Below are positions 1 through 64,000 of a stretch of 64,000 nucleotides of DNA, in pieces. The notes beneath the pieces are model-generated. The model did no database searches and was not told the DNA's origin. It saw only the letters and a program-made list of their open reading frames with translations. Location of the stretch: the NCBI RefSeq assembly GCF_000384235.1, contig NZ_KB913033.1:2239164-2303163 (forward strand), in the 5' to 3' direction. Numbering within the stretch: position 1 is the first letter of the stretch; each line of letters opens with the position of its first letter. The stretch is from Hydrogenovibrio halophilus DSM 15072. GTDB lineage: Bacteria; Pseudomonadota; Gammaproteobacteria; Thiomicrospirales; Thiomicrospiraceae. The translations under genes and the position numbers were made by a program.

Positions 1-664
<664 letters not shown>

Positions 665-801
665 TCACCGGGGTTGAGCGAAACCACTGATTGAGATGAA
701 AGCCTGTTGGCGTGCCCGCTGGCATTGTCCCGGAAAAATCGATTTCTATGACGTCCGCAAGCCAGTTACCCGCCTTGTGAGTACGATCAGAATGGATTCG
801 T

Positions 802-830
802 ATTATAGACATTTTACCGAATCAGGGCAA
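802..830 (-). promoter_or_regulatory. Sigma-70 type promoter for pyrG
   Basis: On the minus strand there is a perfect -10 TATAAT (802-807), a 17-nt spacer and a -35 of TTGCCC (825-830). The -35 touches the stop codon of tilS. Transcription would start near 795, leaving a leader of about 175 nt before the pyrG ATG. Inferred from sequence only. Confidence 0.6.
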
Positions 831-2183
831 ATTGGATAACGGATCGTAGCCCAACAGGACACCATGCTCCGCTGGCGTGTCCGCTGAATAGACCACAGGC
901 CAGACGCGTCTCTGCCACCAGGGAATTTGCTGTTGGCGGAACCATTTTTTGATCCGCCCGCGATCCTGACGCCGACCCAGAAAGCCCGTCGGCATGGTGC
1001 AGACGCGCGGTTCCTCCCCGGTTTGACGCCATGCGTGAAGCGCAGACGGCAAGCCGTCCGCCTCCAGTTGCCATGCCAGAGGGTCGAATTGCGACAGCGG
1101 CTGATCGTAAGCACGGTCTGGGTCCTGCAAAAAATAAATGCGCCCCTGATCGATGCGCACAAGCTGCGGGACAGGTCGGTCGCTCAGCCGCCACTGGGGA
1201 TGGGCTTCGGGATTGGGGTTTTGCAACTGGGCCAGACACCAGTCCAGCAGTCTGGCATTGGGCTGGATGGGCCAGGTCTTCCGGGCCCACAACCGGATCA
1301 CATTTTTCACCCGGGCCTGTTGGGCGGATGGCCAATCCCTCCCCTGCAGAAACGGGCGCAAATCCAGACGGAACTGGGTGAACGAAAGCTCGGCCAGATC
1401 GGATTCGGCCAATTGGTTCAGCAGTTCGTCCGCTTCCTGCAAGCGTTCCGTGGTCTGGTACAAAGTGCGCTCAAACTGCGGCCAGATCGCTTTCAAGGCG
1501 GGCATCACTTCGTGACGGACCCGATTGCGCTGAAAGGCCGTGGACTGGTTGGATGGGTCTTCCACCCAGGACAGGCCTTCACGACTGGCGTAAGCTTCCA
1601 ACACCGCTCGTGGCTGATCCAGTAACGGACGCAAATGGTCAAAACGCCGGGAGGAGCCGACCAGAGGCGCGTGCATTTTCATGCTGCCAAGACCGGTCAG
1701 CCCTGCACCCCGCCCGAGGCGCTGCAGAAAGGTTTCGGCCTGATCCGTAGCGTGATGGGCAGTAAGCAGGTAAAACGCCGGAGAAGCCTTCCAACCGTTG
1801 GCCTCAGCGATTCCGTCGCTGCTCAGCCGGTTTTTCCATTCCGCCAGACTTTGGTTCAAAGCCTGATAACGGGCCGTTCTGGCCGCGGCTTCGGGGCCAT
1901 CACCTGGTTCGACCGTCATCGTTTTCGATTGAAAAGGCAGCGACCAACTCTGACACAACTGTTGGCAGAACGCCTGCCAGTCTGCGGACTGCGGCTGCAA
2001 TTGATGATCAATGTACACCGCCAGCAAACGCTCTTTGGGCACCGCTTGCGCCAGCAGATGCAAAAGCACCACGGAATCGAGTCCGCCGCTGAGCGCCAAC
2101 AGATAACAGGGAAGGTGGTTCGGGTCAGTCAGTGCATCCAGACGCTGTTTGAACGCCTTGTCCGGCTTCTCACTCAGATTCAT
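822..2183 (-). CDS. tilS: tRNA(Ile)-lysidine synthase
   Basis: TilS attaches lysine to C34 of the minor tRNA-Ile(CAU), switching its decoding from AUG to AUA. The 453-residue product carries the PP-loop ATP-pyrophosphatase motif SGGLDSV near residue 30, and DHQLQPQS and TAHHATDQAETFLQRLGRG motifs typical of the N-type ATPase domain. A longer open frame extends upstream, but the ATG at 2181-2183 is preceded by CAGGAG at good spacing and gives the family N-terminus, so I chose it. It lies 35 nt after accA and is probably cotranscribed with it. Essential in most bacteria. Confidence 0.95.
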   Translation of the reverse strand: MNLSEKPDKAFKQRLDALTDPNHLPCYLLALSGGLDSVVLLHLLAQAVPKERLLAVYIDHQLQPQSADWQAFCQQLCQSWSLPFQSKTMTVEPGDGPEAAARTARYQALNQSLAEWKNRLSSDGIAEANGWKASPAFYLLTAHHATDQAETFLQRLGRGAGLTGLGSMKMHAPLVGSSRRFDHLRPLLDQPRAVLEAYASREGLSWVEDPSNQSTAFQRNRVRHEVMPALKAIWPQFERTLYQTTERLQEADELLNQLAESDLAELSFTQFRLDLRPFLQGRDWPSAQQARVKNVIRLWARKTWPIQPNARLLDWCLAQLQNPNPEAHPQWRLSDRPVPQLVRIDQGRIYFLQDPDRAYDQPLSQFDPLAWQLEADGLPSALHAWRQTGEEPRVCTMPTGFLGRRQDRGRIKKWFRQQQIPWWQRRVWPVVYSADTPAEHGVLLGYDPLSNLP

Positions 2184-2218
2184 CCGGTTCTCCTGACTGG
2201 CTGAGCCAATGAACGCGG

Positions 2219-3181
2219 TCAGCCTTCGAAATTGCCGTACTGCATGTAACGCTGATAACGGGCTTCCAGCAAATCTTCCATCGACTGATTCTTGAGCGCA
2301 TCCAACTGATGCAGCAAGGCTTCTTTCAGGGCCGCCGCCGCTTTTTCCGGCTGACGGTGCGCGCCGCCCAACGGCTCGGTCACAATCTGTTCCACCAGTC
2401 CCAGTTCTTTCAGGCGCGGTGCGGTGATCCCCAGCGCTTCGGCCGCATCCGCGGCATTGGCGGCGTCTTTCCACAGAATGGAAGCACAGCCTTCGGGCGA
2501 GATCACCGAATAGGTGCTGTATTGCATCATCATGGTGGTGTCACCAACGCCGATGGCCAGAGCGCCACCGGAACCGCCTTCGCCAATCACGGTGCAGATG
2601 ATCGGCACCGACAATTGCGACATTTCAATCAGATTGCGGGCAATCGCTTCCGACTGGCCGCGTTCTTCGGCGTTGATGCCCGGATAGGCGCCGGGCGTGT
2701 CGATAAAGGTCAAAACCGGCAGGCGGAAGGTTTCGGCGGTTCGCATCAAACGCAAGGCTTTGCGATAGCCTTCGGGTCTGGGCATGCCGAAATTGCGGTG
2801 GATTTTTTCTTTGGTGTCGCGCCCTTTCTGCTGACCGATCACCATCACCGCCTGACCGTCGATGCGCGCCAGACCGCCAATGATGGCCGGGTCGTCCGCA
2901 AACGCCCGGTCGCCGTGCATTTCCTTGAAATCGGTGAAAATATGGCGGATGTAATCCAATGTGTAGGGTCTTTGCGGGTGGCGCGCCAACTGGGCCACCT
3001 GCACATCGGAAAGCTTATTGAAAATCGACTGGGTCACATTGCGGCTTTTTTCTTCCAGCGCCGAGACTTCCTTGAGCAAATCCATGTCGTCCGACCCATC
3101 CAGGTGGCGCAGCTCATCAATCTTCGCTTCCAGCTCCGCAATCGGCTTTTCAAAATCCAAAAATTCCAATTTCATTGTCAT
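2219..3181 (-). CDS. accA: Acetyl-CoA carboxylase carboxyltransferase subunit alpha
   Basis: This is the alpha half of the carboxyltransferase that moves the carboxyl group from biotin-BCCP to acetyl-CoA, the first committed step of fatty-acid synthesis; the partner AccD is not in the window. The 320-residue product starts [20 protein letters not shown], almost colinear with the E. coli protein (319 residues). It has the crotonase-type [10 protein letters not shown] oxyanion region and a DTPGAYPG motif. The ATG at 3181 is used here; an internal ATG six bases on is equally possible. dnaE, which precedes accA in many relatives, is absent. Confidence 0.96.
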
Positions 3182-3386
3182 GTCCGTTGTTGTCCCCGGT
3201 GTGTGGTTGTTGAACCGCTTGCAAAAACAGGTGTTTGACCTGTTATGCGCAGACTCCAGTCTCAACCCCTGCCCGGTTTTTCTTGAAAAATCTGTGCGTA
3301 TTCTAGCAAACTGCGCTCAATTGTGCCGAACGCAATATAGCCCGAATATTTACCTTCGGGATAGATTGTGGTGCGATGCCTTTTTT

Positions 3387-3398
3387 ACCAGGCCTGGT
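3387..3398. repeat. ACCAGGCCTGGT palindrome, copy 1
   Basis: Intergenic copy 10 nt beyond the ycaO stop codon. It is flanked by six T on the left and GAAAAAA on the right, so the ycaO transcript would form a terminator-like hairpin followed by a T run. Confidence 0.9.
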
Positions 3399-3408
3399 GA
3401 AAAAAGGG

Positions 3409-5172
3409 TTAAGGCTTTGGCATGGCCTCCGCCTTGGCCGGACGCAAGCGCTCATGAACGGCACACAATGCCTGATGCGCCTGGCTCTGGGCAAACATGG
3501 CCTCGCCAATCGGCGCATCGAACAGAAATTGGGTGCCATCCAGATGCGCCCAGACTTCGTCCACCCGTTGCTGACCGAACAGGGTCGCCTGCAGGGCTTT
3601 CTGGTTGACGCCGGCGCGGGGTTCAAGCTGCGCTTCCAGCGCAAACGCCAAGGCCTGATAAAATCGTTGCCAGTCAGGGTCCTGCTGATAAATGCTGGCG
3701 ATTTCCACGGCTTCCAGCGCTTCTTCCACCGCCTGCAACTTGAGCAGCAAAAACACCCGTAAATCCGAAATGGTCATTTTTTTCCAGATTGTGTCCGGGT
3801 CCGGCAACAGCCCGACCAGATTCGCCACGCCCTGATGATCGGCAAACGCCAGACTCTCAAGTTCATGATAACACTGTGCATAATCCTGGGTGTCGGCCAG
3901 ATCGAACAGGGCTTCGCGCAATTGTCGGCCTCGGTTCTGGTTGTTGTCCAGCAATTCGGTCAGCGGAAACACTTCGGAAACGCCCGGCACCACAATCCGG
4001 CACGCAGGCAATCCGGCAAACTGGTAACGGGCAATAAAGACCTCGGCCGACAGTTCCTTTTCGATCAGATCAATCAATCCGGCGCGTTGCGCGGCAGAGG
4101 TGCTGACGTCTTCCAGTCGCGGCATGGCCTGGGTGACCTGCCAGTACACAAAGTCAAAATCGGGTTGATGACTGATGAAACGGGCGTGCAGCCAGCCACT
4201 GGAGTCAATAAAGTGGTTTTCAATGTTTTCGTCGGACGCCACCAGCGTTTCGTCAAAAATCGGCAGATCAAACCCGTCAAGATCGTTCAGGCTGCGCCCC
4301 TGCAAGGCCTCGGTCATGGAACGCTCCAGTGCGACTTCAAACAGAGGGTGCGCCCCGAATGAGGCGAAACAGCGACCGTTTTTCTGGTCAAACAGGGTCA
4401 CATTGATCACCGGAAAACGCCCGCCCAGCGAAGCATCGCGCACCGACACCGCCACGCCCTGCTCGCGCATGGCCGCCAGCGCTCGGGCCACCACCGGGTA
4501 TTCTTCCAATACCGTCTCAGGCACCTCCGGCAGACAGAGATTTTCGCGCAGTATCCGTGCCTTGACCCAGCGTTCCAGCACTTCGGACAAGCCCTGGGTT
4601 TCGGCTTCTTCAAAACTGTTGCCGGCGCTGAGACCATTGCTGGCGTAAAAATTACTCAACAGGTTTGCCGGAAAATACACGGTTTTCTGACGGGAAACGG
4701 CCTGCAATGGCAGGCATCGAATCGCGTCCGCCTGATCATTCAGGCTCAGCAGGTCTTCGCCGACAAGCTCATCTTCCGGGTCGTACAGCGCCCATAGCTC
4801 CGGGGTCAGAGTGTCGCGAAACGCCTCCAGCGGAAACCGTTTTTCATCGGGAAAATACAGCCAATCGCTGGCCGTGGGGGCCGTTTTGTGAGCACACAGA
4901 AAGTAATCCGAGAAGAAATAATTGGTCTGCAGACGCTCCAGGTATTCGCCCAGCGCACTGGCCAGCGTGGCCTTGCGGCTGGCACCCTTGCCATTGGTAA
5001 ACAACGCCGGACAGAACCGATCCCTGATGTGCAACCAATAGACATTGTCCACCGGGTTGGCCGCTTTGGCCTGATCGATGTCAAAGCCCAACTCGGTCAG
5101 GGACGATTGCATCCGGGCAATGGAATCTTCCAGGCAGGCGTCCTTGCCAATAATTTGCGTGCGTTCTGTCAT
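3409..5172 (-). CDS. ycaO: YcaO, accessory factor of ribosomal protein S12 methylthiolation
   Basis: The 587-residue product matches the E. coli YcaO type (586 residues) along its length: GKDACLEDSIARMQ at the start, FTNGKGASRKATLASALGEYLERL, and the ATP-site helix SFEEAETQGLSEVLERWVKA. In E. coli this protein is genetically linked to RimO-dependent beta-methylthiolation of Asp88 in S12; rimO is in the same window about 46 kb away. Other YcaO proteins form azolines with a partner peptide, but no such peptide or dehydrogenase lies nearby, so the housekeeping role is favoured. The ATG at 5172 has an AGGA ribosome site. Confidence 0.9.
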   Translation of the reverse strand: MTERTQIIGKDACLEDSIARMQSSLTELGFDIDQAKAANPVDNVYWLHIRDRFCPALFTNGKGASRKATLASALGEYLERLQTNYFFSDYFLCAHKTAPTASDWLYFPDEKRFPLEAFRDTLTPELWALYDPEDELVGEDLLSLNDQADAIRCLPLQAVSRQKTVYFPANLLSNFYASNGLSAGNSFEEAETQGLSEVLERWVKARILRENLCLPEVPETVLEEYPVVARALAAMREQGVAVSVRDASLGGRFPVINVTLFDQKNGRCFASFGAHPLFEVALERSMTEALQGRSLNDLDGFDLPIFDETLVASDENIENHFIDSSGWLHARFISHQPDFDFVYWQVTQAMPRLEDVSTSAAQRAGLIDLIEKELSAEVFIARYQFAGLPACRIVVPGVSEVFPLTELLDNNQNRGRQLREALFDLADTQDYAQCYHELESLAFADHQGVANLVGLLPDPDTIWKKMTISDLRVFLLLKLQAVEEALEAVEIASIYQQDPDWQRFYQALAFALEAQLEPRAGVNQKALQATLFGQQRVDEVWAHLDGTQFLFDAPIGEAMFAQSQAHQALCAVHERLRPAKAEAMPKP

Positions 5173-5273
5173 AATTTTTCCTGCTGTAAGGCTTAAAAAT
5201 ATTGATACGGTAAAGGGTATGAAAATCAGTAGAATGAAAGTGCGACTTCATAACCCATATAAGGAGAAAGACC

Positions 5274-5573
5274 ATGAACACCAAAGCATTCACCACCTCT
5301 CTGCTGGCTGGCGCTGTGTTTTTCGGCGCACAGGCACAGGCCTCAAGCCCGCACCCTGGAAAAGTCCTGCACGACGACGCCAACTGCATGAAATGCCATG
5401 CGGACATGGGCTACAACAAACCCTCTCTGAAAAAGATGGGCGTGGAGTCCTGGTCCGACCTGAAAAGTGCGATTTCCTATTGTGAAAGCAACCTCAATGT
5501 CGGCTGGTTTCCGGAAGAACAGGAGCAGGTGGCGGATTACCTGAATCAGGAATATTACCATTTCGACAAATAA
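5274..5573 (+). CDS. Small secreted monohaem c-type cytochrome
   Basis: The 99-residue product has a classic signal peptide (MNTKAFTTSLLAGAVFFGAQAQA) and one haem-binding CMKCH motif near residue 42, so it should be a periplasmic electron carrier. The C-terminal half (YCESNLNVGWFPEEQEQVAD) contains a lone Cys and no obvious second haem motif. The ribosome site AAGGAG sits ideally before the ATG. It is a lone plus-strand gene between two minus-strand genes and diverges from ycaO. Its redox partner cannot be told from this window. Confidence 0.8.
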   Translation: MNTKAFTTSLLAGAVFFGAQAQASSPHPGKVLHDDANCMKCHADMGYNKPSLKKMGVESWSDLKSAISYCESNLNVGWFPEEQEQVADYLNQEYYHFDK

Positions 5574-5638
5574 GGTCGTGCCCGAGCCTGTTGTCCCGAG
5601 TATCACCAGAACCTGTTTCTAACCTGACTGGGACATCC

Positions 5639-6499
5639 TCAGGCGCGGTCGTAAAGCCGGTCCAGACGCTGCTGCATCCGTTGACGCACTTCTGGATCGG
5701 CTTTTTCCTTGTCCGCATCCTGCAACGCCCCTTCTGCATCCCGAACCGCCTTGTCCATCGCTTCGATCATGAAATACAGATACATGGACTCTTCCAGACG
5801 TTTCCATTGCCGCTTTTCGGCAAACCAGTGTTGGCGCAATTCCGGCTCTTCGCTCAGGCGCTGCTCAATCGAGGCCAGCATCTCATCCAGATACGGCAGG
5901 GCATCATGAGGCCAGCGCGGCGCACCGGTATCGGTGTCGTAAAAACTCCGGCGGTGGGCAATCGCGACCTCAAAAGCCGGAATCATGGGCGTCAGGTCCA
6001 GTGCAGGCGCCCGATCCACCGCCCGTTGCAAAAGCTCTACCGACAGAACCGGGGCATCGGACAGCCAGCGTGAAAAACGGGTATGCAGGTTGTTGCGGTC
6101 GATAAAGTAGTGCTTGCCTGTGGCCAGTTCCATCGCGTTTTCACGGGGGACAATGTACTGCAAACCGTCACGACTCAAGCGTTTGGTGTCTTCCCATAAC
6201 TCCCAGCCGGACTCATCGGTGGTTTCACCGGCCGAATTGACCGCGATGGGTTCGCAGGACAAGCCGTAATCGTGCCCGACCACGTAATCGTTGACCCGGA
6301 TCTGATAATCGCCGTCGTCGCTGATTCGAGTCACAATGCCGGTGATAAACGCATCGTCCTGAATGGTGTTGGACGGAAACGCCACCAGTATGGAGTCGCC
6401 CTTGTCAAAAGAAGCGGCCATGGCCTGGGGGACAAACCCGGCCAGCAGTGTGACCAGAACCCAACCGAAGATAATTTGAGGGAAACCTGTTTTGCGCAT
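5639..6499 (-). CDS. Uncharacterised secreted protein
   Basis: I do not recognise this 286-residue protein. It begins with a signal peptide ending near QAMAAS, so it is probably periplasmic. The N-terminal half (KGDSILVAFPSNTIQDDAF, then GIVTRISDDGDYQIRVNDYV) reads like a small beta-barrel SH3/Tudor-like fold, and there are two Cys or fewer. The C-terminal third is charged and helical, rich in Arg, Glu and Gln, and could form a coiled coil. The ATG at 6499 is preferred over an upstream GTG because AAAGG lies eight bases before it. It is 94 nt downstream of tsaB and may be cotranscribed. Confidence 0.7.
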   Translation of the reverse strand: MRKTGFPQIIFGWVLVTLLAGFVPQAMAASFDKGDSILVAFPSNTIQDDAFITGIVTRISDDGDYQIRVNDYVVGHDYGLSCEPIAVNSAGETTDESGWELWEDTKRLSRDGLQYIVPRENAMELATGKHYFIDRNNLHTRFSRWLSDAPVLSVELLQRAVDRAPALDLTPMIPAFEVAIAHRRSFYDTDTGAPRWPHDALPYLDEMLASIEQRLSEEPELRQHWFAEKRQWKRLEESMYLYFMIEAMDKAVRDAEGALQDADKEKADPEVRQRMQQRLDRLYDRA

Positions 6500-6593
6500 G
6501 ATCGACACCTTTCTTTAAGTCAGATAACAATCATAACCGTTCTGGGATCGGGATGACATTCTCTCGCTCTCGTTGTCAGAAAATGGTCAGGAT

Positions 6594-7274
6594 TCAGCTG
6601 GTCACCTGGTTGCGCAGATATATCGGTTGCGGCAATGACTCGGTCACCAGACGCGCCTGATCCAGTCTTTGTGCCGCCACGGCCGCCACATCCCCGGCCC
6701 GAGGGTAAGCCGGGACAAACACGGAAAAGGCGTCTTCCCATTCCGGCAACGCCCAGACCAGATCGCCAATGCCCAGTGTCTGTTCGGTCGCGGCTTGATC
6801 GGCCACGCGCGCGCTGGCCGCCTCCAACCCGAGCATTTCGGCCGGTTGGGACACCAGCTGGCCGGTTTGCGAACGATGACCGGATTGCCAGTAGACTTCC
6901 TGCATCCGTGCGTCCAGACAGCCGACCCAGGTCTGGTCGGCCAGATCCGGGCGTTTTGACCAGGCCTGGTGAATCAGCGCTTCCAGCGTCGAAACCCCAA
7001 TGACCGGTTTCTGCCAGCCAAAACCCAGCCCCTGAATCACGCCAGCGGCAATGCGCACGCCGGTAAACGCGCCCGGTCCGTTGGCGTAGGCGAGACAATC
7101 CAGATCTTGCGCTGAGCACCCGCCTTGCGCCAGCACCTCCATTACCATGGGCAAAATGCGGTCGGCGTGTTTCTGTGGCGCCAGCTCAAACACCTCAAAC
7201 GTTTCGCCCTGTGTCAGCAATGCGGCCGAACAGGCTTTGGTTGAGGTTTCAATGGCAAGAATGGTTGGGGACAT
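6594..7274 (-). CDS. tsaB: tRNA threonylcarbamoyladenosine biosynthesis protein TsaB
   Basis: TsaB is the non-catalytic partner of TsaD in making t6A37 on ANN-decoding tRNAs. The 226-residue product begins MSPTILAIETSTKACSAAL and has the NGPGAFTGVRIAAG signature of the ASKHA fold, at the usual family length. The ATG at 7274 is chosen over an upstream in-frame start because it matches family N-termini. A palindrome copy is embedded at 6959-6970 and encodes part of HQAWSK in a region where E. coli TsaB also has an Ala-Trp. It follows the yoaA-type helicase by 32 nt; the same pair is neighbouring in E. coli. Confidence 0.94.
   Translation of the reverse strand: MSPTILAIETSTKACSAALLTQGETFEVFELAPQKHADRILPMVMEVLAQGGCSAQDLDCLAYANGPGAFTGVRIAAGVIQGLGFGWQKPVIGVSTLEALIHQAWSKRPDLADQTWVGCLDARMQEVYWQSGHRSQTGQLVSQPAEMLGLEAASARVADQAATEQTLGIGDLVWALPEWEDAFSVFVPAYPRAGDVAAVAAQRLDQARLVTESLPQPIYLRNQVTS
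6959..6970. repeat. ACCAGGCCTGGT palindrome, copy 2
   Basis: Lies inside tsaB and is read in the phase that encodes His-Gln-Ala-Trp-Ser. Flanks are TTTTG and GAAT. Confidence 0.9.
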
Positions 7275-7306
7275 AAGGTCAAACCTTTGCAAAGTTGGGA
7301 TTTATT

Positions 7307-9220
7307 TCAAACATTCAGCAAGCGATCCAGCGCATCCTGAGCCGATTCGGGCGTGTAAACCCAGGGACAGTCAGGCAGATTCTGAATAAACTGACGGCCA
7401 TAACCCTTTGTTTTCAATCGCGGATCGCACAAAACCAACAGCCCTTTGTCGGACGCATCCCGAATCAAACGCCCACTGCCCTGCTTCATCGTAATCAAGG
7501 CTTCCGGCAGCTGGAAATGAAAAAAGCTGCTGAGCCCTTTCTGTTTCAGGTCGGCTTCACGCGCCTCGACAATGGGATCGTCCGGCGGCATGAACGGCAA
7601 TCGATCAATCATCACCAGCACCAACGCTTCGCCTTTGATGTCGACCCCTTCCCAGAAACTGCCGGTGCCCAAAAGCAAGGCCTGATCTTCCTTGCGAAAT
7701 CGCTCGATCAAGGCGGACCTTGGCCCTTCGCCCTGCACCACCAGACTTCCGCTCCAGTGATCACGCAGAATGTCCGCCGCCTTTTTCACACCGCTGTGAC
7801 TGGTAAACAACAGAAAGGCCCGCCCTTTTGTTTTCTGCAGCAACGGCCATACCGCGCGCAGACAGATGCGAAGATAGTCGGGGTCATTGGGCGAAGGCAG
7901 TCCCACCGGATGATAAATGGCGGCCTGACTGGCAAAGTCAAACGGGCTGGTCCAGATCGCTGTTTGCGGCTCGACCAGGCCCAGTTTGTGGCTGAAATAG
8001 TCAAACGACGCATTGACGCTGAGCGTGGCCGAAGTAAAGACCCAGCTGCCGCCGAGTTTTTCCTGTTGTCGTGCAAACGGACCGGCCACACTCAGCGGGG
8101 TCAAATGCAAACTGAAACGCCCCTGCGAGGATTCCAGCCAGCGCACCTGATTTTCGGATTTCTGATCCAGCCACTGGTTCAGTTCCGAGGCCAGCGTCTG
8201 CACCCGTTGATACAACGCAGCCAGACGTTTGCCCCGATCCGTCAGCGGTTTGAGGCCATCGGCCAGATACTCGAGACGGTTGCGTAGGGTTTTCAGTGCC
8301 TGGACCGAAACCGTCGATTCCTGAAACTTCTGCCAGTTCCAGCGTTTTTCGAACTTGCCCAAAACCTGATTGAACTCGCTGATCGCCTCTGCCACCGAGC
8401 GCGCCTGATCCATTAACCATTGCGTGTCCGGCGCTTCCTTGGCGTAAGCCTCTTTCAGATCCCGAACGAATTCATCCAGTTGGTAACGACTCAGGCGGAA
8501 CCCCAGAAACTGCGCGGCCACGTCCGGCAGTTGGTGGGCTTCGTCAAAAATATACAGATCGGCTTTGGGCAGGAGGTCACCGAACCCCTGCTCTTTCAAA
8601 GCCAGATCGGCGCAGAAAAGGTGGTGATTGACGATCAGAATCTCGGCTTCGGTCGCGGTCTTTTTGACCTGCGGATAAAAACACTGGCTTTGGGCGGCCT
8701 GACCGCACTCATTCGCCTGGCAGAATTCCATGCGGGCGCAAACCTGCGACCAGACAGGATCGGATTCGTCCACTTCGGACAGTTCGGCCTTGTCGCCATC
8801 GCGCGTGGTCTGACTCCATTGTTCGATCCGGTTAAGTTTTGACCAGGCCTGGTCAGAATGGGCCTGCGCACTCTGGGCGATGGCCAGACGCTGGGGACAG
8901 AGGTAGTTTTCCCGGCCTTTGAGCAAGCGGACCCGGCCTGTGAATTGGGTCGCTTTTTTGATGTAGGGCACATCCTTGCGCAACAGCTGTTCTTGCAGGG
9001 TTTTGGTGGCGGTAGAAATGATTACTTTCTTGCCGGAAAGCATCGCCGGAACCAGATAGGCAAAGGTTTTGCCGGTGCCCGTTCCCGCTTCGGCCAGAAG
9101 CGTGTCCGACTGTTCAATGATTTCCGCCACGGCCTTGGCCATGGATTGCTGCGAATCCCGATGGCAAAAGGCCTGGTCGAATTCGGTCAGCCGACCGTTT
9201 TCGCAAAAATAGGCATCCAT
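7307..9220 (-). CDS. yoaA: ATP-dependent DNA helicase, DinG/YoaA (XPD-like) family
   Basis: A superfamily 2 iron-sulfur helicase of 637 residues. It has the Walker A stretch LAEAGTGTGKTFAYL, motif Ia TKTLQEQL, the Walker B DEAH box followed by QLPD, and late motifs GSFWEGVDIKG and GSGRLIR. Four cysteines between motifs Ia and II (NYLCPQR, EFCQANECG, QSQCFYP) fit the 4Fe-4S cluster of the XPD/DinG group. It is probably a DNA repair helicase that helps resolve blocked or damaged DNA. The size and tsaB linkage favour YoaA over DinG. The ATG at 9220 is used; the open frame extends 19 codons further. Confidence 0.9.
   Translation of the reverse strand: MDAYFCENGRLTEFDQAFCHRDSQQSMAKAVAEIIEQSDTLLAEAGTGTGKTFAYLVPAMLSGKKVIISTATKTLQEQLLRKDVPYIKKATQFTGRVRLLKGRENYLCPQRLAIAQSAQAHSDQAWSKLNRIEQWSQTTRDGDKAELSEVDESDPVWSQVCARMEFCQANECGQAAQSQCFYPQVKKTATEAEILIVNHHLFCADLALKEQGFGDLLPKADLYIFDEAHQLPDVAAQFLGFRLSRYQLDEFVRDLKEAYAKEAPDTQWLMDQARSVAEAISEFNQVLGKFEKRWNWQKFQESTVSVQALKTLRNRLEYLADGLKPLTDRGKRLAALYQRVQTLASELNQWLDQKSENQVRWLESSQGRFSLHLTPLSVAGPFARQQEKLGGSWVFTSATLSVNASFDYFSHKLGLVEPQTAIWTSPFDFASQAAIYHPVGLPSPNDPDYLRICLRAVWPLLQKTKGRAFLLFTSHSGVKKAADILRDHWSGSLVVQGEGPRSALIERFRKEDQALLLGTGSFWEGVDIKGEALVLVMIDRLPFMPPDDPIVEAREADLKQKGLSSFFHFQLPEALITMKQGSGRLIRDASDKGLLVLCDPRLKTKGYGRQFIQNLPDCPWVYTPESAQDALDRLLNV
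8842..8853. repeat. ACCAGGCCTGGT palindrome, copy 3
   Basis: Lies inside the yoaA-type helicase, between the Walker A region and the Fe-S cysteines, and encodes Asp-Gln-Ala-Trp-Ser. The left flank is TTTTG and the right flank CAGAA. Confidence 0.9.
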
Positions 9221-9307
9221 GTTCTCTGAAAGTGACAAGTCGAACGCTTCCTCAGTGCAGCGTTTCAAACCGCACAATCCTGAAAAAGCGAAATTCTACC
9301 AAAAAAC

Positions 9308-9336
9308 TGGACAAGACTGGGCTTTGTCAGTACAAT
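9308..9336 (+). promoter_or_regulatory. Promoter of the L36 gene
   Basis: TGGACA (9308-9313), a 17-nt spacer and TACAAT (9331-9336) form a good sigma-70 promoter reading toward the short L36 gene. Transcription would begin near 9343. Confidence 0.55.
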
Positions 9337-9341
9337 TCGCC

Positions 9342-9379
9342 GTTCAAATTTGAACCCGTTGTTAAGTTCGCTTTAACAA
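9342..9379 (+). promoter_or_regulatory. Palindrome and hairpin in the L36 leader (possible operator)
   Basis: A perfect 14-bp palindrome GTTCAAATTTGAAC (9342-9355) lies exactly where transcription should start. It is followed by a second inverted repeat, TTGTTAA (9359-9365) and TTAACAA (9373-9379). The placement is operator-like. In other bacteria zinc-free L36 paralogues are repressed by Zur, but this palindrome is not a clear Zur box. Confidence 0.4.
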
Positions 9380-9406
9380 CCAAGCGTAAACTATTGGATG
9401 TCTGAT

Positions 9407-9532
9407 ATGAAAATTCTATCTTCTTTGAAGTCGGCGAAAAAACGCCATAAAGATTGCCAGATCGTTCGTCGTCGTGGCAAGGTCTATGTGATCAACAAAA
9501 CCAACCCTCGCTTTAAAGCCCGTCAGCGTTAA
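9407..9532 (+). CDS. rpmJ: 50S ribosomal protein L36, zinc-free (YkgO) type
   Basis: This 41-residue gene encodes [18 protein letters not shown] followed by [20 protein letters not shown]. It matches the YkgO-type L36, which is basic and lacks the four-residue zinc ribbon of the usual L36; only one Cys remains. L36 sits in the large subunit near the peptidyl transferase region. It stands alone, away from the spc operon where the canonical rpmJ normally lies, with its own promoter and a strong terminator. Whether a second L36 gene exists elsewhere in the genome cannot be seen. Confidence 0.93.
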
Positions 9533-9564
9533 ACAACGCTTAACGGCTTTAAGCCGGTTGGCAC

Positions 9565-9594
9565 AAAAAAGGCACCTGATCAGTGCCTTTTTTT
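9565..9594. terminator. Bidirectional terminator between L36 gene and cheV
   Basis: The stem GGCAC (9571-9575) pairs with GTGCC (9583-9587) around a TGATCA-containing loop, with an A run on the left and an eight-T run on the right. It can end both the plus-strand L36 transcript and the minus-strand cheV transcript. Confidence 0.85.
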
Positions 9595-9619
9595 ATGTCT
9601 GAAAGAAACCACGCCTTTG

Positions 9620-10603
9620 TCAGGCGCTGTCTTTTCGATAGTACTTCTGCTCGACTTTCTTGATGGTGTCCACGATCAGCCCGGTGTCGACCTTGCCGAC
9701 AAAATAATCCGCGCCCATGGCCAGAACCTCGCGGGTGTTGTTGTCACTGGTCATGGACGTGTGCACCACGATCGGGATATGCGCCGATTTTTTGTTTTTG
9801 CGCAATTCCTGAATGACCGTGTGCCCGGACGCGACCGGCATTTCCAGATCGGTAAACACCATGGACACATCGTCCAGACTGTCCAATTCGGCCACATAAT
9901 CCAGCAGCAAACGCCCGTTTTCAAATCCGCGATGGCGCAACCCCAACTGATCAAACACCATGCCCATGTATTTCTGGATGGATTTGCTGTCCTCGGCAAA
10001 CAGAATTTCGCCTTCTTTGACCTTTTGCGTGAAGTTGTAATCGGTTTTTTTCACTTCTTCGGCCGAATCGAAAATCTTGCGCGCCATCTGCGGCATGGCT
10101 TCGATCAACATCTTTTCAATATCGAGGATGAAACAAAGCGTGTCGCTCTTGTCGAGATAAGTGTGGTTGACCACCTGGTTGGTGTTGACGTCCACGTTGT
10201 AGTTGGTGGCGGGCTTGATGTCGGCCCAGTCTTTTTCTTCGACGCCGTGAATGTGGGCCACACGCATGCCGATGAAGTTCTGGCTGAAATCGGACACAAT
10301 GATGATGGATTTTTCTTTCTGCTCCGGCGTCATCTCAAAGCCCATCCACTTGGGCACATCGATCACCGGCAGATACACGCCGCGCAGCTCGATCATGCCT
10401 TCAATCAACGGATTGGCATCCGGCATTTCCGACACGTCATAAGCGCGGCCTTCCAATACTTCACGCACCTTGAACACATTCATGCCGTAAAAAGGCGGAT
10501 CGTAATCCTCGGTGGGGAACTGAACCTGAAACACCATCAAACTCATTTGATTGTTTTTGCTCAGCTGAGCCGTTTTTTCAACTTGCTCCAGAGTGGTGGT
10601 CAT
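9620..10603 (-). CDS. cheV: Chemotaxis coupling/response protein CheV
   Basis: The 327-residue product joins an N-terminal CheW-like coupling domain (about residues 15-180, with MIELRGVYLPVIDVPKWMG) to a C-terminal receiver domain (about 200-320). The receiver has the acidic pocket EDS, the phosphorylation site VFTDLEMP and the conserved Thr/Ser in VVHTSM and Lys in FVGKVD. CheV proteins couple chemoreceptors to CheA and tune signalling through phosphorylation. The ATG at 10603 with GGGAAAG upstream gives the expected start. It sits alone, separated from other chemotaxis genes, although a CheZ-like gene lies in the same window at 55.7 kb. Confidence 0.93.
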   Translation of the reverse strand: MTTTLEQVEKTAQLSKNNQMSLMVFQVQFPTEDYDPPFYGMNVFKVREVLEGRAYDVSEMPDANPLIEGMIELRGVYLPVIDVPKWMGFEMTPEQKEKSIIIVSDFSQNFIGMRVAHIHGVEEKDWADIKPATNYNVDVNTNQVVNHTYLDKSDTLCFILDIEKMLIEAMPQMARKIFDSAEEVKKTDYNFTQKVKEGEILFAEDSKSIQKYMGMVFDQLGLRHRGFENGRLLLDYVAELDSLDDVSMVFTDLEMPVASGHTVIQELRKNKKSAHIPIVVHTSMTSDNNTREVLAMGADYFVGKVDTGLIVDTIKKVEQKYYRKDSA

Positions 10604-10760
10604 AACGCTTTCCCGTTGATTGTTTTCAAAATTGATCGCTTTATTCTGCACGGCCCCTTGCGCATTGTAAAGACAGACGCCCAAGCTTTCATGCGCTGTG
10701 GCTCCGAAGGGAGCCAACGACAGCCATAACTGCGTTCAGCAAAAAAAAGGCCAAATGCGC

Positions 10761-11384
10761 CTACAAGTCAGCCTCGGGCATCAATAACCGTTTGACCGGC
10801 TTGAAAGAACAGCGATAATGCGCGTCCAGCAAACCGTGTTGCTGTATCGCCTGCAAATGTGCCTGGGTGGGATACCCTTTGTGCCGATCAAAGCCATATT
10901 GCGGGTAAGCCTGATGCAATGCCTGCATCTGCCGGTCACGGGTCACTTTGGCCAGGATCGATGCCGCACTGATCGTGGCGATCTTGGTGTCTCCCTTGAT
11001 CACCGCCTCGCTCGGGTACACCCAATCCGGGCAACGATGGCCGTCTACCCAGACTTTTCTGACCGGCACATTCATCGCCTCAACCGCCCTTTGCATCGCC
11101 AGAAAGGTCGCCTGAAGAATGTTCAAACGGTCGATTTCCTGCGGTGTGGCTTCGCCAATCCCCCAGGCCAACGCCTGCTCCTGAATTCCGACGAACAGCT
11201 GTTCGCGTTTTCTGGGCGACAGCTTTTTGGAATCGGTCAGCGCCAGAGAGATGTTGTCAGGCAGCGCCACGGCGGCCGCCACCACATTTCCGACCAGTGG
11301 GCCGCGCCCGACTTCGTCGACACCGACGTCCAAAGCCGTCGGTGATGACGCATCCGGATCAAACAAACCCAGTTGCGCCGTCAT
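10761..11384 (-). CDS. rnhB: Ribonuclease HII
   Basis: RNase HII cuts the RNA strand of RNA-DNA hybrids and starts ribonucleotide excision from DNA. The 207-residue product has the metal-binding [12 protein letters not shown] motif at the N-terminus, [12 protein letters not shown], and the second catalytic Asp in WVDGHRCPD, with HKGYPTQAH near the end. Its ATG overlaps the lpxB stop by four bases, so translation is coupled. This is the last gene of the lipid A block; dnaE, the usual next gene, is missing and cheV follows. Confidence 0.95.
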
Positions 11385-12580
11385 GAATCGCCCTGAGCTG
11401 ACGCACGCAAACCCGGCAACCAGTCCATCAGGGTTTCGGCCACCAGATCGGACGAAGCCAAATCCAGCTGATCGCGCTGCCGGGCAAAGTGCGCACATTG
11501 TTGCGCCCGAACTTCGGCGTCGTCGATGAGCGGCGTCAACGCCCGGACCAGATTGGCCGCTGTGGCTTCCTGCTGAATCAATTCCGGCACCACCGTCTGC
11601 TGCGCCAGCACATTGGGCAGTCCCACCCAGTCGGTGGTCGCCAGCCGCTTCATCAGCCAGTAGCTGACAGGATGCACTTTGATCGCCAGCACAAACGGGC
11701 GTTGCATCAGGGCCGTTTGCAGGGTGGCTGTTCCCGAAGTCACCATCAATTGATCGCTGGCCGCAATGGCCGTTTCCACCTGTCCGGTCCGAACCTGAAA
11801 ATGCTCTCGCTGTTGGGCGGACAGATTGGCCAGCAGCCCTTCAATGCGGCTTTGTGCCTGAGCATGAACCGCCGGGATCACAAATTGCATGGTCGGATAC
11901 TTTGCCAGCAGCAGGGTCGCAGCCTGCAGGTAAATCGGCATCATGGTCGCAATTTCAGACGCGCGGGATCCGGGCAGCAAACCGGTGACAGCAATCGACT
12001 CCGGCAATTGCCACTCAACCCGTGCCGCCGCTTTTGACGGGGCATTTCGGGTTTCGGCGGCCATGTAGTGCCCGACGTATTTGGCACGAATGCCATAATG
12101 CCAATACAAGGGCGGCTCAAACGGAAACAGCACAAAAACGCCATCGACCTGTTCACGGATTTTTTTCAATCGCTGTTCGCGCCAGGCCCAGACGGAGGGA
12201 CCCACATAATGAAAGGCCGGGATATTGTGTGATTTGAGTTTTTCTTCGACCGTGAAATTGAAATCCGGTGCATCGATGCCAATAAAGGCGGTGGGGTTGA
12301 GTTCGATCAGCTGCCGGATCAGTCGTTTTCTGATTTTGACCAGGCCTGGTAAATGTTTGAGGACCTCGAACAGTCCCATGACCGAAAGCCGGGACATGGG
12401 GTACCAGCTTTCCATGCCCTGAGCCATCATGGCCGGGCCACCGATGCCAACAAACCGAGCGTGGGGAAAACGTTGCTTGAGCGCGGCAATCACACCCGCA
12501 CCCAGTTGGTCGCCGGAGGTTTCACCGGCCACCAGGGCAAACACCGGAGAAGGGGACGTCAATTCAGCGGACAATGCCAC
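11381..12580 (-). CDS. lpxB: Lipid-A-disaccharide synthase
   Basis: LpxB condenses UDP-diacylglucosamine with lipid X to form the lipid A disaccharide at the inner membrane. The 399-residue product has the family start [13 protein letters not shown], the membrane-insertion region, GIDAPDFNF, and [12 protein letters not shown]. It opens with GTG and overlaps lpxA by 17 bases. The palindrome copy at 12339-12350 encodes Leu-Pro-Gly-Leu-Val in the segment after the MGLFEVL motif, the only copy in this phase. Together with lpxA and lpxD upstream it gives most of the early lipid A pathway. Confidence 0.96.
12339..12350. repeat. ACCAGGCCTGGT palindrome, copy 4
   Basis: Lies inside lpxB and is the only coding copy read in the Pro-Gly-Leu-Val phase. 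The left flank is TTTTG, the right flank AAATG. Confidence 0.9.
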
Positions 12581-13334
12581 GATGGGTCGACGATAAAAAG
12601 GTCAGAAGCGTGTCCAGCGTACCCTGGTCATCATTGAGCGCATCGATTTCGACAATGGCTTCTTCCAGGCGATAACCGGTGCGATAGAGGGCCCGATAGG
12701 CTTTTTTGACCAGATTGATTTGGGTGCGATCAAAGCCCCGACGTTTCAGGCCTTCCAGATTCAGCCCGCGGGGACCGGCCAGATTACCGGAAACGGTAAT
12801 AAAATTGGGCACATCCTGATTGATCACACTGCCCATTCCACAAAACGCGTGTTCGCCGATATTGCAAAACTGGTGTACCAGTGTATAACCACCGAGAATC
12901 GCCCAGTCATCAACCCGGACATGACCGGCCAGAGCGGAGGCATTGGCAAAAATGGTGTGATCCCCCACCACGCAGTCGTGTGCGATGTGTACGCCAGCCA
13001 TCACCCAATTGTCATTACCAATGGTGGTTTCCCCCCGATCCTGGGCGGTGCCGCGGTTCAGGGTGACGTTTTCGCGAAAGGTGTTGTCGTGCCCGATGCG
13101 CAAACGGGTGGGTTCGTCATTGTATTTTTTGTCCTGCGGAGCCGCGCCAATGGAACCAAACTGAAAAAACCGGTTATTGCGACCGATTTCGGTGGGGCCG
13201 GAAATGACCACATGCGGGCCAACCACGGTGTTTTCGTCAATGCACACATGGCCTTCAATCACCGAATAGGGGCCAACTTCGACCGATTCGGCCAGCTCCG
13301 CTTTGGGATCAATGATGGCAGTCGGATGAATCAC
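12564..13334 (-). CDS. lpxA: UDP-N-acetylglucosamine acyltransferase
   Basis: LpxA adds the first 3-hydroxyacyl chain from acyl-ACP to UDP-GlcNAc. The 256-residue product is a left-handed beta helix built of hexapeptide repeats (IDPKAE, VEVGPY, and onward), with the catalytic-His segment IAHDCVVGDH and the C-terminal helices. It starts with GTG at 13334, well placed after AAGGA. It lies 45 nt after fabZ and overlaps lpxB. Acyl-chain length preference cannot be read with confidence. Confidence 0.96.
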   Translation of the reverse strand: MIHPTAIIDPKAELAESVEVGPYSVIEGHVCIDENTVVGPHVVISGPTEIGRNNRFFQFGSIGAAPQDKKYNDEPTRLRIGHDNTFRENVTLNRGTAQDRGETTIGNDNWVMAGVHIAHDCVVGDHTIFANASALAGHVRVDDWAILGGYTLVHQFCNIGEHAFCGMGSVINQDVPNFITVSGNLAGPRGLNLEGLKRRGFDRTQINLVKKAYRALYRTGYRLEEAIVEIDALNDDQGTLDTLLTFLSSTHRGIVR

Positions 13335-13379
13335 AACAGGTTCCTTGCATCCAGATAGTGGGAAAACAGCGCATAACCG

Positions 13380-13820
13380 CTACACATTGCGCTCGGCGCA
13401 CATCATATCACAGGCGGCGATCACCTTGCCGTCCACCCGGGTTTCACACTGAAACTTCCAGATGCCCTTTTTATTGGTCAGGGCTTTGACTTCGAATTCC
13501 AGCTTGTCTCCCGGAATGGCCGGTTTGCGAAAACGGCAATTGTCCACCGCCGCCAGGTAATACATGGTCTGGCCATCCGGCTTCACGCCCTGACTTTTAA
13601 ACGCCAGAATCCCGGTACACTGCGCCATGGCTTCGATGATCATCACCCCTGGCATAATCGGGTTATCGGGAAAATGCCCGGTAAACTGGGGTTCGTTGTA
13701 AGTGACATTCTTGTAGGCTTTCAAAGAAACGCCGGCTTCAAACTCGGTCACACGGTCCACCAGCAAAAACGGGTAGCGGTGAGGCAGGTAATCAAAAATT
13801 TCTTTCACATCCAAAATCAT
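13380..13820 (-). CDS. fabZ: 3-hydroxyacyl-[acyl-carrier-protein] dehydratase FabZ
   Basis: FabZ dehydrates beta-hydroxyacyl-ACP in type II fatty-acid synthesis and competes with LpxA/LpxD for the same substrates. The 146-residue hot-dog-fold product has the active-site His in [13 protein letters not shown] and the Glu in [11 protein letters not shown]. Its start overlaps the lpxD stop by four bases (ATGA type). Family length and position between lpxD and lpxA are standard. Confidence 0.96.
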
Positions 13821-14863
13821 ACGTCTTTATCCAAGTCATGTTTCAGGGCCGACAATGCTTTTTCCAGCGCTTTAATCCGGCTGGCCATTTTATCAAGGGT
13901 TTTCACGCGCACCATGTTTTTTTGCCACTGGGACGCTTCAATCGCCGGAAAACCGGCATAAGCGCCGGACTGTTTGAGCGAATGCGTCACACCGGCCTTG
14001 CCCGCCACAAAGACGTGATCGGTGATCGTCAAGTGGCCGGAAACGCCTGACTGACCGCCAAACTGACAATGCGCTCCAACCTGAGTGCTGCCGGCAAACC
14101 CGGACTGGGCGGCCACGGCAACGCCTTTGTCGAGGCGCACGTTATGCGCCACCTGCACCTGAGCGTCAATAATGCAATCGTCGGCGATAACGGTGTCATC
14201 CAAAGCACCACGATGAACGGTGGCATTGTTGCCGATGAACACCCGATCGCCAATCACCACCCGCCCGATCTGTGGAATACGCTGCCATCGGCCTTCGTGC
14301 GGCGCAAACCCAAAACCGTGCCCGCCAATCACGCATCCGGCATCGAGATACGCTTCCCGGCCAATCACGACCTTGTCAGCGATCGTGACATTCGGAGCCA
14401 GATAGGCATCGGCACCAAGGGAGACGCCGGACTGAATCACGGTTCCGGCCTCAATCACACACCCTTTAGCAATCGAGGTGCCCGCTCCGACCACAACATT
14501 CGGCCCGATGAAAACGTCGTCCGCAATCTGCGCCGTTTCATCAAGCTGCGCACTGGGATGGATATGACAAGGGAAAACACGCTGATTGAGTTTTTGAGCC
14601 ACCAACGCATACACGTAATAAGGATTCTGAACGATCAGCTTCGGCCCCTGAATCAGGACCGAATCGTCCGGCTTGAGTATCACACATCCGGCTTGTGTCT
14701 GGGCCAACTCATCCTTTCGTTTGGGATCATTATAAAAAGCCAGGTTGGATTTTCCTGCCTGTCGGAGGCTGGCGACCTGTTGGATTTCAAGGGTCAATGC
14801 CCCGGTATGGTCGCATTCAATGCCCCGTTCCGACAAAAAATTCAGGATCTGTTCAAGCGTCAA
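13817..14863 (-). CDS. lpxD: UDP-3-O-(3-hydroxyacyl)glucosamine N-acyltransferase
   Basis: LpxD adds the N-linked 3-hydroxyacyl chain to the deacetylated lipid A precursor. The 348-residue product has an N-terminal uridine-binding domain, a long hexapeptide-repeat beta helix (for example [14 protein letters not shown]) with the catalytic His in [14 protein letters not shown] or [10 protein letters not shown], and a C-terminal helix rich in Lys and Leu. The start codon appears to be TTG at 14863, preceded by a GAGAGA ribosome site. It follows skp by about 50 nt. Confidence 0.95.
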
Positions 14864-14915
14864 AAAAAGTCTCTCTCTGTGGTCTCAGGGCGGATAGCGC
14901 CGGGCAAAGGCACAA

Positions 14916-15452
14916 TCACTGATTGAAGCTGGAGCGTTTTGCCTGGTGGGATTCTTTCAGAAACTCCAACACCTTCTGGGTGATATCAAGCCGGTCACTG
15001 GTATAGGCAATCCCTTCATACAAAATCAGATCGTAAGACGACTCCTTGCCAATGCTCTTGATCGCATCGTTCACGGTTTCCTGAATCTTTGAGAGTTCTT
15101 CATTGCGACGGATGTTCACCAATTCCTGAATGTCATTGCGTTTTCGCTGAATATCCCGGGACAGCATGGTCATTTCACGTTCTGAAGCGGCCTTTTGTGC
15201 GTCCGTCATCACAGCCTGATTTTTCTGGAACGTCTGCTGTTTCTTTTCCAGTTGCTGCGCCATGTTTTCCAGTTCGGCCTGCTGTGGCTCGAACTCTTTT
15301 TCCAGATTCGCACCCGCCGCCTGGGCTTGCGGTGCCTGTTCCAGCAACAACCCCACATTGACCACAGCGATGTTCGCCGGTTGCTGTGCCCAGGCCGTTG
15401 CTGTCAGCATCCAGGCCAACCATCCGACTAAAAACAATCTGTGAATGCTCAT
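14916..15452 (-). CDS. skp: Periplasmic outer-membrane protein chaperone Skp/OmpH
   Basis: Skp holds unfolded outer-membrane proteins as they cross the periplasm toward BamA. The 178-residue product has a signal peptide ending near AWAQ, a small core with IAVVNVGLLL, and long Glu/Gln/Lys helices (about residues 50-115) that would form the trimer's tentacles. It lies directly after bamA in the same transcript, the standard pairing. Confidence 0.93.
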   Translation of the reverse strand: MSIHRLFLVGWLAWMLTATAWAQQPANIAVVNVGLLLEQAPQAQAAGANLEKEFEPQQAELENMAQQLEKKQQTFQKNQAVMTDAQKAASEREMTMLSRDIQRKRNDIQELVNIRRNEELSKIQETVNDAIKSIGKESSYDLILYEGIAYTSDRLDITQKVLEFLKESHQAKRSSFNQ

Positions 15453-15529
15453 GTTTTTGTTCCCGTAATAAAACTGTTTAAACGCGTATTATAGCGAAAA
15501 GGCACAAAGGTTTTAAGACGCTTTGCCCA

Positions 15530-17824
15530 TCACATCGGAATGCCCAGATTGAACTGAAACGCCTGGAGCTCGTCTTCGTCTTCACTGTTGAGTGGGCGAG
15601 CAAAACTGAATGCCAGTGGTCCGACTGGCGTAATCCAGGAAACCCCGACCCCATAGGCACTGCGCAAGGTGCTGAATTCCACATTATCGTAAGATTCATA
15701 CACATTACCGGCATCCACAAAAAGGCTGACCCGCAGATTTTCCGAATCCTCGATCAAAGGCATGGGGAAAATGATCTGGGCATTGGTCACGATCCGGAAA
15801 CTGCCCCCTTTGGGATCGTCAGACACCGCATCATTGCTGTCATAACGCGGCCCCAGAGAGTTGGGCTCAAACCCTCGAACCGAACCGATGCCACCCGCGT
15901 AAAAATTCTCGAAGAATGGGAGGTTTCCAGGATTGTTGCCATAACCTTCGCCATAGGCCACATCCCCTTTCAGTTTCAGCGTAAAGTCATCGCTCAAAGG
16001 GAAATAAGCGTTTTCTTCCAAAAACAGTTTGTAGAAAGCCAGGTCGCTGTTGGTAGGGACAACGACTTCGGTGCTGATACTGGTGTCATGCCCATCTGTG
16101 GGAAAATAAAAGGAATTTTTGGTGTCATAGGTCCAGCCTGCAGTCACTCGAACTGACTGGAAATCTTCGCCCATGTCTGCCACAAACGCATCGCAGGCAT
16201 CAAAATCAGTAATACACCCGATGGATTGGTTGTCAAATTTCAAACCATAATTCAAGCGACTGTATTCGCTGGTCGGATAGCCGATACTGGTTCGCACACC
16301 CATGGTGTCTACCTTGTAGTTGGACACGTTCAATTCTTCGGCATCAATGCTGCGGAAATAAAACCCGCCGCCCAAAGACATCCCATCCTCGGTGAAATAC
16401 GGATTGGTCAAACTGATATTGGAAGATTTTACTGAGGCACTGTAATTGACATCAACATTGGCCCGGTAACCCGAACCAATCACATTTCGTTCGGAAACAC
16501 CGACCTGAAAACTGACCCCATCCAGCTGAGAATAGCCCACCCCGGCATTAAAGGAACCGGTGGATTCTTCTTCGACTTTCACAATCAGATCCACCTGGTC
16601 TTCAGACACCCGATCGGTTTCGATGTCGGCACGAGTGAAATACCCCAATTGATTCAGACGGGTTTTGGAGCGTTTGACGGCCTGCAATGAATAAGGGGCG
16701 CTTTCCAATTGACGCAATTCACGCCGGATCACATGATCCTGCGTGCGGGTGTTGCCTTCCACATTGATTCGACGCACATAAACACGACTCTTGGGTTCAA
16801 TGCGAAAATCCAGTGATACGGTACGATTTTCTTCATCCAACTCGGTGATTGGCTCGATTTCAGCAAAAGCGTAGCCTTCTTCACTCAAGCGATTACGAAA
16901 AGCCTCCACCGACGCCACCAACTTGGATCTTGAAAAAAGCGCGCCCTGTTCGATTTCCTTGAGTGCGTCCAGTTCCGTTTCTGAGACAATGGTCTCACCG
17001 GAATAACGAATATCCGAAATGCGGTATTGATCGCCTTCGTCCAGATTGACGGTAATAAACACCTGGGTTTTGTCCGGCGACAGACTGACCTGAGAAGAGC
17101 GCACATCAAACTGGGCAAAGCCCCGATCAAGGTAATAAGAGCGGATGGTTTCCAGATCAGACTGAAGTTTGGGTTTGGCATACTTATCGGAATCGCCAAA
17201 CATGGCGGATTCTGTCAACAACATGCGGCGTTTCAACAGATCATCACCAAACGCATGATTGCCGACAAACTGAATCTGGCCGATGCTGGCCGGTTCGTTT
17301 TCTTCGATTTCAACCGAAAGCGCCACCCGGTTACGTGGCAAAGACTCAACGTTTACCACCACTTCGGCCGCATAGTAGCCCTGATTCTGATAACGGCGCT
17401 TAAGATCCAGAACAATCCGTTCCATCTGCGCATCATTAAAGATGCGACCCTGCTTGATGCCCAGGGTTTCCATTGCCTGTTCCATGTCTTCGCTTTTGAT
17501 CAGTTCATTGCCTTCAAAACGAACCTGAGCAATGGAGGGCCTTTCTTTGACCTCGATCTGCAAAATGCCCTGTTGATCAATGGACACCACGATGTCCTGA
17601 AAAAAGTCCGTCGCATAGAGTTTGCGGATGCTCTCCTGAACGGCTTCCTGGGTCAGGGCGTCGCCTTTATCCAGCGTCAGGTAACTGCGCACCGTTTCCA
17701 GGCTGACCCGTTCATTGCCCTCAACGTTCACGCCCTGAACATTGCCAGGCAGTTGACCCAAGGCGACGCTCTGCACACTCAAAGCCGTCGACAACCCAAT
17801 AATCTGAATGATTTTTTTAGCCAT
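15530..17824 (-). CDS. bamA: Outer membrane protein assembly factor BamA
   Basis: BamA is the central pore of the beta-barrel assembly machine in the outer membrane. The 764-residue product has a signal peptide, five POTRA domains (about residues 25-420; the first is VQGVNVEGNERVSLETVRSY) and a C-terminal 16-strand barrel with the conserved VRGFEPNSLGPR lid-loop motif. One oddity is the last residue: the chain ends in FQFNLGIPM, not in the aromatic residue that normally closes the beta signal. It overlaps rseP by eight bases. Confidence 0.97.
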   Translation of the reverse strand: MAKKIIQIIGLSTALSVQSVALGQLPGNVQGVNVEGNERVSLETVRSYLTLDKGDALTQEAVQESIRKLYATDFFQDIVVSIDQQGILQIEVKERPSIAQVRFEGNELIKSEDMEQAMETLGIKQGRIFNDAQMERIVLDLKRRYQNQGYYAAEVVVNVESLPRNRVALSVEIEENEPASIGQIQFVGNHAFGDDLLKRRMLLTESAMFGDSDKYAKPKLQSDLETIRSYYLDRGFAQFDVRSSQVSLSPDKTQVFITVNLDEGDQYRISDIRYSGETIVSETELDALKEIEQGALFSRSKLVASVEAFRNRLSEEGYAFAEIEPITELDEENRTVSLDFRIEPKSRVYVRRINVEGNTRTQDHVIRRELRQLESAPYSLQAVKRSKTRLNQLGYFTRADIETDRVSEDQVDLIVKVEEESTGSFNAGVGYSQLDGVSFQVGVSERNVIGSGYRANVDVNYSASVKSSNISLTNPYFTEDGMSLGGGFYFRSIDAEELNVSNYKVDTMGVRTSIGYPTSEYSRLNYGLKFDNQSIGCITDFDACDAFVADMGEDFQSVRVTAGWTYDTKNSFYFPTDGHDTSISTEVVVPTNSDLAFYKLFLEENAYFPLSDDFTLKLKGDVAYGEGYGNNPGNLPFFENFYAGGIGSVRGFEPNSLGPRYDSNDAVSDDPKGGSFRIVTNAQIIFPMPLIEDSENLRVSLFVDAGNVYESYDNVEFSTLRSAYGVGVSWITPVGPLAFSFARPLNSEDEDELQAFQFNLGIPM

Positions 17825-19202
17825 TTGTCAGTCTTACCACATCGTTAAACAACGCAAAAAAGGTCAACCCCAGAATCAGAAACATTCCGATTTTCTGCGC
17901 CCCTGCCTCAATCCCTTCGCTGACCGGTGTTCCTTTCAACATTTCAATCAGATAAAACACCAGATGCCCACCATCAAGCAAAGGGATTGGCAAAAGATTC
18001 AAAATTCCCAGACTCAGACTCAAAAGTCCCAACAACCCCAAAAAGGTTACCCAGCCTGATTGCATGGCCTTGCCAGAAAACTCTGCAATACTAACAGGTC
18101 CGGACAGATTCGACCAGTTTACATCGCCCACAAACATACGTTTTATCAGGGTCAGACTCATTTCAATCCAATTGAGATTATGGTGCCAGCCCATTTCCAA
18201 AGCATCCACAGGCCCCACATCCAGCTGAGCCTGGTAACGCTCACGCAAAGACGGTGGGAACTGCACACTGGCTCCCATAAAGCCAATGTCGCCCGCATCG
18301 GTGCTTTGACGATCCAGAGTGATCTCACGTTGCAACGAACGGCCTTCCCGCTCGACCGTCAAGGTCAGTGTTTCGCCCGGATGACGCCGTATCTCTTCTG
18401 TCAATGCCTGCCAGGAAGCCACCGGCTGACCTGCCACTGAAAGGATACGGTCACCGGCCACCAATCCAGCACGCTCTGCCGGACTCTCAGGAGAGGTGTT
18501 CGCCAACACGGGGGCCAGATCGGGACCGGAAGGGACAACCCCCAGCTTCCGCCACCAGTTGGACTTGGGCTGATTCACCGACAGGGCGTCAATGGGCAAG
18601 GTCGAGGTGTGACTTTCCCCGCCTGCCTCCGTGTCGGAAGCGGCGGAAAATGCCCGATACCTCAACGTCACCTGATTTTTCTCATTGACGACGGACGTCA
18701 GCAGAATTTGCTGAGCCTGCTGCCAGGTTTGCACCGACTTGTCATTCATGTGGGTCAAAAGCCATTGCTCAGAAGTTTTCCCTGCAAACGGGGTACTGGC
18801 CGAATCCCACACAAACACCGGTTTCAGACCTGAAACCCCGGAAGCAAACATCACAGCAAACACCCACCAGGCAAAGAGCAGATTGATCAAAGGCCCGGCG
18901 GCCACCACCGCAAAGCGTTTGTACACCGACTGACGATTAAATGCCCGGGACCGATCTTCCGGCGCGACCGGCTCCACTCGTTCGTCAGCAAAACGCACAT
19001 AACCGCCAAGTGGAATCGCGGCGATTTGAAACCGGGTTTCGCGGCCCTGTCGGGACCATAACGGCTTGCCAAAACCAATGGAAAAATGGGTGACCTTGAT
19101 CTTGAACAGGCGTGCGACCGCATAGTGCCCCCATTCATGCACGGTGACCAATATCCCGATGGCCACCACAAACCCCAGCAAGGACCAGAGAAGGGTCATC
19201 AT
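17817..19202 (-). CDS. rseP: Site-2 protease RseP (RIP metalloprotease)
   Basis: RseP is an inner-membrane zinc protease that releases sigma-E by cutting anti-sigma factor RseA and clears signal peptides. The 461-residue product has the zinc motif HEWGH in the first membrane helix, two PDZ domains in the middle (the clearer one has AERAGLVAGDRILSVAGQPV) and the third zinc ligand in LLDGGH near the C-terminus. It overlaps cdsA by four bases and bamA by eight. rseA and rpoE are not in this window. Confidence 0.96.
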   Translation of the reverse strand: MMTLLWSLLGFVVAIGILVTVHEWGHYAVARLFKIKVTHFSIGFGKPLWSRQGRETRFQIAAIPLGGYVRFADERVEPVAPEDRSRAFNRQSVYKRFAVVAAGPLINLLFAWWVFAVMFASGVSGLKPVFVWDSASTPFAGKTSEQWLLTHMNDKSVQTWQQAQQILLTSVVNEKNQVTLRYRAFSAASDTEAGGESHTSTLPIDALSVNQPKSNWWRKLGVVPSGPDLAPVLANTSPESPAERAGLVAGDRILSVAGQPVASWQALTEEIRRHPGETLTLTVEREGRSLQREITLDRQSTDAGDIGFMGASVQFPPSLRERYQAQLDVGPVDALEMGWHHNLNWIEMSLTLIKRMFVGDVNWSNLSGPVSIAEFSGKAMQSGWVTFLGLLGLLSLSLGILNLLPIPLLDGGHLVFYLIEMLKGTPVSEGIEAGAQKIGMFLILGLTFFALFNDVVRLTNG

Positions 19203-20047
19203 GACACCGTCAGCCAGAAGAAAAAGAGCCAGGGGACGGCAAGCAGCAAGCTGTCAATGCGATCAAGCAAACCGCCATGACCGGGCAAAAGCCGCCCACT
19301 GTCCTTTCGATGATGAAGGCGCTTAAGCAGACTTTCAAATAAGTCGCCAAATACCGACAGCAAACCGATTGCTGTCAGGCCCAGCGCCAGAAATGGCAAC
19401 GAAGCATTCAATCCGGGGACAAACATCTGATCCAGCCAGGCCAGGCCGATCCATGCCACCACAAACGCGAACAGACCGCCTCCAAGCACCCCTTCCCAGG
19501 TTTTTCCAGGGCTGACATACACGGCAAGCTTGGTTCGTCCGAATTGACGACCGCTGAAATAAGCCCCGGTGTCCACGGCCCAGATCACAAACAGACTCAG
19601 CAACAAGATCACCGGCCCGAAACCGTGGAGCAGCAACCAGGTCGTCACATGAAACAGCACGATCAGCATGGCACCGATCAGCAAAGACCACCAGGCCTGG
19701 TAAGTTTTCCCCAACACAGAATCGAGCGAAACCTGCCCTTGCTGTTTCTGGTACCACCAGACCGACCCGACCATCCAAAAGGTCAACACAACCGTCAGTG
19801 CCAACCAGAAGCCGAGCGGAATCGTCGCCAGCCACGGCAAAGCCGCCACCATCGCTGCGACCGCGGACGCGTAAGCAATGCGGCCATTCTGCGTTTGCTC
19901 GGAAAAGGCCAGTCCGAACCATTCTCGCGCCGCCAGGAAGGCCGACAGCGTCAGCATCACCAGCCACCCTGTCGACCCGCCCCAGAACAAGACCATCAAA
20001 AGCGCGGCAAACAACGCACTCGCTGTCAGAATCCGTTGTTTTAACAT
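19199..20047 (-). CDS. cdsA: Phosphatidate cytidylyltransferase
   Basis: CdsA makes CDP-diacylglycerol from CTP and phosphatidic acid, the branch point for all phospholipids. The 282-residue product has about eight membrane helices and the family signature around GGLFAFV, SVFGDLFESLLKR and KDSGRLLPGHGGLLDRIDS. The palindrome copy at 19690-19701 encodes Tyr-Gln-Ala-Trp-Trp inside a helix region. It starts seven bases inside uppS. dxr, often next door, is absent. Confidence 0.95.
   Translation of the reverse strand: MLKQRILTASALFAALLMVLFWGGSTGWLVMLTLSAFLAAREWFGLAFSEQTQNGRIAYASAVAAMVAALPWLATIPLGFWLALTVVLTFWMVGSVWWYQKQQGQVSLDSVLGKTYQAWWSLLIGAMLIVLFHVTTWLLLHGFGPVILLLSLFVIWAVDTGAYFSGRQFGRTKLAVYVSPGKTWEGVLGGGLFAFVVAWIGLAWLDQMFVPGLNASLPFLALGLTAIGLLSVFGDLFESLLKRLHHRKDSGRLLPGHGGLLDRIDSLLLAVPWLFFFWLTVS
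19690..19701. repeat. ACCAGGCCTGGT palindrome, copy 5
   Basis: Lies inside cdsA and encodes Tyr-Gln-Ala-Trp-Trp. The flanks are less regular than in intergenic copies (AAAGACC on the left, AAGTTTT on the right). Confidence 0.9.
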
Positions 20048-20775
20048 GACGATACCTGTTCGCTGGTCTGACCAAAGCGTCTTTCTCTTTGCTGATAGGA
20101 AGCCACGGCCAGGTCGACCTGAACCTCGTCAAAATCCGGCCACAGAGTCGGAGTGAAATAGTATTCGGTATAGGCCATCTGCCAGATCATAAAATTGCTC
20201 ACACGCTGCTCGCCTCCAGTGCGTATCAGCAAATCCGGGTCACACTGATCGCTCAACGCCAGAAACGGCGTCAATACCTCGGGGGTCAACGCTTCAATGC
20301 TTTCTTCCGGATGGGCCTTCTGCCAGGATTTGACGGCCTGAACAATGTCCGCCCGACCACCATAATTGGCCGCAACATTCAGATTCAAGCGCCGATTGTC
20401 GGCCGTCAGGGCTTCCGCCCGGGCAATGTGCGCCTGAATGGCCTCGCTGAACGCACTGCGATCACCAATCACCCGCAGCCGCACGCCGTTTTCATGCAGT
20501 TTGGACACTTCATTCTGCAACGCTTCCAGAAACAACCCCATCAACTTGTTCACCTCTTCCTGAGGGCGCTTCCAGTTTTCGGTACTGAAAGCAAACAGGG
20601 TCAAGGAGGCCACCCCCAATTCGCCACAGCGGGTGATAACGCGTTTGAGCGCGTTCACGCCTTTTTTGTGGCCGACAAAACGGGGCAACATGCGTTTTCT
20701 GGCCCAGCGACCATTCCCGTCCATAATGATGGCAATGTGTCGTGGGATGGGGGAATCGTTTGATGACTCAGACAA
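20041..20775 (-). CDS. uppS: Undecaprenyl diphosphate synthase
   Basis: UppS builds the C55 lipid carrier for peptidoglycan and O-antigen from isopentenyl diphosphate. The product has the cis-prenyltransferase signature HIAIIMDGNGRWA, FAFSTENWKRP, and RTGGEQRVSNFMIWQ. The start is not obvious. I chose TTG at 20773-20775 because AAAGGA lies just before it, giving 244 residues. A GTG at 20814 would add 13 residues but has no ribosome site. It follows frr by 136 nt and runs into cdsA. Confidence 0.92.
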   Translation of the reverse strand: MSESSNDSPIPRHIAIIMDGNGRWARKRMLPRFVGHKKGVNALKRVITRCGELGVASLTLFAFSTENWKRPQEEVNKLMGLFLEALQNEVSKLHENGVRLRVIGDRSAFSEAIQAHIARAEALTADNRRLNLNVAANYGGRADIVQAVKSWQKAHPEESIEALTPEVLTPFLALSDQCDPDLLIRTGGEQRVSNFMIWQMAYTEYYFTPTLWPDFDEVQVDLAVASYQQRERRFGQTSEQVSSC

Positions 20776-20911
20776 ATAGCATCCTTTGCAGTGTGAATGA
20801 CGGTCAACTCTCACGGAGTGTCATGAAACTTGTCACATGAATGGCGATTGGGTGACAGGCACCGCGAACATCGCCATTCGGCCAAAAATAAAGCGAGAGG
20901 CCCAAAGAAGC

Positions 20912-21469
20912 CTAGACTTCCATCAAAGACGTTTCTTTGGCAGACAAAATGGCTTCGATGCGCTGAACATGCTCATCGGTCATTTTCTGAATACGCTCTT
21001 CGGATTCGCGCAACTCATCGTCTGTGACTTCTTTTTCCTTGTTCAGCGCTTTGAAATCGGCATTGGCATCCCTACGGATATTACGTACTGCCACCCGGGC
21101 ATTTTCCGCTTCGGAGCGGGCCAGCTTAATAAATTCCTTACGGCGCTCTTCGGTGAGCGGCGGCATGGGAATGCGCATCACACTGCCGTGGGTCACCGGG
21201 TTGATGCCCAGTTCCGACGTCATAATGGCTTTTTCGATGGTTGGGATCATTGGCGGCTCCCATGGCTGAACCGTCAGCGTCCGAGCGTCTTCCACATTGA
21301 CATTGGCCACCTGCGAAACCGGCACCATCGACCCATAGTAGTCGACCTTGACCGAATCCAAGATGCTTGGGTGGGCCCGACCGGTGCGGATTTTTGCCAA
21401 CCCCGACTCCAGGCTCTCAACCGACTTGTCCATACGCTCATTGGCGTCACTGAAAATTTCATCCAACAT
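20912..21469 (-). CDS. frr: Ribosome recycling factor
   Basis: RRF works with EF-G to split the ribosome after termination. The 185-residue product matches the family in length and shows the paired features LAKIRTGRAHPSILD near the start and RNIRRDANADFKAL in the last third, inside the long three-helix bundle. It follows pyrH by 32 nt, the universal order. Confidence 0.97.
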   Translation of the reverse strand: MLDEIFSDANERMDKSVESLESGLAKIRTGRAHPSILDSVKVDYYGSMVPVSQVANVNVEDARTLTVQPWEPPMIPTIEKAIMTSELGINPVTHGSVMRIPMPPLTEERRKEFIKLARSEAENARVAVRNIRRDANADFKALNKEKEVTDDELRESEERIQKMTDEHVQRIEAILSAKETSLMEV

Positions 21470-21501
21470 GACTGTGTGTCCTCCAGACTGATTTTTGATT
21501 C

Positions 21502-22239
21502 TTATTCGTTACGATTCTGTTCGGCATCGCCATGAACAAGGGTCCCTTCGTCCTCCCCCTGCACAATGCGGATCACCGCATCGGGTTTGAACATGTCAAA
21601 CACCCGAATGGGCATGCGATGTTCACGGCAGAGCACAAACGCGGTCATATCCATGACCTGCAAATTCTGTTCGATCACCTGCTCATAACTCAGCTCGGAA
21701 TATCGGGCCGCACTGGGCGTCGTCACCGGGTCGGCATTGTAAATGCCGTCCACCTTGGTCGCCTTCAGAACAATGTCGGCGTCGATTTCAATGCCCCGCA
21801 GCGCGGCGGCCGTGTCCGTGGTAAAAAACGGACTGCCGGTCCCCGCGGCGAAAATGGCGATGTCGCCTTTGGCCAACGATTTTTTCACATGATTGGCATG
21901 AAAGCCATGGGAAACGCCTTCGATCGACATCGCCGAATACACCACCGCATGCATGTCCATGTCTTCAATCACATCGCGTATCGCCAGGGCATTGATCACC
22001 GTGGCCATCATCCCCATCTGATCCGCGGTGGTCCGCTCAATGCCGGACCCCTGGATCTGGGCACCGCGAAAAATGTTGCCTCCGCCGACCACCAAGCCGA
22101 CTTCCACACCCAGATCGTGCAGTGTTTTGACTTCTGCCACCACATTGCGCAACGTCTCGGCATCCAGACCGAAGCTGTTCTGCCCCATCAGCGCTTCGCC
22201 GCTGAATTTCAACAATACCCGAGAATATTTCAATGCCAT
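21502..22239 (-). CDS. pyrH: Uridylate kinase
   Basis: PyrH phosphorylates UMP to UDP and is allosterically controlled by GTP and UTP. The 245-residue product starts with MALKYSRVLLKFSGEALMG and has GLVVGGGNIFRG and DMDMHAVVYSA typical of the amino-acid-kinase fold. A terminator separates it from tsf, so it probably has its own promoter in the 140-nt leader, which holds a 10-bp inverted repeat. Confidence 0.96.
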   Translation of the reverse strand: MALKYSRVLLKFSGEALMGQNSFGLDAETLRNVVAEVKTLHDLGVEVGLVVGGGNIFRGAQIQGSGIERTTADQMGMMATVINALAIRDVIEDMDMHAVVYSAMSIEGVSHGFHANHVKKSLAKGDIAIFAAGTGSPFFTTDTAAALRGIEIDADIVLKATKVDGIYNADPVTTPSAARYSELSYEQVIEQNLQVMDMTAFVLCREHRMPIRVFDMFKPDAVIRIVQGEDEGTLVHGDAEQNRNE

Positions 22240-22258
22240 GTCTCTGTCCTTTCAACCT

Positions 22259-22313
22259 ATTTCAAACCAGTGTTTTATTGCGTGAAGAATAGCATAAACC
22301 ACAGGTTTGAAAT
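22259..22313 (-). repeat. Inverted repeat in the pyrH upstream region
   Basis: ATTTCAAACC (22259-22268) and GGTTTGAAAT (22304-22313) are perfect 10-bp inverted arms 35 nt apart. Between them, on the minus strand, lies a possible extended -10 element TGCTATTCT. The arms could pair as a leader hairpin or be a two-site operator. Function unknown. Confidence 0.5.
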
Positions 22314-22377
22314 AAACTGTGTGTTCAAAACGGCTATTTCGTTTCGCACAAAACAGCTCATTCTAAAAAAATCCCAT

Positions 22378-22413
22378 AAAAAAAGCCATGACAAACGCAA
22401 CGTTCGTCATGGC
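22378..22413 (-). terminator. Rho-independent terminator after tsf
   Basis: On the minus strand GCCATGAC (22406-22413) pairs with GTCATGGC (22385-22392), with further pairing of AACG and CGTT inside, followed by a seven-T run. It separates rpsB-tsf from pyrH. Confidence 0.9.
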
Positions 22414-22439
22414 CTTCACACAAAATCAAATCCTTGGGA

Positions 22440-23324
22440 TCAGGACTTGGCTGCTTCCGCTGCCGCTGCCACTTCGTCCGCAAAGTTGGTTTCTTCGATT
22501 TCGATGCCTTCGCCCACTTCCAGACGCACAAAACTGGAAACCGATGCGTCTTCGGATTTCAGCAGTTTTTCCACTGTCTGGTCCGGGTCCTTGACAAAAA
22601 GCTGGCCCATCAGCGTAATTTCCTGCAGGAACTTGCGCATGCGACCTTCGATCATTTTTTCGATGATCTCAGCCGGCTTGCCGGATTCTTTTGCCTGTTC
22701 GATCTGGAATTGACGTTCTTTTTCCACCATCTCGGCATCGACATCGTCCGCAGACACAGCCGCAGGCTTGGACGCCGCCACATGCATGGCCACATCGCGC
22801 AGCAAGGCGTCATTGCCGCCTTCCATCGCCACGACCACACCGATTTTTTCGCCATGCTGATACTGGCCGATCTGACCACTGGTCTCGATCACTTCGGTGC
22901 GACGGATCGTCATATTCTCACCAATGCGACCGACCATTTCACGACGACGTTCGTCGATGGTCTGACCGTTTTCCAGTTTTTCGTTCATCAGTGCGTCCAC
23001 ATCAGTCACACCGGTTTTCAGAATCACCGCCGCCACTTCGTCAGCAAAGCCTTTGAATTCATCGCCCTTGGCCACGAAATCGGTTTCGCAATTGACTTCG
23101 ACGATCGCCGCTTTTTTCTTGTCGTCGGAGATTGCCACCGCAATCACGCCTTCCGCTGCGGTACGACCGGCTTTCTTGTCTGCGCCGGCCATGCCTTTCT
23201 TACGCAGGAACTCGACCGCTTCGTCCATATTGCCGTCGGTCTCGCCCAGTGCTTTTTTGCAATCCATCATGCCTGCGCCGGTCATCTCGCGCAATTGTTT
23301 GACCATTGATGCTGTCACTGCCAT
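22440..23324 (-). CDS. tsf: Elongation factor Ts
   Basis: EF-Ts exchanges GDP for GTP on EF-Tu. The product of 294 residues starts MAVTASMVKQLREMTGAGMM and contains DCKKALGETDGNMDEAVEFL, then the TDFVAKGDEFK core motif and the C-terminal module. The ATG at 23324 is preferred to a TTG two codons earlier. It is the second gene of the rpsB-tsf operon and ends at a strong terminator. Confidence 0.97.
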   Translation of the reverse strand: MAVTASMVKQLREMTGAGMMDCKKALGETDGNMDEAVEFLRKKGMAGADKKAGRTAAEGVIAVAISDDKKKAAIVEVNCETDFVAKGDEFKGFADEVAAVILKTGVTDVDALMNEKLENGQTIDERRREMVGRIGENMTIRRTEVIETSGQIGQYQHGEKIGVVVAMEGGNDALLRDVAMHVAASKPAAVSADDVDAEMVEKERQFQIEQAKESGKPAEIIEKMIEGRMRKFLQEITLMGQLFVKDPDQTVEKLLKSEDASVSSFVRLEVGEGIEIEETNFADEVAAAAEAAKS

Positions 23325-23368
23325 CTTCAATCAACCTCTCAATTCGTTTGAATTCAGGCCCGTTTTTT

Positions 23369-23380
23369 ACCAGGCCTGGT
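23369..23380. repeat. ACCAGGCCTGGT palindrome, copy 6
   Basis: Six bases after the rpsB stop and before tsf. T and A runs of six on either side make a near-perfect 24-bp palindrome. As RNA it would be a hairpin plus T run, which could reduce read-through from rpsB into tsf. Confidence 0.92.
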
Positions 23381-23386
23381 AAAAAA

Positions 23387-24130
23387 TCAGGCCTGGGCGG
23401 TTTTTTCCGCTGGCGCTTCTTCTTCGGCTGCGGCTGGCGCAGTGGTAATGCTGCCTTTGCCTTCCAGAATGGCATCCGCCACTGTGGACAGATACAAGGA
23501 AACCGCACGCACCGCATCGTCGTTACCCGGAATCACGTAATCGATGTCGGCCGGATCATTATTGGTATCCACAATGCCCACAACCGGAATGCCCAGTTTC
23601 TTGGCTTCGCTGACCGCCAGGTTTTCGCTGCCGGTATCGATCACAAAAATCGCATCGGGCATGGCGCGCATGTCCTTGATCCCACCCAGAGACAAATCCA
23701 GCTTGGTCTTCTGACGGGTGCGCATCAGTGCTTCTTTTTTGGTGATCTTCTCAAAGGTACCGTCCTGTTCCTGAGTTTCCAGGTCTTTCAGGTTCTTGAT
23801 TGACTGTTTGATGGTCTTGAAGTTGGTCAGCATCCCGCCCAACCAGCGGTGATTGATGTAAGGCATGCCACAACGAGCGGCTTCCTGTTTGACCAGATCA
23901 CTGGCAGCACGTTTGGTGCCGACAAACAATACCGTGCCTTTGTTGGCCGCAATGCCGCTCAAAAAGTTCAGCGCATCGTTGAACAGTGGCAGGGTTTTTT
24001 CAAGGTTGACAATATGAATCTTGTTGCGGGCACCGAAAATGTACTCGCTCATTTTCGGATTCCAGTAACGTGTCTGGTGACCGAAATGGACACCCGCTTC
24101 CAACATTTCACGCATCGTGACTTTCGCCAT
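23387..24130 (-). CDS. rpsB: 30S ribosomal protein S2
   Basis: S2 sits on the back of the small subunit and is needed to recruit S1. The 247-residue product begins [20 protein letters not shown] and has [15 protein letters not shown] and the late [10 protein letters not shown] motif. An Ala/Glu-rich tail ([18 protein letters not shown]) extends the C-terminus. The ATG at 24130 follows GGAGAAG. It is preceded by a folded leader typical of S2 autoregulation. Confidence 0.97.
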
Positions 24131-24159
24131 AATTCTTCTCCAGTATTGGGTTAAGCCTC

Positions 24160-24240
24160 CGCCTGCCCCAACCACGAACCTGAAGCGCCAAGCGTTTGAC
24201 TTGAGCGGTTCAGGCACCCCGTGGATTGTGTCGGCAGGCG
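24160..24240 (-). promoter_or_regulatory. Structured rpsB leader, probable S2 autoregulatory element
   Basis: The minus-strand leader holds four nested perfect helices: CGCCTGCC (24233-24240) with GGCAGGCG (24160-24167); CCACG (24220-24224) with CGTGG (24172-24176); CCTGAA (24209-24214) with TTCAGG (24179-24184); CAAG (24200-24203) with CTTG (24189-24192). It ends about 30 nt before the rpsB start. S2 is known to repress its own operon through such a leader in gammaproteobacteria. Confidence 0.75.
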
Positions 24241-24420
24241 TGTGGATTATTTGTTAAAATGCATTTTTTTCAGCTGCCACGGCTGGCAGTGATCAAAAAG
24301 CGACGCATTTATACCACAACAGCCTTGTGGCCGCAACGAAAACCACAAAAACCTTTTATGAAAGTCCTTTGCACAGGCGCAACAGGACCCTACTTGAAAC
24401 AGGACCCTTCTTTCGACGTT

Positions 24421-25224
24421 ATGGCGATCATCATCAAAACACAAAAAGACTTGGAAAAATTGCGTGTCGCCGGCCAACTGGCCGCCGAGGTACTGGTGGA
24501 AATAGCCCCCTTTGTCAAAGCCGGCGTCACCACTGGCGAACTCAATGCGCGCATGGCCGAACACATGCGTCAACAGGGAACCACTTCGGCGACGCTGGGG
24601 TATCACGGATTTCCGGCCGAAAGCTGCATTTCGGTCAATGACGTCGTCTGCCACGGCATTCCTGACGACGGCAAAAAGCTCAAAAACGGCGACATCGTCA
24701 ACATTGATGTCACTGTGATCAAAGACGGTTACCATGGCGACAACAGCATGATGTTTGAGGTCGGCAAGGTCAAACCCTTTGCCCACCGACTCTGCCGAGT
24801 CGCGCACGAATGCCTCTGGCTGGGCATCGAAGCGGTCAAACCCGAGGCAACCTTGTACGACATTGCCCAGGCCATCGAAACCCATGCCCACAACAACGAT
24901 TTCTCCGTGGTCGAGGAGTACTGCGGGCATGGCATCGGCCAGGCCTTTCATGAAGAACCGCAGGTGGTCCATTGCACCCAGCCGGATCTGAAGAACACGG
25001 TGCTCAAAGAAGGCATGGTCTTTACAATCGAACCGATGATCAATCAGGGCGCCGCCGCCATCAAAACCCTGGGGCCCAACAAAAAACACCCGGACAACAC
25101 CATTTTTCCGGTCAAAACGGTTGACCGAAAACTGTCCGCCCAATGGGAACACACCATTGCCGTCACCGCCGACGGCTACGAAGTGCTGACGCTCAGACCC
25201 GGCGAAACACCGGTTCTCCCCTGA
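24421..25224 (+). CDS. map: Methionine aminopeptidase, type I
   Basis: Map removes the initiator methionine from new proteins. The 267-residue product starts MAIIIKTQKDLEKLRVAGQL and has the metal ligands in NIDVTVIKDGYHGDNS, EYCGHGIGQAFHEEPQV and FTIEPM, as in the E. coli enzyme (264 residues). The open frame extends 65 codons upstream, but that part overlaps the rpsB control region and matches nothing in the family, so the ATG at 24421 is used. It diverges from rpsB, as in E. coli. Confidence 0.95.
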   Translation: MAIIIKTQKDLEKLRVAGQLAAEVLVEIAPFVKAGVTTGELNARMAEHMRQQGTTSATLGYHGFPAESCISVNDVVCHGIPDDGKKLKNGDIVNIDVTVIKDGYHGDNSMMFEVGKVKPFAHRLCRVAHECLWLGIEAVKPEATLYDIAQAIETHAHNNDFSVVEEYCGHGIGQAFHEEPQVVHCTQPDLKNTVLKEGMVFTIEPMINQGAAAIKTLGPNKKHPDNTIFPVKTVDRKLSAQWEHTIAVTADGYEVLTLRPGETPVLP

Positions 25225-25286
25225 TCGGCCTGCGACCATCTGCCATCTGAGCGGGCACGGACACGCTCCAACAAAAGGCGTTCACC

Positions 25287-27956
25287 ATGTCTGATACGAA
25301 CCCGGCACGGAATTTCTACCACACTTTGAACCACCAGTCCCGGCGCGATTCACTGAGCGCCGGGCGCCATCTGCTCAAGGAATTCAACCAGCAGCAGTTC
25401 GATCAGTTTGATCAAGGCCAACCGATTGAGACCCTGATCAAGGAACGCACGTCGTTCATTGACCAGATGCTCAAAAAAATCTGGGGCCATTTCTTTCCCC
25501 AGGACGCAGACCAATCCGATCTGTCATTGATTGCGGTGGGCGGTTACGGCCGGGGCGAACTGCAGCCCTATTCCGACATTGACCTGTTGATACTGGGTGA
25601 CAACAAACACCAGCACACCGACACCATCGGCGACTTCATCACCTACCTTTGGGACCTGGGATTCGAGGTCGGTCATGCCGTGCGCGATCTGGAAGAGTGC
25701 ATCACCGCCGGCAAAGCGGACGTGACCACCGCCACCAATCTGCTGGAAGCCCGGTGGCTCAGCGGCAACTACGAAGCGTTCATCTCTTTGCAAAACCTGT
25801 TCAACTTGAAGCAGTTCTGGCCCAGTCAGGCGTTTTTTCAGGCCAAACTGGCCGAACAGGCCCAGCGCCACAAGCGCTACCACAACACCCTGTACCAGCT
25901 GGAACCGAACATCAAGGAAAGCCCGGGCGGACTCAGAGACATCCAAACCATTCTCTGGGTCGCCAAACGCCACTTCGGGGCCAGTTCGATTGAAGAGCTG
26001 ATGCAACACAATTTCATTACCCTGAACGAATACAAGGAAATCCGGGCCGCTTACCTCTATTTGAACCGGATTCGCTTTGCACTGCACCGCCTGCGTCAGC
26101 GCCACGAAGACCGACTGTTGTTCGACAATCAACAGAGCCTGGCCGCCAGCATGAACCCGGAACCGATCGAAGAGGTTTCCAAAGCGGTGGAAGCCTTTAT
26201 GAAGCCGTATTATCAGAATGTGCATGTGGTCGCCCGTCTGAACGAAATTCTTTTGCAGCACTTTCGAGAAGAGATTTTCGATACCGGCGAGGAACGGATC
26301 GAACAGATCAACCCGCGTTTTCGTCTGGTGGACGATTACCTGGATGTGATCCGACCCAATCTGTTTGAGAAAAACCCGACGGCGTTGCTGGAAATCTTCA
26401 TCATCCTGGAAAACTACGACCACCTGGTCCAGGGCATTCGGTCACGCACCATTCGCCTGATTCGGGACAACCTGCATCGCATTGACGATCAGTTTCGTGC
26501 CGACCCGATCAATAAAGCCCTGTTCATGGAAATCTTCCGTCAGCCCAAAGGCGTCAATGCCGCGCTCAGCCGCATGTATTTCTATGGCATTCTGGCCGCC
26601 TACCTGCCTGCTTTTGCGCGCATTACAGGCTTGATGCAGTTCAACATCTTTCACGCCTACACGGTGGACGAGCACACCATGCTGGTGATTCGCAATCTGC
26701 GCCGCTTTTATCTGGACGATTACGCTTACGAATTCCCCACCGCGCATCAGGTCGCCAAACAGATTTGCAAGCCCGAAATTCTGCTGTTGGCGGGTCTGTT
26801 TCACGACATAGCCAAAGGCCAGAAAGGCGACCATGAAAAACTGGGGGCCATCGACGCCAAGGAATTCAGTTTCCGGCACAATCTCAACCAGCGCGATGCG
26901 CACCTTTTGAGCTGGCTGGTACGTCACCATCTGGAATTTTCCTATGTGGCCCAGAAAAAAGACCTGTCCGACCCAGAAATCATCGCACAATTCGCGGCCA
27001 AAATGGGCACCCAGGAACGTCTGGACTACCTGTACCTTCTGACCCTCGCCGATGTGTGTGCTACCTCGGACGACGTCTGGAACGACTGGAAAAACCAGCT
27101 GTTTCTGCAACTGTACCACTCCACCACCCAGGCACTGGATGCGTCACAGACCTTGCCGCAGGATCGGGCCAAACAAGCGATTTTCCACAAGGAAAAAGCC
27201 AGCGAACTGCTCAAACAGTACGGTCTGGCCTCCTCGGCCTTTCAGCCCTTCTGGAAAACGTTTGAAAACACCGACTTCTTCAGCCGCCAGACCCCCTCGG
27301 AAATTGCCCGCATCACCCGCAACCTGTATCAGTGCGACCCCAATGACATCAACCTGCGAATGCAAAGCCGGACCAATCGTGGTGCCACGGAACTGATCAT
27401 TTACATGCATGACCGGGAATACCTGTTTTCGCAATTTACCCAGGCCCTGGACCACTTCAGTCTCAACATTGTCGAGGCCAAGATTTATTCCGGCGAAAAC
27501 AATATGACACTGGTCATCATCTACCTGCTGGATCACGATCACTGCCCCATTACCGATGCCAACACGCTGGAACGCACTCAAACCGCCCTGCTGACCGAAC
27601 TGGAACACCCGCCTCAGGACAGGCCGCTGACGCACTCATTGCCGCCGCGCCGCATTCGCGTGTTTGAAACGCCGACCGAAATCCATTTTCACCCGATCAA
27701 CGACGAATTGACCGAACTGAGCATCACCACCAAGGACATTCCCGGCCTGCTGGCCAAAATCGGACAGGGATTCAAACAGTGTCAGATCAAGGTGCATGAC
27801 GCCAAAATCAACACCATCGGCGAACGCGCCGAGGATGTTTTTCAGATCAGCACACTCAATGACGACGGTCTGACCCGATCCGAAAGCAAGGAGCGACTGG
27901 CCCAGAGCCTGCTGGATCTGATTGAACCATCAGGTCAAGACACTCACTCCGGCTGA
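25287..27956 (+). CDS. glnD: Bifunctional uridylyltransferase/uridylyl-removing enzyme GlnD
   Basis: GlnD senses glutamine and adds or removes UMP on PII proteins, setting nitrogen assimilation. The 889-residue product has the nucleotidyltransferase motif GGYGRGELQPYSDIDLLI (residues 85-102), an HD domain with LFHDIAKGQKGDHE (about 510-525), and two C-terminal ACT domains (about 700-780 and 810-880). The ATG follows AAAGG at good spacing. It lies after map, as in E. coli, and overlaps the convergent VOC gene by 13 bases. Confidence 0.96.
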   Translation: MSDTNPARNFYHTLNHQSRRDSLSAGRHLLKEFNQQQFDQFDQGQPIETLIKERTSFIDQMLKKIWGHFFPQDADQSDLSLIAVGGYGRGELQPYSDIDLLILGDNKHQHTDTIGDFITYLWDLGFEVGHAVRDLEECITAGKADVTTATNLLEARWLSGNYEAFISLQNLFNLKQFWPSQAFFQAKLAEQAQRHKRYHNTLYQLEPNIKESPGGLRDIQTILWVAKRHFGASSIEELMQHNFITLNEYKEIRAAYLYLNRIRFALHRLRQRHEDRLLFDNQQSLAASMNPEPIEEVSKAVEAFMKPYYQNVHVVARLNEILLQHFREEIFDTGEERIEQINPRFRLVDDYLDVIRPNLFEKNPTALLEIFIILENYDHLVQGIRSRTIRLIRDNLHRIDDQFRADPINKALFMEIFRQPKGVNAALSRMYFYGILAAYLPAFARITGLMQFNIFHAYTVDEHTMLVIRNLRRFYLDDYAYEFPTAHQVAKQICKPEILLLAGLFHDIAKGQKGDHEKLGAIDAKEFSFRHNLNQRDAHLLSWLVRHHLEFSYVAQKKDLSDPEIIAQFAAKMGTQERLDYLYLLTLADVCATSDDVWNDWKNQLFLQLYHSTTQALDASQTLPQDRAKQAIFHKEKASELLKQYGLASSAFQPFWKTFENTDFFSRQTPSEIARITRNLYQCDPNDINLRMQSRTNRGATELIIYMHDREYLFSQFTQALDHFSLNIVEAKIYSGENNMTLVIIYLLDHDHCPITDANTLERTQTALLTELEHPPQDRPLTHSLPPRRIRVFETPTEIHFHPINDELTELSITTKDIPGLLAKIGQGFKQCQIKVHDAKINTIGERAEDVFQISTLNDDGLTRSESKERLAQSLLDLIEPSGQDTHSG

Positions 27957-28330
27957 AAAAACTCCAGTGCATGATGATCCGGGTCCCGGCAGAAAAGCGC
28001 CGCACGCCCGGAACGGCTTTCGGTGTAGGTCACTCCGGCCTCATCCAGACGCTGTTTGATCCAGCCCAGGTCCGATACTCTGAGCGCAAAATGCTGGTCC
28101 CGCCCACCATGAGCCGGCAGTTCCGTTGCTGGCACAATCGCTCTGGGGTCAGGCAAAGCCAGCAAGTGCAATGCCTGTCCGTTTGCGCCCAGTGCCAGCC
28201 ACGCGCCTGAAAACCCCAAATCCGGACGCGCCAGTCTGGCCAGCCCCAGTGTCTGCTCATAAAAGGCCAGCGAACGCGCCAGGTCCGATACCAGCAGACT
28301 CACATGATCCACGCCATTTATCACATTCAA
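27944..28330 (-). CDS. VOC (glyoxalase/dioxygenase fold) family protein
   Basis: The 128-residue product is a single vicinal-oxygen-chelate domain: GVDHVSLLVSDLARSLAFY at the start, QHFALRVSDLG in the middle and a DPDHHALEFFQ end, which would supply the His/Glu metal ligands. Substrate cannot be told; such proteins range from lyases to antibiotic-binding proteins. The start appears to be TTG at 28330 with GAGGA eight bases before it. It converges on glnD and stands alone. Confidence 0.82.
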   Translation of the reverse strand: MNVINGVDHVSLLVSDLARSLAFYEQTLGLARLARPDLGFSGAWLALGANGQALHLLALPDPRAIVPATELPAHGGRDQHFALRVSDLGWIKQRLDEAGVTYTESRSGRAALFCRDPDHHALEFFQPE

Positions 28331-28413
28331 TTGTCCAATCCTCTAGTGTGGTGCCCCAAACGGGTTTGGCGTTCAATTTTCCACCGCGCCATTCGTGATT
28401 CGAGCCCAGATAA

Positions 28414-28422
28414 TGCTATAAT
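28414..28422 (+). promoter_or_regulatory. Extended -10 promoter of dapD
   Basis: TGCTATAAT is a perfect extended -10 element (TATAAT at 28417-28422) with no clear -35. The transcript would carry a 70-nt leader with a GCCGG/CCGGC hairpin before dapD. Confidence 0.55.
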
Positions 28423-28498
28423 TTGCCAAATTTTTAAACCGCCGGCCCTTTAAAACCGGCTCAATTTTCGATTTTGACCCAATTAGATAGGAATTTTC

Positions 28499-29326
28499 AT
28501 GTCGGACAAACTGAAAAACATCATTGAAACCGCTTTTGAACAGCGCGCAGAGATCACTCCGAAAACCGTGGACGCCGAAACCAAAGCGGCCATTGATGAG
28601 ACCATCGGCCTGCTGGATTCGGGCGAAATGCGTGTGGCCGAACAAAAAGGCGTTGGCGACTGGCAGGTGAACGAATGGCTGAAAAAGGCCGTGCTACTGT
28701 CTTTCCGCACCCAGGACAATCAGGTTATGAACAGCTCTGAAACCCGTTACTTCGACAAGGTGCCTTCCAAATTTGTCGACTGGTCGCAGGCCGATTTTGA
28801 ACAGGCCGGCATTCGCGTTGTGCCGCCCGCTGCGGCCCGCCGCGGCTCCTACCTGGCACCCAGCACGGTAATGATGCCGTCTTACGTCAACATCGGCGCT
28901 TACGTCGACTCCGGCACCATGGTGGATACCTGGGCCACGGTCGGCTCCTGTGCCCAGATCGGCAAAAACGTGCACTTGTCCGGCGGCGTCGGCATTGGCG
29001 GGGTCCTGGAACCCCTGCAGGCCGCGCCGACCATCATCGAAGACAACTGCTTTATCGGTGCCCGTTCCGAAGTGGTCGAAGGGGTCATTGTGGAAGAAGG
29101 TTCGGTGATTTCCATGGGCGTCTACATTGGGCAATCCACCCGCATTTACGATCGCGAAACCGGTGAAATCCATTATGGCCGCGTGCCCGCCGGTTCGGTC
29201 GTGGTCTCTGGCAACCTGCCTTCCAAGGACGGCAGCTACAGCTTGTACTGCGCCGTGATTGTGAAAAAGGTGGACGCCAAAACACGCAGCAAAGTCGGCA
29301 TCAACGAACTGCTTCGTGCCATCTGA
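28499..29326 (+). CDS. dapD: 2,3,4,5-tetrahydropyridine-2,6-dicarboxylate N-succinyltransferase
   Basis: DapD makes N-succinyl-2-amino-6-ketopimelate in the lysine/diaminopimelate pathway. The 275-residue product has a helical N-terminal domain and a left-handed beta helix ([20 protein letters not shown], then [15 protein letters not shown]). AGGA precedes the ATG. The next gene encodes DapE, which acts two steps later in the same pathway, so this is a small dap cluster. Confidence 0.96.
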
Positions 29327-29389
29327 ACCCGGACCCACTCGTGATCGCCAGTCACAAAAGCTGGCGATGAAACAGGCAAAAGGAACCCT

Positions 29390-30979
29390 ATGACTGTGCG
29401 TTTGTACGGCTTGAGCAACTGCGACCAGGTGCGCAAAGCCCGAAAATGGCTGGAAGCCGAAGGCATTGCTTTCGATTTCATTGATTTTCGAAAAGCGGCT
29501 TTTCAGCCTCAGGCGATTCAACAGTGGCTGACACAGACGGAGCGTAACGCCATCGTCAATCCGGCAAGCAAGGGTTGGAAAGCCCTGTCGGAATCCGAGC
29601 AAGCGGCCTTGATGGCACAAACCGATTCCGATTTTTCCATGGCCTTGCACCAGCAGCCCACTCTGATCAAACGCCCGGTACTGGAAACCGAAAAAGGTTT
29701 GGTATTTCGTTTCAAACCAGAGGCATACGCCGATGTTCTGAAGTCGATTCCCACGACTTGGCAGCGCCTGCACGGTCTGCTTTTTCCGTCAGGAGACAGA
29801 CCGATGACCGCTGCAACACTGTCCGACCACCCTGCACTGGCGCTGGCTCAGAAACTGATCCGAATCGATTCGGTCACACCGGATGACAAGGGCGCACAGC
29901 CATTGATTCAATCGGAACTCGCCGAACTGGGGTTTAAGGCGGAAACGCTGCAATACCAAGAGGTCACCAACCTCTGGACGGTGCACTCGGCCAGTGGTGC
30001 GTCAGACGATGCGCCGGTGTTTGTGTTTGCCGGCCACACCGATGTGGTGCCCACCGGTCCGATTGATCAATGGGAACACGACCCCTTCAGTGGCTTGATT
30101 GACGCTCAGGGCTGGTTGCATGGGCGCGGCTCGGCCGACATGAAAAGTTCCGTCGCGGCTTTTGTGGTGGCCTGTCGCCGTTTTATTCAGAACTTTCCTG
30201 ACTATGGCGGCCACATCGCCCTCCTGATTACCAGTGACGAAGAAGGACCGGCCATACACGGCACCAAAGCCGTGGTCGAAACGTTGCAACAGCGCGGTCA
30301 GCGCTTGGATTACTGTCTGGTGGGCGAACCCACCTGCAGCCAGCAATTGGGCGATGTGATCAAAAACGGCCGTCGCGGTTCCATGACCGGCGAGGTTCGA
30401 ATCAACGGCATTCAGGGGCATATTGCCTACCCGCATTTGGCCAGAAATCCGGTGCATGAACTGGCACCGGCCCTGTCCGAACTGGTCGGCACCGAATGGG
30501 ATCAGGGCAACGCCAATTTTCCGCCCACCTCGTTTCAGGTTTCCAATCTGCATGCGGGCACGGGTGCCACCAACGTCATTCCGGGCCATTGCGATTTGAT
30601 GTTCAATTTCCGTTTCAGCACCGAGCAGACACCGCAAACCCTGCAGGAACAGGTAACCAAAATACTGGACCGTCACGGTCTGGATTACGATGTGGACTGG
30701 ACGGTTTCCGGCCTGCCATTTGAAACCCCGAAAAATGGGGAATTGGTGCAAGCGGTCAGTCAAGCGATTGAAACGCACACAGGCCATCAGCCGGAGCACA
30801 ACACCGGCGGCGGCACTTCCGACGGACGTTTTATTGCCCAGACCGGCGCGCAGGTATTGGAATTTGGTCCTTTGAACGCCACCATTCACAAAATTGACGA
30901 ACGCGTGGCCGCACAGGATATCATTGATCTCACGGAGATCTACTACCAGACACTCCGAAACCTGTTTATCGGGAGGTGA
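29390..30979 (+). CDS. dapE: YffB (ArsC/Spx-like) fused to succinyl-diaminopimelate desuccinylase DapE
   Basis: One 529-codon frame joins two proteins that are separate neighbours in E. coli. Residues 1-118 or so are a YffB-type thioredoxin-fold ArsC-like protein (LYGLSNCDQVRKARKWLEAE with one Cys, INPASKGWKAL-like segment). Residues 139-529 are complete DapE, a di-zinc M20 peptidase that frees LL-diaminopimelate; it shows FAGHTDVVPTG, WLHGRGSADMKSS, TSDEEGPA and NTGGGTSDGRF. A strong internal ribosome site and ATG lie exactly at the DapE start, so either a fusion, a separate DapE, or both may be made. Confidence 0.9.
   Translation: MTVRLYGLSNCDQVRKARKWLEAEGIAFDFIDFRKAAFQPQAIQQWLTQTERNAIVNPASKGWKALSESEQAALMAQTDSDFSMALHQQPTLIKRPVLETEKGLVFRFKPEAYADVLKSIPTTWQRLHGLLFPSGDRPMTAATLSDHPALALAQKLIRIDSVTPDDKGAQPLIQSELAELGFKAETLQYQEVTNLWTVHSASGASDDAPVFVFAGHTDVVPTGPIDQWEHDPFSGLIDAQGWLHGRGSADMKSSVAAFVVACRRFIQNFPDYGGHIALLITSDEEGPAIHGTKAVVETLQQRGQRLDYCLVGEPTCSQQLGDVIKNGRRGSMTGEVRINGIQGHIAYPHLARNPVHELAPALSELVGTEWDQGNANFPPTSFQVSNLHAGTGATNVIPGHCDLMFNFRFSTEQTPQTLQEQVTKILDRHGLDYDVDWTVSGLPFETPKNGELVQAVSQAIETHTGHQPEHNTGGGTSDGRFIAQTGAQVLEFGPLNATIHKIDERVAAQDIIDLTEIYYQTLRNLFIGR
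29791..29806 (+). promoter_or_regulatory. Internal ribosome site and ATG at the DapE domain start
   Basis: AGGAG (29791-29795), eight bases, then ATG (29804-29806) in the same frame as the upstream YffB part. Starting here gives a 391-residue DapE of normal length. Confidence 0.7.
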
Positions 30980-30984
30980 CCGCT

Positions 30985-31200
30985 ATGAGCACAACCATTT
31001 CAGTGGTATTACAGATTCTGGCCGTGGTGCTTCTGCTGTTTCTGATCTGGCCGCACATCAAAAATGAAAAATGGAAAGAAAAATTCATCGACAACAAACA
31101 GGCCCGCTCGGTCCTGATTGTGTTTATTCTGGTACTGGCTTTGGTGGTCGGCGTATCCTGGCTGATGGATGCACTGATTCCGCTGGAACGCCTTGATTGA
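30985..31200 (+). CDS. Small two-helix membrane protein
   Basis: The 71-residue product has two hydrophobic segments (about residues 6-22 and 43-62) separated by a charged KNEKWKEKFIDNKQ loop. No family is recognised. The ATG at 30985 is set by GGGAGG at 30971-30976, which also carries the end of dapE; a GTG just before is too close to that site. It lies between dapE and the cNMP-fold gene and is probably cotranscribed with both. Confidence 0.65.
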   Translation: MSTTISVVLQILAVVLLLFLIWPHIKNEKWKEKFIDNKQARSVLIVFILVLALVVGVSWLMDALIPLERLD

Positions 31201-31225
31201 TTTGATTGGATAGGAGAGCTTTTTC

Positions 31226-31714
31226 ATGGCCGAACACGCCGACACCCAACGCATTGCCGATTCGCTTCTGGGCACCGATCTGACCCGTGAGGACTGCGAA
31301 CGCCTTGCCACCATTGTCAAACAAAAAACATTGCAGCCGGAAGAAGTGCTGTTTGAGCCAGACACCATTGATGGCAACCTGTACATCGTGGTCGAGGGCA
31401 AGCTCGACATTCTCAAAGTGGTCGGCCCGCACAAAACCCTTCACATCAACACCATCAAACAAGGTACGCTGGTGGGTGAATTGAGCTTTATTGACGGCAT
31501 TGCCCACACCATGCGGCTGCAGGCACGCAAAGAAGCCACCGTCCTGATGCTGCAACGCGATGAATTTGAAAAACTGGGCGAACAGCACCCACAGGTCGTG
31601 ATGCACGTGATGCGCTCGATTCTGCGTTTTTCGCATCAGCTTCAACGCAAAATGCTTCAGGAAAACCTGGAAATGCACCGCATCATTCAAAACGAATACA
31701 TGACGCAGTACTGA
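31226..31714 (+). CDS. Cyclic-nucleotide-binding-fold protein without DNA-binding domain
   Basis: The 162-residue product is a single cNMP-binding beta roll: GNLYIVVEGKLDILK, TIKQGTLVGELSFIDG and ATVLMLQRDEFEKL, followed by a C-terminal helix pair. The phosphate-binding cassette reads GELSFIDGIAHTMR, so the usual Arg-Ala pair is changed and true cAMP binding is doubtful. There is no helix-turn-helix, so it is not a CRP-type regulator by itself. AGGAG precedes the ATG. It ends the dapD-dapE run. Confidence 0.75.
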   Translation: MAEHADTQRIADSLLGTDLTREDCERLATIVKQKTLQPEEVLFEPDTIDGNLYIVVEGKLDILKVVGPHKTLHINTIKQGTLVGELSFIDGIAHTMRLQARKEATVLMLQRDEFEKLGEQHPQVVMHVMRSILRFSHQLQRKMLQENLEMHRIIQNEYMTQY

Positions 31715-31749
31715 CCAAAACCACAAACCCTCTGTCGGAGGTGGCTTTG

Positions 31750-31761
31750 ACCAGGCCTGGT
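31750..31761. repeat. ACCAGGCCTGGT palindrome, copy 7
   Basis: Sits between two convergent genes (cNMP-fold protein and NSS symporter), 35 nt beyond the first stop and 73 nt beyond the second. The flanks are CTTTG and TAAAAC, so it could serve both as terminator. Confidence 0.9.
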
Positions 31762-31834
31762 TAAAACCACCATCCAACGGCTTGCCACCAAGACATCCTT
31801 TCCTGTTCAAGCCAAACCCGGCATCCTCTATCTT

Positions 31835-33190
31835 CTAAGCAATCAAGTTGTTCACAAACACAATGGCCACCAGAATCGGTGCGATCCAACGGATCACCAG
31901 CGTGTAGACGCCGGACCAGCTTGGTGGCATTCCGGTTTGCTGATCCCGCTGTTGGCGGCTCCAGACCCACCCCACAAACAAGGCTGTGAACAAACCGCCC
32001 AGCGGCAGCATCAGATTAGACGTCAGGAAGTCCATGGATTCAAAAATATCGCGTTCGCCAATCAGGGTCACGTCCTGCCACAGGTTGAAGGCCAACGCAC
32101 TGCCCAGCCCCAGAAACCAGACACCGCCGCCCAGCCACCAGGCCCCTTTGGCCCGAGCAATGCCCCAATTCTGTTCCAGCCAGCTCAAGCCAGGTTCAAT
32201 CATGGAAATGGCGGAGCTCAAGGCCGCCAGCACCACCATGGCAAAAAACAAAGTGCCCAGCAGCCAACCGAATTGCATCTGACTGAATGCCACCGGCAAG
32301 GTCTGGAACAACAGCCCCGGTCCGGCTCCGGGCGTCAGACCATTGTCAAACACAATGGAAAAAATCACCAGGCCTGCCAGCAAGGCAATCACGGTATCGG
32401 CCACCACGATCCAGAGTGTGGCACGGATAATGGAAAAGGATTTGGGCAGATAAGACCCATACACCATCATGGTGCCGAACCCGAGACTCAGAGTGAAAAA
32501 GGCGTGGCCCAGTGCCACCAGAATCGAGTTGGCGGTCAGCTTGGAAAAATCGGGCTGGAACAGAAAATCAAAGCTCTGAGAGAACGCCGGCATGGTCATG
32601 GCATAGCCGAACAGAATCAACAGAATCACCAGCAGGCCCGGCATCATAATGTTAATGGCCCGCTCAATTCCGCTGCGCACCCCCTTGATCACAATCAGGA
32701 CCGTGGCCACCATGATCAGACTGTGCCAGAAAACCAAGCCGCCCGGACTGGCGACAAACTGATCAAAATAGTTCTGCGCGCCCTGGGCATCCATTCCCAC
32801 AAAATTGCCCTGCAGGCTTTGCAGAAAATACGCCAGCCCCCAACCGGCAATGACCGAATAAAAAGACAGGATCAGCAACCCGCCCAATACGCCATTGATG
32901 CCCAGAAACACCCACAGCCGACTGCCGCCAACTTTGCGCACAATATTGGCCATCGCCTGCGGCGGACTGGCCTGCCCGGCCCGGCCCAGTGTGATTTCGG
33001 CAATCAGAATCGGCAGCCCCACGGCCAGAATGCAAAGCAGATACACCAGCACAAAGGCGGCCCCGCCATTTTCCCCGGTAATATAGGGAAACTTCCACAG
33101 GTTTCCCAGCCCGACGGCCGAGCCGACGGCGGCCAGCACAAAAATGGTCTGGGAACTCCAGGTGGCGTGCAAATTCTTTGACTGTGCCAT
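31835..33190 (-). CDS. Sodium-dependent symporter, neurotransmitter/amino-acid (NSS) family
   Basis: The 451-residue product begins with the NSS signature SSQTIFVLAAVGSAVGLGNLWKFPYITGEN, split by the unwound first helix where sodium and substrate bind. About 11-12 membrane helices follow, including LGHAFFTLSLGFGTMMVYGSY. The family imports amino acids or related amines with sodium. Bacterial members of this length often lack the twelfth helix. The ATG at 33190 follows AAAGGA. Substrate is unknown. Confidence 0.9.
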   Translation of the reverse strand: MAQSKNLHATWSSQTIFVLAAVGSAVGLGNLWKFPYITGENGGAAFVLVYLLCILAVGLPILIAEITLGRAGQASPPQAMANIVRKVGGSRLWVFLGINGVLGGLLILSFYSVIAGWGLAYFLQSLQGNFVGMDAQGAQNYFDQFVASPGGLVFWHSLIMVATVLIVIKGVRSGIERAINIMMPGLLVILLILFGYAMTMPAFSQSFDFLFQPDFSKLTANSILVALGHAFFTLSLGFGTMMVYGSYLPKSFSIIRATLWIVVADTVIALLAGLVIFSIVFDNGLTPGAGPGLLFQTLPVAFSQMQFGWLLGTLFFAMVVLAALSSAISMIEPGLSWLEQNWGIARAKGAWWLGGGVWFLGLGSALAFNLWQDVTLIGERDIFESMDFLTSNLMLPLGGLFTALFVGWVWSRQQRDQQTGMPPSWSGVYTLVIRWIAPILVAIVFVNNLIA

Positions 33191-33272
33191 AGGCCAATCC
33201 TTTATAATTACGGGACATTCATGGCACCAAGGCCACACGTTTGCGCTTCAATTGTGCAAAATTATATCAGAT

Positions 33273-34307
33273 ATGCATATTTACGCGAATTACTCCCTAA
33301 AAGAACGCAACACCTTTGATATCGATGTCCAGGGGCGCTATTTTGTCGAGATTGGCAAACAGTCCGACATCCCGGCTCTGCGTTCCGATGTCAAACTGGC
33401 TTCCCTGCCCTGGGTGATTTTCGGTGGCGGCAGCAATCTGTTGCTGACCCGCGATCTGGAAAAGGTGATTGTGACCTGCCAATACGACAAGATCCGGGTA
33501 ATGAAAGAAGACAAGGACCATGTCTGGCTCTCAGCCGGGGCTGGCCTGAACTGGCATGAATTTGTGCGCCATACGGTGGAAAAGGGCTACTGGGGGCTGG
33601 AAAATCTGGCGCACATCCCTGGTACCGTCGGAGCCGCCCCGGTGCAGAATGTCGGCGCATACGGCGCCGAAGCCCGCGACACCATTACCCGGGTGCAGAC
33701 ACTCAATCTGTATACGGGCGAACGGGTCGAGTTTCGCAACGCCGAATGCGAATTCGGCTACCGCACCAGTGTGTTCAAACAATCCTATAAAAACCGTTTA
33801 CTGGTACATCGGGTCACCTTTCGCCTGCGCAAAGCCCACGCCGGGCAACCCAATCTGGTGTATGACCCCCTGAAAGACTGGCTCAAGGCGCGCTACCCCA
33901 AGGATCATGTCTTTACTTCGGAAGACATTTTTCAGTCCATCATCAAATTGCGGGAACAGAAAATTCCCGACCCGCGGATTCAGGGCAATGCGGGCAGCTT
34001 CTTTAAGAACCCGCTGATCAGCGAAGACTATTATCAGGAATTGACACGGCTTCACGGCGAAGTGCCGCACCACAAAACCGTGAACAACGAATACAAAATC
34101 CCCGCTGCCTGGCTGATCGAAAAGGCCGGATGGCAGAAAGGCCGACGCCTGAACCGGGCCGGTGTGTCAGAAAAACACTCTCTGGTACTGGTCAACCTGG
34201 GGAATGCCAAAGGCCCGGACGTCCTGGCGCTGGCACACGCCATTCAGGAAGACGTGGACCACAAATTCGGTATTCACCTGGAACGCGAAGTCATTATTAT
34301 CCGCTAG
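33273..34307 (+). CDS. murB: UDP-N-acetylenolpyruvoylglucosamine reductase
   Basis: MurB reduces enolpyruvyl-UDP-GlcNAc to UDP-MurNAc using FAD and NADPH, an early peptidoglycan step. The 344-residue product matches the type I (E. coli) enzyme: YSLKERNTFDIDV, FGGGSNLLL, and AHIPGTVGAAPVQNVGAYGAE, with GNAGSFFKNP and a late catalytic Glu region. The ATG at 33273 gives the family start although the ribosome site is weak. It diverges from the symporter and overlaps the MscS gene by 11 bases at the 3' end. Confidence 0.95.
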   Translation: MHIYANYSLKERNTFDIDVQGRYFVEIGKQSDIPALRSDVKLASLPWVIFGGGSNLLLTRDLEKVIVTCQYDKIRVMKEDKDHVWLSAGAGLNWHEFVRHTVEKGYWGLENLAHIPGTVGAAPVQNVGAYGAEARDTITRVQTLNLYTGERVEFRNAECEFGYRTSVFKQSYKNRLLVHRVTFRLRKAHAGQPNLVYDPLKDWLKARYPKDHVFTSEDIFQSIIKLREQKIPDPRIQGNAGSFFKNPLISEDYYQELTRLHGEVPHHKTVNNEYKIPAAWLIEKAGWQKGRRLNRAGVSEKHSLVLVNLGNAKGPDVLALAHAIQEDVDHKFGIHLEREVIIIR

Positions 34308-35529
34308 ATTTCCCGCCAGTTTGAGCGTCTGCCGGTTTGGACGCCGGTTCCGATGGCAGGTTCATACCACTGACCTGCACCGTGTCTTCCAGATACAACG
34401 TTCTGGTTGGAAACGCCATTTCCGCCCCGGCTTCGGCCACGATTTCCGACACTTTCAGCAGCACATCTTCCTTGACGGCATGAAACTTCACCCACTCACG
34501 CGTGTGGGTGAAGGTGTAGATCATGATGTCGAGTGTCGACTGATTGAACAGATTGAAATTCACAATCAGAGTCTGGGATTCATCAATCTCTGGGTGCTGC
34601 TCCAGCATCTGCCGAATCTGGCCGGTGATCCCGGCCATTTTGCCGACATCGCAATAACGCACCCCTACCGTCTCATAAATGCGTCGATGGGTCATCCGCG
34701 ACGGGTTCTCAAGCCCGATGCTGGAAAAGGTGCCGTTGGGAATGTACAAAGGCCGTTTATCAAAGGTCTGGATTTCGGTAATGCGCCAGCCGATCTTTTG
34801 CACCACGCCTTCGATGTTCCGATCCGGGGAGCGCACCCAGTCGCCCGGCGCAAACGGTTTGTCCATGTACAGCATCATACCGCCCAACACATTGCCCAGA
34901 ATGTCCTTGGCAGCAAAACCGACCGCAATCCCGCCGAAACCACCAAACGCAATCAAACCAGTCAGATCCACGTCAAAGGCACTGAGAACCACCATCCCGG
35001 TAAACACAAACACCGTGATCTTCAAAACTTTGGCCACTGCCTCAACCGTGATCGAATCCCAACGGCTGTCCACTTCGGCCATGGCTTTCAGGTGCGACTC
35101 CATCCGCCGCAACCAGCGGAAGGCAAACCAGGCCAGAATCAACATGTTCAGGGAAAAGCGTGCGCCTTCAATCGGTTCGACCCAACGGGTGAACAGATCA
35201 AAATGCCCGATCAGCGTAACCAGGGTAATACTCACCCCGCCCAGCCAGATATACACCGAAAGCGGGCTTTGTATGGCTTCGGTCAGGCTCTTGGGGAAAT
35301 GCTGATTTTTGCGTTTAAAACGCCGGTCAAAACGGCTGACAACCAAACGGAAGAACACATCGATGACAAAAGTCAGCCCCAGCAACAACGTCACCAGCAG
35401 CAACCATTCCTGACCGGCAAAGACCAGAATCAGCCCCTGCCAGAATTCCGGGAACAGCGAAATCAACGATTCCAGCCCACCCATGACGAATTCGGTTTCC
35501 ACTGACTTGTCGGATTCTGCTTGACTCAT
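34297..35529 (-). CDS. Mechanosensitive ion channel, MscS family
   Basis: The 410-residue product has four or so membrane helices followed by the pore helix and beta domain of MscS: GLIAFGGFGGIAVGFAAKDILGNVLGGMMLY, MDKPFAPGDWV, and PNGTFSSIGLENPSRM. It should release solutes during hypo-osmotic shock. The ATG at 35529 removes an upstream tail that has no family match. It resembles the medium-size YnaI/YbdG group more than MscS itself (286 residues). Confidence 0.9.
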   Translation of the reverse strand: MSQAESDKSVETEFVMGGLESLISLFPEFWQGLILVFAGQEWLLLVTLLLGLTFVIDVFFRLVVSRFDRRFKRKNQHFPKSLTEAIQSPLSVYIWLGGVSITLVTLIGHFDLFTRWVEPIEGARFSLNMLILAWFAFRWLRRMESHLKAMAEVDSRWDSITVEAVAKVLKITVFVFTGMVVLSAFDVDLTGLIAFGGFGGIAVGFAAKDILGNVLGGMMLYMDKPFAPGDWVRSPDRNIEGVVQKIGWRITEIQTFDKRPLYIPNGTFSSIGLENPSRMTHRRIYETVGVRYCDVGKMAGITGQIRQMLEQHPEIDESQTLIVNFNLFNQSTLDIMIYTFTHTREWVKFHAVKEDVLLKVSEIVAEAGAEMAFPTRTLYLEDTVQVSGMNLPSEPASKPADAQTGGKSSG

Positions 35530-35572
35530 CTCTCTTACCTCTGTTGTATGCTGGGTTAAGTCCGACAGCCTG

Positions 35573-36634
35573 CTATAGTAACGATTGCTGGTTTTGCCGG
35601 TCGGAAAAGGCATCCAGACGCTGACGGGCCGCCTGCCATCTGGGGTCCTGATGCAATTTTGACCAGGCCTGGTCAAAATCGTAATCGCCATGCCCGTGCA
35701 AACCGATCAGACGGGCCTGTGAAACCGGGTCTTCTTCCACTTTCGGGCTCTGCTCACACACCGACTGCACCGCCTCCGGATCATTGCACAACAGAGTCAG
35801 ATCGCAACCGGCGTTTCGGGCCAGTTCCACCCGCGCCAGAGGTGACCCATACGTCGCCGCCGCATGCATCGTCAGATCGTCACTGACAATCGCGCCCTGA
35901 AAATGGCACTGAGCGCGCAAAATCTTCTGCAACCAGACCTCAGAAAAACCGGCCGGCAAGGCATCGACCTTGGGGTAACGCACATGCGCCGGCATCACCG
36001 CTTTCACACCGGCTTCGATCAAACCCAGAAACGGTTGCAGATCGGCCAGACGAATCTGATCAAAAGGCCGCTCGTCCGTGGCCACTTCGTGATGGGTGTC
36101 GGCCTGAATGAAACCGTGTCCGGGAAAATGTTTGGCCACCGCGGCCATTCCGGCCCGGTGCATCCCTGCCATCACGGCCCTGGTCAATTCAGAAACCCGC
36201 ATCGGGTCGCGTTCAAACGCCCGGTCGCCAATCACATGACTGTCACCGTAATCCAAATCCGCCACCGGAGCAAAACTGAAATCCACGCCTGCGGCCAGAC
36301 ATTCGCTCGCCATCAGCCAGCCAATGTCTTGGGCCAGCGCCAGCCCCTCTTGGGGCGATGCACGGTAACAGTGGCCCACTTCGCCCATCGCCGGCAGCCG
36401 GGTAAAACCGTCCCGAAACCGCTGGACCCGGCCGCCTTCCTGATCCACCGCAATCAACAACCGCGGTTGGCGCAACTGACGAATCTCATGAGTCAAATGG
36501 CGCAGCTGCTCCGGTGACTCGAAATTGCGGGCAAACAGCACCACCCCGGCGATGACCGGATGCATCAGCATGGCTTTTTCCCCGGGCAGCAATTCGGTGC
36601 CGGCCAGATCCATCATCACATGCCCCAACGGCAT
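35573..36634 (-). CDS. nagZ: Beta-N-acetylhexosaminidase NagZ
   Basis: NagZ is a cytoplasmic glycoside hydrolase family 3 enzyme that removes GlcNAc from anhydro-muropeptides during cell-wall recycling. The 353-residue product begins MPLGHVMMDLAGTELLPGE and has VDQEGGRVQRF and the catalytic KHFPGHGFIQADTHHE loop. ATG at 36634 follows AGGA at ideal spacing; a second ATG at 36661 overlaps the permease stop and could allow coupling. A palindrome copy lies near the C-terminus. It follows two peptide permease genes, a suggestive context. Confidence 0.93.
   Translation of the reverse strand: MPLGHVMMDLAGTELLPGEKAMLMHPVIAGVVLFARNFESPEQLRHLTHEIRQLRQPRLLIAVDQEGGRVQRFRDGFTRLPAMGEVGHCYRASPQEGLALAQDIGWLMASECLAAGVDFSFAPVADLDYGDSHVIGDRAFERDPMRVSELTRAVMAGMHRAGMAAVAKHFPGHGFIQADTHHEVATDERPFDQIRLADLQPFLGLIEAGVKAVMPAHVRYPKVDALPAGFSEVWLQKILRAQCHFQGAIVSDDLTMHAAATYGSPLARVELARNAGCDLTLLCNDPEAVQSVCEQSPKVEEDPVSQARLIGLHGHGDYDFDQAWSKLHQDPRWQAARQRLDAFSDRQNQQSLL
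35662..35673. repeat. ACCAGGCCTGGT palindrome, copy 8
   Basis: Lies in the last tenth of nagZ and encodes Asp-Gln-Ala-Trp-Ser. With flanks TTTTG and CAAAA the palindrome reaches 22 bp, the longest coding example. Confidence 0.92.
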
Positions 36635-36660
36635 TTTTTTTCCTGGATTGTTTTTAAACA

Positions 36661-37482
36661 TTAAAACGCTTTGTCCTTTGTTTCTGAATGACGCACATCC
36701 AGTCGATCCCGCCAGTGATCGCCCAAAAGATTGACCGCCAGCACCACACTCATCAAAATCAGTCCCGGCGCCAGAACCAGATGCGGTGCCACCAGCAGGT
36801 AACGCGTGCCTTCGCGGATCATACTGCCCCAGGACGCATCCGGGGCCTGCACCCCCAGCCCCAGAAACGACAGACCCGCCTCCGACAACACCGCGCCGGC
36901 AATGCCAAAGGTGGCTTCCACGCCCAAAGGCGCCAGCATCAATGGGATCAGATGCCGAAACACAATGCGACGATCCGACACCCCCATGGCTCTGGCCGCC
37001 ATCACATGATCACGCCGACGCAGACTCAGCGTCTGGGCCCGAGCCAGACGGGCAAACCCGACCCAGCCGACCACCACCAGAGCCAATACCACGTTTTCAA
37101 TGCCCGGCCCCAGTACCGCGGCCAACGCAATCGCCAGCAGCAGTCCGGGAAACGCCAGAAACACGTCCACAATTTTGAGAAACACCCGATCCACCCAACC
37201 ACCGAGATAGGCGCTCCAGACGCCGAGACTGGTGCCGATCAGTGCCGAAAACCCCACCACCCAGATGGCCACCCAGAAGGAGGTTTGCGCCCCCTGAATC
37301 ACCCGATCCCAAAGCGGCCGGCCCAGTTGGTCGTAGCCCAGCCAGCTTTGCCAGTCCGCGCCGTAAAAAAACCGGTCCAGCCGCACCTGGATCGCGGCCT
37401 CACCCAGAAACGGCGCACCGACGGCCATCAGAAGCCAGGCCAGGATGATCGCATAAGACAGATAAACCCAACGCCAGCGCAT
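36661..37482 (-). CDS. Peptide-type ABC transporter permease, DppC/OppC family
   Basis: The 273-residue membrane protein has the N-terminal helix of the family and the permease EAA loop AARAMGVSDRRIVFRHLIP, with about six helices. GLSFLGLGVQAPDASWGSMI is the typical DppC C-terminal signature. It would pair with the DppB-type protein encoded just upstream (one-base overlap) in importing peptides or nickel. No ATPase gene (DppD/F) is found in the window. Confidence 0.92.
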   Translation of the reverse strand: MRWRWVYLSYAIILAWLLMAVGAPFLGEAAIQVRLDRFFYGADWQSWLGYDQLGRPLWDRVIQGAQTSFWVAIWVVGFSALIGTSLGVWSAYLGGWVDRVFLKIVDVFLAFPGLLLAIALAAVLGPGIENVVLALVVVGWVGFARLARAQTLSLRRRDHVMAARAMGVSDRRIVFRHLIPLMLAPLGVEATFGIAGAVLSEAGLSFLGLGVQAPDASWGSMIREGTRYLLVAPHLVLAPGLILMSVVLAVNLLGDHWRDRLDVRHSETKDKAF

Positions 37483-38405
37483 CAGCGACCCACCCGTATC
37501 CGTGGGTCCAGCCAGCCGTAAACCACTTCGGTCAAACCATTGATGCTGATGTAAGCCACGCTGATAATCAGAATACAGGCCTGAACCACCGGGTAGTCGC
37601 GTCGCTGAATCGACTCCACCAGCAACTGCCCCAATCCGGGCCAGTCAAACACCACCTCGGTGATCACCGCGCCGCCCAGCAGAGTGCCCAACTGCAGGCC
37701 CAGCAGAGTCACCACTGGCAGCAGTGCATTGGCCAGCGCATGGCGCCCATACACCTGAAACCCGTTCAACCCCTTGGCGCGGGCGGTGCGGATGAAATCT
37801 TCGTGCAGCACTTCCAGCATCGAGGCCCGCAGCATTCGGGCCAGAATCGCGGCCAGAGCCGTCCCCAGAGTCACCGCAGGCAACACCCAGGAAAGCCCCT
37901 GTTCGGCCCCACTGACAGGGAACCACGCCAACCACAGCGCAAACACCAGAATCAGCATCGGCCCCAGCCAGAAATTGGGGATGGAAACGCCCAGCATGGA
38001 AACGGTCATCGACACATAATCCGGCCAGCGACCGGCGCGCAGTGCGGCCCAGATGCCAAGCGGAAACGCAATCAGCACCGCAATCAGCATCGCCATCAAT
38101 GCCAGTTGCACCGTGTAGGGAAAGCGTTCAGCGATCAGTTCCGAGACCGGCATCTGATAAAACAGGGATTGGCCCAGATCGGCCTGAAGCAGGCCACCCA
38201 GAAAAGTGAGATATTGATGCCAGATGGGTTGATCCAGTCCCAGCTGGCGGCGCAAGGCTTCTTCGTCCGTCGCACTGGCCCAGTCACCCAGCATGACCGC
38301 CACTGGATCGCCGGGCACCAGGTGCAACAGAAAGAACACCAACGTCGACACCACCCAGGCCGTCAACACCACACTGAGACTCAAACGCAAAAGATAACCG
38401 CTCAT
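37482..38405 (-). CDS. Peptide-type ABC transporter permease, DppB/OppB family
   Basis: The 307-residue product has the family start with LLRLSLSVVLTAWVVSTLVFFLLHLVPGDPV, where PGDP is diagnostic, the EAA loop ARAKGLNGFQVYGRHALANALLP and the late ENVFDWPG-like segment EVVFDWPGLGQLL. It overlaps the YkuD gene upstream by four bases and the DppC gene downstream by one, so the three are one translation unit. Confidence 0.93.
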   Translation of the reverse strand: MSGYLLRLSLSVVLTAWVVSTLVFFLLHLVPGDPVAVMLGDWASATDEEALRRQLGLDQPIWHQYLTFLGGLLQADLGQSLFYQMPVSELIAERFPYTVQLALMAMLIAVLIAFPLGIWAALRAGRWPDYVSMTVSMLGVSIPNFWLGPMLILVFALWLAWFPVSGAEQGLSWVLPAVTLGTALAAILARMLRASMLEVLHEDFIRTARAKGLNGFQVYGRHALANALLPVVTLLGLQLGTLLGGAVITEVVFDWPGLGQLLVESIQRRDYPVVQACILIISVAYISINGLTEVVYGWLDPRIRVGR

Positions 38406-38971
38406 GGACGAATCAATACCTTGGTGCCTGCACCGACCCGATCAAACAACGCCAGGATGTCGGCATTGTGCAGGCGAATGCAACCATGGGATCGGGCCAC
38501 GCCCATCGGCTCCGAATCGGGCGTGCCGTGAAAATAAATGAACCGCTGCATGCTGTCACAGTCCCCCAGACGATTGACGCCCGGCTCCAATCCAGACAAC
38601 CAGAGAATCCGGGTCAGAATCCAGTCCCGATCCGGGTACCGGGACGCCAGCTGTGGCGAATGGATTTCGCCCGTCGGTCGACGCCCCTTAAACACGGTAT
38701 TGACCGGAGCACCGGCACCGATTTTTGCCCGGATCTGATGCCAGCCCAGCGGCGTCTGCCCCGAGTTCTTACGCTGACCCACGCCCTTTTCGCCTGTGCT
38801 GACATCACAAAACCACCAGGCCTGGTGATGTAACTGCGCCAGCGTCAACGCCTCCGGTGCCAGGTCTGAATCCGAATCGGATGTCACCGGCAAATGCCAA
38901 AGGCGCTGTTGTGAAATGGACACACAGATCCAGCCTTGATCAGGAACATGGGCAGAGACGGCTTCGGTCAT
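38402..38971 (-). CDS. YkuD-domain L,D-transpeptidase-fold protein, apparently cytosolic
   Basis: The 189-residue product has the YkuD catalytic signature: HGTPDSEPMGVARSHGCIRL, with the nucleophilic Cys near residue 164 and His near 148. YkuD enzymes cross-link peptidoglycan or act as L,D-carboxypeptidases. There is no signal peptide, unlike classical transpeptidases, and the gene is fused by overlap to a peptide ABC importer and followed by nagZ. A cytosolic L,D-carboxypeptidase in murein recycling is therefore plausible. The ATG at 38971 is used; a GTG four codons up is possible. Confidence 0.85.
   Translation of the reverse strand: MTEAVSAHVPDQGWICVSISQQRLWHLPVTSDSDSDLAPEALTLAQLHHQAWWFCDVSTGEKGVGQRKNSGQTPLGWHQIRAKIGAGAPVNTVFKGRRPTGEIHSPQLASRYPDRDWILTRILWLSGLEPGVNRLGDCDSMQRFIYFHGTPDSEPMGVARSHGCIRLHNADILALFDRVGAGTKVLIRP
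38815..38826. repeat. ACCAGGCCTGGT palindrome, copy 9
   Basis: Lies in the N-terminal third of the YkuD gene and encodes His-Gln-Ala-Trp-Trp. The flanks (AAACC, GATG) are poorly conserved. Confidence 0.9.
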
Positions 38972-38989
38972 GATGTCACCCACATGGAT

Positions 38990-39547
38990 TCATGACAGTG
39001 GGGATTCGACAAACACCGCCGAACGATAAGCCTGCCAGACCGCGTCCGACAAAGGCATGCCCAATGCTCCGGGCTTGTGTTTCATCCGGTGGCTGGCTTT
39101 GATCACACCTTCGACCAGCGCGTGTGCCCACTCGGCCGTCATGCCCGGCTTGACCCAGCCATCGGTGGCCAGCTCCTCAAACAGCACGGAAAAGCGCTGC
39201 TCCCAATGCTCTATCTGGTCGCGACAGGCCTGCGGGTGGCCACTTTGCTCAAACACATCCAGCAAAAACGTGTGGGCTTCCACCACATTCAAAGTCCGAC
39301 GCAGCAATTGCTCCATGCGGGTCATCACAGGCAACTGCATGGCTTCGATGTCGTCATAGACCGACATGATTCGTTGCATGAATGCCTGCAGAATGGCTTC
39401 CAGCAATGCCTCGCGCCCGTCAAAATGGCGGTGCAGGGTCATGCGGCTGACTCCGGCGGTTTCGGCAATGTCTTTCAGAGGCGCAGCGGGATTCTCATTC
39501 CAGACCTGGGTCGCCGCCGATAAAATTTTACGTGTGGTGTCTTTCAC
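38990..39547 (-). CDS. TetR-family transcriptional regulator
   Basis: The 185-residue product has an N-terminal helix-turn-helix (PLKDIAETAGVSRMTLHRHFDGREALLEAI, about residues 23-52) and a variable ligand-binding C-terminal domain. The start is GTG at 39547 after AGG. It lies 18 nt before the YkuD gene and between the two parts of the peptide transporter, so it may control that locus. A possible operator overlaps its start. Ligand unknown. Confidence 0.88.
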   Translation of the reverse strand: MKDTTRKILSAATQVWNENPAAPLKDIAETAGVSRMTLHRHFDGREALLEAILQAFMQRIMSVYDDIEAMQLPVMTRMEQLLRRTLNVVEAHTFLLDVFEQSGHPQACRDQIEHWEQRFSVLFEELATDGWVKPGMTAEWAHALVEGVIKASHRMKHKPGALGMPLSDAVWQAYRSAVFVESPLS

Positions 39548-39563
39548 AATGTCACCTTACATT
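39548..39563. promoter_or_regulatory. Possible TetR operator before the regulator gene
   Basis: AATGTCACCTTACATT has five-base inverted arms (AATGT/ACATT) around six bases, directly before the GTG start and covering its ribosome site. The position suits autoregulation. Weak evidence on length alone. Confidence 0.3.
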
Positions 39564-39637
39564 TCCCGCCAGATCTCAAAAAGGGTGATTGTAGCCGAGC
39601 CTCAGCTCCCTGCCAACTCTGCGCCAGAATGACAACG

Positions 39638-41233
39638 TCAAGCGTCGGTGACTCTGGCGGTTTTGGTCACCTTCAACAACCCATCCAGCCGTCCGTCTGC
39701 ATACAGGCGGTAGCCCTTTATTTCCGGTCGGTGAACCACATATTGATCCTCATACCAGAGCGGCATCACCGCCAGGGTCGATTGCAGGTGGCGTTGCAGG
39801 CGTCGATACAATTGGGCCTGTGTTCTCAGATCCGTCGCGGCCACCGCTTGATCAATCAATTCATCGGCAAGGGGATCGACATAACGCCCACGGTTTGCGC
39901 CTTTGGGCGGCAGGGCCTGGCTGTGAAACACATACTCGAAAATATCCGGACTTTTCACGCCCACCCAAGCCAGACTGTAGAGCTGAAAGCGCCCCTGCTT
40001 GATGTCATTGTAAAAGGTGCCCCAGTCATAACTCTGCACCGACAGATCAATGCCGATGGCTTTCAGTTGAGACTGGTATACCGTGGCCAGACGGATGCGG
40101 GTGGCATCGGACGAAGTCTTGAAACTCAATGGCAGTTGACCGTCGGCATCAAACCATTCCGGGTGGCGCCGACGCAAGGTGGCCAAGTGACGTCGGGCGC
40201 GATCCGGCTGGTAGGTCACTTGCTCAAGGTCCTTGACCCCAGCCCAGTGCTGAGGCACCAGCAACCCGCCCGCCAGTTTGGCCCGTCCCTGAAACACCGC
40301 GTCCACAATCGCCTGACGGTCGATGCCCATGGCAATGGCTTCGCGCAATTCCGGTGCGGCCAATCGTTCATCGGAAAAATTGAAGCCAATGTAACCGAAG
40401 CCGGTGCCCGCCGCCCAGTCGACCCTCAGATCAGGGTGGTTCTGGCAGTAGGTGGCCAGCTCCGGTGACAGATCATTCTGAACCAAATCCAGTTCGCCCT
40501 TGCGAAGCTTCAACACCCTGACGGTGGCGTCCTTGACCGGCCGAAACACCAACGCCACCCCATCGGCACGGCGCAAGACCAACTTCTGCTCGCTGGCTGA
40601 AACAAACTCACAGGGGCCGGCTCCAATGGGACGATCCTGAAAACGGTGCCCACGTTTGAGCAGCGCAGCCGGCAGTATGCCCAACACCAGTCGCCCGACA
40701 AACAAAGGGTCCGATTCAGAAAGGAAAAAATCCACCGTGGACTCCGAAAGCGCCGTCACTTCCTGTAGATGTTTGAGGGCCCCACGATGTGGCGAACCGG
40801 TCGCTGGATCCAGCACCGAACGATAGGTTGCTGCCACATCGTAGGCATTCAGGCGCGTGGCATCGGTTGATTCATATGCATGAAAGCGGGGAAAGGTCTG
40901 CAAGGTAAAACGGTAATGCGTGGGCGACAACCGCTCCCAGTCGGCCAGATCCGGTATCGGTTCAAAAGCGTCATTGAAATCAATCAACTGGCGATACAGC
41001 AAACGGTTGATCCGGCTGGAAAGCGCATCGGTGGCAAAGCGTGGGTCCAGCATACGCGGGCGGCTGGTCACGCCCATTTGAATGACCTGGGTCTCCGGTA
41101 TTTCCGGCTGAGACGAACCGCAGGCAGACAGACCGACGCCGCTCGCCACCAGCGCGGCTGAGCGTGTCAGAAAAGCCCTGCGTCCCGCGTCGCCGGGTTC
41201 AGCATCGGAGGCGTGACCCCAACCGGAACCCAT
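39638..41233 (-). CDS. Peptide-type ABC transporter substrate-binding lipoprotein
   Basis: The 531-residue product belongs to the SBP family 5 (DppA/OppA/MppA type): LDPRFATDALSSRINRLLY near the start, EGxP-type lid segments, and a typical late sequence RRLQRHLQSTLAVMPLWYEDQ. The N-terminus has a twin-arginine motif (GRRAFLTR) followed by a lipobox ending in LSAC, so it should be exported by Tat and lipid-anchored. It lies three bases after the TolC-like gene and upstream of the TetR and permease genes, and is the likely receptor for that importer. Confidence 0.9.
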   Translation of the reverse strand: MGSGWGHASDAEPGDAGRRAFLTRSAALVASGVGLSACGSSQPEIPETQVIQMGVTSRPRMLDPRFATDALSSRINRLLYRQLIDFNDAFEPIPDLADWERLSPTHYRFTLQTFPRFHAYESTDATRLNAYDVAATYRSVLDPATGSPHRGALKHLQEVTALSESTVDFFLSESDPLFVGRLVLGILPAALLKRGHRFQDRPIGAGPCEFVSASEQKLVLRRADGVALVFRPVKDATVRVLKLRKGELDLVQNDLSPELATYCQNHPDLRVDWAAGTGFGYIGFNFSDERLAAPELREAIAMGIDRQAIVDAVFQGRAKLAGGLLVPQHWAGVKDLEQVTYQPDRARRHLATLRRRHPEWFDADGQLPLSFKTSSDATRIRLATVYQSQLKAIGIDLSVQSYDWGTFYNDIKQGRFQLYSLAWVGVKSPDIFEYVFHSQALPPKGANRGRYVDPLADELIDQAVAATDLRTQAQLYRRLQRHLQSTLAVMPLWYEDQYVVHRPEIKGYRLYADGRLDGLLKVTKTARVTDA

Positions 41234-41236
41234 CAA

Positions 41237-42637
41237 TCAGGTTGCGTCCGCGTCCGGCATCACATCCGGCACGGTTTCTTCGCGCGGTTCCGAAAGCAGA
41301 CGTTCAAAACGCTGCAATGTCTCCGGGGTCAGAGTACCGGCCGCCGATTCGAGTCTCAGACGACTGAGAACCACATTGTGCAGGGATTCGGCCAGGTTGC
41401 GCCGTGCCTGGAACATGTTGGTCCGGGCGGTCAGCACTTCAAGCAGATTGCGAAGGCCCACATTGTAGCCTTCTTCCGCGGCTTCCAGAAACGCGTCGTT
41501 AGAGACCACGGCCGCACGGTTGGCGCGAACCAGCTCCAGCCCTCTCTCAAGGTTGCGAGCCTGAATGCGCGCATTCAGGCGGGCCGATTCCCGCGCGTTG
41601 CGCAGGGACTGATTGGCCGCCTGATAACTGGCCCGTGCCTGAGCCACTTTGGCCGAAGTGCCGCCGCCGGAATACAGGGGCAGGCTGGCGTAAACGCCCA
41701 GATTCAGCCCGTTGGCGTCATTGTAATTCATCGCATAGGCATCGTCGTAGCCGGAATAACTCTGGTGCTGATACTGCGCCCGCACGTCGACACTGACCCA
41801 GTGGCCGGACTTCTCCACTTCGATCGTTTTGGATGCCACGGCGGCCGCTTCCTGTGACTGCAATACCGCCAAATTGCGGGATTCGGCTTTTTCTTCCCAG
41901 GTCAGCACATTCACAGGCTGCATGCTCAACTGCGTGTCCAGACGGATTTCCTTCAAATCCGTCACTGGCTGACCGGTCAATTTCATCAACTCTTCTCTGG
42001 CCACATCCAGATCGTTTTCCGCAGAAATACGCTGCGATTTGGACAGATCAAAGCTGGACTTGGACTGCAGCACATCGGTTTTGCTGGCCAGCCCCACATC
42101 CGCGGAGGCCTGAGCGCGTTCCCACTGGGTTCTGTCAGAATTTTCCCGGGCCTTGGCCAGACGCACGTCTTCCAGCGCCAGCAACACTTTGAAATAGGCA
42201 TCGGTCACCCGTTCGATCACACTCTGCTCGGCTTCCCGCAACGCGTATTCGGCCTGCTGCCGCTGGAATTCGGCCTGATCGTAACGCGCAAACTGGTCCT
42301 TGCGATACAGAGTCTGGGTCAAGCTGACCCCGGCCTGACGCCGGGTATTGTCACGCCCATCCTGATCCGATTCCTGCCGGGTCATGTCCGCATCGACGGA
42401 AATCTGCGGCAAAAGCGGTGCACGATTGATCTCGAGCACCTGTTTATCGGCTTCGTATTGGGCACGGGCCTGGGCCAACTGCGCATCGTGCGTGACCGCC
42501 ATCTGGTACACGTCCATCAGCCCGGCCGAGGCCAGCGCCTGCCCCATCCATCCGGTCAGCCCCAAAGCCACGACCAGCTTTTTCCAGTCTGTGCGCCCAA
42601 CGCGCCGCGTTGTATCAGAATTCGAGCAGTTTTTCAT
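41237..42637 (-). CDS. tolC: TolC-like outer membrane efflux protein
   Basis: The 466-residue product has a signal peptide (cleaved near QALAS) and two repeats of the outer-membrane efflux family, each with a coiled-coil hairpin. LMDVYQMAVTHDAQLAQARAQ marks the first and YNVGLRNLLEVLTARTNMFQAR the second. It could be the exit duct for type I secretion or RND pumps. No pump genes lie nearby. The ATG at 42637 follows GGAG and lies 23 bases inside the CYTH gene end. Confidence 0.9.
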   Translation of the reverse strand: MKNCSNSDTTRRVGRTDWKKLVVALGLTGWMGQALASAGLMDVYQMAVTHDAQLAQARAQYEADKQVLEINRAPLLPQISVDADMTRQESDQDGRDNTRRQAGVSLTQTLYRKDQFARYDQAEFQRQQAEYALREAEQSVIERVTDAYFKVLLALEDVRLAKARENSDRTQWERAQASADVGLASKTDVLQSKSSFDLSKSQRISAENDLDVAREELMKLTGQPVTDLKEIRLDTQLSMQPVNVLTWEEKAESRNLAVLQSQEAAAVASKTIEVEKSGHWVSVDVRAQYQHQSYSGYDDAYAMNYNDANGLNLGVYASLPLYSGGGTSAKVAQARASYQAANQSLRNARESARLNARIQARNLERGLELVRANRAAVVSNDAFLEAAEEGYNVGLRNLLEVLTARTNMFQARRNLAESLHNVVLSRLRLESAAGTLTPETLQRFERLLSEPREETVPDVMPDADAT

Positions 42638-43133
42638 CGTCACTCCATTGGCAATAGGGTTTCTGGCTGAGACTGATATTATAGAATCTGGGCAGTTCGG
42701 TCACTTCTTTTGTGACCCAGTCCGGCAGCGCTACCTGATCGTCTTCCGTGGCCATCTCCACTTCGGCCACAATCAAACCGTCATTGTCACCGAGAAAGAC
42801 GTCCACCTCCCACACATGTGACTTGAATGTAACATAATGACGATTTTTTTCAATCACCGGTCCCACTGTCAGAGTGGATAACATGGTTTTTGCATCATTC
42901 AGATCGATCGGGTATTCGTATTCATCCCGGCTCAATCCGATTTCCAGGCTTTTGATATTGATGTTGGCCTGATCGTCTTCCACCCGGATGCGCACCGAAC
43001 TTTTGGCCCCAGGCTGGGTCATGTCATTCAGGTAGCCCTGAGCGAAATGTTTCACCTGATGCGCGTCTTTCACCGCCGCTTCCTGCCACTTGGCCGCATC
43101 CACCAAAAATTTGCGTTCAATCTCTCTTGCCAT
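42615..43133 (-). CDS. CYTH-domain protein, probable inorganic triphosphatase
   Basis: The 172-residue product begins MAREIERKFLV, the ExExK triphosphate-tunnel signature, and has the charged strands expected of the family (RIRVEDDQANINIKS, VDVFLGDNDGLIVAEVEM). Bacterial short CYTH proteins usually hydrolyse inorganic triphosphate. The ATG at 43133 fits the signature exactly; the open frame extends further without support. It lies 28 nt after cysM. Confidence 0.9.
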   Translation of the reverse strand: MAREIERKFLVDAAKWQEAAVKDAHQVKHFAQGYLNDMTQPGAKSSVRIRVEDDQANINIKSLEIGLSRDEYEYPIDLNDAKTMLSTLTVGPVIEKNRHYVTFKSHVWEVDVFLGDNDGLIVAEVEMATEDDQVALPDWVTKEVTELPRFYNISLSQKPYCQWSDDEKLLEF

Positions 43134-43161
43134 ATTTCTCTGTGCCTTTTGCTTTGATCGT

Positions 43162-44076
43162 TTAACGCAGTTCACTGGCGTGAAGGACATTCCCGTCCAG
43201 GTAGACGCCGGTTGACAGATATCGATCACCCCGATCGCAAACAATGGTCACCACCACCGAATTGGGCACCTCACGGGCAATCTGCAAGGCACCGGCCAAA
43301 GCCCCGCCCGAGGAAACCCCGGCAAAAATGCCTTCGGTCGCCGCCAGTTTTCGCATGGTGGTTTCCGCACGCTCCTGCGGCATGTCAATGATTCGATCCA
43401 CCCGGCGATCATCGTAAATATCGGGCAGATAGGCCTGCGACCAGCGCCGGATACCGGGAATGGCCGCCCCTTCTTCGGGCTGAAGTCCGACGATTTCAAT
43501 GTCGGGGTTTTGTTCCTTCAGATACATGGAGGTGCCCATAATGGTGCCGGTGGTGCCCATGGCACTGACGAAATGGGTGATTTTCCGGTCGCTCTGCTGC
43601 CAGATTTCGGGGCCGGTGGAGTGGTAATGCGCCATCGGATTGTCCGGGTTGGCGAACTGGTCCAGCACCCGTCCCTGTCCCTCTCGCGCCAGTCGTGCGG
43701 CCAGGTCTCTGGCTCCTTCCATGCCTTCGTCCTGCGACACCAGAATCAATTCGGCGCCATAAGCGGTCATGGCCGCCCGACGTTCCTGAGACATATTGGC
43801 CGGCATGATCAGGCGCATCCGATACCCCAGCATGGCCGCGACCATCGCCAACGCAATGCCGGTATTGCCACTGGTGGCTTCGATCAGGGTGTCGCCTGGC
43901 TGGATCTCGCCGCGTTTCTGGGCTTGCAGAATCATATTCAAGGCGGGCCGGTCCTTGACCGACCCGGCCGGATTGTTGCCTTCCAGTTTGGCCAGGACCA
44001 CCGACCCGTTATCGAAGTCGACCATCCGTTGCAATCGCACCAAAGGCGTGTGCCCGACCGTGTCCATCAATGTCAT
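43162..44076 (-). CDS. cysM: Cysteine synthase B
   Basis: CysM is a PLP enzyme that makes cysteine (or S-sulfocysteine) from O-acetylserine and sulfide or thiosulfate. The 304-residue product has the PLP lysine in EGNNPAGSVKDRPALNM, TSGNTGIAL for phosphate binding and GTTGTIMG, with features (NNPAGSVKDRPAL) typical of CysM over CysK. GGGAGG precedes the ATG, which overlaps the prenyltransferase gene by four bases. Confidence 0.93.
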   Translation of the reverse strand: MTLMDTVGHTPLVRLQRMVDFDNGSVVLAKLEGNNPAGSVKDRPALNMILQAQKRGEIQPGDTLIEATSGNTGIALAMVAAMLGYRMRLIMPANMSQERRAAMTAYGAELILVSQDEGMEGARDLAARLAREGQGRVLDQFANPDNPMAHYHSTGPEIWQQSDRKITHFVSAMGTTGTIMGTSMYLKEQNPDIEIVGLQPEEGAAIPGIRRWSQAYLPDIYDDRRVDRIIDMPQERAETTMRKLAATEGIFAGVSSGGALAGALQIAREVPNSVVVTIVCDRGDRYLSTGVYLDGNVLHASELR

Positions 44077-44993
44077 TGCATTCCTCCCATCCAGATGCCG
44101 GTGGCGACCAGTGCCGGGGTCAGAAGCACCACCGCCACATTCCAGCCCAGAATCGGGCGCAGTCGCGACAGATTACAGTGATCACGCAACACCCGCCAGC
44201 TCAGTGGCAAGGCCAGCAACAGTGTGACAAACCCCAGAGCCGCCAGTAATGGCAACTCACCCAGCAAAATCGCCACCGCAAGAGACGCATAGCTCAGCCC
44301 CAGAAACTGCACAAAGACGGTGCCACTGGCCGCCGTACCCAACCACATTGGCAGACTGACCCGCCCCACTCGGGCATCGGCCGCCGCATCCGGGAACTGA
44401 TTGAGCAGCAGCAAATTGTTCACCAGAAAAAACACCATCAACGAGAGCATCACCATGGTCCATGACACCCTCCCGGTCAGAAGCAGCTCGGTGCCCAGCA
44501 TCATGACCGGACCAAATGCCAGCCCGGGAGCGATGAGCATCACAAAAGGCCGATGGGTCAGGTAACGGGTGTAAAACACCACCAGCCCCAGACCGACCAG
44601 CCCGAACCAGAAGAGCGCACCCTGTTGAGACACGACCAGAAACAGCCCGGCGACGGCAATCATGCCGACCAGAAACCAGGCCACACGTGCGACCAGACCG
44701 GCGGCCTCAGGACATGCCTGCAGAGCGCCGCTGCCGCCACTGAAAGGCGTTCTCGCCGTCATCTCATCCAGACCGGACAAGGCGTCGTCGTATTCATTGA
44801 GCAGATTCACACTGACATGGGCCGCCAGCGCCAGCCACAACACCAAAACCCAGTAACTGCTGTTCGCGCTCATCATGGCCTGATCCACCACGGCAAACGT
44901 CAACGCCATCACCGCCAGCGTCAGTAACAGAAACGGTGGCCGTGCGGCCTGCCAGACGGCTTTAAGCTGTGAACAGGTCGCCTTGGACGCCAT
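44073..44993 (-). CDS. UbiA-family prenyltransferase (MenA-like)
   Basis: The 306-residue integral membrane protein has about eight helices and the two aspartate-rich motifs of the family: NEYDDALSGLDE near residue 70 and NQFPDAAADARVG near 195. These bind prenyl diphosphate and magnesium. It resembles 1,4-dihydroxy-2-naphthoate prenyltransferases more than UbiA, but no other quinone gene is near, so the acceptor is uncertain. The ATG at 44993 is chosen because a TATAAT element lies just upstream of it. It is coupled to cysM. Confidence 0.82.
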   Translation of the reverse strand: MASKATCSQLKAVWQAARPPFLLLTLAVMALTFAVVDQAMMSANSSYWVLVLWLALAAHVSVNLLNEYDDALSGLDEMTARTPFSGGSGALQACPEAAGLVARVAWFLVGMIAVAGLFLVVSQQGALFWFGLVGLGLVVFYTRYLTHRPFVMLIAPGLAFGPVMMLGTELLLTGRVSWTMVMLSLMVFFLVNNLLLLNQFPDAAADARVGRVSLPMWLGTAASGTVFVQFLGLSYASLAVAILLGELPLLAALGFVTLLLALPLSWRVLRDHCNLSRLRPILGWNVAVVLLTPALVATGIWMGGMQ

Positions 44994-45039
44994 CCGGGAA
45001 AATGCTCCTTGTCTTGTTTTGACCATTATAACGCATCTG

Positions 45040-45870
45040 TTATGGCACATCCTTCTCAAGGGCCCGATAGCCATCCAGTCGTTGAAACCACCCTTCCAGC
45101 CAGCGTTGCTCATTTTTTTCCGGCGGCGCCAACTGAGTGCGCTGTTTCAGCACCGATCTGGCGGCCCGGACAAACCCGTCCAGCCATTCCGCGGAGCTGA
45201 GTTGTGAGTCAAACAACGTGTTCGGCATGGCCTGCAACACATCCAACAGACCCCAGCCCTGTCCCTGATAGCGCTCTCTCGGATTGGCGCCGATGCCTTT
45301 GAAATTGGCATAGTCCAACAGGGCCAGCACCCCGGCTTCAAACTGAAAAAAAGGCGCAAGCCGCTGGCGCAAGGCCCTGGCAACAGGGTCGGGCAATTCG
45401 GACAACTGCGTTTTCAGACGGGATTGAAAGCGTTGCACAATGAACGCGGCCTGATGCGGTTTGGTCGCCATCAACCAATCACGCAGGCTTTCCAGCTCCT
45501 CAGAAGACCAGGCCTGGTAAAAATGGGAACGGTCGCGCCAGGGAAAGGGCAAATCGGGTTGGCGCAACCAGTCCGGCGCCGGCACCCGGGCATCGACAAA
45601 ACGCACCATCGCCGGAAAAGTCGGTTCAAACGGCACGGCCACCCCGGGCGGCACCCAGATAAAATGGCCAATGCCAAAGGAGGGAAAAGGCTCGTTGGGA
45701 CTCCAGTAGGTCAGAAAACGTGCCTGACCGCCAGTCTCATTCTGCTCAATGATGTCAGCGAGCCGCTCGGTGTCCAGACCCGTCAGCCGGATCGAATCCG
45801 CTCGAAGGTCGGTGCTCCCCACGGCCAACAGCATGACCAGCAACATGGCCAATATCAGGCCACGCAACAC
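45040..45870 (-). CDS. Uncharacterised secreted protein with GIGHFIW motif
   Basis: The roughly 276-residue product has a signal peptide (LRGLILAMLLVMLLAVGSTDLRADS) and then NETGGQARFLTYWSPNEPFP and SFGIGHFIWVP. I recall similar chains as conserved hypotheticals in other gammaproteobacteria but know no function. The Glu-rich start and GIGHF segment vaguely recall lysozyme-like folds; this is speculation. The start is uncertain: a GTG at 45870 fits the signal peptide, and no strong ribosome site is seen. A palindrome copy is inside. It follows the GST gene by 29 nt. Confidence 0.65.
   Translation of the reverse strand: MLRGLILAMLLVMLLAVGSTDLRADSIRLTGLDTERLADIIEQNETGGQARFLTYWSPNEPFPSFGIGHFIWVPPGVAVPFEPTFPAMVRFVDARVPAPDWLRQPDLPFPWRDRSHFYQAWSSEELESLRDWLMATKPHQAAFIVQRFQSRLKTQLSELPDPVARALRQRLAPFFQFEAGVLALLDYANFKGIGANPRERYQGQGWGLLDVLQAMPNTLFDSQLSSAEWLDGFVRAARSVLKQRTQLAPPEKNEQRWLEGWFQRLDGYRALEKDVP
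45507..45518. repeat. ACCAGGCCTGGT palindrome, copy 10
   Basis: Lies inside the GIGHFIW protein gene and encodes Tyr-Gln-Ala-Trp-Ser. The right flank keeps the A run (AAAAATG), the left flank is GAAG. Confidence 0.9.
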
Positions 45871-45899
45871 CTTACCAACCCGGCCTGTCGTATTCGGGT

Positions 45900-46574
45900 T
45901 TATTGACAGCGCCCGGCCAGATAACCGCCGTCCACATTGCGCAGCATGCCCAGATACATTTGCGGCAATTCGGGCACCACCGAGGTTTGCACACACTCTT
46001 CGGCCAGCAGTTTTTCCGACCACTTCCGCATTTTGGGCAGATCGGTCAGGAAGTTCAAATCGCAGGCTTCCGCCAAATAGCCCAATCGCATGAAAAACGG
46101 CGCAAACGCCGCGTCGATCAGACAGAAATCCTTGCCATTGAAAAAGGACTTTCCGGAATGGACGTCTTCCAGCTTGTGCAAACGCCCGATCATCTGGTCG
46201 CGCACTGCATTGAAATCGTCTTCACTGGTCGCATGCGCCAGTTTGAACAGGTCCACATTCAAGTCGCCACCAAAACTGATCCAGGCGCGGTTTTTGGCCT
46301 TGATCAGGGCATCCTGCGGGTGCAGGGATGGCGGCGTGACTTCGTCCACATACTCCTGAATCACCGAGGACTCGAACAGCACCTCTTTGCCGACTTTCAA
46401 CACAGGCACTTTGCCCAGCGGCGAAACCTGCTCAAACCATTCCGGCGGGTTGCTCAAATCGATGTAGGTGATGTCAAAATCCACCTGCTTCTTTTTGAGT
46501 ACAATCACCGCTCTTTGCACAAACGGACAGAGTTTAAAGCTGATCAGTTCCATTTTTTTCGCCTTGTTGGACAT
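45900..46574 (-). CDS. Glutathione S-transferase family protein
   Basis: The 224-residue product has an N-terminal thioredoxin-like domain (LISFKLCPFVQRAVIVLKKK, then SPLGKVPVLKVGKEVLFESSVIQEYVDE) and an all-helical C-terminal domain with LIDAAFAPFFMRL. The CPF at the active site suggests a Cys-type (omega/beta-like) GST rather than a Tyr or Ser type. The ATG at 46574 follows GAGG. Substrate unknown. Confidence 0.88.
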   Translation of the reverse strand: MSNKAKKMELISFKLCPFVQRAVIVLKKKQVDFDITYIDLSNPPEWFEQVSPLGKVPVLKVGKEVLFESSVIQEYVDEVTPPSLHPQDALIKAKNRAWISFGGDLNVDLFKLAHATSEDDFNAVRDQMIGRLHKLEDVHSGKSFFNGKDFCLIDAAFAPFFMRLGYLAEACDLNFLTDLPKMRKWSEKLLAEECVQTSVVPELPQMYLGMLRNVDGGYLAGRCQ

Positions 46575-46723
46575 GGGCCGGTTCCTCAATTGCTTCTGTG
46601 CCCTTTGCATGCATCAGAGCGGGTAAAAAACGGTCAAAACGTTTCCCATTCTGATGGTGCAAGGGCGCTCTTCAAAGCCTACATGATACAAACTCAGACG
46701 CTGGCGTCAAATCGAGACGACAT

Positions 46724-47293
46724 TCACTCCGCAAAATAGCGTGTCGGCGAATCAAACAATGCCTTACGCTCTTGCTCATTGAGAGAATGAATGGTGATCA
46801 CGTCGTACCCCAACGCTTTGTAGTCGTTCAGCTGAGCCATGCCCGAGGGCGAAAAGGTCACAAATTCCGGGAAATCGGAGGCCTCCAGCCCTTTCAGACC
46901 AGCAACCGCGCCGCAAACGTGCATCGACACTCCTTGATCCTCCACCAGTCTGGAAAAGGTGTCATGCAGCTCGGACGCGTCGTTTGCGGCCTGTTTTGAA
47001 AGCGCCTGCTCTTCGGCCCCATGAGAAATCACGGCGATGTCTGCGTCCGGGTACTGTGCCTGCACATGCCCGATCTGACGGCTGACGTAATCGGCCAGAC
47101 CGGGCAGCGCTTGCGCGTCCAGCGTTTCAATGTCAAACACCACGCCAAAAGGCGCTCTGTCACCGGCGATCAGCTGCGCCACTTGCGGATGCGGGTCGGG
47201 CAGTGATTCGGCGTAAGCCCCCCACGGCAGCATAGGCAGCGAACACACCAGCATCAGTACCAACCATTTAAAGCCATCATGAAAGCGTTGCAT
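46724..47293 (-). CDS. Periplasmic DsrE-like protein
   Basis: The 189-residue product has a signal peptide ending near GAYAES and a domain resembling the DsrE/DsrF fold: FDIETLDAQALPGLADYVSRQ, IAVISHGAEEQAL, and SMHVCGAVAGLKGL with a single conserved Cys. DsrE-like proteins carry persulfide or take part in sulfur transfer; a secreted form fits sulfur handling in the periplasm. The assignment to the superfamily rests on pattern only. It stands alone, downstream of the ferredoxin gene. Confidence 0.6.
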   Translation of the reverse strand: MQRFHDGFKWLVLMLVCSLPMLPWGAYAESLPDPHPQVAQLIAGDRAPFGVVFDIETLDAQALPGLADYVSRQIGHVQAQYPDADIAVISHGAEEQALSKQAANDASELHDTFSRLVEDQGVSMHVCGAVAGLKGLEASDFPEFVTFSPSGMAQLNDYKALGYDVITIHSLNEQERKALFDSPTRYFAE

Positions 47294-47326
47294 TGCCCCC
47301 TCCCGTGCTCAGCACATTGTTTTTTT

Positions 47327-47338
47327 ACCAGGCCTGGT
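47327..47338. repeat. ACCAGGCCTGGT palindrome, copy 11
   Basis: Intergenic, between the ferredoxin stop (73 nt away) and the DsrE-like start. A six-T run lies on the left; the right flank is TACTT. Confidence 0.9.
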
Positions 47339-47411
47339 TACTTCTGACCTTCGTTTCAATTATGCGCCTGATCCACAAGTGGTGCCAATGGATTAGCATC
47401 TGCTGAACCAA

Positions 47412-47669
47412 TCAGATCTTATCGTTCAACACCAAAGCCTCAAACTTTTTGAGCAGGGTCTGATGGTCCTCCTCACGTTCCGGGTCGGTGATGATGCAAT
47501 CCACCGGACACACACTGACACAGGTGGGGGTGTCGTAAAAGCCCACGCACTCGGTACACAGATCCGGGTCGATCTCGTAGATTTTTTCGCCGTAATAAAT
47601 GGCTTCGTTGGGGCATTCGGGCTCGCACATGTCGCAATTGGTGCAGGCCTCCAGTATTTTCAGTGCCAT
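47412..47669 (-). CDS. yfhL: YfhL-type 2[4Fe-4S] ferredoxin
   Basis: The 85-residue product has two clusters: CTNCDMCEPEC then a second set with an extended spacing (CTECVGFYDTPTCVSVCP). That insertion between Cys pairs and the extra Cys is typical of the YfhL/Allochromatium-type low-potential ferredoxins. It starts three bases after the trhP stop, so the two are cotranscribed, and it may be the electron donor for that enzyme. Confidence 0.92.
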   Translation of the reverse strand: MALKILEACTNCDMCEPECPNEAIYYGEKIYEIDPDLCTECVGFYDTPTCVSVCPVDCIITDPEREEDHQTLLKKFEALVLNDKI

Positions 47670-47672
47670 GCC

Positions 47673-49166
47673 CTATCCCGAAGCCGTTGATTTGGCGGCG
47701 TTCAGCGCGGCGGAATCCCGAGTGGCATCGCCGCCCCAGGCTTCATTGCGCATCAACAGCCCAAAACGCAGCACCTCTTCGTCAATGCCTTTGAACGGGT
47801 TGGGAATGAACACCACCCAGCCCGAGCCCAGAGCGCACTCTACCGGCTGGTATTTTTTGTCCAACAACGCATCCAGATGCCAGGTCACGTTGCCCGTCGG
47901 CGACATCAGTTCAATCGAATCATTGAGGCAGAACTTGTTTTTGACATCAATCTGCAACCAGCTGCGTCCGTCGTGCTCGACCACCGCCTGCACTTCGCCC
48001 ACAAAACGCTGGCGGTCGGACTTGGACACGCCGTAATCGTAATTCTGATATTGCGAATGCACATGACGGCGCAAAAACCCTTCGGTGTAACCGCGGCTGG
48101 CCAGCCCTTCCAGTTCGGTGAGCAGATTGGTGTCAAACGGCTTTCCGGCCGCCGCATCATCAATCGCCTTGCGGTAGGCCTGAGCGGTACGGGCCACATA
48201 ATAATGCGATTTGGTTCGCCCTTCGATTTTGAGGGAGTCCACCTGCATTTCGACCATTTCCGGGATCAGTTCCACCGCCCGCAAGTCTTTGGAATTCATG
48301 ATGTAGGTGCCATGTTCGTCTTCAAAGGCCGGCATCAGTTCACCCGGTCGTCCGGCTTCCTCCAACAACACAGGCTCACTGACCACCGGTCCTTCGCCCA
48401 ATGTCGGCTCTGGCTCGCTGCTGGACGGTTCGGTCAAATCCTGGATCTGCCCCACCGACTCGACGGGCACGCCCACCAGATCGCCGGCATCGTTTTCTTC
48501 GCCCTTGTAGGTGTTGTAGTGCCAGCGACAGGCATTGGTGCAGGTGCCCTGATTGGCATCGCGTTTGTTGATGTACCCCGAAAGCAGACAACGCCCGGAA
48601 TAAGCAATGCACAGCGCGCCATGCACAAACACTTCCAGTTCCATCCCCGGCACGGCTTCACCGATCTCTTTGATCTCTTTCATCGACAGTTCACGCGACA
48701 ACACCACCCGGGTGATGCCCTGATCCTGCCAGAACTTGACCGTGGCCCAGTTGACCGCATTCGACTGCACCGACAGATGAATTTCCTGCTCCGGGTATTC
48801 GGCACGAACCATCGCAATCAGACCCGGATCGGACATGATCAGCGCATCGGGCTGCATCGCAATGATCGGCGCGATGTCGCGCATATAGGTTTTGATCTTG
48901 GCATTGTGCGCCTGGATGTTGCTGACCACGTAAAACTTTTTGCCCAGCTCGTGGGCGCGCTGAATGCCTTTTTCCAGCGTGGCTTCGTCGAATTCGTTGT
49001 TGCGCACACGCAGACTGTAACGTGGCTGACCCGCATAGACCGCATCGGCCCCGTAGGCAAACGCGTATTCCATGTTTTTGTAGGTCCCGGCAGGCGACAG
49101 CAACTCGGGTTTGAACCCGGCTGGTTTGCGGCGAGGGTTGGGACGGGGTGTGTTTTCTGCTTCCAA
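47673..49166 (-). CDS. trhP: tRNA 5-hydroxyuridine modification protein TrhP (U32 family)
   Basis: TrhP (YegQ) is needed for 5-hydroxyuridine at U34 of tRNAs, the precursor of cmo5U/mcmo5U. The product of about 497 residues matches E. coli YegQ closely: FKPELLSPAGTYKNMEYAFA, VHGALCIAYSGRCLLSGY, and NQGTCTNACRW, with the four U32-family cysteines. The TTG at 49166 is used because AAGGA lies before it; an earlier TTG at 49190 lacks one. It adds a Pro/Arg-rich N-terminal tail not seen in YegQ. Confidence 0.9.
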   Translation of the reverse strand: MEAENTPRPNPRRKPAGFKPELLSPAGTYKNMEYAFAYGADAVYAGQPRYSLRVRNNEFDEATLEKGIQRAHELGKKFYVVSNIQAHNAKIKTYMRDIAPIIAMQPDALIMSDPGLIAMVRAEYPEQEIHLSVQSNAVNWATVKFWQDQGITRVVLSRELSMKEIKEIGEAVPGMELEVFVHGALCIAYSGRCLLSGYINKRDANQGTCTNACRWHYNTYKGEENDAGDLVGVPVESVGQIQDLTEPSSSEPEPTLGEGPVVSEPVLLEEAGRPGELMPAFEDEHGTYIMNSKDLRAVELIPEMVEMQVDSLKIEGRTKSHYYVARTAQAYRKAIDDAAAGKPFDTNLLTELEGLASRGYTEGFLRRHVHSQYQNYDYGVSKSDRQRFVGEVQAVVEHDGRSWLQIDVKNKFCLNDSIELMSPTGNVTWHLDALLDKKYQPVECALGSGWVVFIPNPFKGIDEEVLRFGLLMRNEAWGGDATRDSAALNAAKSTASG

Positions 49167-49209
49167 GGCAAAATCCTTCCGTTTTATCAAATTGACCGGC
49201 TATTTTACT

Positions 49210-49779
49210 TTATTTTCCAAGCACTTTCGTCAGGGTTTGACACCAGAAATCCCGTTTCTTTTCAAAGGGTAATCGGGCATTGGCCGGGCTGGTTGAGGGC
49301 AGTGCGTGATAGGTCAGACAGGATGGAAGCGTTTGTTGCGCCAGCACCTGTCGGCGAAACAACTGTTCGGCCTTGCGCCCATTGAACAGAATATGGCGAA
49401 TGCCCGGCTCAGCGGCCAACAGGGTTTCAAAATCATTGGGTTCTGCCGCAGTAATGGCCGAATCCAGACTGCCGGGCCGCTCGCAGGCCGCGAGCACATC
49501 CCATAAAGCCATATGATGCGCATTCAAAAACCGAATTTTTTCCGGCACAGAGGCCTGGGCCAAGTCGGCACGAAGAAGATCGGCCTGACCCAGACACTGC
49601 CCGAGAATGGGCCAGAAGGCATTGCGCGGATGCGCATAATAAAACGCCTCTGCCAGAGAACGCACGCTGGGCATGGTGCCCAGAATCAACAGTCTGTCGG
49701 AACCCGACCGAATCGGAGCAAAGCCCTGACAGTAGTTGGCACCGACCGACTCGGCATCGGCTTTATCCTCCCCCGTCAT
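49210..49779 (-). CDS. DNA-deoxyinosine glycosylase (uracil-DNA glycosylase superfamily)
   Basis: The 189-residue product has the UDG-fold motif LLILGTMPSVRSLAEAFYYA, then HPRNAFWPIL, and a late ALPSTSPANA. These match the family 6 hypoxanthine-DNA glycosylases, which lack the catalytic Asp/Asn of classical UDG. It should remove deaminated adenine from DNA. It overlaps the upstream secreted-protein gene by 17 bases. Confidence 0.87.
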   Translation of the reverse strand: MTGEDKADAESVGANYCQGFAPIRSGSDRLLILGTMPSVRSLAEAFYYAHPRNAFWPILGQCLGQADLLRADLAQASVPEKIRFLNAHHMALWDVLAACERPGSLDSAITAAEPNDFETLLAAEPGIRHILFNGRKAEQLFRRQVLAQQTLPSCLTYHALPSTSPANARLPFEKKRDFWCQTLTKVLGK

Positions 49780-50254
49780 TGAGCACCTTCATACTCAGAA
49801 ACACCTGCAGTGCCTCACGGCTGTCAAACCGATGCGCGGCCACAATCCGACCCTGCTTCAACTGATAGACCGAAACCTGTTCGTCGGCTTTGGGCCAGTC
49901 CTGCAGACGGCTTTGTTCCCGTACCAGAGCGATGGGGAAGGCATAGTCCTGCATTTCGGGGATCGCCAGCCATTTGGAGACCAGCGACGGCATACCAGAA
50001 ATGTCGGCCACATAGAGCAGATGTTGCGCCGACAGATCCGACAGTTTCAGTTGATCAAACGCGCCTTTGACCCAATCATTGCCATCCATGTGATGCGAAT
50101 ACACCACCCACTGGGTCGACTCGTCCAGCACTTGGGCTTTACCCCACTGGTCATCAAAGCTCTGAGCTGGCAAAGTCTGGGCCTGAACAACGCTGGCAAA
50201 CAACCAGAGCATCAACCCGAACCCGAGCGAAATCATACGGTAAACAGACGTCAT
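49763..50254 (-). CDS. Uncharacterised secreted protein
   Basis: The 163-residue product has a signal peptide (MISLGFGLMLWLFASVVQAQT) and a soluble domain with WVVYSHHMDGNDWVKGAFDQL and SKWLAIPEMQDYAFPIALVREQ. The pattern hints at a thioredoxin-like fold without the CxxC pair, but I do not recognise it. The ATG at 50254 follows AAAGGA; a GTG 18 bases earlier would overlap that site. It lies just after the terminator of the peroxiredoxin gene and runs into the DNA-deoxyinosine glycosylase gene. Confidence 0.7.
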   Translation of the reverse strand: MTSVYRMISLGFGLMLWLFASVVQAQTLPAQSFDDQWGKAQVLDESTQWVVYSHHMDGNDWVKGAFDQLKLSDLSAQHLLYVADISGMPSLVSKWLAIPEMQDYAFPIALVREQSRLQDWPKADEQVSVYQLKQGRIVAAHRFDSREALQVFLSMKVLNDGGG

Positions 50255-50274
50255 ACAGCATTCCTTTATCACAG

Positions 50275-50301
50275 AAAAAACCCGGCCAATAAAACCGGGT
50301 T
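50275..50301 (-). terminator. Rho-independent terminator after the peroxiredoxin gene
   Basis: On the minus strand AACCCGG (50295-50301) pairs with CCGGGTT (50279-50285) and is followed by a run of six T. It closes the single-gene peroxiredoxin transcript. Confidence 0.9.
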
Positions 50302-50353
50302 GTCATATAATTCAAAAAGTTAAGACGAGGTCTTAACCGTATTTTGAAACATT

Positions 50354-51016
50354 TTACAGAGACTTCTTGCAGAAGTAGAAATCCACACAATCGTATTCGT
50401 CCGAGTTCAGACGTTTTTTGGCTTCGTCAATGTCGGAAGGCGGTGGCACAATCACCTGATCTCCAGGCTGCCAGCCTTCCGGCGTGGCCACACCATGCTC
50501 ATCGGTGGTTTGCAGCGCCTTCACAACACGCACAAACTCGTCCATGGAACGGCCATTGCTCATGGGGTAATACATCATCGCACGCAGAACCCCGTCCGGG
50601 TCAATGATAAAGGTCGCTCGCACCGCAGACGTGTCGGCCGCACCCGGGTGAATCATGCCGTAAGCCTGAGCCACTTTCATGTCCAGATCGGCGATGATGG
50701 GGAACTCGATGTCCACACCGAATTTTTCCTTGATGTTGAGCACCCAGGCGTTATGCGAATGATGCGAATCAATCGACAAGCCCAGCAATTCACAGTTCAA
50801 CTCGTCAAACTGAGGCTTGCGCGCCTGAAACGCCATAAATTCGGTGGTGCAGACCGGGGTAAAATCCGCCGGATGCGAAAACAGAATCAACCACTTGCCT
50901 TTGTAATCGCTCAGGGATTTGGGGCCATGCGTGGTCACCGCATTAAACGCCGGTGCGGGTTCGTTCAAACGTGGCAAAGCAACGGTTTGGGCTTGTTGGA
51001 TGTCTTGGTTTTCCAT
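50354..51016 (-). CDS. Peroxiredoxin (archaeal-type, Prx6-like AhpC/TSA)
   Basis: The 220-residue product reduces peroxides in the cytoplasm. The peroxidatic Cys is C56 in HPADFTPVCTTEF. Two more Cys near the end, C210 and C216 (DCVDFYFC), match the three-Cys arrangement of archaeal thioredoxin peroxidases. AGGAG lies before the ATG at 51016. It is a single-gene unit with a long A+T-rich upstream region and a clear terminator. Confidence 0.93.
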   Translation of the reverse strand: MENQDIQQAQTVALPRLNEPAPAFNAVTTHGPKSLSDYKGKWLILFSHPADFTPVCTTEFMAFQARKPQFDELNCELLGLSIDSHHSHNAWVLNIKEKFGVDIEFPIIADLDMKVAQAYGMIHPGAADTSAVRATFIIDPDGVLRAMMYYPMSNGRSMDEFVRVVKALQTTDEHGVATPEGWQPGDQVIVPPPSDIDEAKKRLNSDEYDCVDFYFCKKSL

Positions 51017-51354
51017 GATGCGCTCCTTTCTGGTTGTCGAAACATTCATGTCACAAACCCGAAAAATTCATAAAATTATGCACCATCTCGCTTGCCCCTT
51101 GATTCCACAAGAAATATTTCTTCAGTCGGCCGTAATCGTTGATACGACACTCCTTCAGAAATTTCCTTGTGAAACCAAGTTCCTGCGTGATATTGGCGCA
51201 AATTCATGAAATTTCCGGGCTAAAGAACTAGCATAAACTCACTTTATTCAAGAGCAAGCTCAGCTAATGTGAGTGTTACTTTAGCAAGGCTCTTCAATTA
51301 ATTCTAATGAAACATTTTTTAAACCTTAATAGCCATTAACTATCAAGCCATCGT
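51017..51354. other. 338-bp A+T-rich intergenic region upstream of the peroxiredoxin gene
   Basis: This is the longest gene-free stretch. It is noticeably richer in A and T than its neighbours. It holds a perfect 14-bp palindrome AAGAAATATTTCTT (51109-51122), a minus-strand CATAAT that could be a -10 of the peroxiredoxin gene (near 51079), and AAGAGC/GCTCTT arms (about 51250 and 51288). I see no reading frame of note. Confidence 0.5.
51109..51122. promoter_or_regulatory. Palindrome AAGAAATATTTCTT upstream of the peroxiredoxin gene
   Basis: A perfect 14-bp palindrome about 95 bp before the peroxiredoxin start, suitably placed for a redox regulator. It does not match a box I can name. Confidence 0.3.
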
Positions 51355-52725
51355 TCATACCAGAGCGTGATAGGCGGTGGCCTGCGTCTTCGGCCCTTCC
51401 ACCACCTCGCCCCACAGGTCATAGGCATCGGCGGCGGTAATGCGGGCCTGAACAAAATCCCCCGGTTCCAGATCAAACGCTTCCGGCAGAAATACCAGGC
51501 CATCAATTTCCGGGGCATCGGCTTGAGAGCGGGCAATCGCGCCCTCCTCGTCCACTTCGTCCACCAGCACTTGAAGCGTCTGGCCGACTTTTTCCTGCAT
51601 CTTCTCAGCACTGATGCGCTGTTGCAACTGCATAAAACGGTCAAAGCGTTCCTGTTTGATCTCGTCCGGCACCGGCTCGGCCAGGTCATTGGCCACCGCA
51701 CCGTCCACCGGCGAATACTGAAAACAACCGACCCGATCCAGACGCGCTTTTTCAATAAAATCCAACAGGTTCTGAAATTGGGCTTCGGTCTCGCCCGGAA
51801 ACCCGACAATGAACGTGGAGCGAATCACCAGTTCCGGCACTTTTTCGCGCCAGCGCTCGATCCGTTCCAGCATTTTGTCCATATTGCCCGGCCGTTTCAT
51901 GGCCTTGAGAAGGTCCGGGTCGGCATGCTGCAACGGCATGTCCAGATACGGCAGAATTCTGCCCTCGGCCATCAGCGGCAGCACGTCCTCGACATTGGGG
52001 TAGGGATACACATAATGCAGCCGCACCCACACTTCGTCGGTGCCGCCCAGTTCGCCCAGTGCCTCGCTCAGGCCGAGCATGGAACTTTTGGTGGGCCGCC
52101 CTTCGGCAAAATCGGTTTTGTGCTTCACGTCCACGCCATAGGCAGCGGTGTCCTGAGACACCACCAGAATTTCTTTGACCCCGGCGTCTTTCAGGCGTCG
52201 TGCTTCGGACAACACTTCGGCCACCGGTCGGCTGACCAGATCGCCGCGCATGGACGGAATGATGCAGAAGGTGCAACGGTGGTTGCAGCCTTCGGAAATT
52301 TTCAGATAGGCAAAGTGTCTGGGGGTCAGTTTGATGCCCTGCGGCGGCACCAGATCCAGATACGGATTGTGTTCGGGCGGTGCCACCGCCTGATGCACCG
52401 CATCCACCACCTGCTCATACGCCGCCGGGCCCGACACCGCCAGCACATCCGGGTGCACCGCTTCGATCACGCCGTCCTTGGCTCCCAGACAGCCGGTGAC
52501 AATCACCTTGCCGTTTTCAACCAAGGCATCGCCAATGGTATTGAGCGATTCTTCCACCGCCGCGTCGATGAACCCGCAGGTATTCACAATCACCGCGTCC
52601 GCGCCTTCGTAATCGTTGGTCAGGTGATAACCTTCGCTGCGCAACTGGGTCAGAATCCGCTCCGAATCCACAGTCGCCTTGGGGCAACCCAAACTGACAA
52701 TACCGATGGTCGGTTGGTGTGTCAT
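51355..52725 (-). CDS. rimO: Ribosomal protein S12 methylthiotransferase RimO
   Basis: RimO is a radical-SAM enzyme that adds a methylthio group to Asp88 of S12. The 456-residue product has the N-terminal cluster cysteines C14 (SLGCPK), C50 (VNTCG) and C79 (TGCLG), the radical-SAM CNHRCTFC (residues 147-154) and a C-terminal TRAM domain. [17 protein letters not shown] marks it as RimO, not MiaB. It is the partner of YcaO, found at 3.4 kb. AAAGGA precedes the ATG. Confidence 0.95.
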
Positions 52726-52763
52726 AAATGTCCTTTCTTTACGTCTGTCAAAGTGCCTTTTTT

Positions 52764-52775
52764 ACCAGGCCTGGT
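52764..52775. repeat. ACCAGGCCTGGT palindrome, copy 12
   Basis: Touches the stop codon of the sialidase-like gene (last base shared) and lies before rimO. The left flank is a T run, the right flank TATTTT. Confidence 0.9.
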
Positions 52776-53908
52776 TATTTTTGCAGCAGCATGGCTTCGT
52801 CCAGAGTCAGTTTGAGGCCGCTTTGCATGGTGTCGATCCAGATGTGGCCGGGACGCTGTTCAAACGCGCGTGGATAGGCGAGCCAGGCACCGCGGCAATA
52901 GGCCAGCGTCACCGGATCGGTCCAGCTCTGGCCGTCGTCTTCGCTCAGGCGCGCCACCAGTTCGGCCCGATACCAGGACGCCGCCGATTTTGAAAACTGC
53001 CCGGCCCGGCGCGCCACCATCTGATCATCCTGATCATTGGTCGGAAACAGCGGGTTGTACAGCATCAGAATCCGCCCGCTTTGCAGACGGGTCAGATAAG
53101 CGGGCGAACTGCTGGCGGTGATACCGGGTTGCGTTCGGGTCCAGGTCTGGCCTTCGTCCTCGGACCAGGCGTTGTAAAACCAATCGAAATTGGTGCGCAA
53201 ACAATACCAGACGCGACCGTCGCTCAATGGCAGCAAGCAGCCCTCGTACACGCCGTCGTGATGTCCCTGTCCGCCCAGATCGATCCAGTTGCTGGCTTGC
53301 CAGCTCTGGCCGTCGTCGTCGGAGACGTGGCTGAGACTGTAATGACGCCCCTGCTGATAATCCAGATTTTGCGCCGCCAGCACCAACCGCCCGCTTTGGG
53401 CCTGAACCAGGCTGAAACTGGCCCCGCAATAACCTTCCTGAATGGTCTGGGGTCGCTCCCAGGTTTCGCCGTGGTCATGGCTGCGGGTCACACACAACGG
53501 CAAACGTGTGTTGCGGGTGGGCCGGTTTTTGTTTTTCAGCCAGCGAAAATGGTAGTCGGCCATGTTCAGAAACGCCAGCACAATGGTGCCGGAATCGGTG
53601 ACCATCAGACTGTGGGTTTGCTGGGCAGAAAAGCCTTTACCCGCCGTATCAGGATCGGAATCGGAAAACAGCGGCACCGACCGCCAACTGATGCCCTCAT
53701 CGGCAGACAAAAATGCTGACTGGTCGTTGACCCGCACCAGGTCACCGTTGTGAGCGCGCACATAATGGCCGCTGCCTTCAACCGACAGCACCGACGTGTC
53801 CGGGTGCCGATACACCGGCGCATCCGTTTTGGGGGCCAGCGAAAAATCCAGAACGATGGCATCGTCCCGGAGCAGATGCGGCAAGGCGGTTAAAACGGAA
53901 TCGCTCAT
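52775..53908 (-). CDS. Asp-box (BNR) sialidase-like protein, apparently cytosolic
   Basis: The 377-residue product is a six-bladed-propeller protein with five Asp boxes: SADEGISW (68-75), SHDHGETW (143-150), SDDDGQSW (196-203), SEDEGQTW (249-256) and SEDDGQSW (322-329). YEGCLLPLSDGRVWYCLRT resembles the segment around the active site in exo-sialidase-like proteins. There is no signal peptide. The substrate is not known and no sialic acid genes are nearby. It starts one base after the hemJ stop, so it depends on hemJ for translation. Confidence 0.8.
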   Translation of the reverse strand: MSDSVLTALPHLLRDDAIVLDFSLAPKTDAPVYRHPDTSVLSVEGSGHYVRAHNGDLVRVNDQSAFLSADEGISWRSVPLFSDSDPDTAGKGFSAQQTHSLMVTDSGTIVLAFLNMADYHFRWLKNKNRPTRNTRLPLCVTRSHDHGETWERPQTIQEGYCGASFSLVQAQSGRLVLAAQNLDYQQGRHYSLSHVSDDDGQSWQASNWIDLGGQGHHDGVYEGCLLPLSDGRVWYCLRTNFDWFYNAWSEDEGQTWTRTQPGITASSSPAYLTRLQSGRILMLYNPLFPTNDQDDQMVARRAGQFSKSAASWYRAELVARLSEDDGQSWTDPVTLAYCRGAWLAYPRAFEQRPGHIWIDTMQSGLKLTLDEAMLLQK

Positions 53909-53909
53909 A

Positions 53910-54332
53910 TCAGAATGGCTTGATTTCGACCAGAATCAGAATCACAACGGTCAGCAGCAACGGAATTTCGTTGGCCCAACGGTAATAAATGCCCGAATGG
54001 TCCAGATGCCCTTCCTGCATTTCCTTCATGCGGCGCTTGGACCACAAATGGTACACCAGCATCAGAATCACAAAGACGATCTTGGCGTGCAACCAGCCCA
54101 TGCCTTCGGCCATCGGAAAGTAGGCCAGCCACAGCCAAATGCCGGTACCGATGGCGATCATCATCATAATGGTCATAAACTTATACAGCTTCTTCGCCAT
54201 GATCGCCAGACGACGCACGTCTTCACCGGCGGCCTGACCTTCCACATAGTGCACAAAAATGCGCGGCAGATAAAAAATCCCGGCCATCCAGGCCATCACA
54301 AACAGAATATGAAACGTTTTCAACCAAAGCAT
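53910..54332 (-). CDS. hemJ: Protoporphyrinogen oxidase HemJ
   Basis: HemJ oxidises protoporphyrinogen IX to protoporphyrin IX in haem synthesis. The 140-residue membrane protein has four helices and the family pattern LKTFHILFVMAWMAGIFYLPR, with conserved His near residue 8 and Arg, and YYRWANEIPLLL at the end. It converts the same substrate as HemG/HemY and replaces them in many gammaproteobacteria. It diverges from slyD. Confidence 0.88.
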   Translation of the reverse strand: MLWLKTFHILFVMAWMAGIFYLPRIFVHYVEGQAAGEDVRRLAIMAKKLYKFMTIMMMIAIGTGIWLWLAYFPMAEGMGWLHAKIVFVILMLVYHLWSKRRMKEMQEGHLDHSGIYYRWANEIPLLLTVVILILVEIKPF

Positions 54333-54414
54333 TGAGATGAGACTCCCTCGTTATACATCGTCATTGAGAACCTGTATGATACCTGCTCCATTGATAAAAA
54401 GAAGGACCTGCAAC

Positions 54415-54909
54415 ATGAAAATTGCACAAGACACCGTCGGACAGATTCATTATTCGCTGACGGACGCCGAAGGCAACGTGATCGACAAATCTCAGGGCGA
54501 GCCGTTGGCGTACCTGCACGGCCATTCCAATCTGATTCCCGGTCTGGAAAAAGAGCTGGAAGGCAAAGCCGCAGGCGATGAGTTCAGCGCCACCATTCCC
54601 GCAGCGGATGCCTATGGCGACGTCATGGACGAAATGATCCAGGCCGGTGTCCCCAAGAACCTGTTTCAGGGCGTGGAAAACCTGGAAGTCGGCATGCGTT
54701 TTGAAGCCCAGACCGAACAGGGTCCGCAGTCCGTGGCCATCGCCTCGATTGAAGACGACACCGTCACCGTCGATGCCAACCACCCACTGGCAGGCAAAGA
54801 CCTGACCTTCGAAATCGAAGTCGTCGATGTGCGCCCAGCCAAAGACGAAGAAATCGAACACGGCCACGCGCACGGCGCAGGCGGCGTTCAGCACGAAGAA
54901 GAAGCCTAA
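54415..54909 (+). CDS. slyD: FKBP-type peptidyl-prolyl isomerase, SlyD type
   Basis: SlyD is a cytoplasmic prolyl isomerase and chaperone, also used in nickel delivery in E. coli. The 164-residue product starts MKIAQDTVGQIHYSLTDAEG and has LAYLHGHSNLIPGLEKELEG, an inserted-flap domain (about residues 70-120) and a short His/Glu tail (HGHAHGAGG). The metal-binding tail is shorter than in E. coli. The ATG at 54415 is preceded by GAAGGA. Confidence 0.92.
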   Translation: MKIAQDTVGQIHYSLTDAEGNVIDKSQGEPLAYLHGHSNLIPGLEKELEGKAAGDEFSATIPAADAYGDVMDEMIQAGVPKNLFQGVENLEVGMRFEAQTEQGPQSVAIASIEDDTVTVDANHPLAGKDLTFEIEVVDVRPAKDEEIEHGHAHGAGGVQHEEEA

Positions 54910-54943
54910 TCTTCTGACGTTTGCCTTTCATGGCTTTTTGACG

Positions 54944-55105
54944 GGCAGCCTTTCGGTCTTAAATAATCGAAGCGAAAAGATTCTGATTTGAGGCAGTTTT
55001 TGTTCAATTTTGAGGCGAATAGCCTCGCTATTTAACGAAAAATTGGACAAAAAATGGCCATAGCAGGATTTTTGCAGCCGATTGGCTTAAGTCCGACAGG
55101 CTGCC
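54944..55105. repeat. 162-bp inverted-repeat (MITE/REP-like) element
   Basis: The ends GGCAGCCT-TCGG-CTTAA (from 54944) and its near-perfect reverse complement (ending 55105) bracket a sequence whose inner arms are also related: GTTTTTGTTCAATTTT near 54992 mirrors AAAATTGGACAAAAAATG near 55050. The centre contains GAGGCGAATAGCCTC. Outside, ATGGCTTTTT (54930-54939) and AAAAAGCCAT (55119-55128) form a further inverted pair. No coding capacity. Confidence 0.6.
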
Positions 55106-55139
55106 AACAAGCCTGGTTAAAAAGCCATTCCCTACCGAT

Positions 55140-55625
55140 CTAATCCGGGTCCGGAATCACATAATCCTCGTAATCCAGCCCGGGTTGATCCACCACCAGC
55201 CGAATCCCATGCAATCCCTGATGCCTCTGTTTCACCGAACGGCGATCCCCGCTTTTCAACGGATGCCAATCCGCCAGATCCCGGCCCTGATGCACCCGAC
55301 GGTAACCGCACGTGTCCGGCAACCAGTCAAACTCGGCCACACGTTCCGGCGTCAAGGCCACACACCCTGGCACATTGACCGAACGGTTGGCGTAATCCGA
55401 ACAGGCCGCGGTCTCGGGATCCGACCATTCACACACCACGCGGGTATAAACCAACTCGCCCGTGTCCTCATCCTCCAGTTTGGTCAGACAGCACAAGCCA
55501 CAGCCATCACACAGCGATTCCCACTGCGACGCACTCATCTCTGACAACGACAAACACAACCAGAAAGGTTTTTTTGACGGTTCAGCCGGAGAACCTTCTG
55601 AAAAGGTTTTGTTTTTATCATTCAT
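55140..55625 (-). CDS. YcgN family protein (cysteine cluster, metal-binding)
   Basis: The 161-residue product matches YcgN/UPF0260: WESLCDGCGLCCLTKLEDEDTGE, then WSDPETAACSDYANRSVNVPGCV, VAEFDWLPDTCGYR and LADWHPL. The eight or so conserved Cys suggest a zinc or iron site. Function unknown. The ATG at 55625 is a plausible start, but the ribosome site is weak. Confidence 0.85.
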   Translation of the reverse strand: MNDKNKTFSEGSPAEPSKKPFWLCLSLSEMSASQWESLCDGCGLCCLTKLEDEDTGELVYTRVVCEWSDPETAACSDYANRSVNVPGCVALTPERVAEFDWLPDTCGYRRVHQGRDLADWHPLKSGDRRSVKQRHQGLHGIRLVVDQPGLDYEDYVIPDPD

Positions 55626-55733
55626 TTTCAAACACTTAAGTTATATTTCTGTTTTGGCACGCTTATTGATCTATTGACTGTGAAAAGCCCAATTCTGTCA
55701 AAGATTTGACACAGTACACACAAGGAGCGTTTT

Positions 55734-56189
55734 ATGGGTAAGACAACAATGGATACTTCTCAAAAAGTCGTGACCTGTCTGGACTACATTGATCAGAGAC
55801 TGGAAGACACGTCCGAACAGACCATTCAGATTGCGGAAATGATCATTGACGACATCAAGGAGCTGACCGCCGGCTACCCTCAGGCGCTCAGAGACAACAG
55901 TCTTCAAGCGCATGCCGACAAAGTCCGAGATACGCAAATGAAATGGGTCAATCAGTTGCAGGACATCATTCTGGAGCAGGCGCAACGCGACCTGAACGGT
56001 CAGGTGATTCAGGCCCTGCAGAAGTTCGCACAAAACCTGAATGACAAACAGAACAAGCATCTGGACTTTGAATTGCCGAGCGTGGTGCAACGCCGGGATG
56101 CCAATCTGGCGCATGAGTACCTGACACAGGAGGAAATCGAGTTACTGATGGCCTCTGACGCCTTGCCAGCGAATCAGGTGCATCACTGA
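55734..56189 (+). CDS. Short CheZ-like protein (candidate CheY-P phosphatase)
   Basis: The 151-residue product is helical and has QRDLNGQVIQAL (D86 and Q90), which aligns with the catalytic DLTGQ of CheZ (Asp143 and Gln147 in E. coli). The tail LTQEEIELLMAS (130-141) resembles the CheY-binding end of CheZ and FliM. It is shorter than CheZ (about 214 residues), missing part of the N-terminal helix. The AGGAG ribosome site is strong. No other flagellar gene is nearby; CheV is 45 kb away. The assignment rests on motif only. Confidence 0.6.
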   Translation: MGKTTMDTSQKVVTCLDYIDQRLEDTSEQTIQIAEMIIDDIKELTAGYPQALRDNSLQAHADKVRDTQMKWVNQLQDIILEQAQRDLNGQVIQALQKFAQNLNDKQNKHLDFELPSVVQRRDANLAHEYLTQEEIELLMASDALPANQVHH

Positions 56190-56266
56190 GCCAATCAGAG
56201 GAAACTCAGAGGTCCATCAGAACCAGATCACACCGACTGTCAATCCGGCAGTCGGATGCCATTTTT

Positions 56267-56278
56267 ACCAGGCCTGGT
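56267..56278. repeat. ACCAGGCCTGGT palindrome, copy 13
   Basis: Between the convergent CheZ-like gene (78 nt away) and secF (30 nt away). Flanks are ATTTTT and AAAAACC, making it a bidirectional terminator candidate. Confidence 0.92.
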
Positions 56279-56308
56279 AAAAACCAGATTCCATTTTTAT
56301 TTTTTGTT

Positions 56309-57313
56309 TTATTTTTTGGCCGCCGCCTGCGCTTCGCGCGCCTCACGCTTGGCTTCTTCTTCCAGAAAAATTCGATGCAACTCTTCTTCCTGAGCCGAAT
56401 CGTCCTCGCCTTCCTTGACCGGCTTCATCAGGTCTTCTTTGGACACGCCCAACGCCAACGCAATGGAACTGGCCACAAACATGGATGAATAGGTCCCGAC
56501 GACAACGCCGACAATCAATGCCAGTGCAAAGCCGTAAATCACTTCGCCGCCAATCGCGATCAGCGCTGCCAACACCAGCAAAGTCGTCACAGAGGTCATA
56601 ATGGTTCGCGCCAGCATCTGGTTGACGGCGAGGTTGGTCACATCCACGGGGGTGCCATCGCGCACGGTGCGGAAGTTTTCCCGCACCCGGTCAAAGACCA
56701 CAATGGTGTCGTTCAGCGAGTAACCGATCACCGCCAGAATCGCCGCCAGCACGGTCAGATCAAATTGCACCTGGGTCCAGGCAAACACACCGATGGTGAT
56801 GGTCACATCGTGTACCAGTGCGGCCACCGCGCCCAGTGAAAAGCGGAATTCGAAACGCAGGGCCACATAAATCAACACCCCGATCAGCGCATAGATCAGA
56901 GACAAAGCCCCGTCTTCGGTCAGTTCATCACCGACTTGCGGGCCGACAAACTCGACCCGGCGCAATTCAAACGCCTCGTTATGCTGGTTCGCCAACATGT
57001 CCATCACCTGATTGGAAATCTGGGCCGAACTTTCCTGCGGTCGCGGCGCAATGCGGATCAAGACCTCTTCGGCCGAGCCGAAATTCTGCACGGAAGCCCG
57101 CTCATAACCATTGTCCAGCAAGGCCGTGCGAATGGCGTCCACGTCCGCTGGCTCGTCATAAGCCAGCTCAATGATGGTGCCACCGGTAAAATCGATGCCG
57201 AAATTCAGGCCCTTTATGGCCAGACCGGCGACGGAGGCGGCCAGCAAAAGCAGCGACAGGATCATGGCCTGTCCGCGAAACCGCATAAAATTGTAACGTT
57301 GCTCGTTTTGCAC
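56309..57313 (-). CDS. secF: Protein translocase subunit SecF
   Basis: SecF, with SecD, uses the proton gradient to pull proteins out of SecYEG. The 334-residue product has six membrane helices and the family features FGIDFTGGTIIEL, GYSLNDTIVVFDRVRENFR and TTLLVLAALIAIGGEVIYGFA. It starts with GTG at 57313 after AAGGAA. The C-terminal tail is charged (Glu and Lys). It follows secD by 61 nt. Confidence 0.95.
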   Translation of the reverse strand: MQNEQRYNFMRFRGQAMILSLLLLAASVAGLAIKGLNFGIDFTGGTIIELAYDEPADVDAIRTALLDNGYERASVQNFGSAEEVLIRIAPRPQESSAQISNQVMDMLANQHNEAFELRRVEFVGPQVGDELTEDGALSLIYALIGVLIYVALRFEFRFSLGAVAALVHDVTITIGVFAWTQVQFDLTVLAAILAVIGYSLNDTIVVFDRVRENFRTVRDGTPVDVTNLAVNQMLARTIMTSVTTLLVLAALIAIGGEVIYGFALALIVGVVVGTYSSMFVASSIALALGVSKEDLMKPVKEGEDDSAQEEELHRIFLEEEAKREAREAQAAAKK

Positions 57314-57374
57314 GGATCAATTCCTTTTCATCTTCCACAAAACCCGCTCACCGAACACGTCGGTGAGACAGAGT

Positions 57375-59252
57375 TTAAATCGACAGTTTCTGTACCGGTT
57401 TGTTGCCATAAATCAGGTTGATCACTGCACGCGTACCCACAATCGCGGTAAACATGGAGGTCAGAATCCCGATGCTGAGGGTGATCGCAAAGCCTTTGAT
57501 CGGTCCAGTACCGAAACTGAACAGCACCACCGCTGCCAACAGCGTGGTGATATTGGCGTCGGCAATGGTCACAAAGGCTTTTTCATAACCGGCATGAATC
57601 GCAGTCTGAATCGACGAATGGCGCATCTCCTCACGAATGCGTTCGAAAATCAACACATTGGCGTCCACGGCCATCCCCACGGTCAGAACGATCCCGGCAA
57701 TGCCCGGCAGCGTCAGGGTCGCCTGCAACAGCGACAGCACCGCCACAATGATCACCAGATTCAGGGTCAGCGCCACATTGGCCACCATGCCAAACACTTT
57801 GTAGCGGAAAGCCATCACCACCAATACCAGAGCAAAGCCGACGATCACCGACAAAAAGCCCTGATTGATGTTGTCCTGACCCATGCTGGGGCCAATGGTG
57901 CGTTCTTCCACAATTTCCATCGGTGCGGCCAGGGCCCCGGCACGCAACAGCAAGGCCAGATCCTGCGCTTCCTGCGGGCTGTCCAGCCCGGTGATCTGGA
58001 AACGGTTGGCAAACTGACCCCGGATCACGGCGGCGTTGATCACATCTTTGGTGGTGGTGCGTTTTTTGACAACTTCGCCATCTTTTTCAATGGTGTCGAC
58101 CCGGTTTTCAATGAACACCACTGCCATGCGGTTGCCGACGTTTTCTTTGGTGGTGGCCAGCATCTTGCGGCCACCGGCACCGTCCAGCGTCACGGAAACC
58201 TGCGGCGAACCGGCTTCCGAGTCGATGCCGGATTTGGCATCGATCACATTGTCGCCGCTGACGATGATGCTGCGTTTCAGCAGAATCGGACGCCCGTCAC
58301 GGAATTGATACAGACGCGCCCCATTGGGCGCATAACCGGTGCGTTCGGCCCGAACCGGGTCACCTTTTTCTTCCACCAGACGGAATTCCAGTGTGGCGGT
58401 CGCCCCCAGAATTTCCTTGGCCTTGGCCGTGTCCTGCACCCCGGGCAATTGCACCACGATGCGACGATCGCCCTGCTGCTGAATCAGCGGCTCGGCCACA
58501 CCCAGCTCATTGATACGGTTGCGCAGGGTGGTGATGTTCTGTTTCAAAGCGTATTTGCGGGTCTCAGACTTTACCTGTGCCAGCAGGGGCAGGGAAATTT
58601 CCCCGTTTTCCTGATCCGGCTTCGGTTCAAACGTCTGCGGGAATTCGGCATTGACGACGCTCAAAGTCTTTTCCATCTCGCTGGCATCGCGCAAACGCAA
58701 CAACAGTTCGTCGTCTTCGTGGGTGAGGCCCAGATAGCGAATCCGTTCTTCGCGCAACACCGCTTTGAGCTCGTCCACATAACGCTCATAGGTTTTGGCA
58801 ATCGCCGCTTCCATGTCCACGTCCATCAGGAAATGGACCCCGCCGCGCAAATCCAGCCCCAGATACATGGGTTGGGCTCCGACCGAGCGCAGCAGTTCCG
58901 GCGTGGCCGGTGCCAGGTTCAACGCCACCACGGCCTGACGGCCCATGGCTTCTTTCAGCAGGCTTCGCGCCTCCAACTGGTCGTCGCTGGAGTGAAAGCG
59001 CAACAGAAACTGCTCCTGATGGCGCTCAAACTGTTTGGGTTCGATCCCGGCTTCCGCCAGAGTGGTGCGAATCCGGTCGGCGGTCTGCTGGTCGAATTCA
59101 ACGGTTTTGACCGGTGAAATCTGAACCGCCGGATCGTCGCCAAACAAATTGGGGGCGGCATAAGTGACACTGAGCACAATCGCCACCGCCAGCAGCAGGT
59201 ATTTCCACAGCGGGTAGGTGTTACTGATGATTTTCTGTCTGGATTCAAACAT
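57375..59252 (-). CDS. secD: Protein translocase subunit SecD
   Basis: The 625-residue product has an N-terminal helix, a large periplasmic domain and five C-terminal helices. LGLDLRGGVHFLMDVDM and the RRIVVQLPGVQD segment mark the periplasmic part, and MGQDNINQGFLS, VGMAVDANVLIFERIREEMR and FGTGPIKGFAITLSIGI the membrane part. The length matches E. coli SecD (615). An upstream hairpin may limit expression relative to yajC. Confidence 0.96.
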   Translation of the reverse strand: MFESRQKIISNTYPLWKYLLLAVAIVLSVTYAAPNLFGDDPAVQISPVKTVEFDQQTADRIRTTLAEAGIEPKQFERHQEQFLLRFHSSDDQLEARSLLKEAMGRQAVVALNLAPATPELLRSVGAQPMYLGLDLRGGVHFLMDVDMEAAIAKTYERYVDELKAVLREERIRYLGLTHEDDELLLRLRDASEMEKTLSVVNAEFPQTFEPKPDQENGEISLPLLAQVKSETRKYALKQNITTLRNRINELGVAEPLIQQQGDRRIVVQLPGVQDTAKAKEILGATATLEFRLVEEKGDPVRAERTGYAPNGARLYQFRDGRPILLKRSIIVSGDNVIDAKSGIDSEAGSPQVSVTLDGAGGRKMLATTKENVGNRMAVVFIENRVDTIEKDGEVVKKRTTTKDVINAAVIRGQFANRFQITGLDSPQEAQDLALLLRAGALAAPMEIVEERTIGPSMGQDNINQGFLSVIVGFALVLVVMAFRYKVFGMVANVALTLNLVIIVAVLSLLQATLTLPGIAGIVLTVGMAVDANVLIFERIREEMRHSSIQTAIHAGYEKAFVTIADANITTLLAAVVLFSFGTGPIKGFAITLSIGILTSMFTAIVGTRAVINLIYGNKPVQKLSI

Positions 59253-59348
59253 CTTGGCTTACCATTGCCTGCCTGAGCAGGTTACACACAATTGCGTTCC
59301 TTAAAACCGGAACATGGAAGAATATCTCTGAAACAAAAAAGGGCCGGA

Positions 59349-59378
59349 CACGGTTTGACCATGCCCTGACCCTTTTTA
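59349..59378 (-). terminator. Imperfect terminator-like hairpin between yajC and secD
   Basis: On the minus strand AAAAAGGG and a CCCTTTTTT tail bracket an imperfect stem with mismatches. It may act as a partial terminator within the yajC-secDF transcript. Confidence 0.35.
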
Positions 59379-59395
59379 TCGCCCATCGAATCGGC

Positions 59396-59731
59396 TTACT
59401 CGGCCTGACCTTTCAGCGTGCCTTTGGGCAGCTCACGCGCCACGTTCTGGCGTTCGACTTTGACTGTGACATTGGGCGCAATTTCCAGATCGATGAAGCT
59501 GTCGTCCATCTCACGGATTTTGCCGGCCAGTCCGCCGTATGTGACCACTTCCGCCCCTTTGGACAAGGCTTCGACCAGTTTTTTGTGTTCTTTGACTTTC
59601 TTCTGCTGGGGACGAATCAACAGAAAATAAAACACCACAAACAACAGAATCAATGGAATCAATGCTTCAAAGCCACTGCCTGAAGCCGCTGCACCGTTTT
59701 CTGCCATGGCATCGGAAATAAAAAAGCTCAT
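59396..59731 (-). CDS. yajC: Sec translocase accessory protein YajC
   Basis: The 111-residue product has one membrane helix (LIPLILLFVVFYFLLIRPQ) followed by the family stretch QQKKVKEHKKLVEALSKGAEVVT. YajC joins SecDF in the holotranslocon and is next to it in E. coli. The ATG at 59731 follows AGAGG. Length matches E. coli (110). Confidence 0.95.
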   Translation of the reverse strand: MSFFISDAMAENGAAASGSGFEALIPLILLFVVFYFLLIRPQQKKVKEHKKLVEALSKGAEVVTYGGLAGKIREMDDSFIDLEIAPNVTVKVERQNVARELPKGTLKGQAE

Positions 59732-59861
59732 AGTTTTGCCTCTCCTTGTAAAAGTTCGCAATATTGTGGCACAAAGCGCCCGCAAATTCTAAAAAATTGT
59801 CAGCCACAGCGGAATAATCAGAAAAATATCGCCGTTCCATCCCATGCAAAGGTCAAAATTG

Positions 59862-59873
59862 ACCAGGCCTGGT
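59862..59873. repeat. ACCAGGCCTGGT palindrome, copy 14
   Basis: 14 nt beyond the tgt stop and before yajC. The left flank is AATTG, the right flank GGTTTTC. Confidence 0.9.
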
Positions 59874-59887
59874 GGTTTTCAGAGTTT

Positions 59888-62076
<2,189 letters not shown>

Positions 62077-62184
62077 TGCGAATCCCCCAATACGAATCCA
62101 CTAAGGCATGGTTTAAAATGGCGGCATTATACCGCAAACCGTTCAATCCGACAGCCGAGCGGCCAGCCGGTCGATGCAAAAACA

Positions 62185-62196
62185 ACCAGGCCTGGT
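62185..62196. repeat. ACCAGGCCTGGT palindrome, copy 15
   Basis: Between divergent queA and the DUF3087-like gene, the only copy at two 5' ends. The left flank is AACA, the right flank CAAAC. Confidence 0.9.
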
Positions 62197-62259
62197 CAAA
62201 CTTTGGTCGGAACTTGCTAAAATGGCGGCAAAAACACCATCATCATTTGAGGAGACAAG

Positions 62260-62793
62260 ATGTTTGTTCTGGAAGAAATGGACCCGTCGGCCTATCGGCG
62301 CAAAACCCGCAACGCCACCCTGATCATCATGGCGATGTTCATCGTGATTGGCATGATCACCGCCACCACCTTTGTCAAATACCTGAGCCCCTACAATAAC
62401 AACATGATTGTGCTCAACCTTTTGGGCGCGCTACTGGGGCTGGTGATCACGTTTTTTATCGTCAAATGGTTTTTTGCCGACAAACCCTGGATGCACGAGA
62501 CCATGTATGCCTGGCGCTTGAAACGCAATCTGATGAAAATCTCCAACGCCCATGAACCCCTGCTGAAAGCGGTGGAGGAGCAGGATCCGGAAGCCATGAA
62601 AATCCTGCGGTTCTACCATCTGGGGCTGACCCAGATGCACACACTGGAAAACAATTACCACGCCCTGACCGACCTCAAAGCCGAAAAAGAACAGCTGGAA
62701 ACGCAGATGCAGGCCCAGAACCTGTCTCTGGAACAGGACGGTTTTGATCCGAAACAACTGGCACCTTATGAATCAGACAGGTCAGCGTCTTAA
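62260..62793 (+). CDS. DUF3087-like inner-membrane protein
   Basis: The 177-residue product begins MFVLEEMDPSAYRRKTRNAT, has two membrane helices (about residues 20-42 and 50-70) and a cytoplasmic helical domain with LKAEKEQLETQMQAQNLSLEQ coiled coil. I recall similar proteins as DUF3087; function unknown. The ATG follows GAGGAGA. It diverges from queA. Confidence 0.78.
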   Translation: MFVLEEMDPSAYRRKTRNATLIIMAMFIVIGMITATTFVKYLSPYNNNMIVLNLLGALLGLVITFFIVKWFFADKPWMHETMYAWRLKRNLMKISNAHEPLLKAVEEQDPEAMKILRFYHLGLTQMHTLENNYHALTDLKAEKEQLETQMQAQNLSLEQDGFDPKQLAPYESDRSAS

Positions 62794-62816
62794 CCCGAAG
62801 GGAAACATTCGGGTTA
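62791..62816 (+). terminator. Hairpin at the end of the DUF3087-like gene
   Basis: TAACCCGAA (62791-62799) pairs perfectly with TTCGGGTTA (62808-62816) around eight bases. The T run is missing, so it may stabilise the 3' end or terminate poorly. Confidence 0.5.
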
Positions 62817-63014
62817 AATGTCGTCAAACCAGCGCAGTTTGGTGGCGTTTCTGGGTAATTCGCACGACTCTCTGAGTACAGATCTTTGGAATACGAACCC
62901 CGATTGCAACAAATTGCCAGAGAACAAAACAAAAAATCACGCTGGGATAAAAATCAGGAATAACGAAGCTATTCGCAATCAACAGGAAAATTCGGGAAGA
63001 ACAGAAAAAAGAAA

Positions 63015-63091
63015 TGGTACGACTGAGTGGATTCGAACCACCGACCTCCACCATGTCAAGGTGGCGCTCTAACCAACTGAGCTACAGTCGT
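63015..63091 (-). tRNA. tRNA-Val(GAC)
   Basis: The minus strand folds as a full cloverleaf: acceptor ACGACTG (63085-63091) pairs with CAGTCGT (63019-63025), the anticodon loop is TTGACAT between CCACC and GGTGG, and CCA (63015-63017) is encoded. The D arm is GCTCAGTTGGTTAGAGC. It is four bases behind tRNA-Leu and cotranscribed with it. Confidence 0.97.
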
Positions 63092-63095
63092 ATTT

Positions 63096-63182
63096 TGGTA
63101 CCAGTGGGCGGACTCGAACCGCCACGCCGATTAAGGCATCGGATTTTGAATCCGACGTGTCTACCAATTTCACCACACTGGC
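63096..63182 (-). tRNA. tRNA-Leu(CAA)
   Basis: The minus-strand cloverleaf has acceptor GCCAGTG (63176-63182) pairing with CACTGGT (63100-63106, one G-U pair), anticodon loop TTCAAAA between TCGGA and TCCGA, and a long variable arm (TGCCTTAATCGGCGT). CCA is encoded at 63096-63098. It is the first gene of the tRNA pair. Confidence 0.97.
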
Positions 63183-63214
63183 CTGGAACAACATTCCGTT
63201 TAAAGAATGCGCGC

Positions 63215-63243
63215 ATTATAGGGACACAAAACCGCCAAGTCAA
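63215..63243 (-). promoter_or_regulatory. Promoter of the tRNA pair
   Basis: Minus strand: TTGACT (63238-63243), exactly 17 nt, then a perfect TATAAT (63215-63220) followed by the GC-rich discriminator GCGCGC. Such discriminators mark stringently controlled stable-RNA promoters. Confidence 0.85.
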
Positions 63244-63269
63244 CCGTTTCTGCGCTTTTTTGAAAGGGG

Positions 63270-64000
63270 TCACTCCAACTTGGAACGGATGTCCTGAACC
63301 CGGCGGACCCACGGTGAAATATCAAACTGTTGTTTGTAGCGCTCGGCGGCCTGATCGGCGTCATCCCGACTGGCATAACGCCCGCTGAGTAACACAAAAT
63401 AACGTTCGCCGTTGCGGGTCAGGGGGATAACTTTGGCCCCTTCCAGCCCTTTCTGCTCGACAATGCGTTTGACCGAACGCTGGTCAGACATGCTTGCCAG
63501 TTGCAATGTGTAGTTTTCCGCCGGCGCGTCTTTCAGCCAACGAATCGGCTCCGGCAGATCGGATTGATTGGTCTGAGCCTGCTCCTTTTTCGGTGCTTGC
63601 GGCTTTTTGGGACTGGATGGGTCTCCGATCAGGCGGATCACGGGTTGGTTCAACCGCGACACTTCCGGACTGGCGGGTTCGGCAATGGTGGCCTCATCTT
63701 CGGAGGCCGTTTCTGCAGACGCATCGGTGTTGGCGCCTGCCGCCTCTTCGGCTTGTCCATCCGACTGAGCGGCCAGTCGGGTGATCAGCGTTTCCAGCTT
63801 GCTTTCAATTCCCCGGCTGTGTTCACGCAGTTTTTGCTCCAGAATGTCGATCGTCACCACCTGACTGCCTGTCTGCGCCGAAGCGCTTCCGTCAGAGGAG
63901 TTGAACTGGGTCAGGGTATTCGCCTGATCGGTGACCGAATGATCCAGTGCCTGTTGTGCGGCTTTCAGATTGGCCACTTCTTCTTCCAGCGTGGCCACCT
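63270..64000 (-). CDS. SPOR-domain protein, C-terminal part (cut by window edge)
   Basis: The frame runs off the right edge, so the N-terminus is missing; a GTG at 63998 opens it but looks internal. The C-terminal 75 residues are a SPOR domain (NYTLQLASMSDQRSVKRIVEQ, then YFVLLSGRYASRDDADQAAERY), which binds denuded septal peptidoglycan. Before it come a coiled coil (EEEVANLKAAQQALDHSV) and a low-complexity Ala/Glu/Ser/Pro linker. The layout resembles DamX-type division proteins, but any SPOR protein is possible. Confidence 0.8.
   Translation of the reverse strand, partial: VATLEEEVANLKAAQQALDHSVTDQANTLTQFNSSDGSASAQTGSQVVTIDILEQKLREHSRGIESKLETLITRLAAQSDGQAEEAAGANTDASAETASEDEATIAEPASPEVSRLNQPVIRLIGDPSSPKKPQAPKKEQAQTNQSDLPEPIRWLKDAPAENYTLQLASMSDQRSVKRIVEQKGLEGAKVIPLTRNGERYFVLLSGRYASRDDADQAAERYKQQFDISPWVRRVQDIRSKLE

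Follow-up and report, generated by a model that had tools for sequence, protein, structure and literature searches.

An open frame joining yffB and dapE in Hydrogenovibrio halophilus DSM 15072 retains the start signals of dapE

Analysis of a 64,000-nucleotide stretch of the Hydrogenovibrio halophilus DSM 15072 genome (hereafter the window) indicated that a YffB-type gene and dapE form a single open frame of 529 codons on the forward strand (29390-30979), within which the start signals of dapE are retained. The frame, its two domains, the start signals and the separateness of the two genes in the relatives examined were all observed. The explanation we prefer, with a probability of about 0.6, is that loss of a stop codon joined neighbours of a dap cluster in one lineage and that the surviving dapE start probably lets the cell make free DapE as well as the fusion. 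The first-pass annotation of this DNA had noted that no stop lies between the genes, and that AGGAG, an eight-base spacer and an ATG stand at the dapE start. Both points were confirmed: 138 codons precede the ATG at 29804-29806, which is codon 139 of the open frame, and the spacer reads ACAGACCG (Table 1).

Table 1. Features of the fused frame and its upstream neighbour, in window coordinates
Feature	Position	Strand	Basis or remark
dapD, upstream neighbour	28499..29326	+	TIGR00965, 504.6 bits (cut-off 375.4)
AAGGA, Shine-Dalgarno sequence of the yffB start	29380..29384	+	5 bases 5' of ATG 29390; duplex energy -5.6 kcal/mol
YffB-type ArsC-family domain, residues 1-118; cysteine at residue 11	29390..29743	+	PF03960; match to PDB 1rw1; confident model domain
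Codon 119 (TCG), end point of yffB in relatives; proposed former stop, one substitution from TAG	29744..29746	+	sequence; lengths and tails of yffB in relatives; end of model helix
Linker, residues 119-138 (20 residues)	29744..29803	+	low pLDDT; no counterpart in WB1 (14-base gap)
T5 run, candidate site of an indel error	29781..29785	+	sequence
AGGAG, internal Shine-Dalgarno sequence of dapE	29791..29795	+	sequence; -7.4 kcal/mol
ATGA, in which the internal start ATG of dapE overlaps a +1-frame TGA	29804..29807	+	three-frame reading; ATG aligned with the WB1 dapE start
Complete dapE, residues 139-529 and stop	29804..30979	+	NF009557, TIGR01246

Profile searches assigned the two parts of the protein with different precision. 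The amino-terminal part scored above the gathering cut-off of the ArsC family (PF03960; residues 6-115, 38 bits, cut-off 24) and matched PDB 1rw1 with an E value of 3.6e-16. Although its match to the YffB equivalog NF008107 (PRK10853) spanned the model (residues 2-117), the 76.6 bits fell below the cut-off of 121, and we therefore refer to the domain as YffB-type rather than as a filed member; the Spx/MgsR group model TIGR01617 was also narrowly missed (72.9 bits, cut-off 75.05). The remainder scored well above the cut-offs of both proteobacterial DapE models, NF009557 (residues 148-526, 537.2 bits, cut-off 284) and TIGR01246 (residues 150-525, 521.6 bits, cut-off 361.8). Residues H216, D250, E284, E285, E313 and H500 were invariant in a 25-row alignment, and we take them, from the positions in H. 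influenzae DapE, to be the zinc ligands and the catalytic glutamate. A structure predicted from the 25-row alignment as one chain (mean pLDDT 89.9, pTM 0.72) contained two confident domains, with residues 124-137 of the linker below a pLDDT of 50 and the relative placement of the domains left unfixed by the model. Solved relatives are 8f8o and 3ic1 for DapE, and 1rw1 and 2kok for the YffB type.

The YffB proteins of Pseudomonas aeruginosa (1rw1) and Brucella melitensis (2kok) have an ArsC-type domain with the motif GX3CX3(K/R), as does the window protein, and were proposed to be glutathione-dependent thiol reductases; their structures are solved and they bind glutathione, with the substrate still open (PMC3169414). 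Whereas the P. aeruginosa and B. melitensis proteins are single-domain, the window protein carries DapE behind a domain that misses the NCBI equivalog cut-off.

Two minor features of DapE were common to the window and its nearest relative, Thiomicrospira sp. WB1. Both have a five-residue insertion near SASGASDDAP in the alignment, and in both the DapE start lies seven residues upstream of the start in most aligned relatives.

Comparison with WB1 and with more distant relatives pointed to a candidate site of the change. The 119-codon yffB of WB1 terminates with TAA, 14 bases ahead of a dapE that lies in a different frame. The length of yffB was 112-122 codons in 38 of 39 relatives (32 from the family and seven from the class; lengths are approximate where no start was found), the exception being a gene of 151 codons in the fragmented genome G015. 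The last helix of the YffB domain ends at residue 117 in the model, and a stop would therefore be expected at codon 119. No strain shows the former stop, and a TAG to TCG change at this codon is put forward as a proposal. The WB1 spacer aligned poorly to the linker, whose GC3 of 0.60, beside 0.59 for yffB, carries little weight over only 20 codons. A match of WB1 dapE beginning at residue 120 was considered as a shared linker and rejected, as the DNA showed it to be the end of WB1 yffB plus the spacer, read in a different frame.

The gap between yffB and dapE ranged from 1 to 349 bases in 38 relatives (one locus without a dapE start was left out of the gap and Shine-Dalgarno comparisons) and exceeded 20 bases in 34 of them. 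At gaps above 20 bases, reinitiation after the upstream gene is expected to be negligible (PMC10666635), and on that account dapE normally starts on its own in these 34 relatives. The 14-base gap of WB1 permits reinitiation by the same account, so WB1 dapE may depend on more than its own start.

The internal ATG of the window aligned with the dapE start of WB1. A bare AGGAG-N5-9-ATG pattern is not rare, with eight occurrences in the window against 7.4 expected and at least eight in 40 of 100 shuffles; the pattern gains weight here because it stands on an ATG aligned to the WB1 dapE start and because its Shine-Dalgarno strength and weak local structure are jointly rare. The duplex energy at codon 139 was -7.4 kcal/mol, compared with -5.5 for WB1 dapE and -6.1 for the strongest of the 38 relatives. 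Local folding was -6.6 kcal/mol, close to the mean for 23 ORF-first ATGs (-6.5) rather than that for 389 internal in-frame ATGs (-11.9). Among those 389, drawn from 44 window ORFs, nine were as strong in Shine-Dalgarno pairing, 48 were as open, and one was both, namely codon 19 of a 129-codon ORF, which is possibly a true start. Pairing of equal strength was found at 13 of 423 internal ATGs in 47 window ORFs, so the Shine-Dalgarno sequence alone is not decisive. Both ORF sets were hand-picked, the 44 as conserved with WB1. The combination of strong pairing and openness was absent from the other internal ATGs of the fusion frame, and codon 139 is start-like by position, Shine-Dalgarno sequence and openness. 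Start signals thus stand at an internal in-frame ATG, as in infB, clpB and cheA, bacterial genes whose two in-frame starts were tested and are long established. The likeness to these genes is that of one frame from which two products, one long and one short, are predicted; the difference is that the yffB-dapE case is a gene join in one genome, known from sequence.

The distribution of the two genes indicated that the join is specific to this lineage. A family search of 62 genomes, tallied from its rows, found one fused frame (the window), 55 genomes with the genes side by side but separate, four without an adjacent pair and two without a match; a gene-order search covered the same 62 genomes. 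The separate pairs comprised 12 with both halves in one matched frame containing stops and 43 with two neighbouring matches; 32 of the 55 were measured on DNA and 23 were placed in different frames from match coordinates. In the four genomes without an adjacent pair, all of one genus (g2), DapE was found alone or the halves lay on different contigs. In a class sample of 369 genomes including the window, no second stop-free row spanned both domains among the matches listed, and at least ten rows spanned both with one reported stop; at least ten genomes being one reported stop from the same frame, the step appears easy. A scan of genome contigs returned WB1 and four distant loci, with no second strain.

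Several candidates for a second fusion were rejected. In a phylum sample of 398 genomes, 286 had a YffB match, and among the matches listed four besides the window had frames above 400 codons (G450, G507, G549 and G779), with no DapE match in the surrounding 4-5 kb. The open-frame figure of 443 for G015 was explained by a stop between the genes. The fusion thus occurs in one of 62 family genomes and in no other species among the class and phylum matches listed, which supports its being rare, and it is known from one genome of one strain. The literature searched contained no report of a yffB-dapE fusion, most subscription papers lying outside its coverage.

These counts bear on two suggestions of the first-pass annotation. 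It had recommended looking for the fusion in relatives, and the genes proved separate in all 55 other family genomes that have them side by side; the physical link that it drew between YffB and diaminopimelate synthesis consequently did not hold as a conserved one and is better described as a lineage-specific join. Its statement that yffB and dapE are adjacent in E. coli agrees with the order yffB-dapE-ypfN given in PMC7648144. E. coli and the 55 family genomes have the same two genes in the same order and on the same strand, with a stop between them, whereas the window frame runs through. The order dapD-yffB-dapE was kept in the window, WB1 and G015, the three loci checked for dapD, and in the window both glnD and dapD lie upstream of the fusion frame on the same strand. 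In G779, a YffB-type gene (L059, 1059-1406, forward strand) lies between an aminotransferase gene and a DapD-type gene, both judged by eye, with no DapE within 4 kb; YffB there keeps dap company even without dapE.

Based on these observations, we suggest that yffB lost its stop either through a substitution, such as TAG to TCG at codon 119, or because the spacer was remodelled. With the spacer in frame and free of stops, yffB would then read on into dapE, and ribosomes starting at yffB would make a 529-residue YffB-linker-DapE protein, putatively active. Reinitiation after yffB would have disappeared along with its stop; other ribosomes may use the retained Shine-Dalgarno sequence and ATG to start at codon 139 and make an ordinary DapE of 391 residues. 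Judged from the sequence, the fusion together with free DapE is the likeliest outcome, and the proposal of the first-pass annotation that the fusion, free DapE or both may be made is plausible. The sole match in the genome to the fusion query at E <= 0.001 was the fusion itself, and the dapE match was single. Deletion of dapE is described as lethal in Helicobacter pylori (PMC5919655) and Mycobacterium smegmatis (PMC4791643); if DapE is essential here too, it must come from the fusion frame, whether fused, free or both.

It is possible, though we think it doubtful, that the fused frame is real but that the cell depends on free DapE initiated at codon 139, the fusion being a tolerated by-product and yffB a waning gene. 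The strong internal start would suit this account, and yffB (residues 1-113) had the highest pN/pS against WB1 of the three genes compared (0.27, with 0.19 for dapE and 0.03 for dapD); dS was 1.0 to 2.5, near saturation, so these ratios reflect a long history rather than the time since fusion. In addition, the YffB motif N-x-R-S/G of 13 aligned relatives (mostly NKRST) reads NPAS (NPASK) in the window and WB1. However, WB1 shares this change with an unfused yffB, and it therefore predates the fusion. Moreover, yffB is intact in the window, with an excess of synonymous change and with its cysteine and Shine-Dalgarno sequence kept.

A sequencing or assembly error that put a single extra base into the linker, for instance in the T5 run, is unlikely. 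In the three-frame reading, removal of one base would let yffB terminate at the TGA within ATGA, giving a 4-base overlap. Such overlaps are common between coupled genes and, with 1-base ones, form by far the commonest arrangement (PMC10666635), and frame changes seen in a single genome are often errors or recent indels (PMC3711429). The genome, however, looks finished (a single contig of 2,356,686 bases with a listed completeness of 100%). Only three of 69 long conserved window ORFs matched WB1 in more than one frame, namely the fusion and two antisense shadows, and the reverse comparison of WB1 ORFs with the window gave one of 68, also antisense. Without the length filter the counts were seven of 129 and one of 114; the four further window ORFs were judged, from where they lie, to be shadows or to have had their starts set too far upstream, and the window sequence looks clean. 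If such a base were removed, yffB would still be about 138 codons long, compared with 112-122 in 38 of 39 relatives, so an unusual tail would remain.

It is very unlikely that ribosomes arriving from yffB occlude a vestigial internal start and that all DapE is made as fusion: yffB has its own Shine-Dalgarno sequence, ribosomes that no longer stop before dapE cannot reinitiate there, and M. tuberculosis DapE tolerated a short N-terminal tag with which it was purified and characterised (PMC4791643), but the pairing and openness at codon 139 are typical of a start and 34 of the 38 relatives must, on the reinitiation estimate above, start dapE without help from yffB.

Returning to stop loss with both products made, the join appears to be a one-off accident of gene order and not a new system. 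A further step, that the join is in use, with YffB acting on or beside DapE, the two starts setting the ratio of tethered to free enzyme, and the internal start kept or strengthened after the loss of reinitiation, seems to us improbable. A useful tether is possible, the one hint being the shared neighbourhood. YffB has been proposed to be a thiol reductase and has no known partner, and its natural fusion to DapE, its usual neighbour, provides a ready-made construct with which to test for cooperation between the two; the locus is also a clean case for asking if an internal start remains in use after loss of the preceding stop. Since a single genome does not amount to conservation, the case carries limited weight.

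Two small ORFs lie close to the genes described. Directly behind dapE, 30985-31200 on the forward strand encodes a small hydrophobic protein of 71 codons, whose last 69 codons as query matched no Pfam or NCBIfam family; its 71-codon counterpart in WB1 overlaps the end of WB1 dapE. Between glnD and dapD, on the opposite strand (27944-28330), is a small ORF that is kept in WB1 with at least 73% identity and that, judged by eye, resembles a glyoxalase-type protein.
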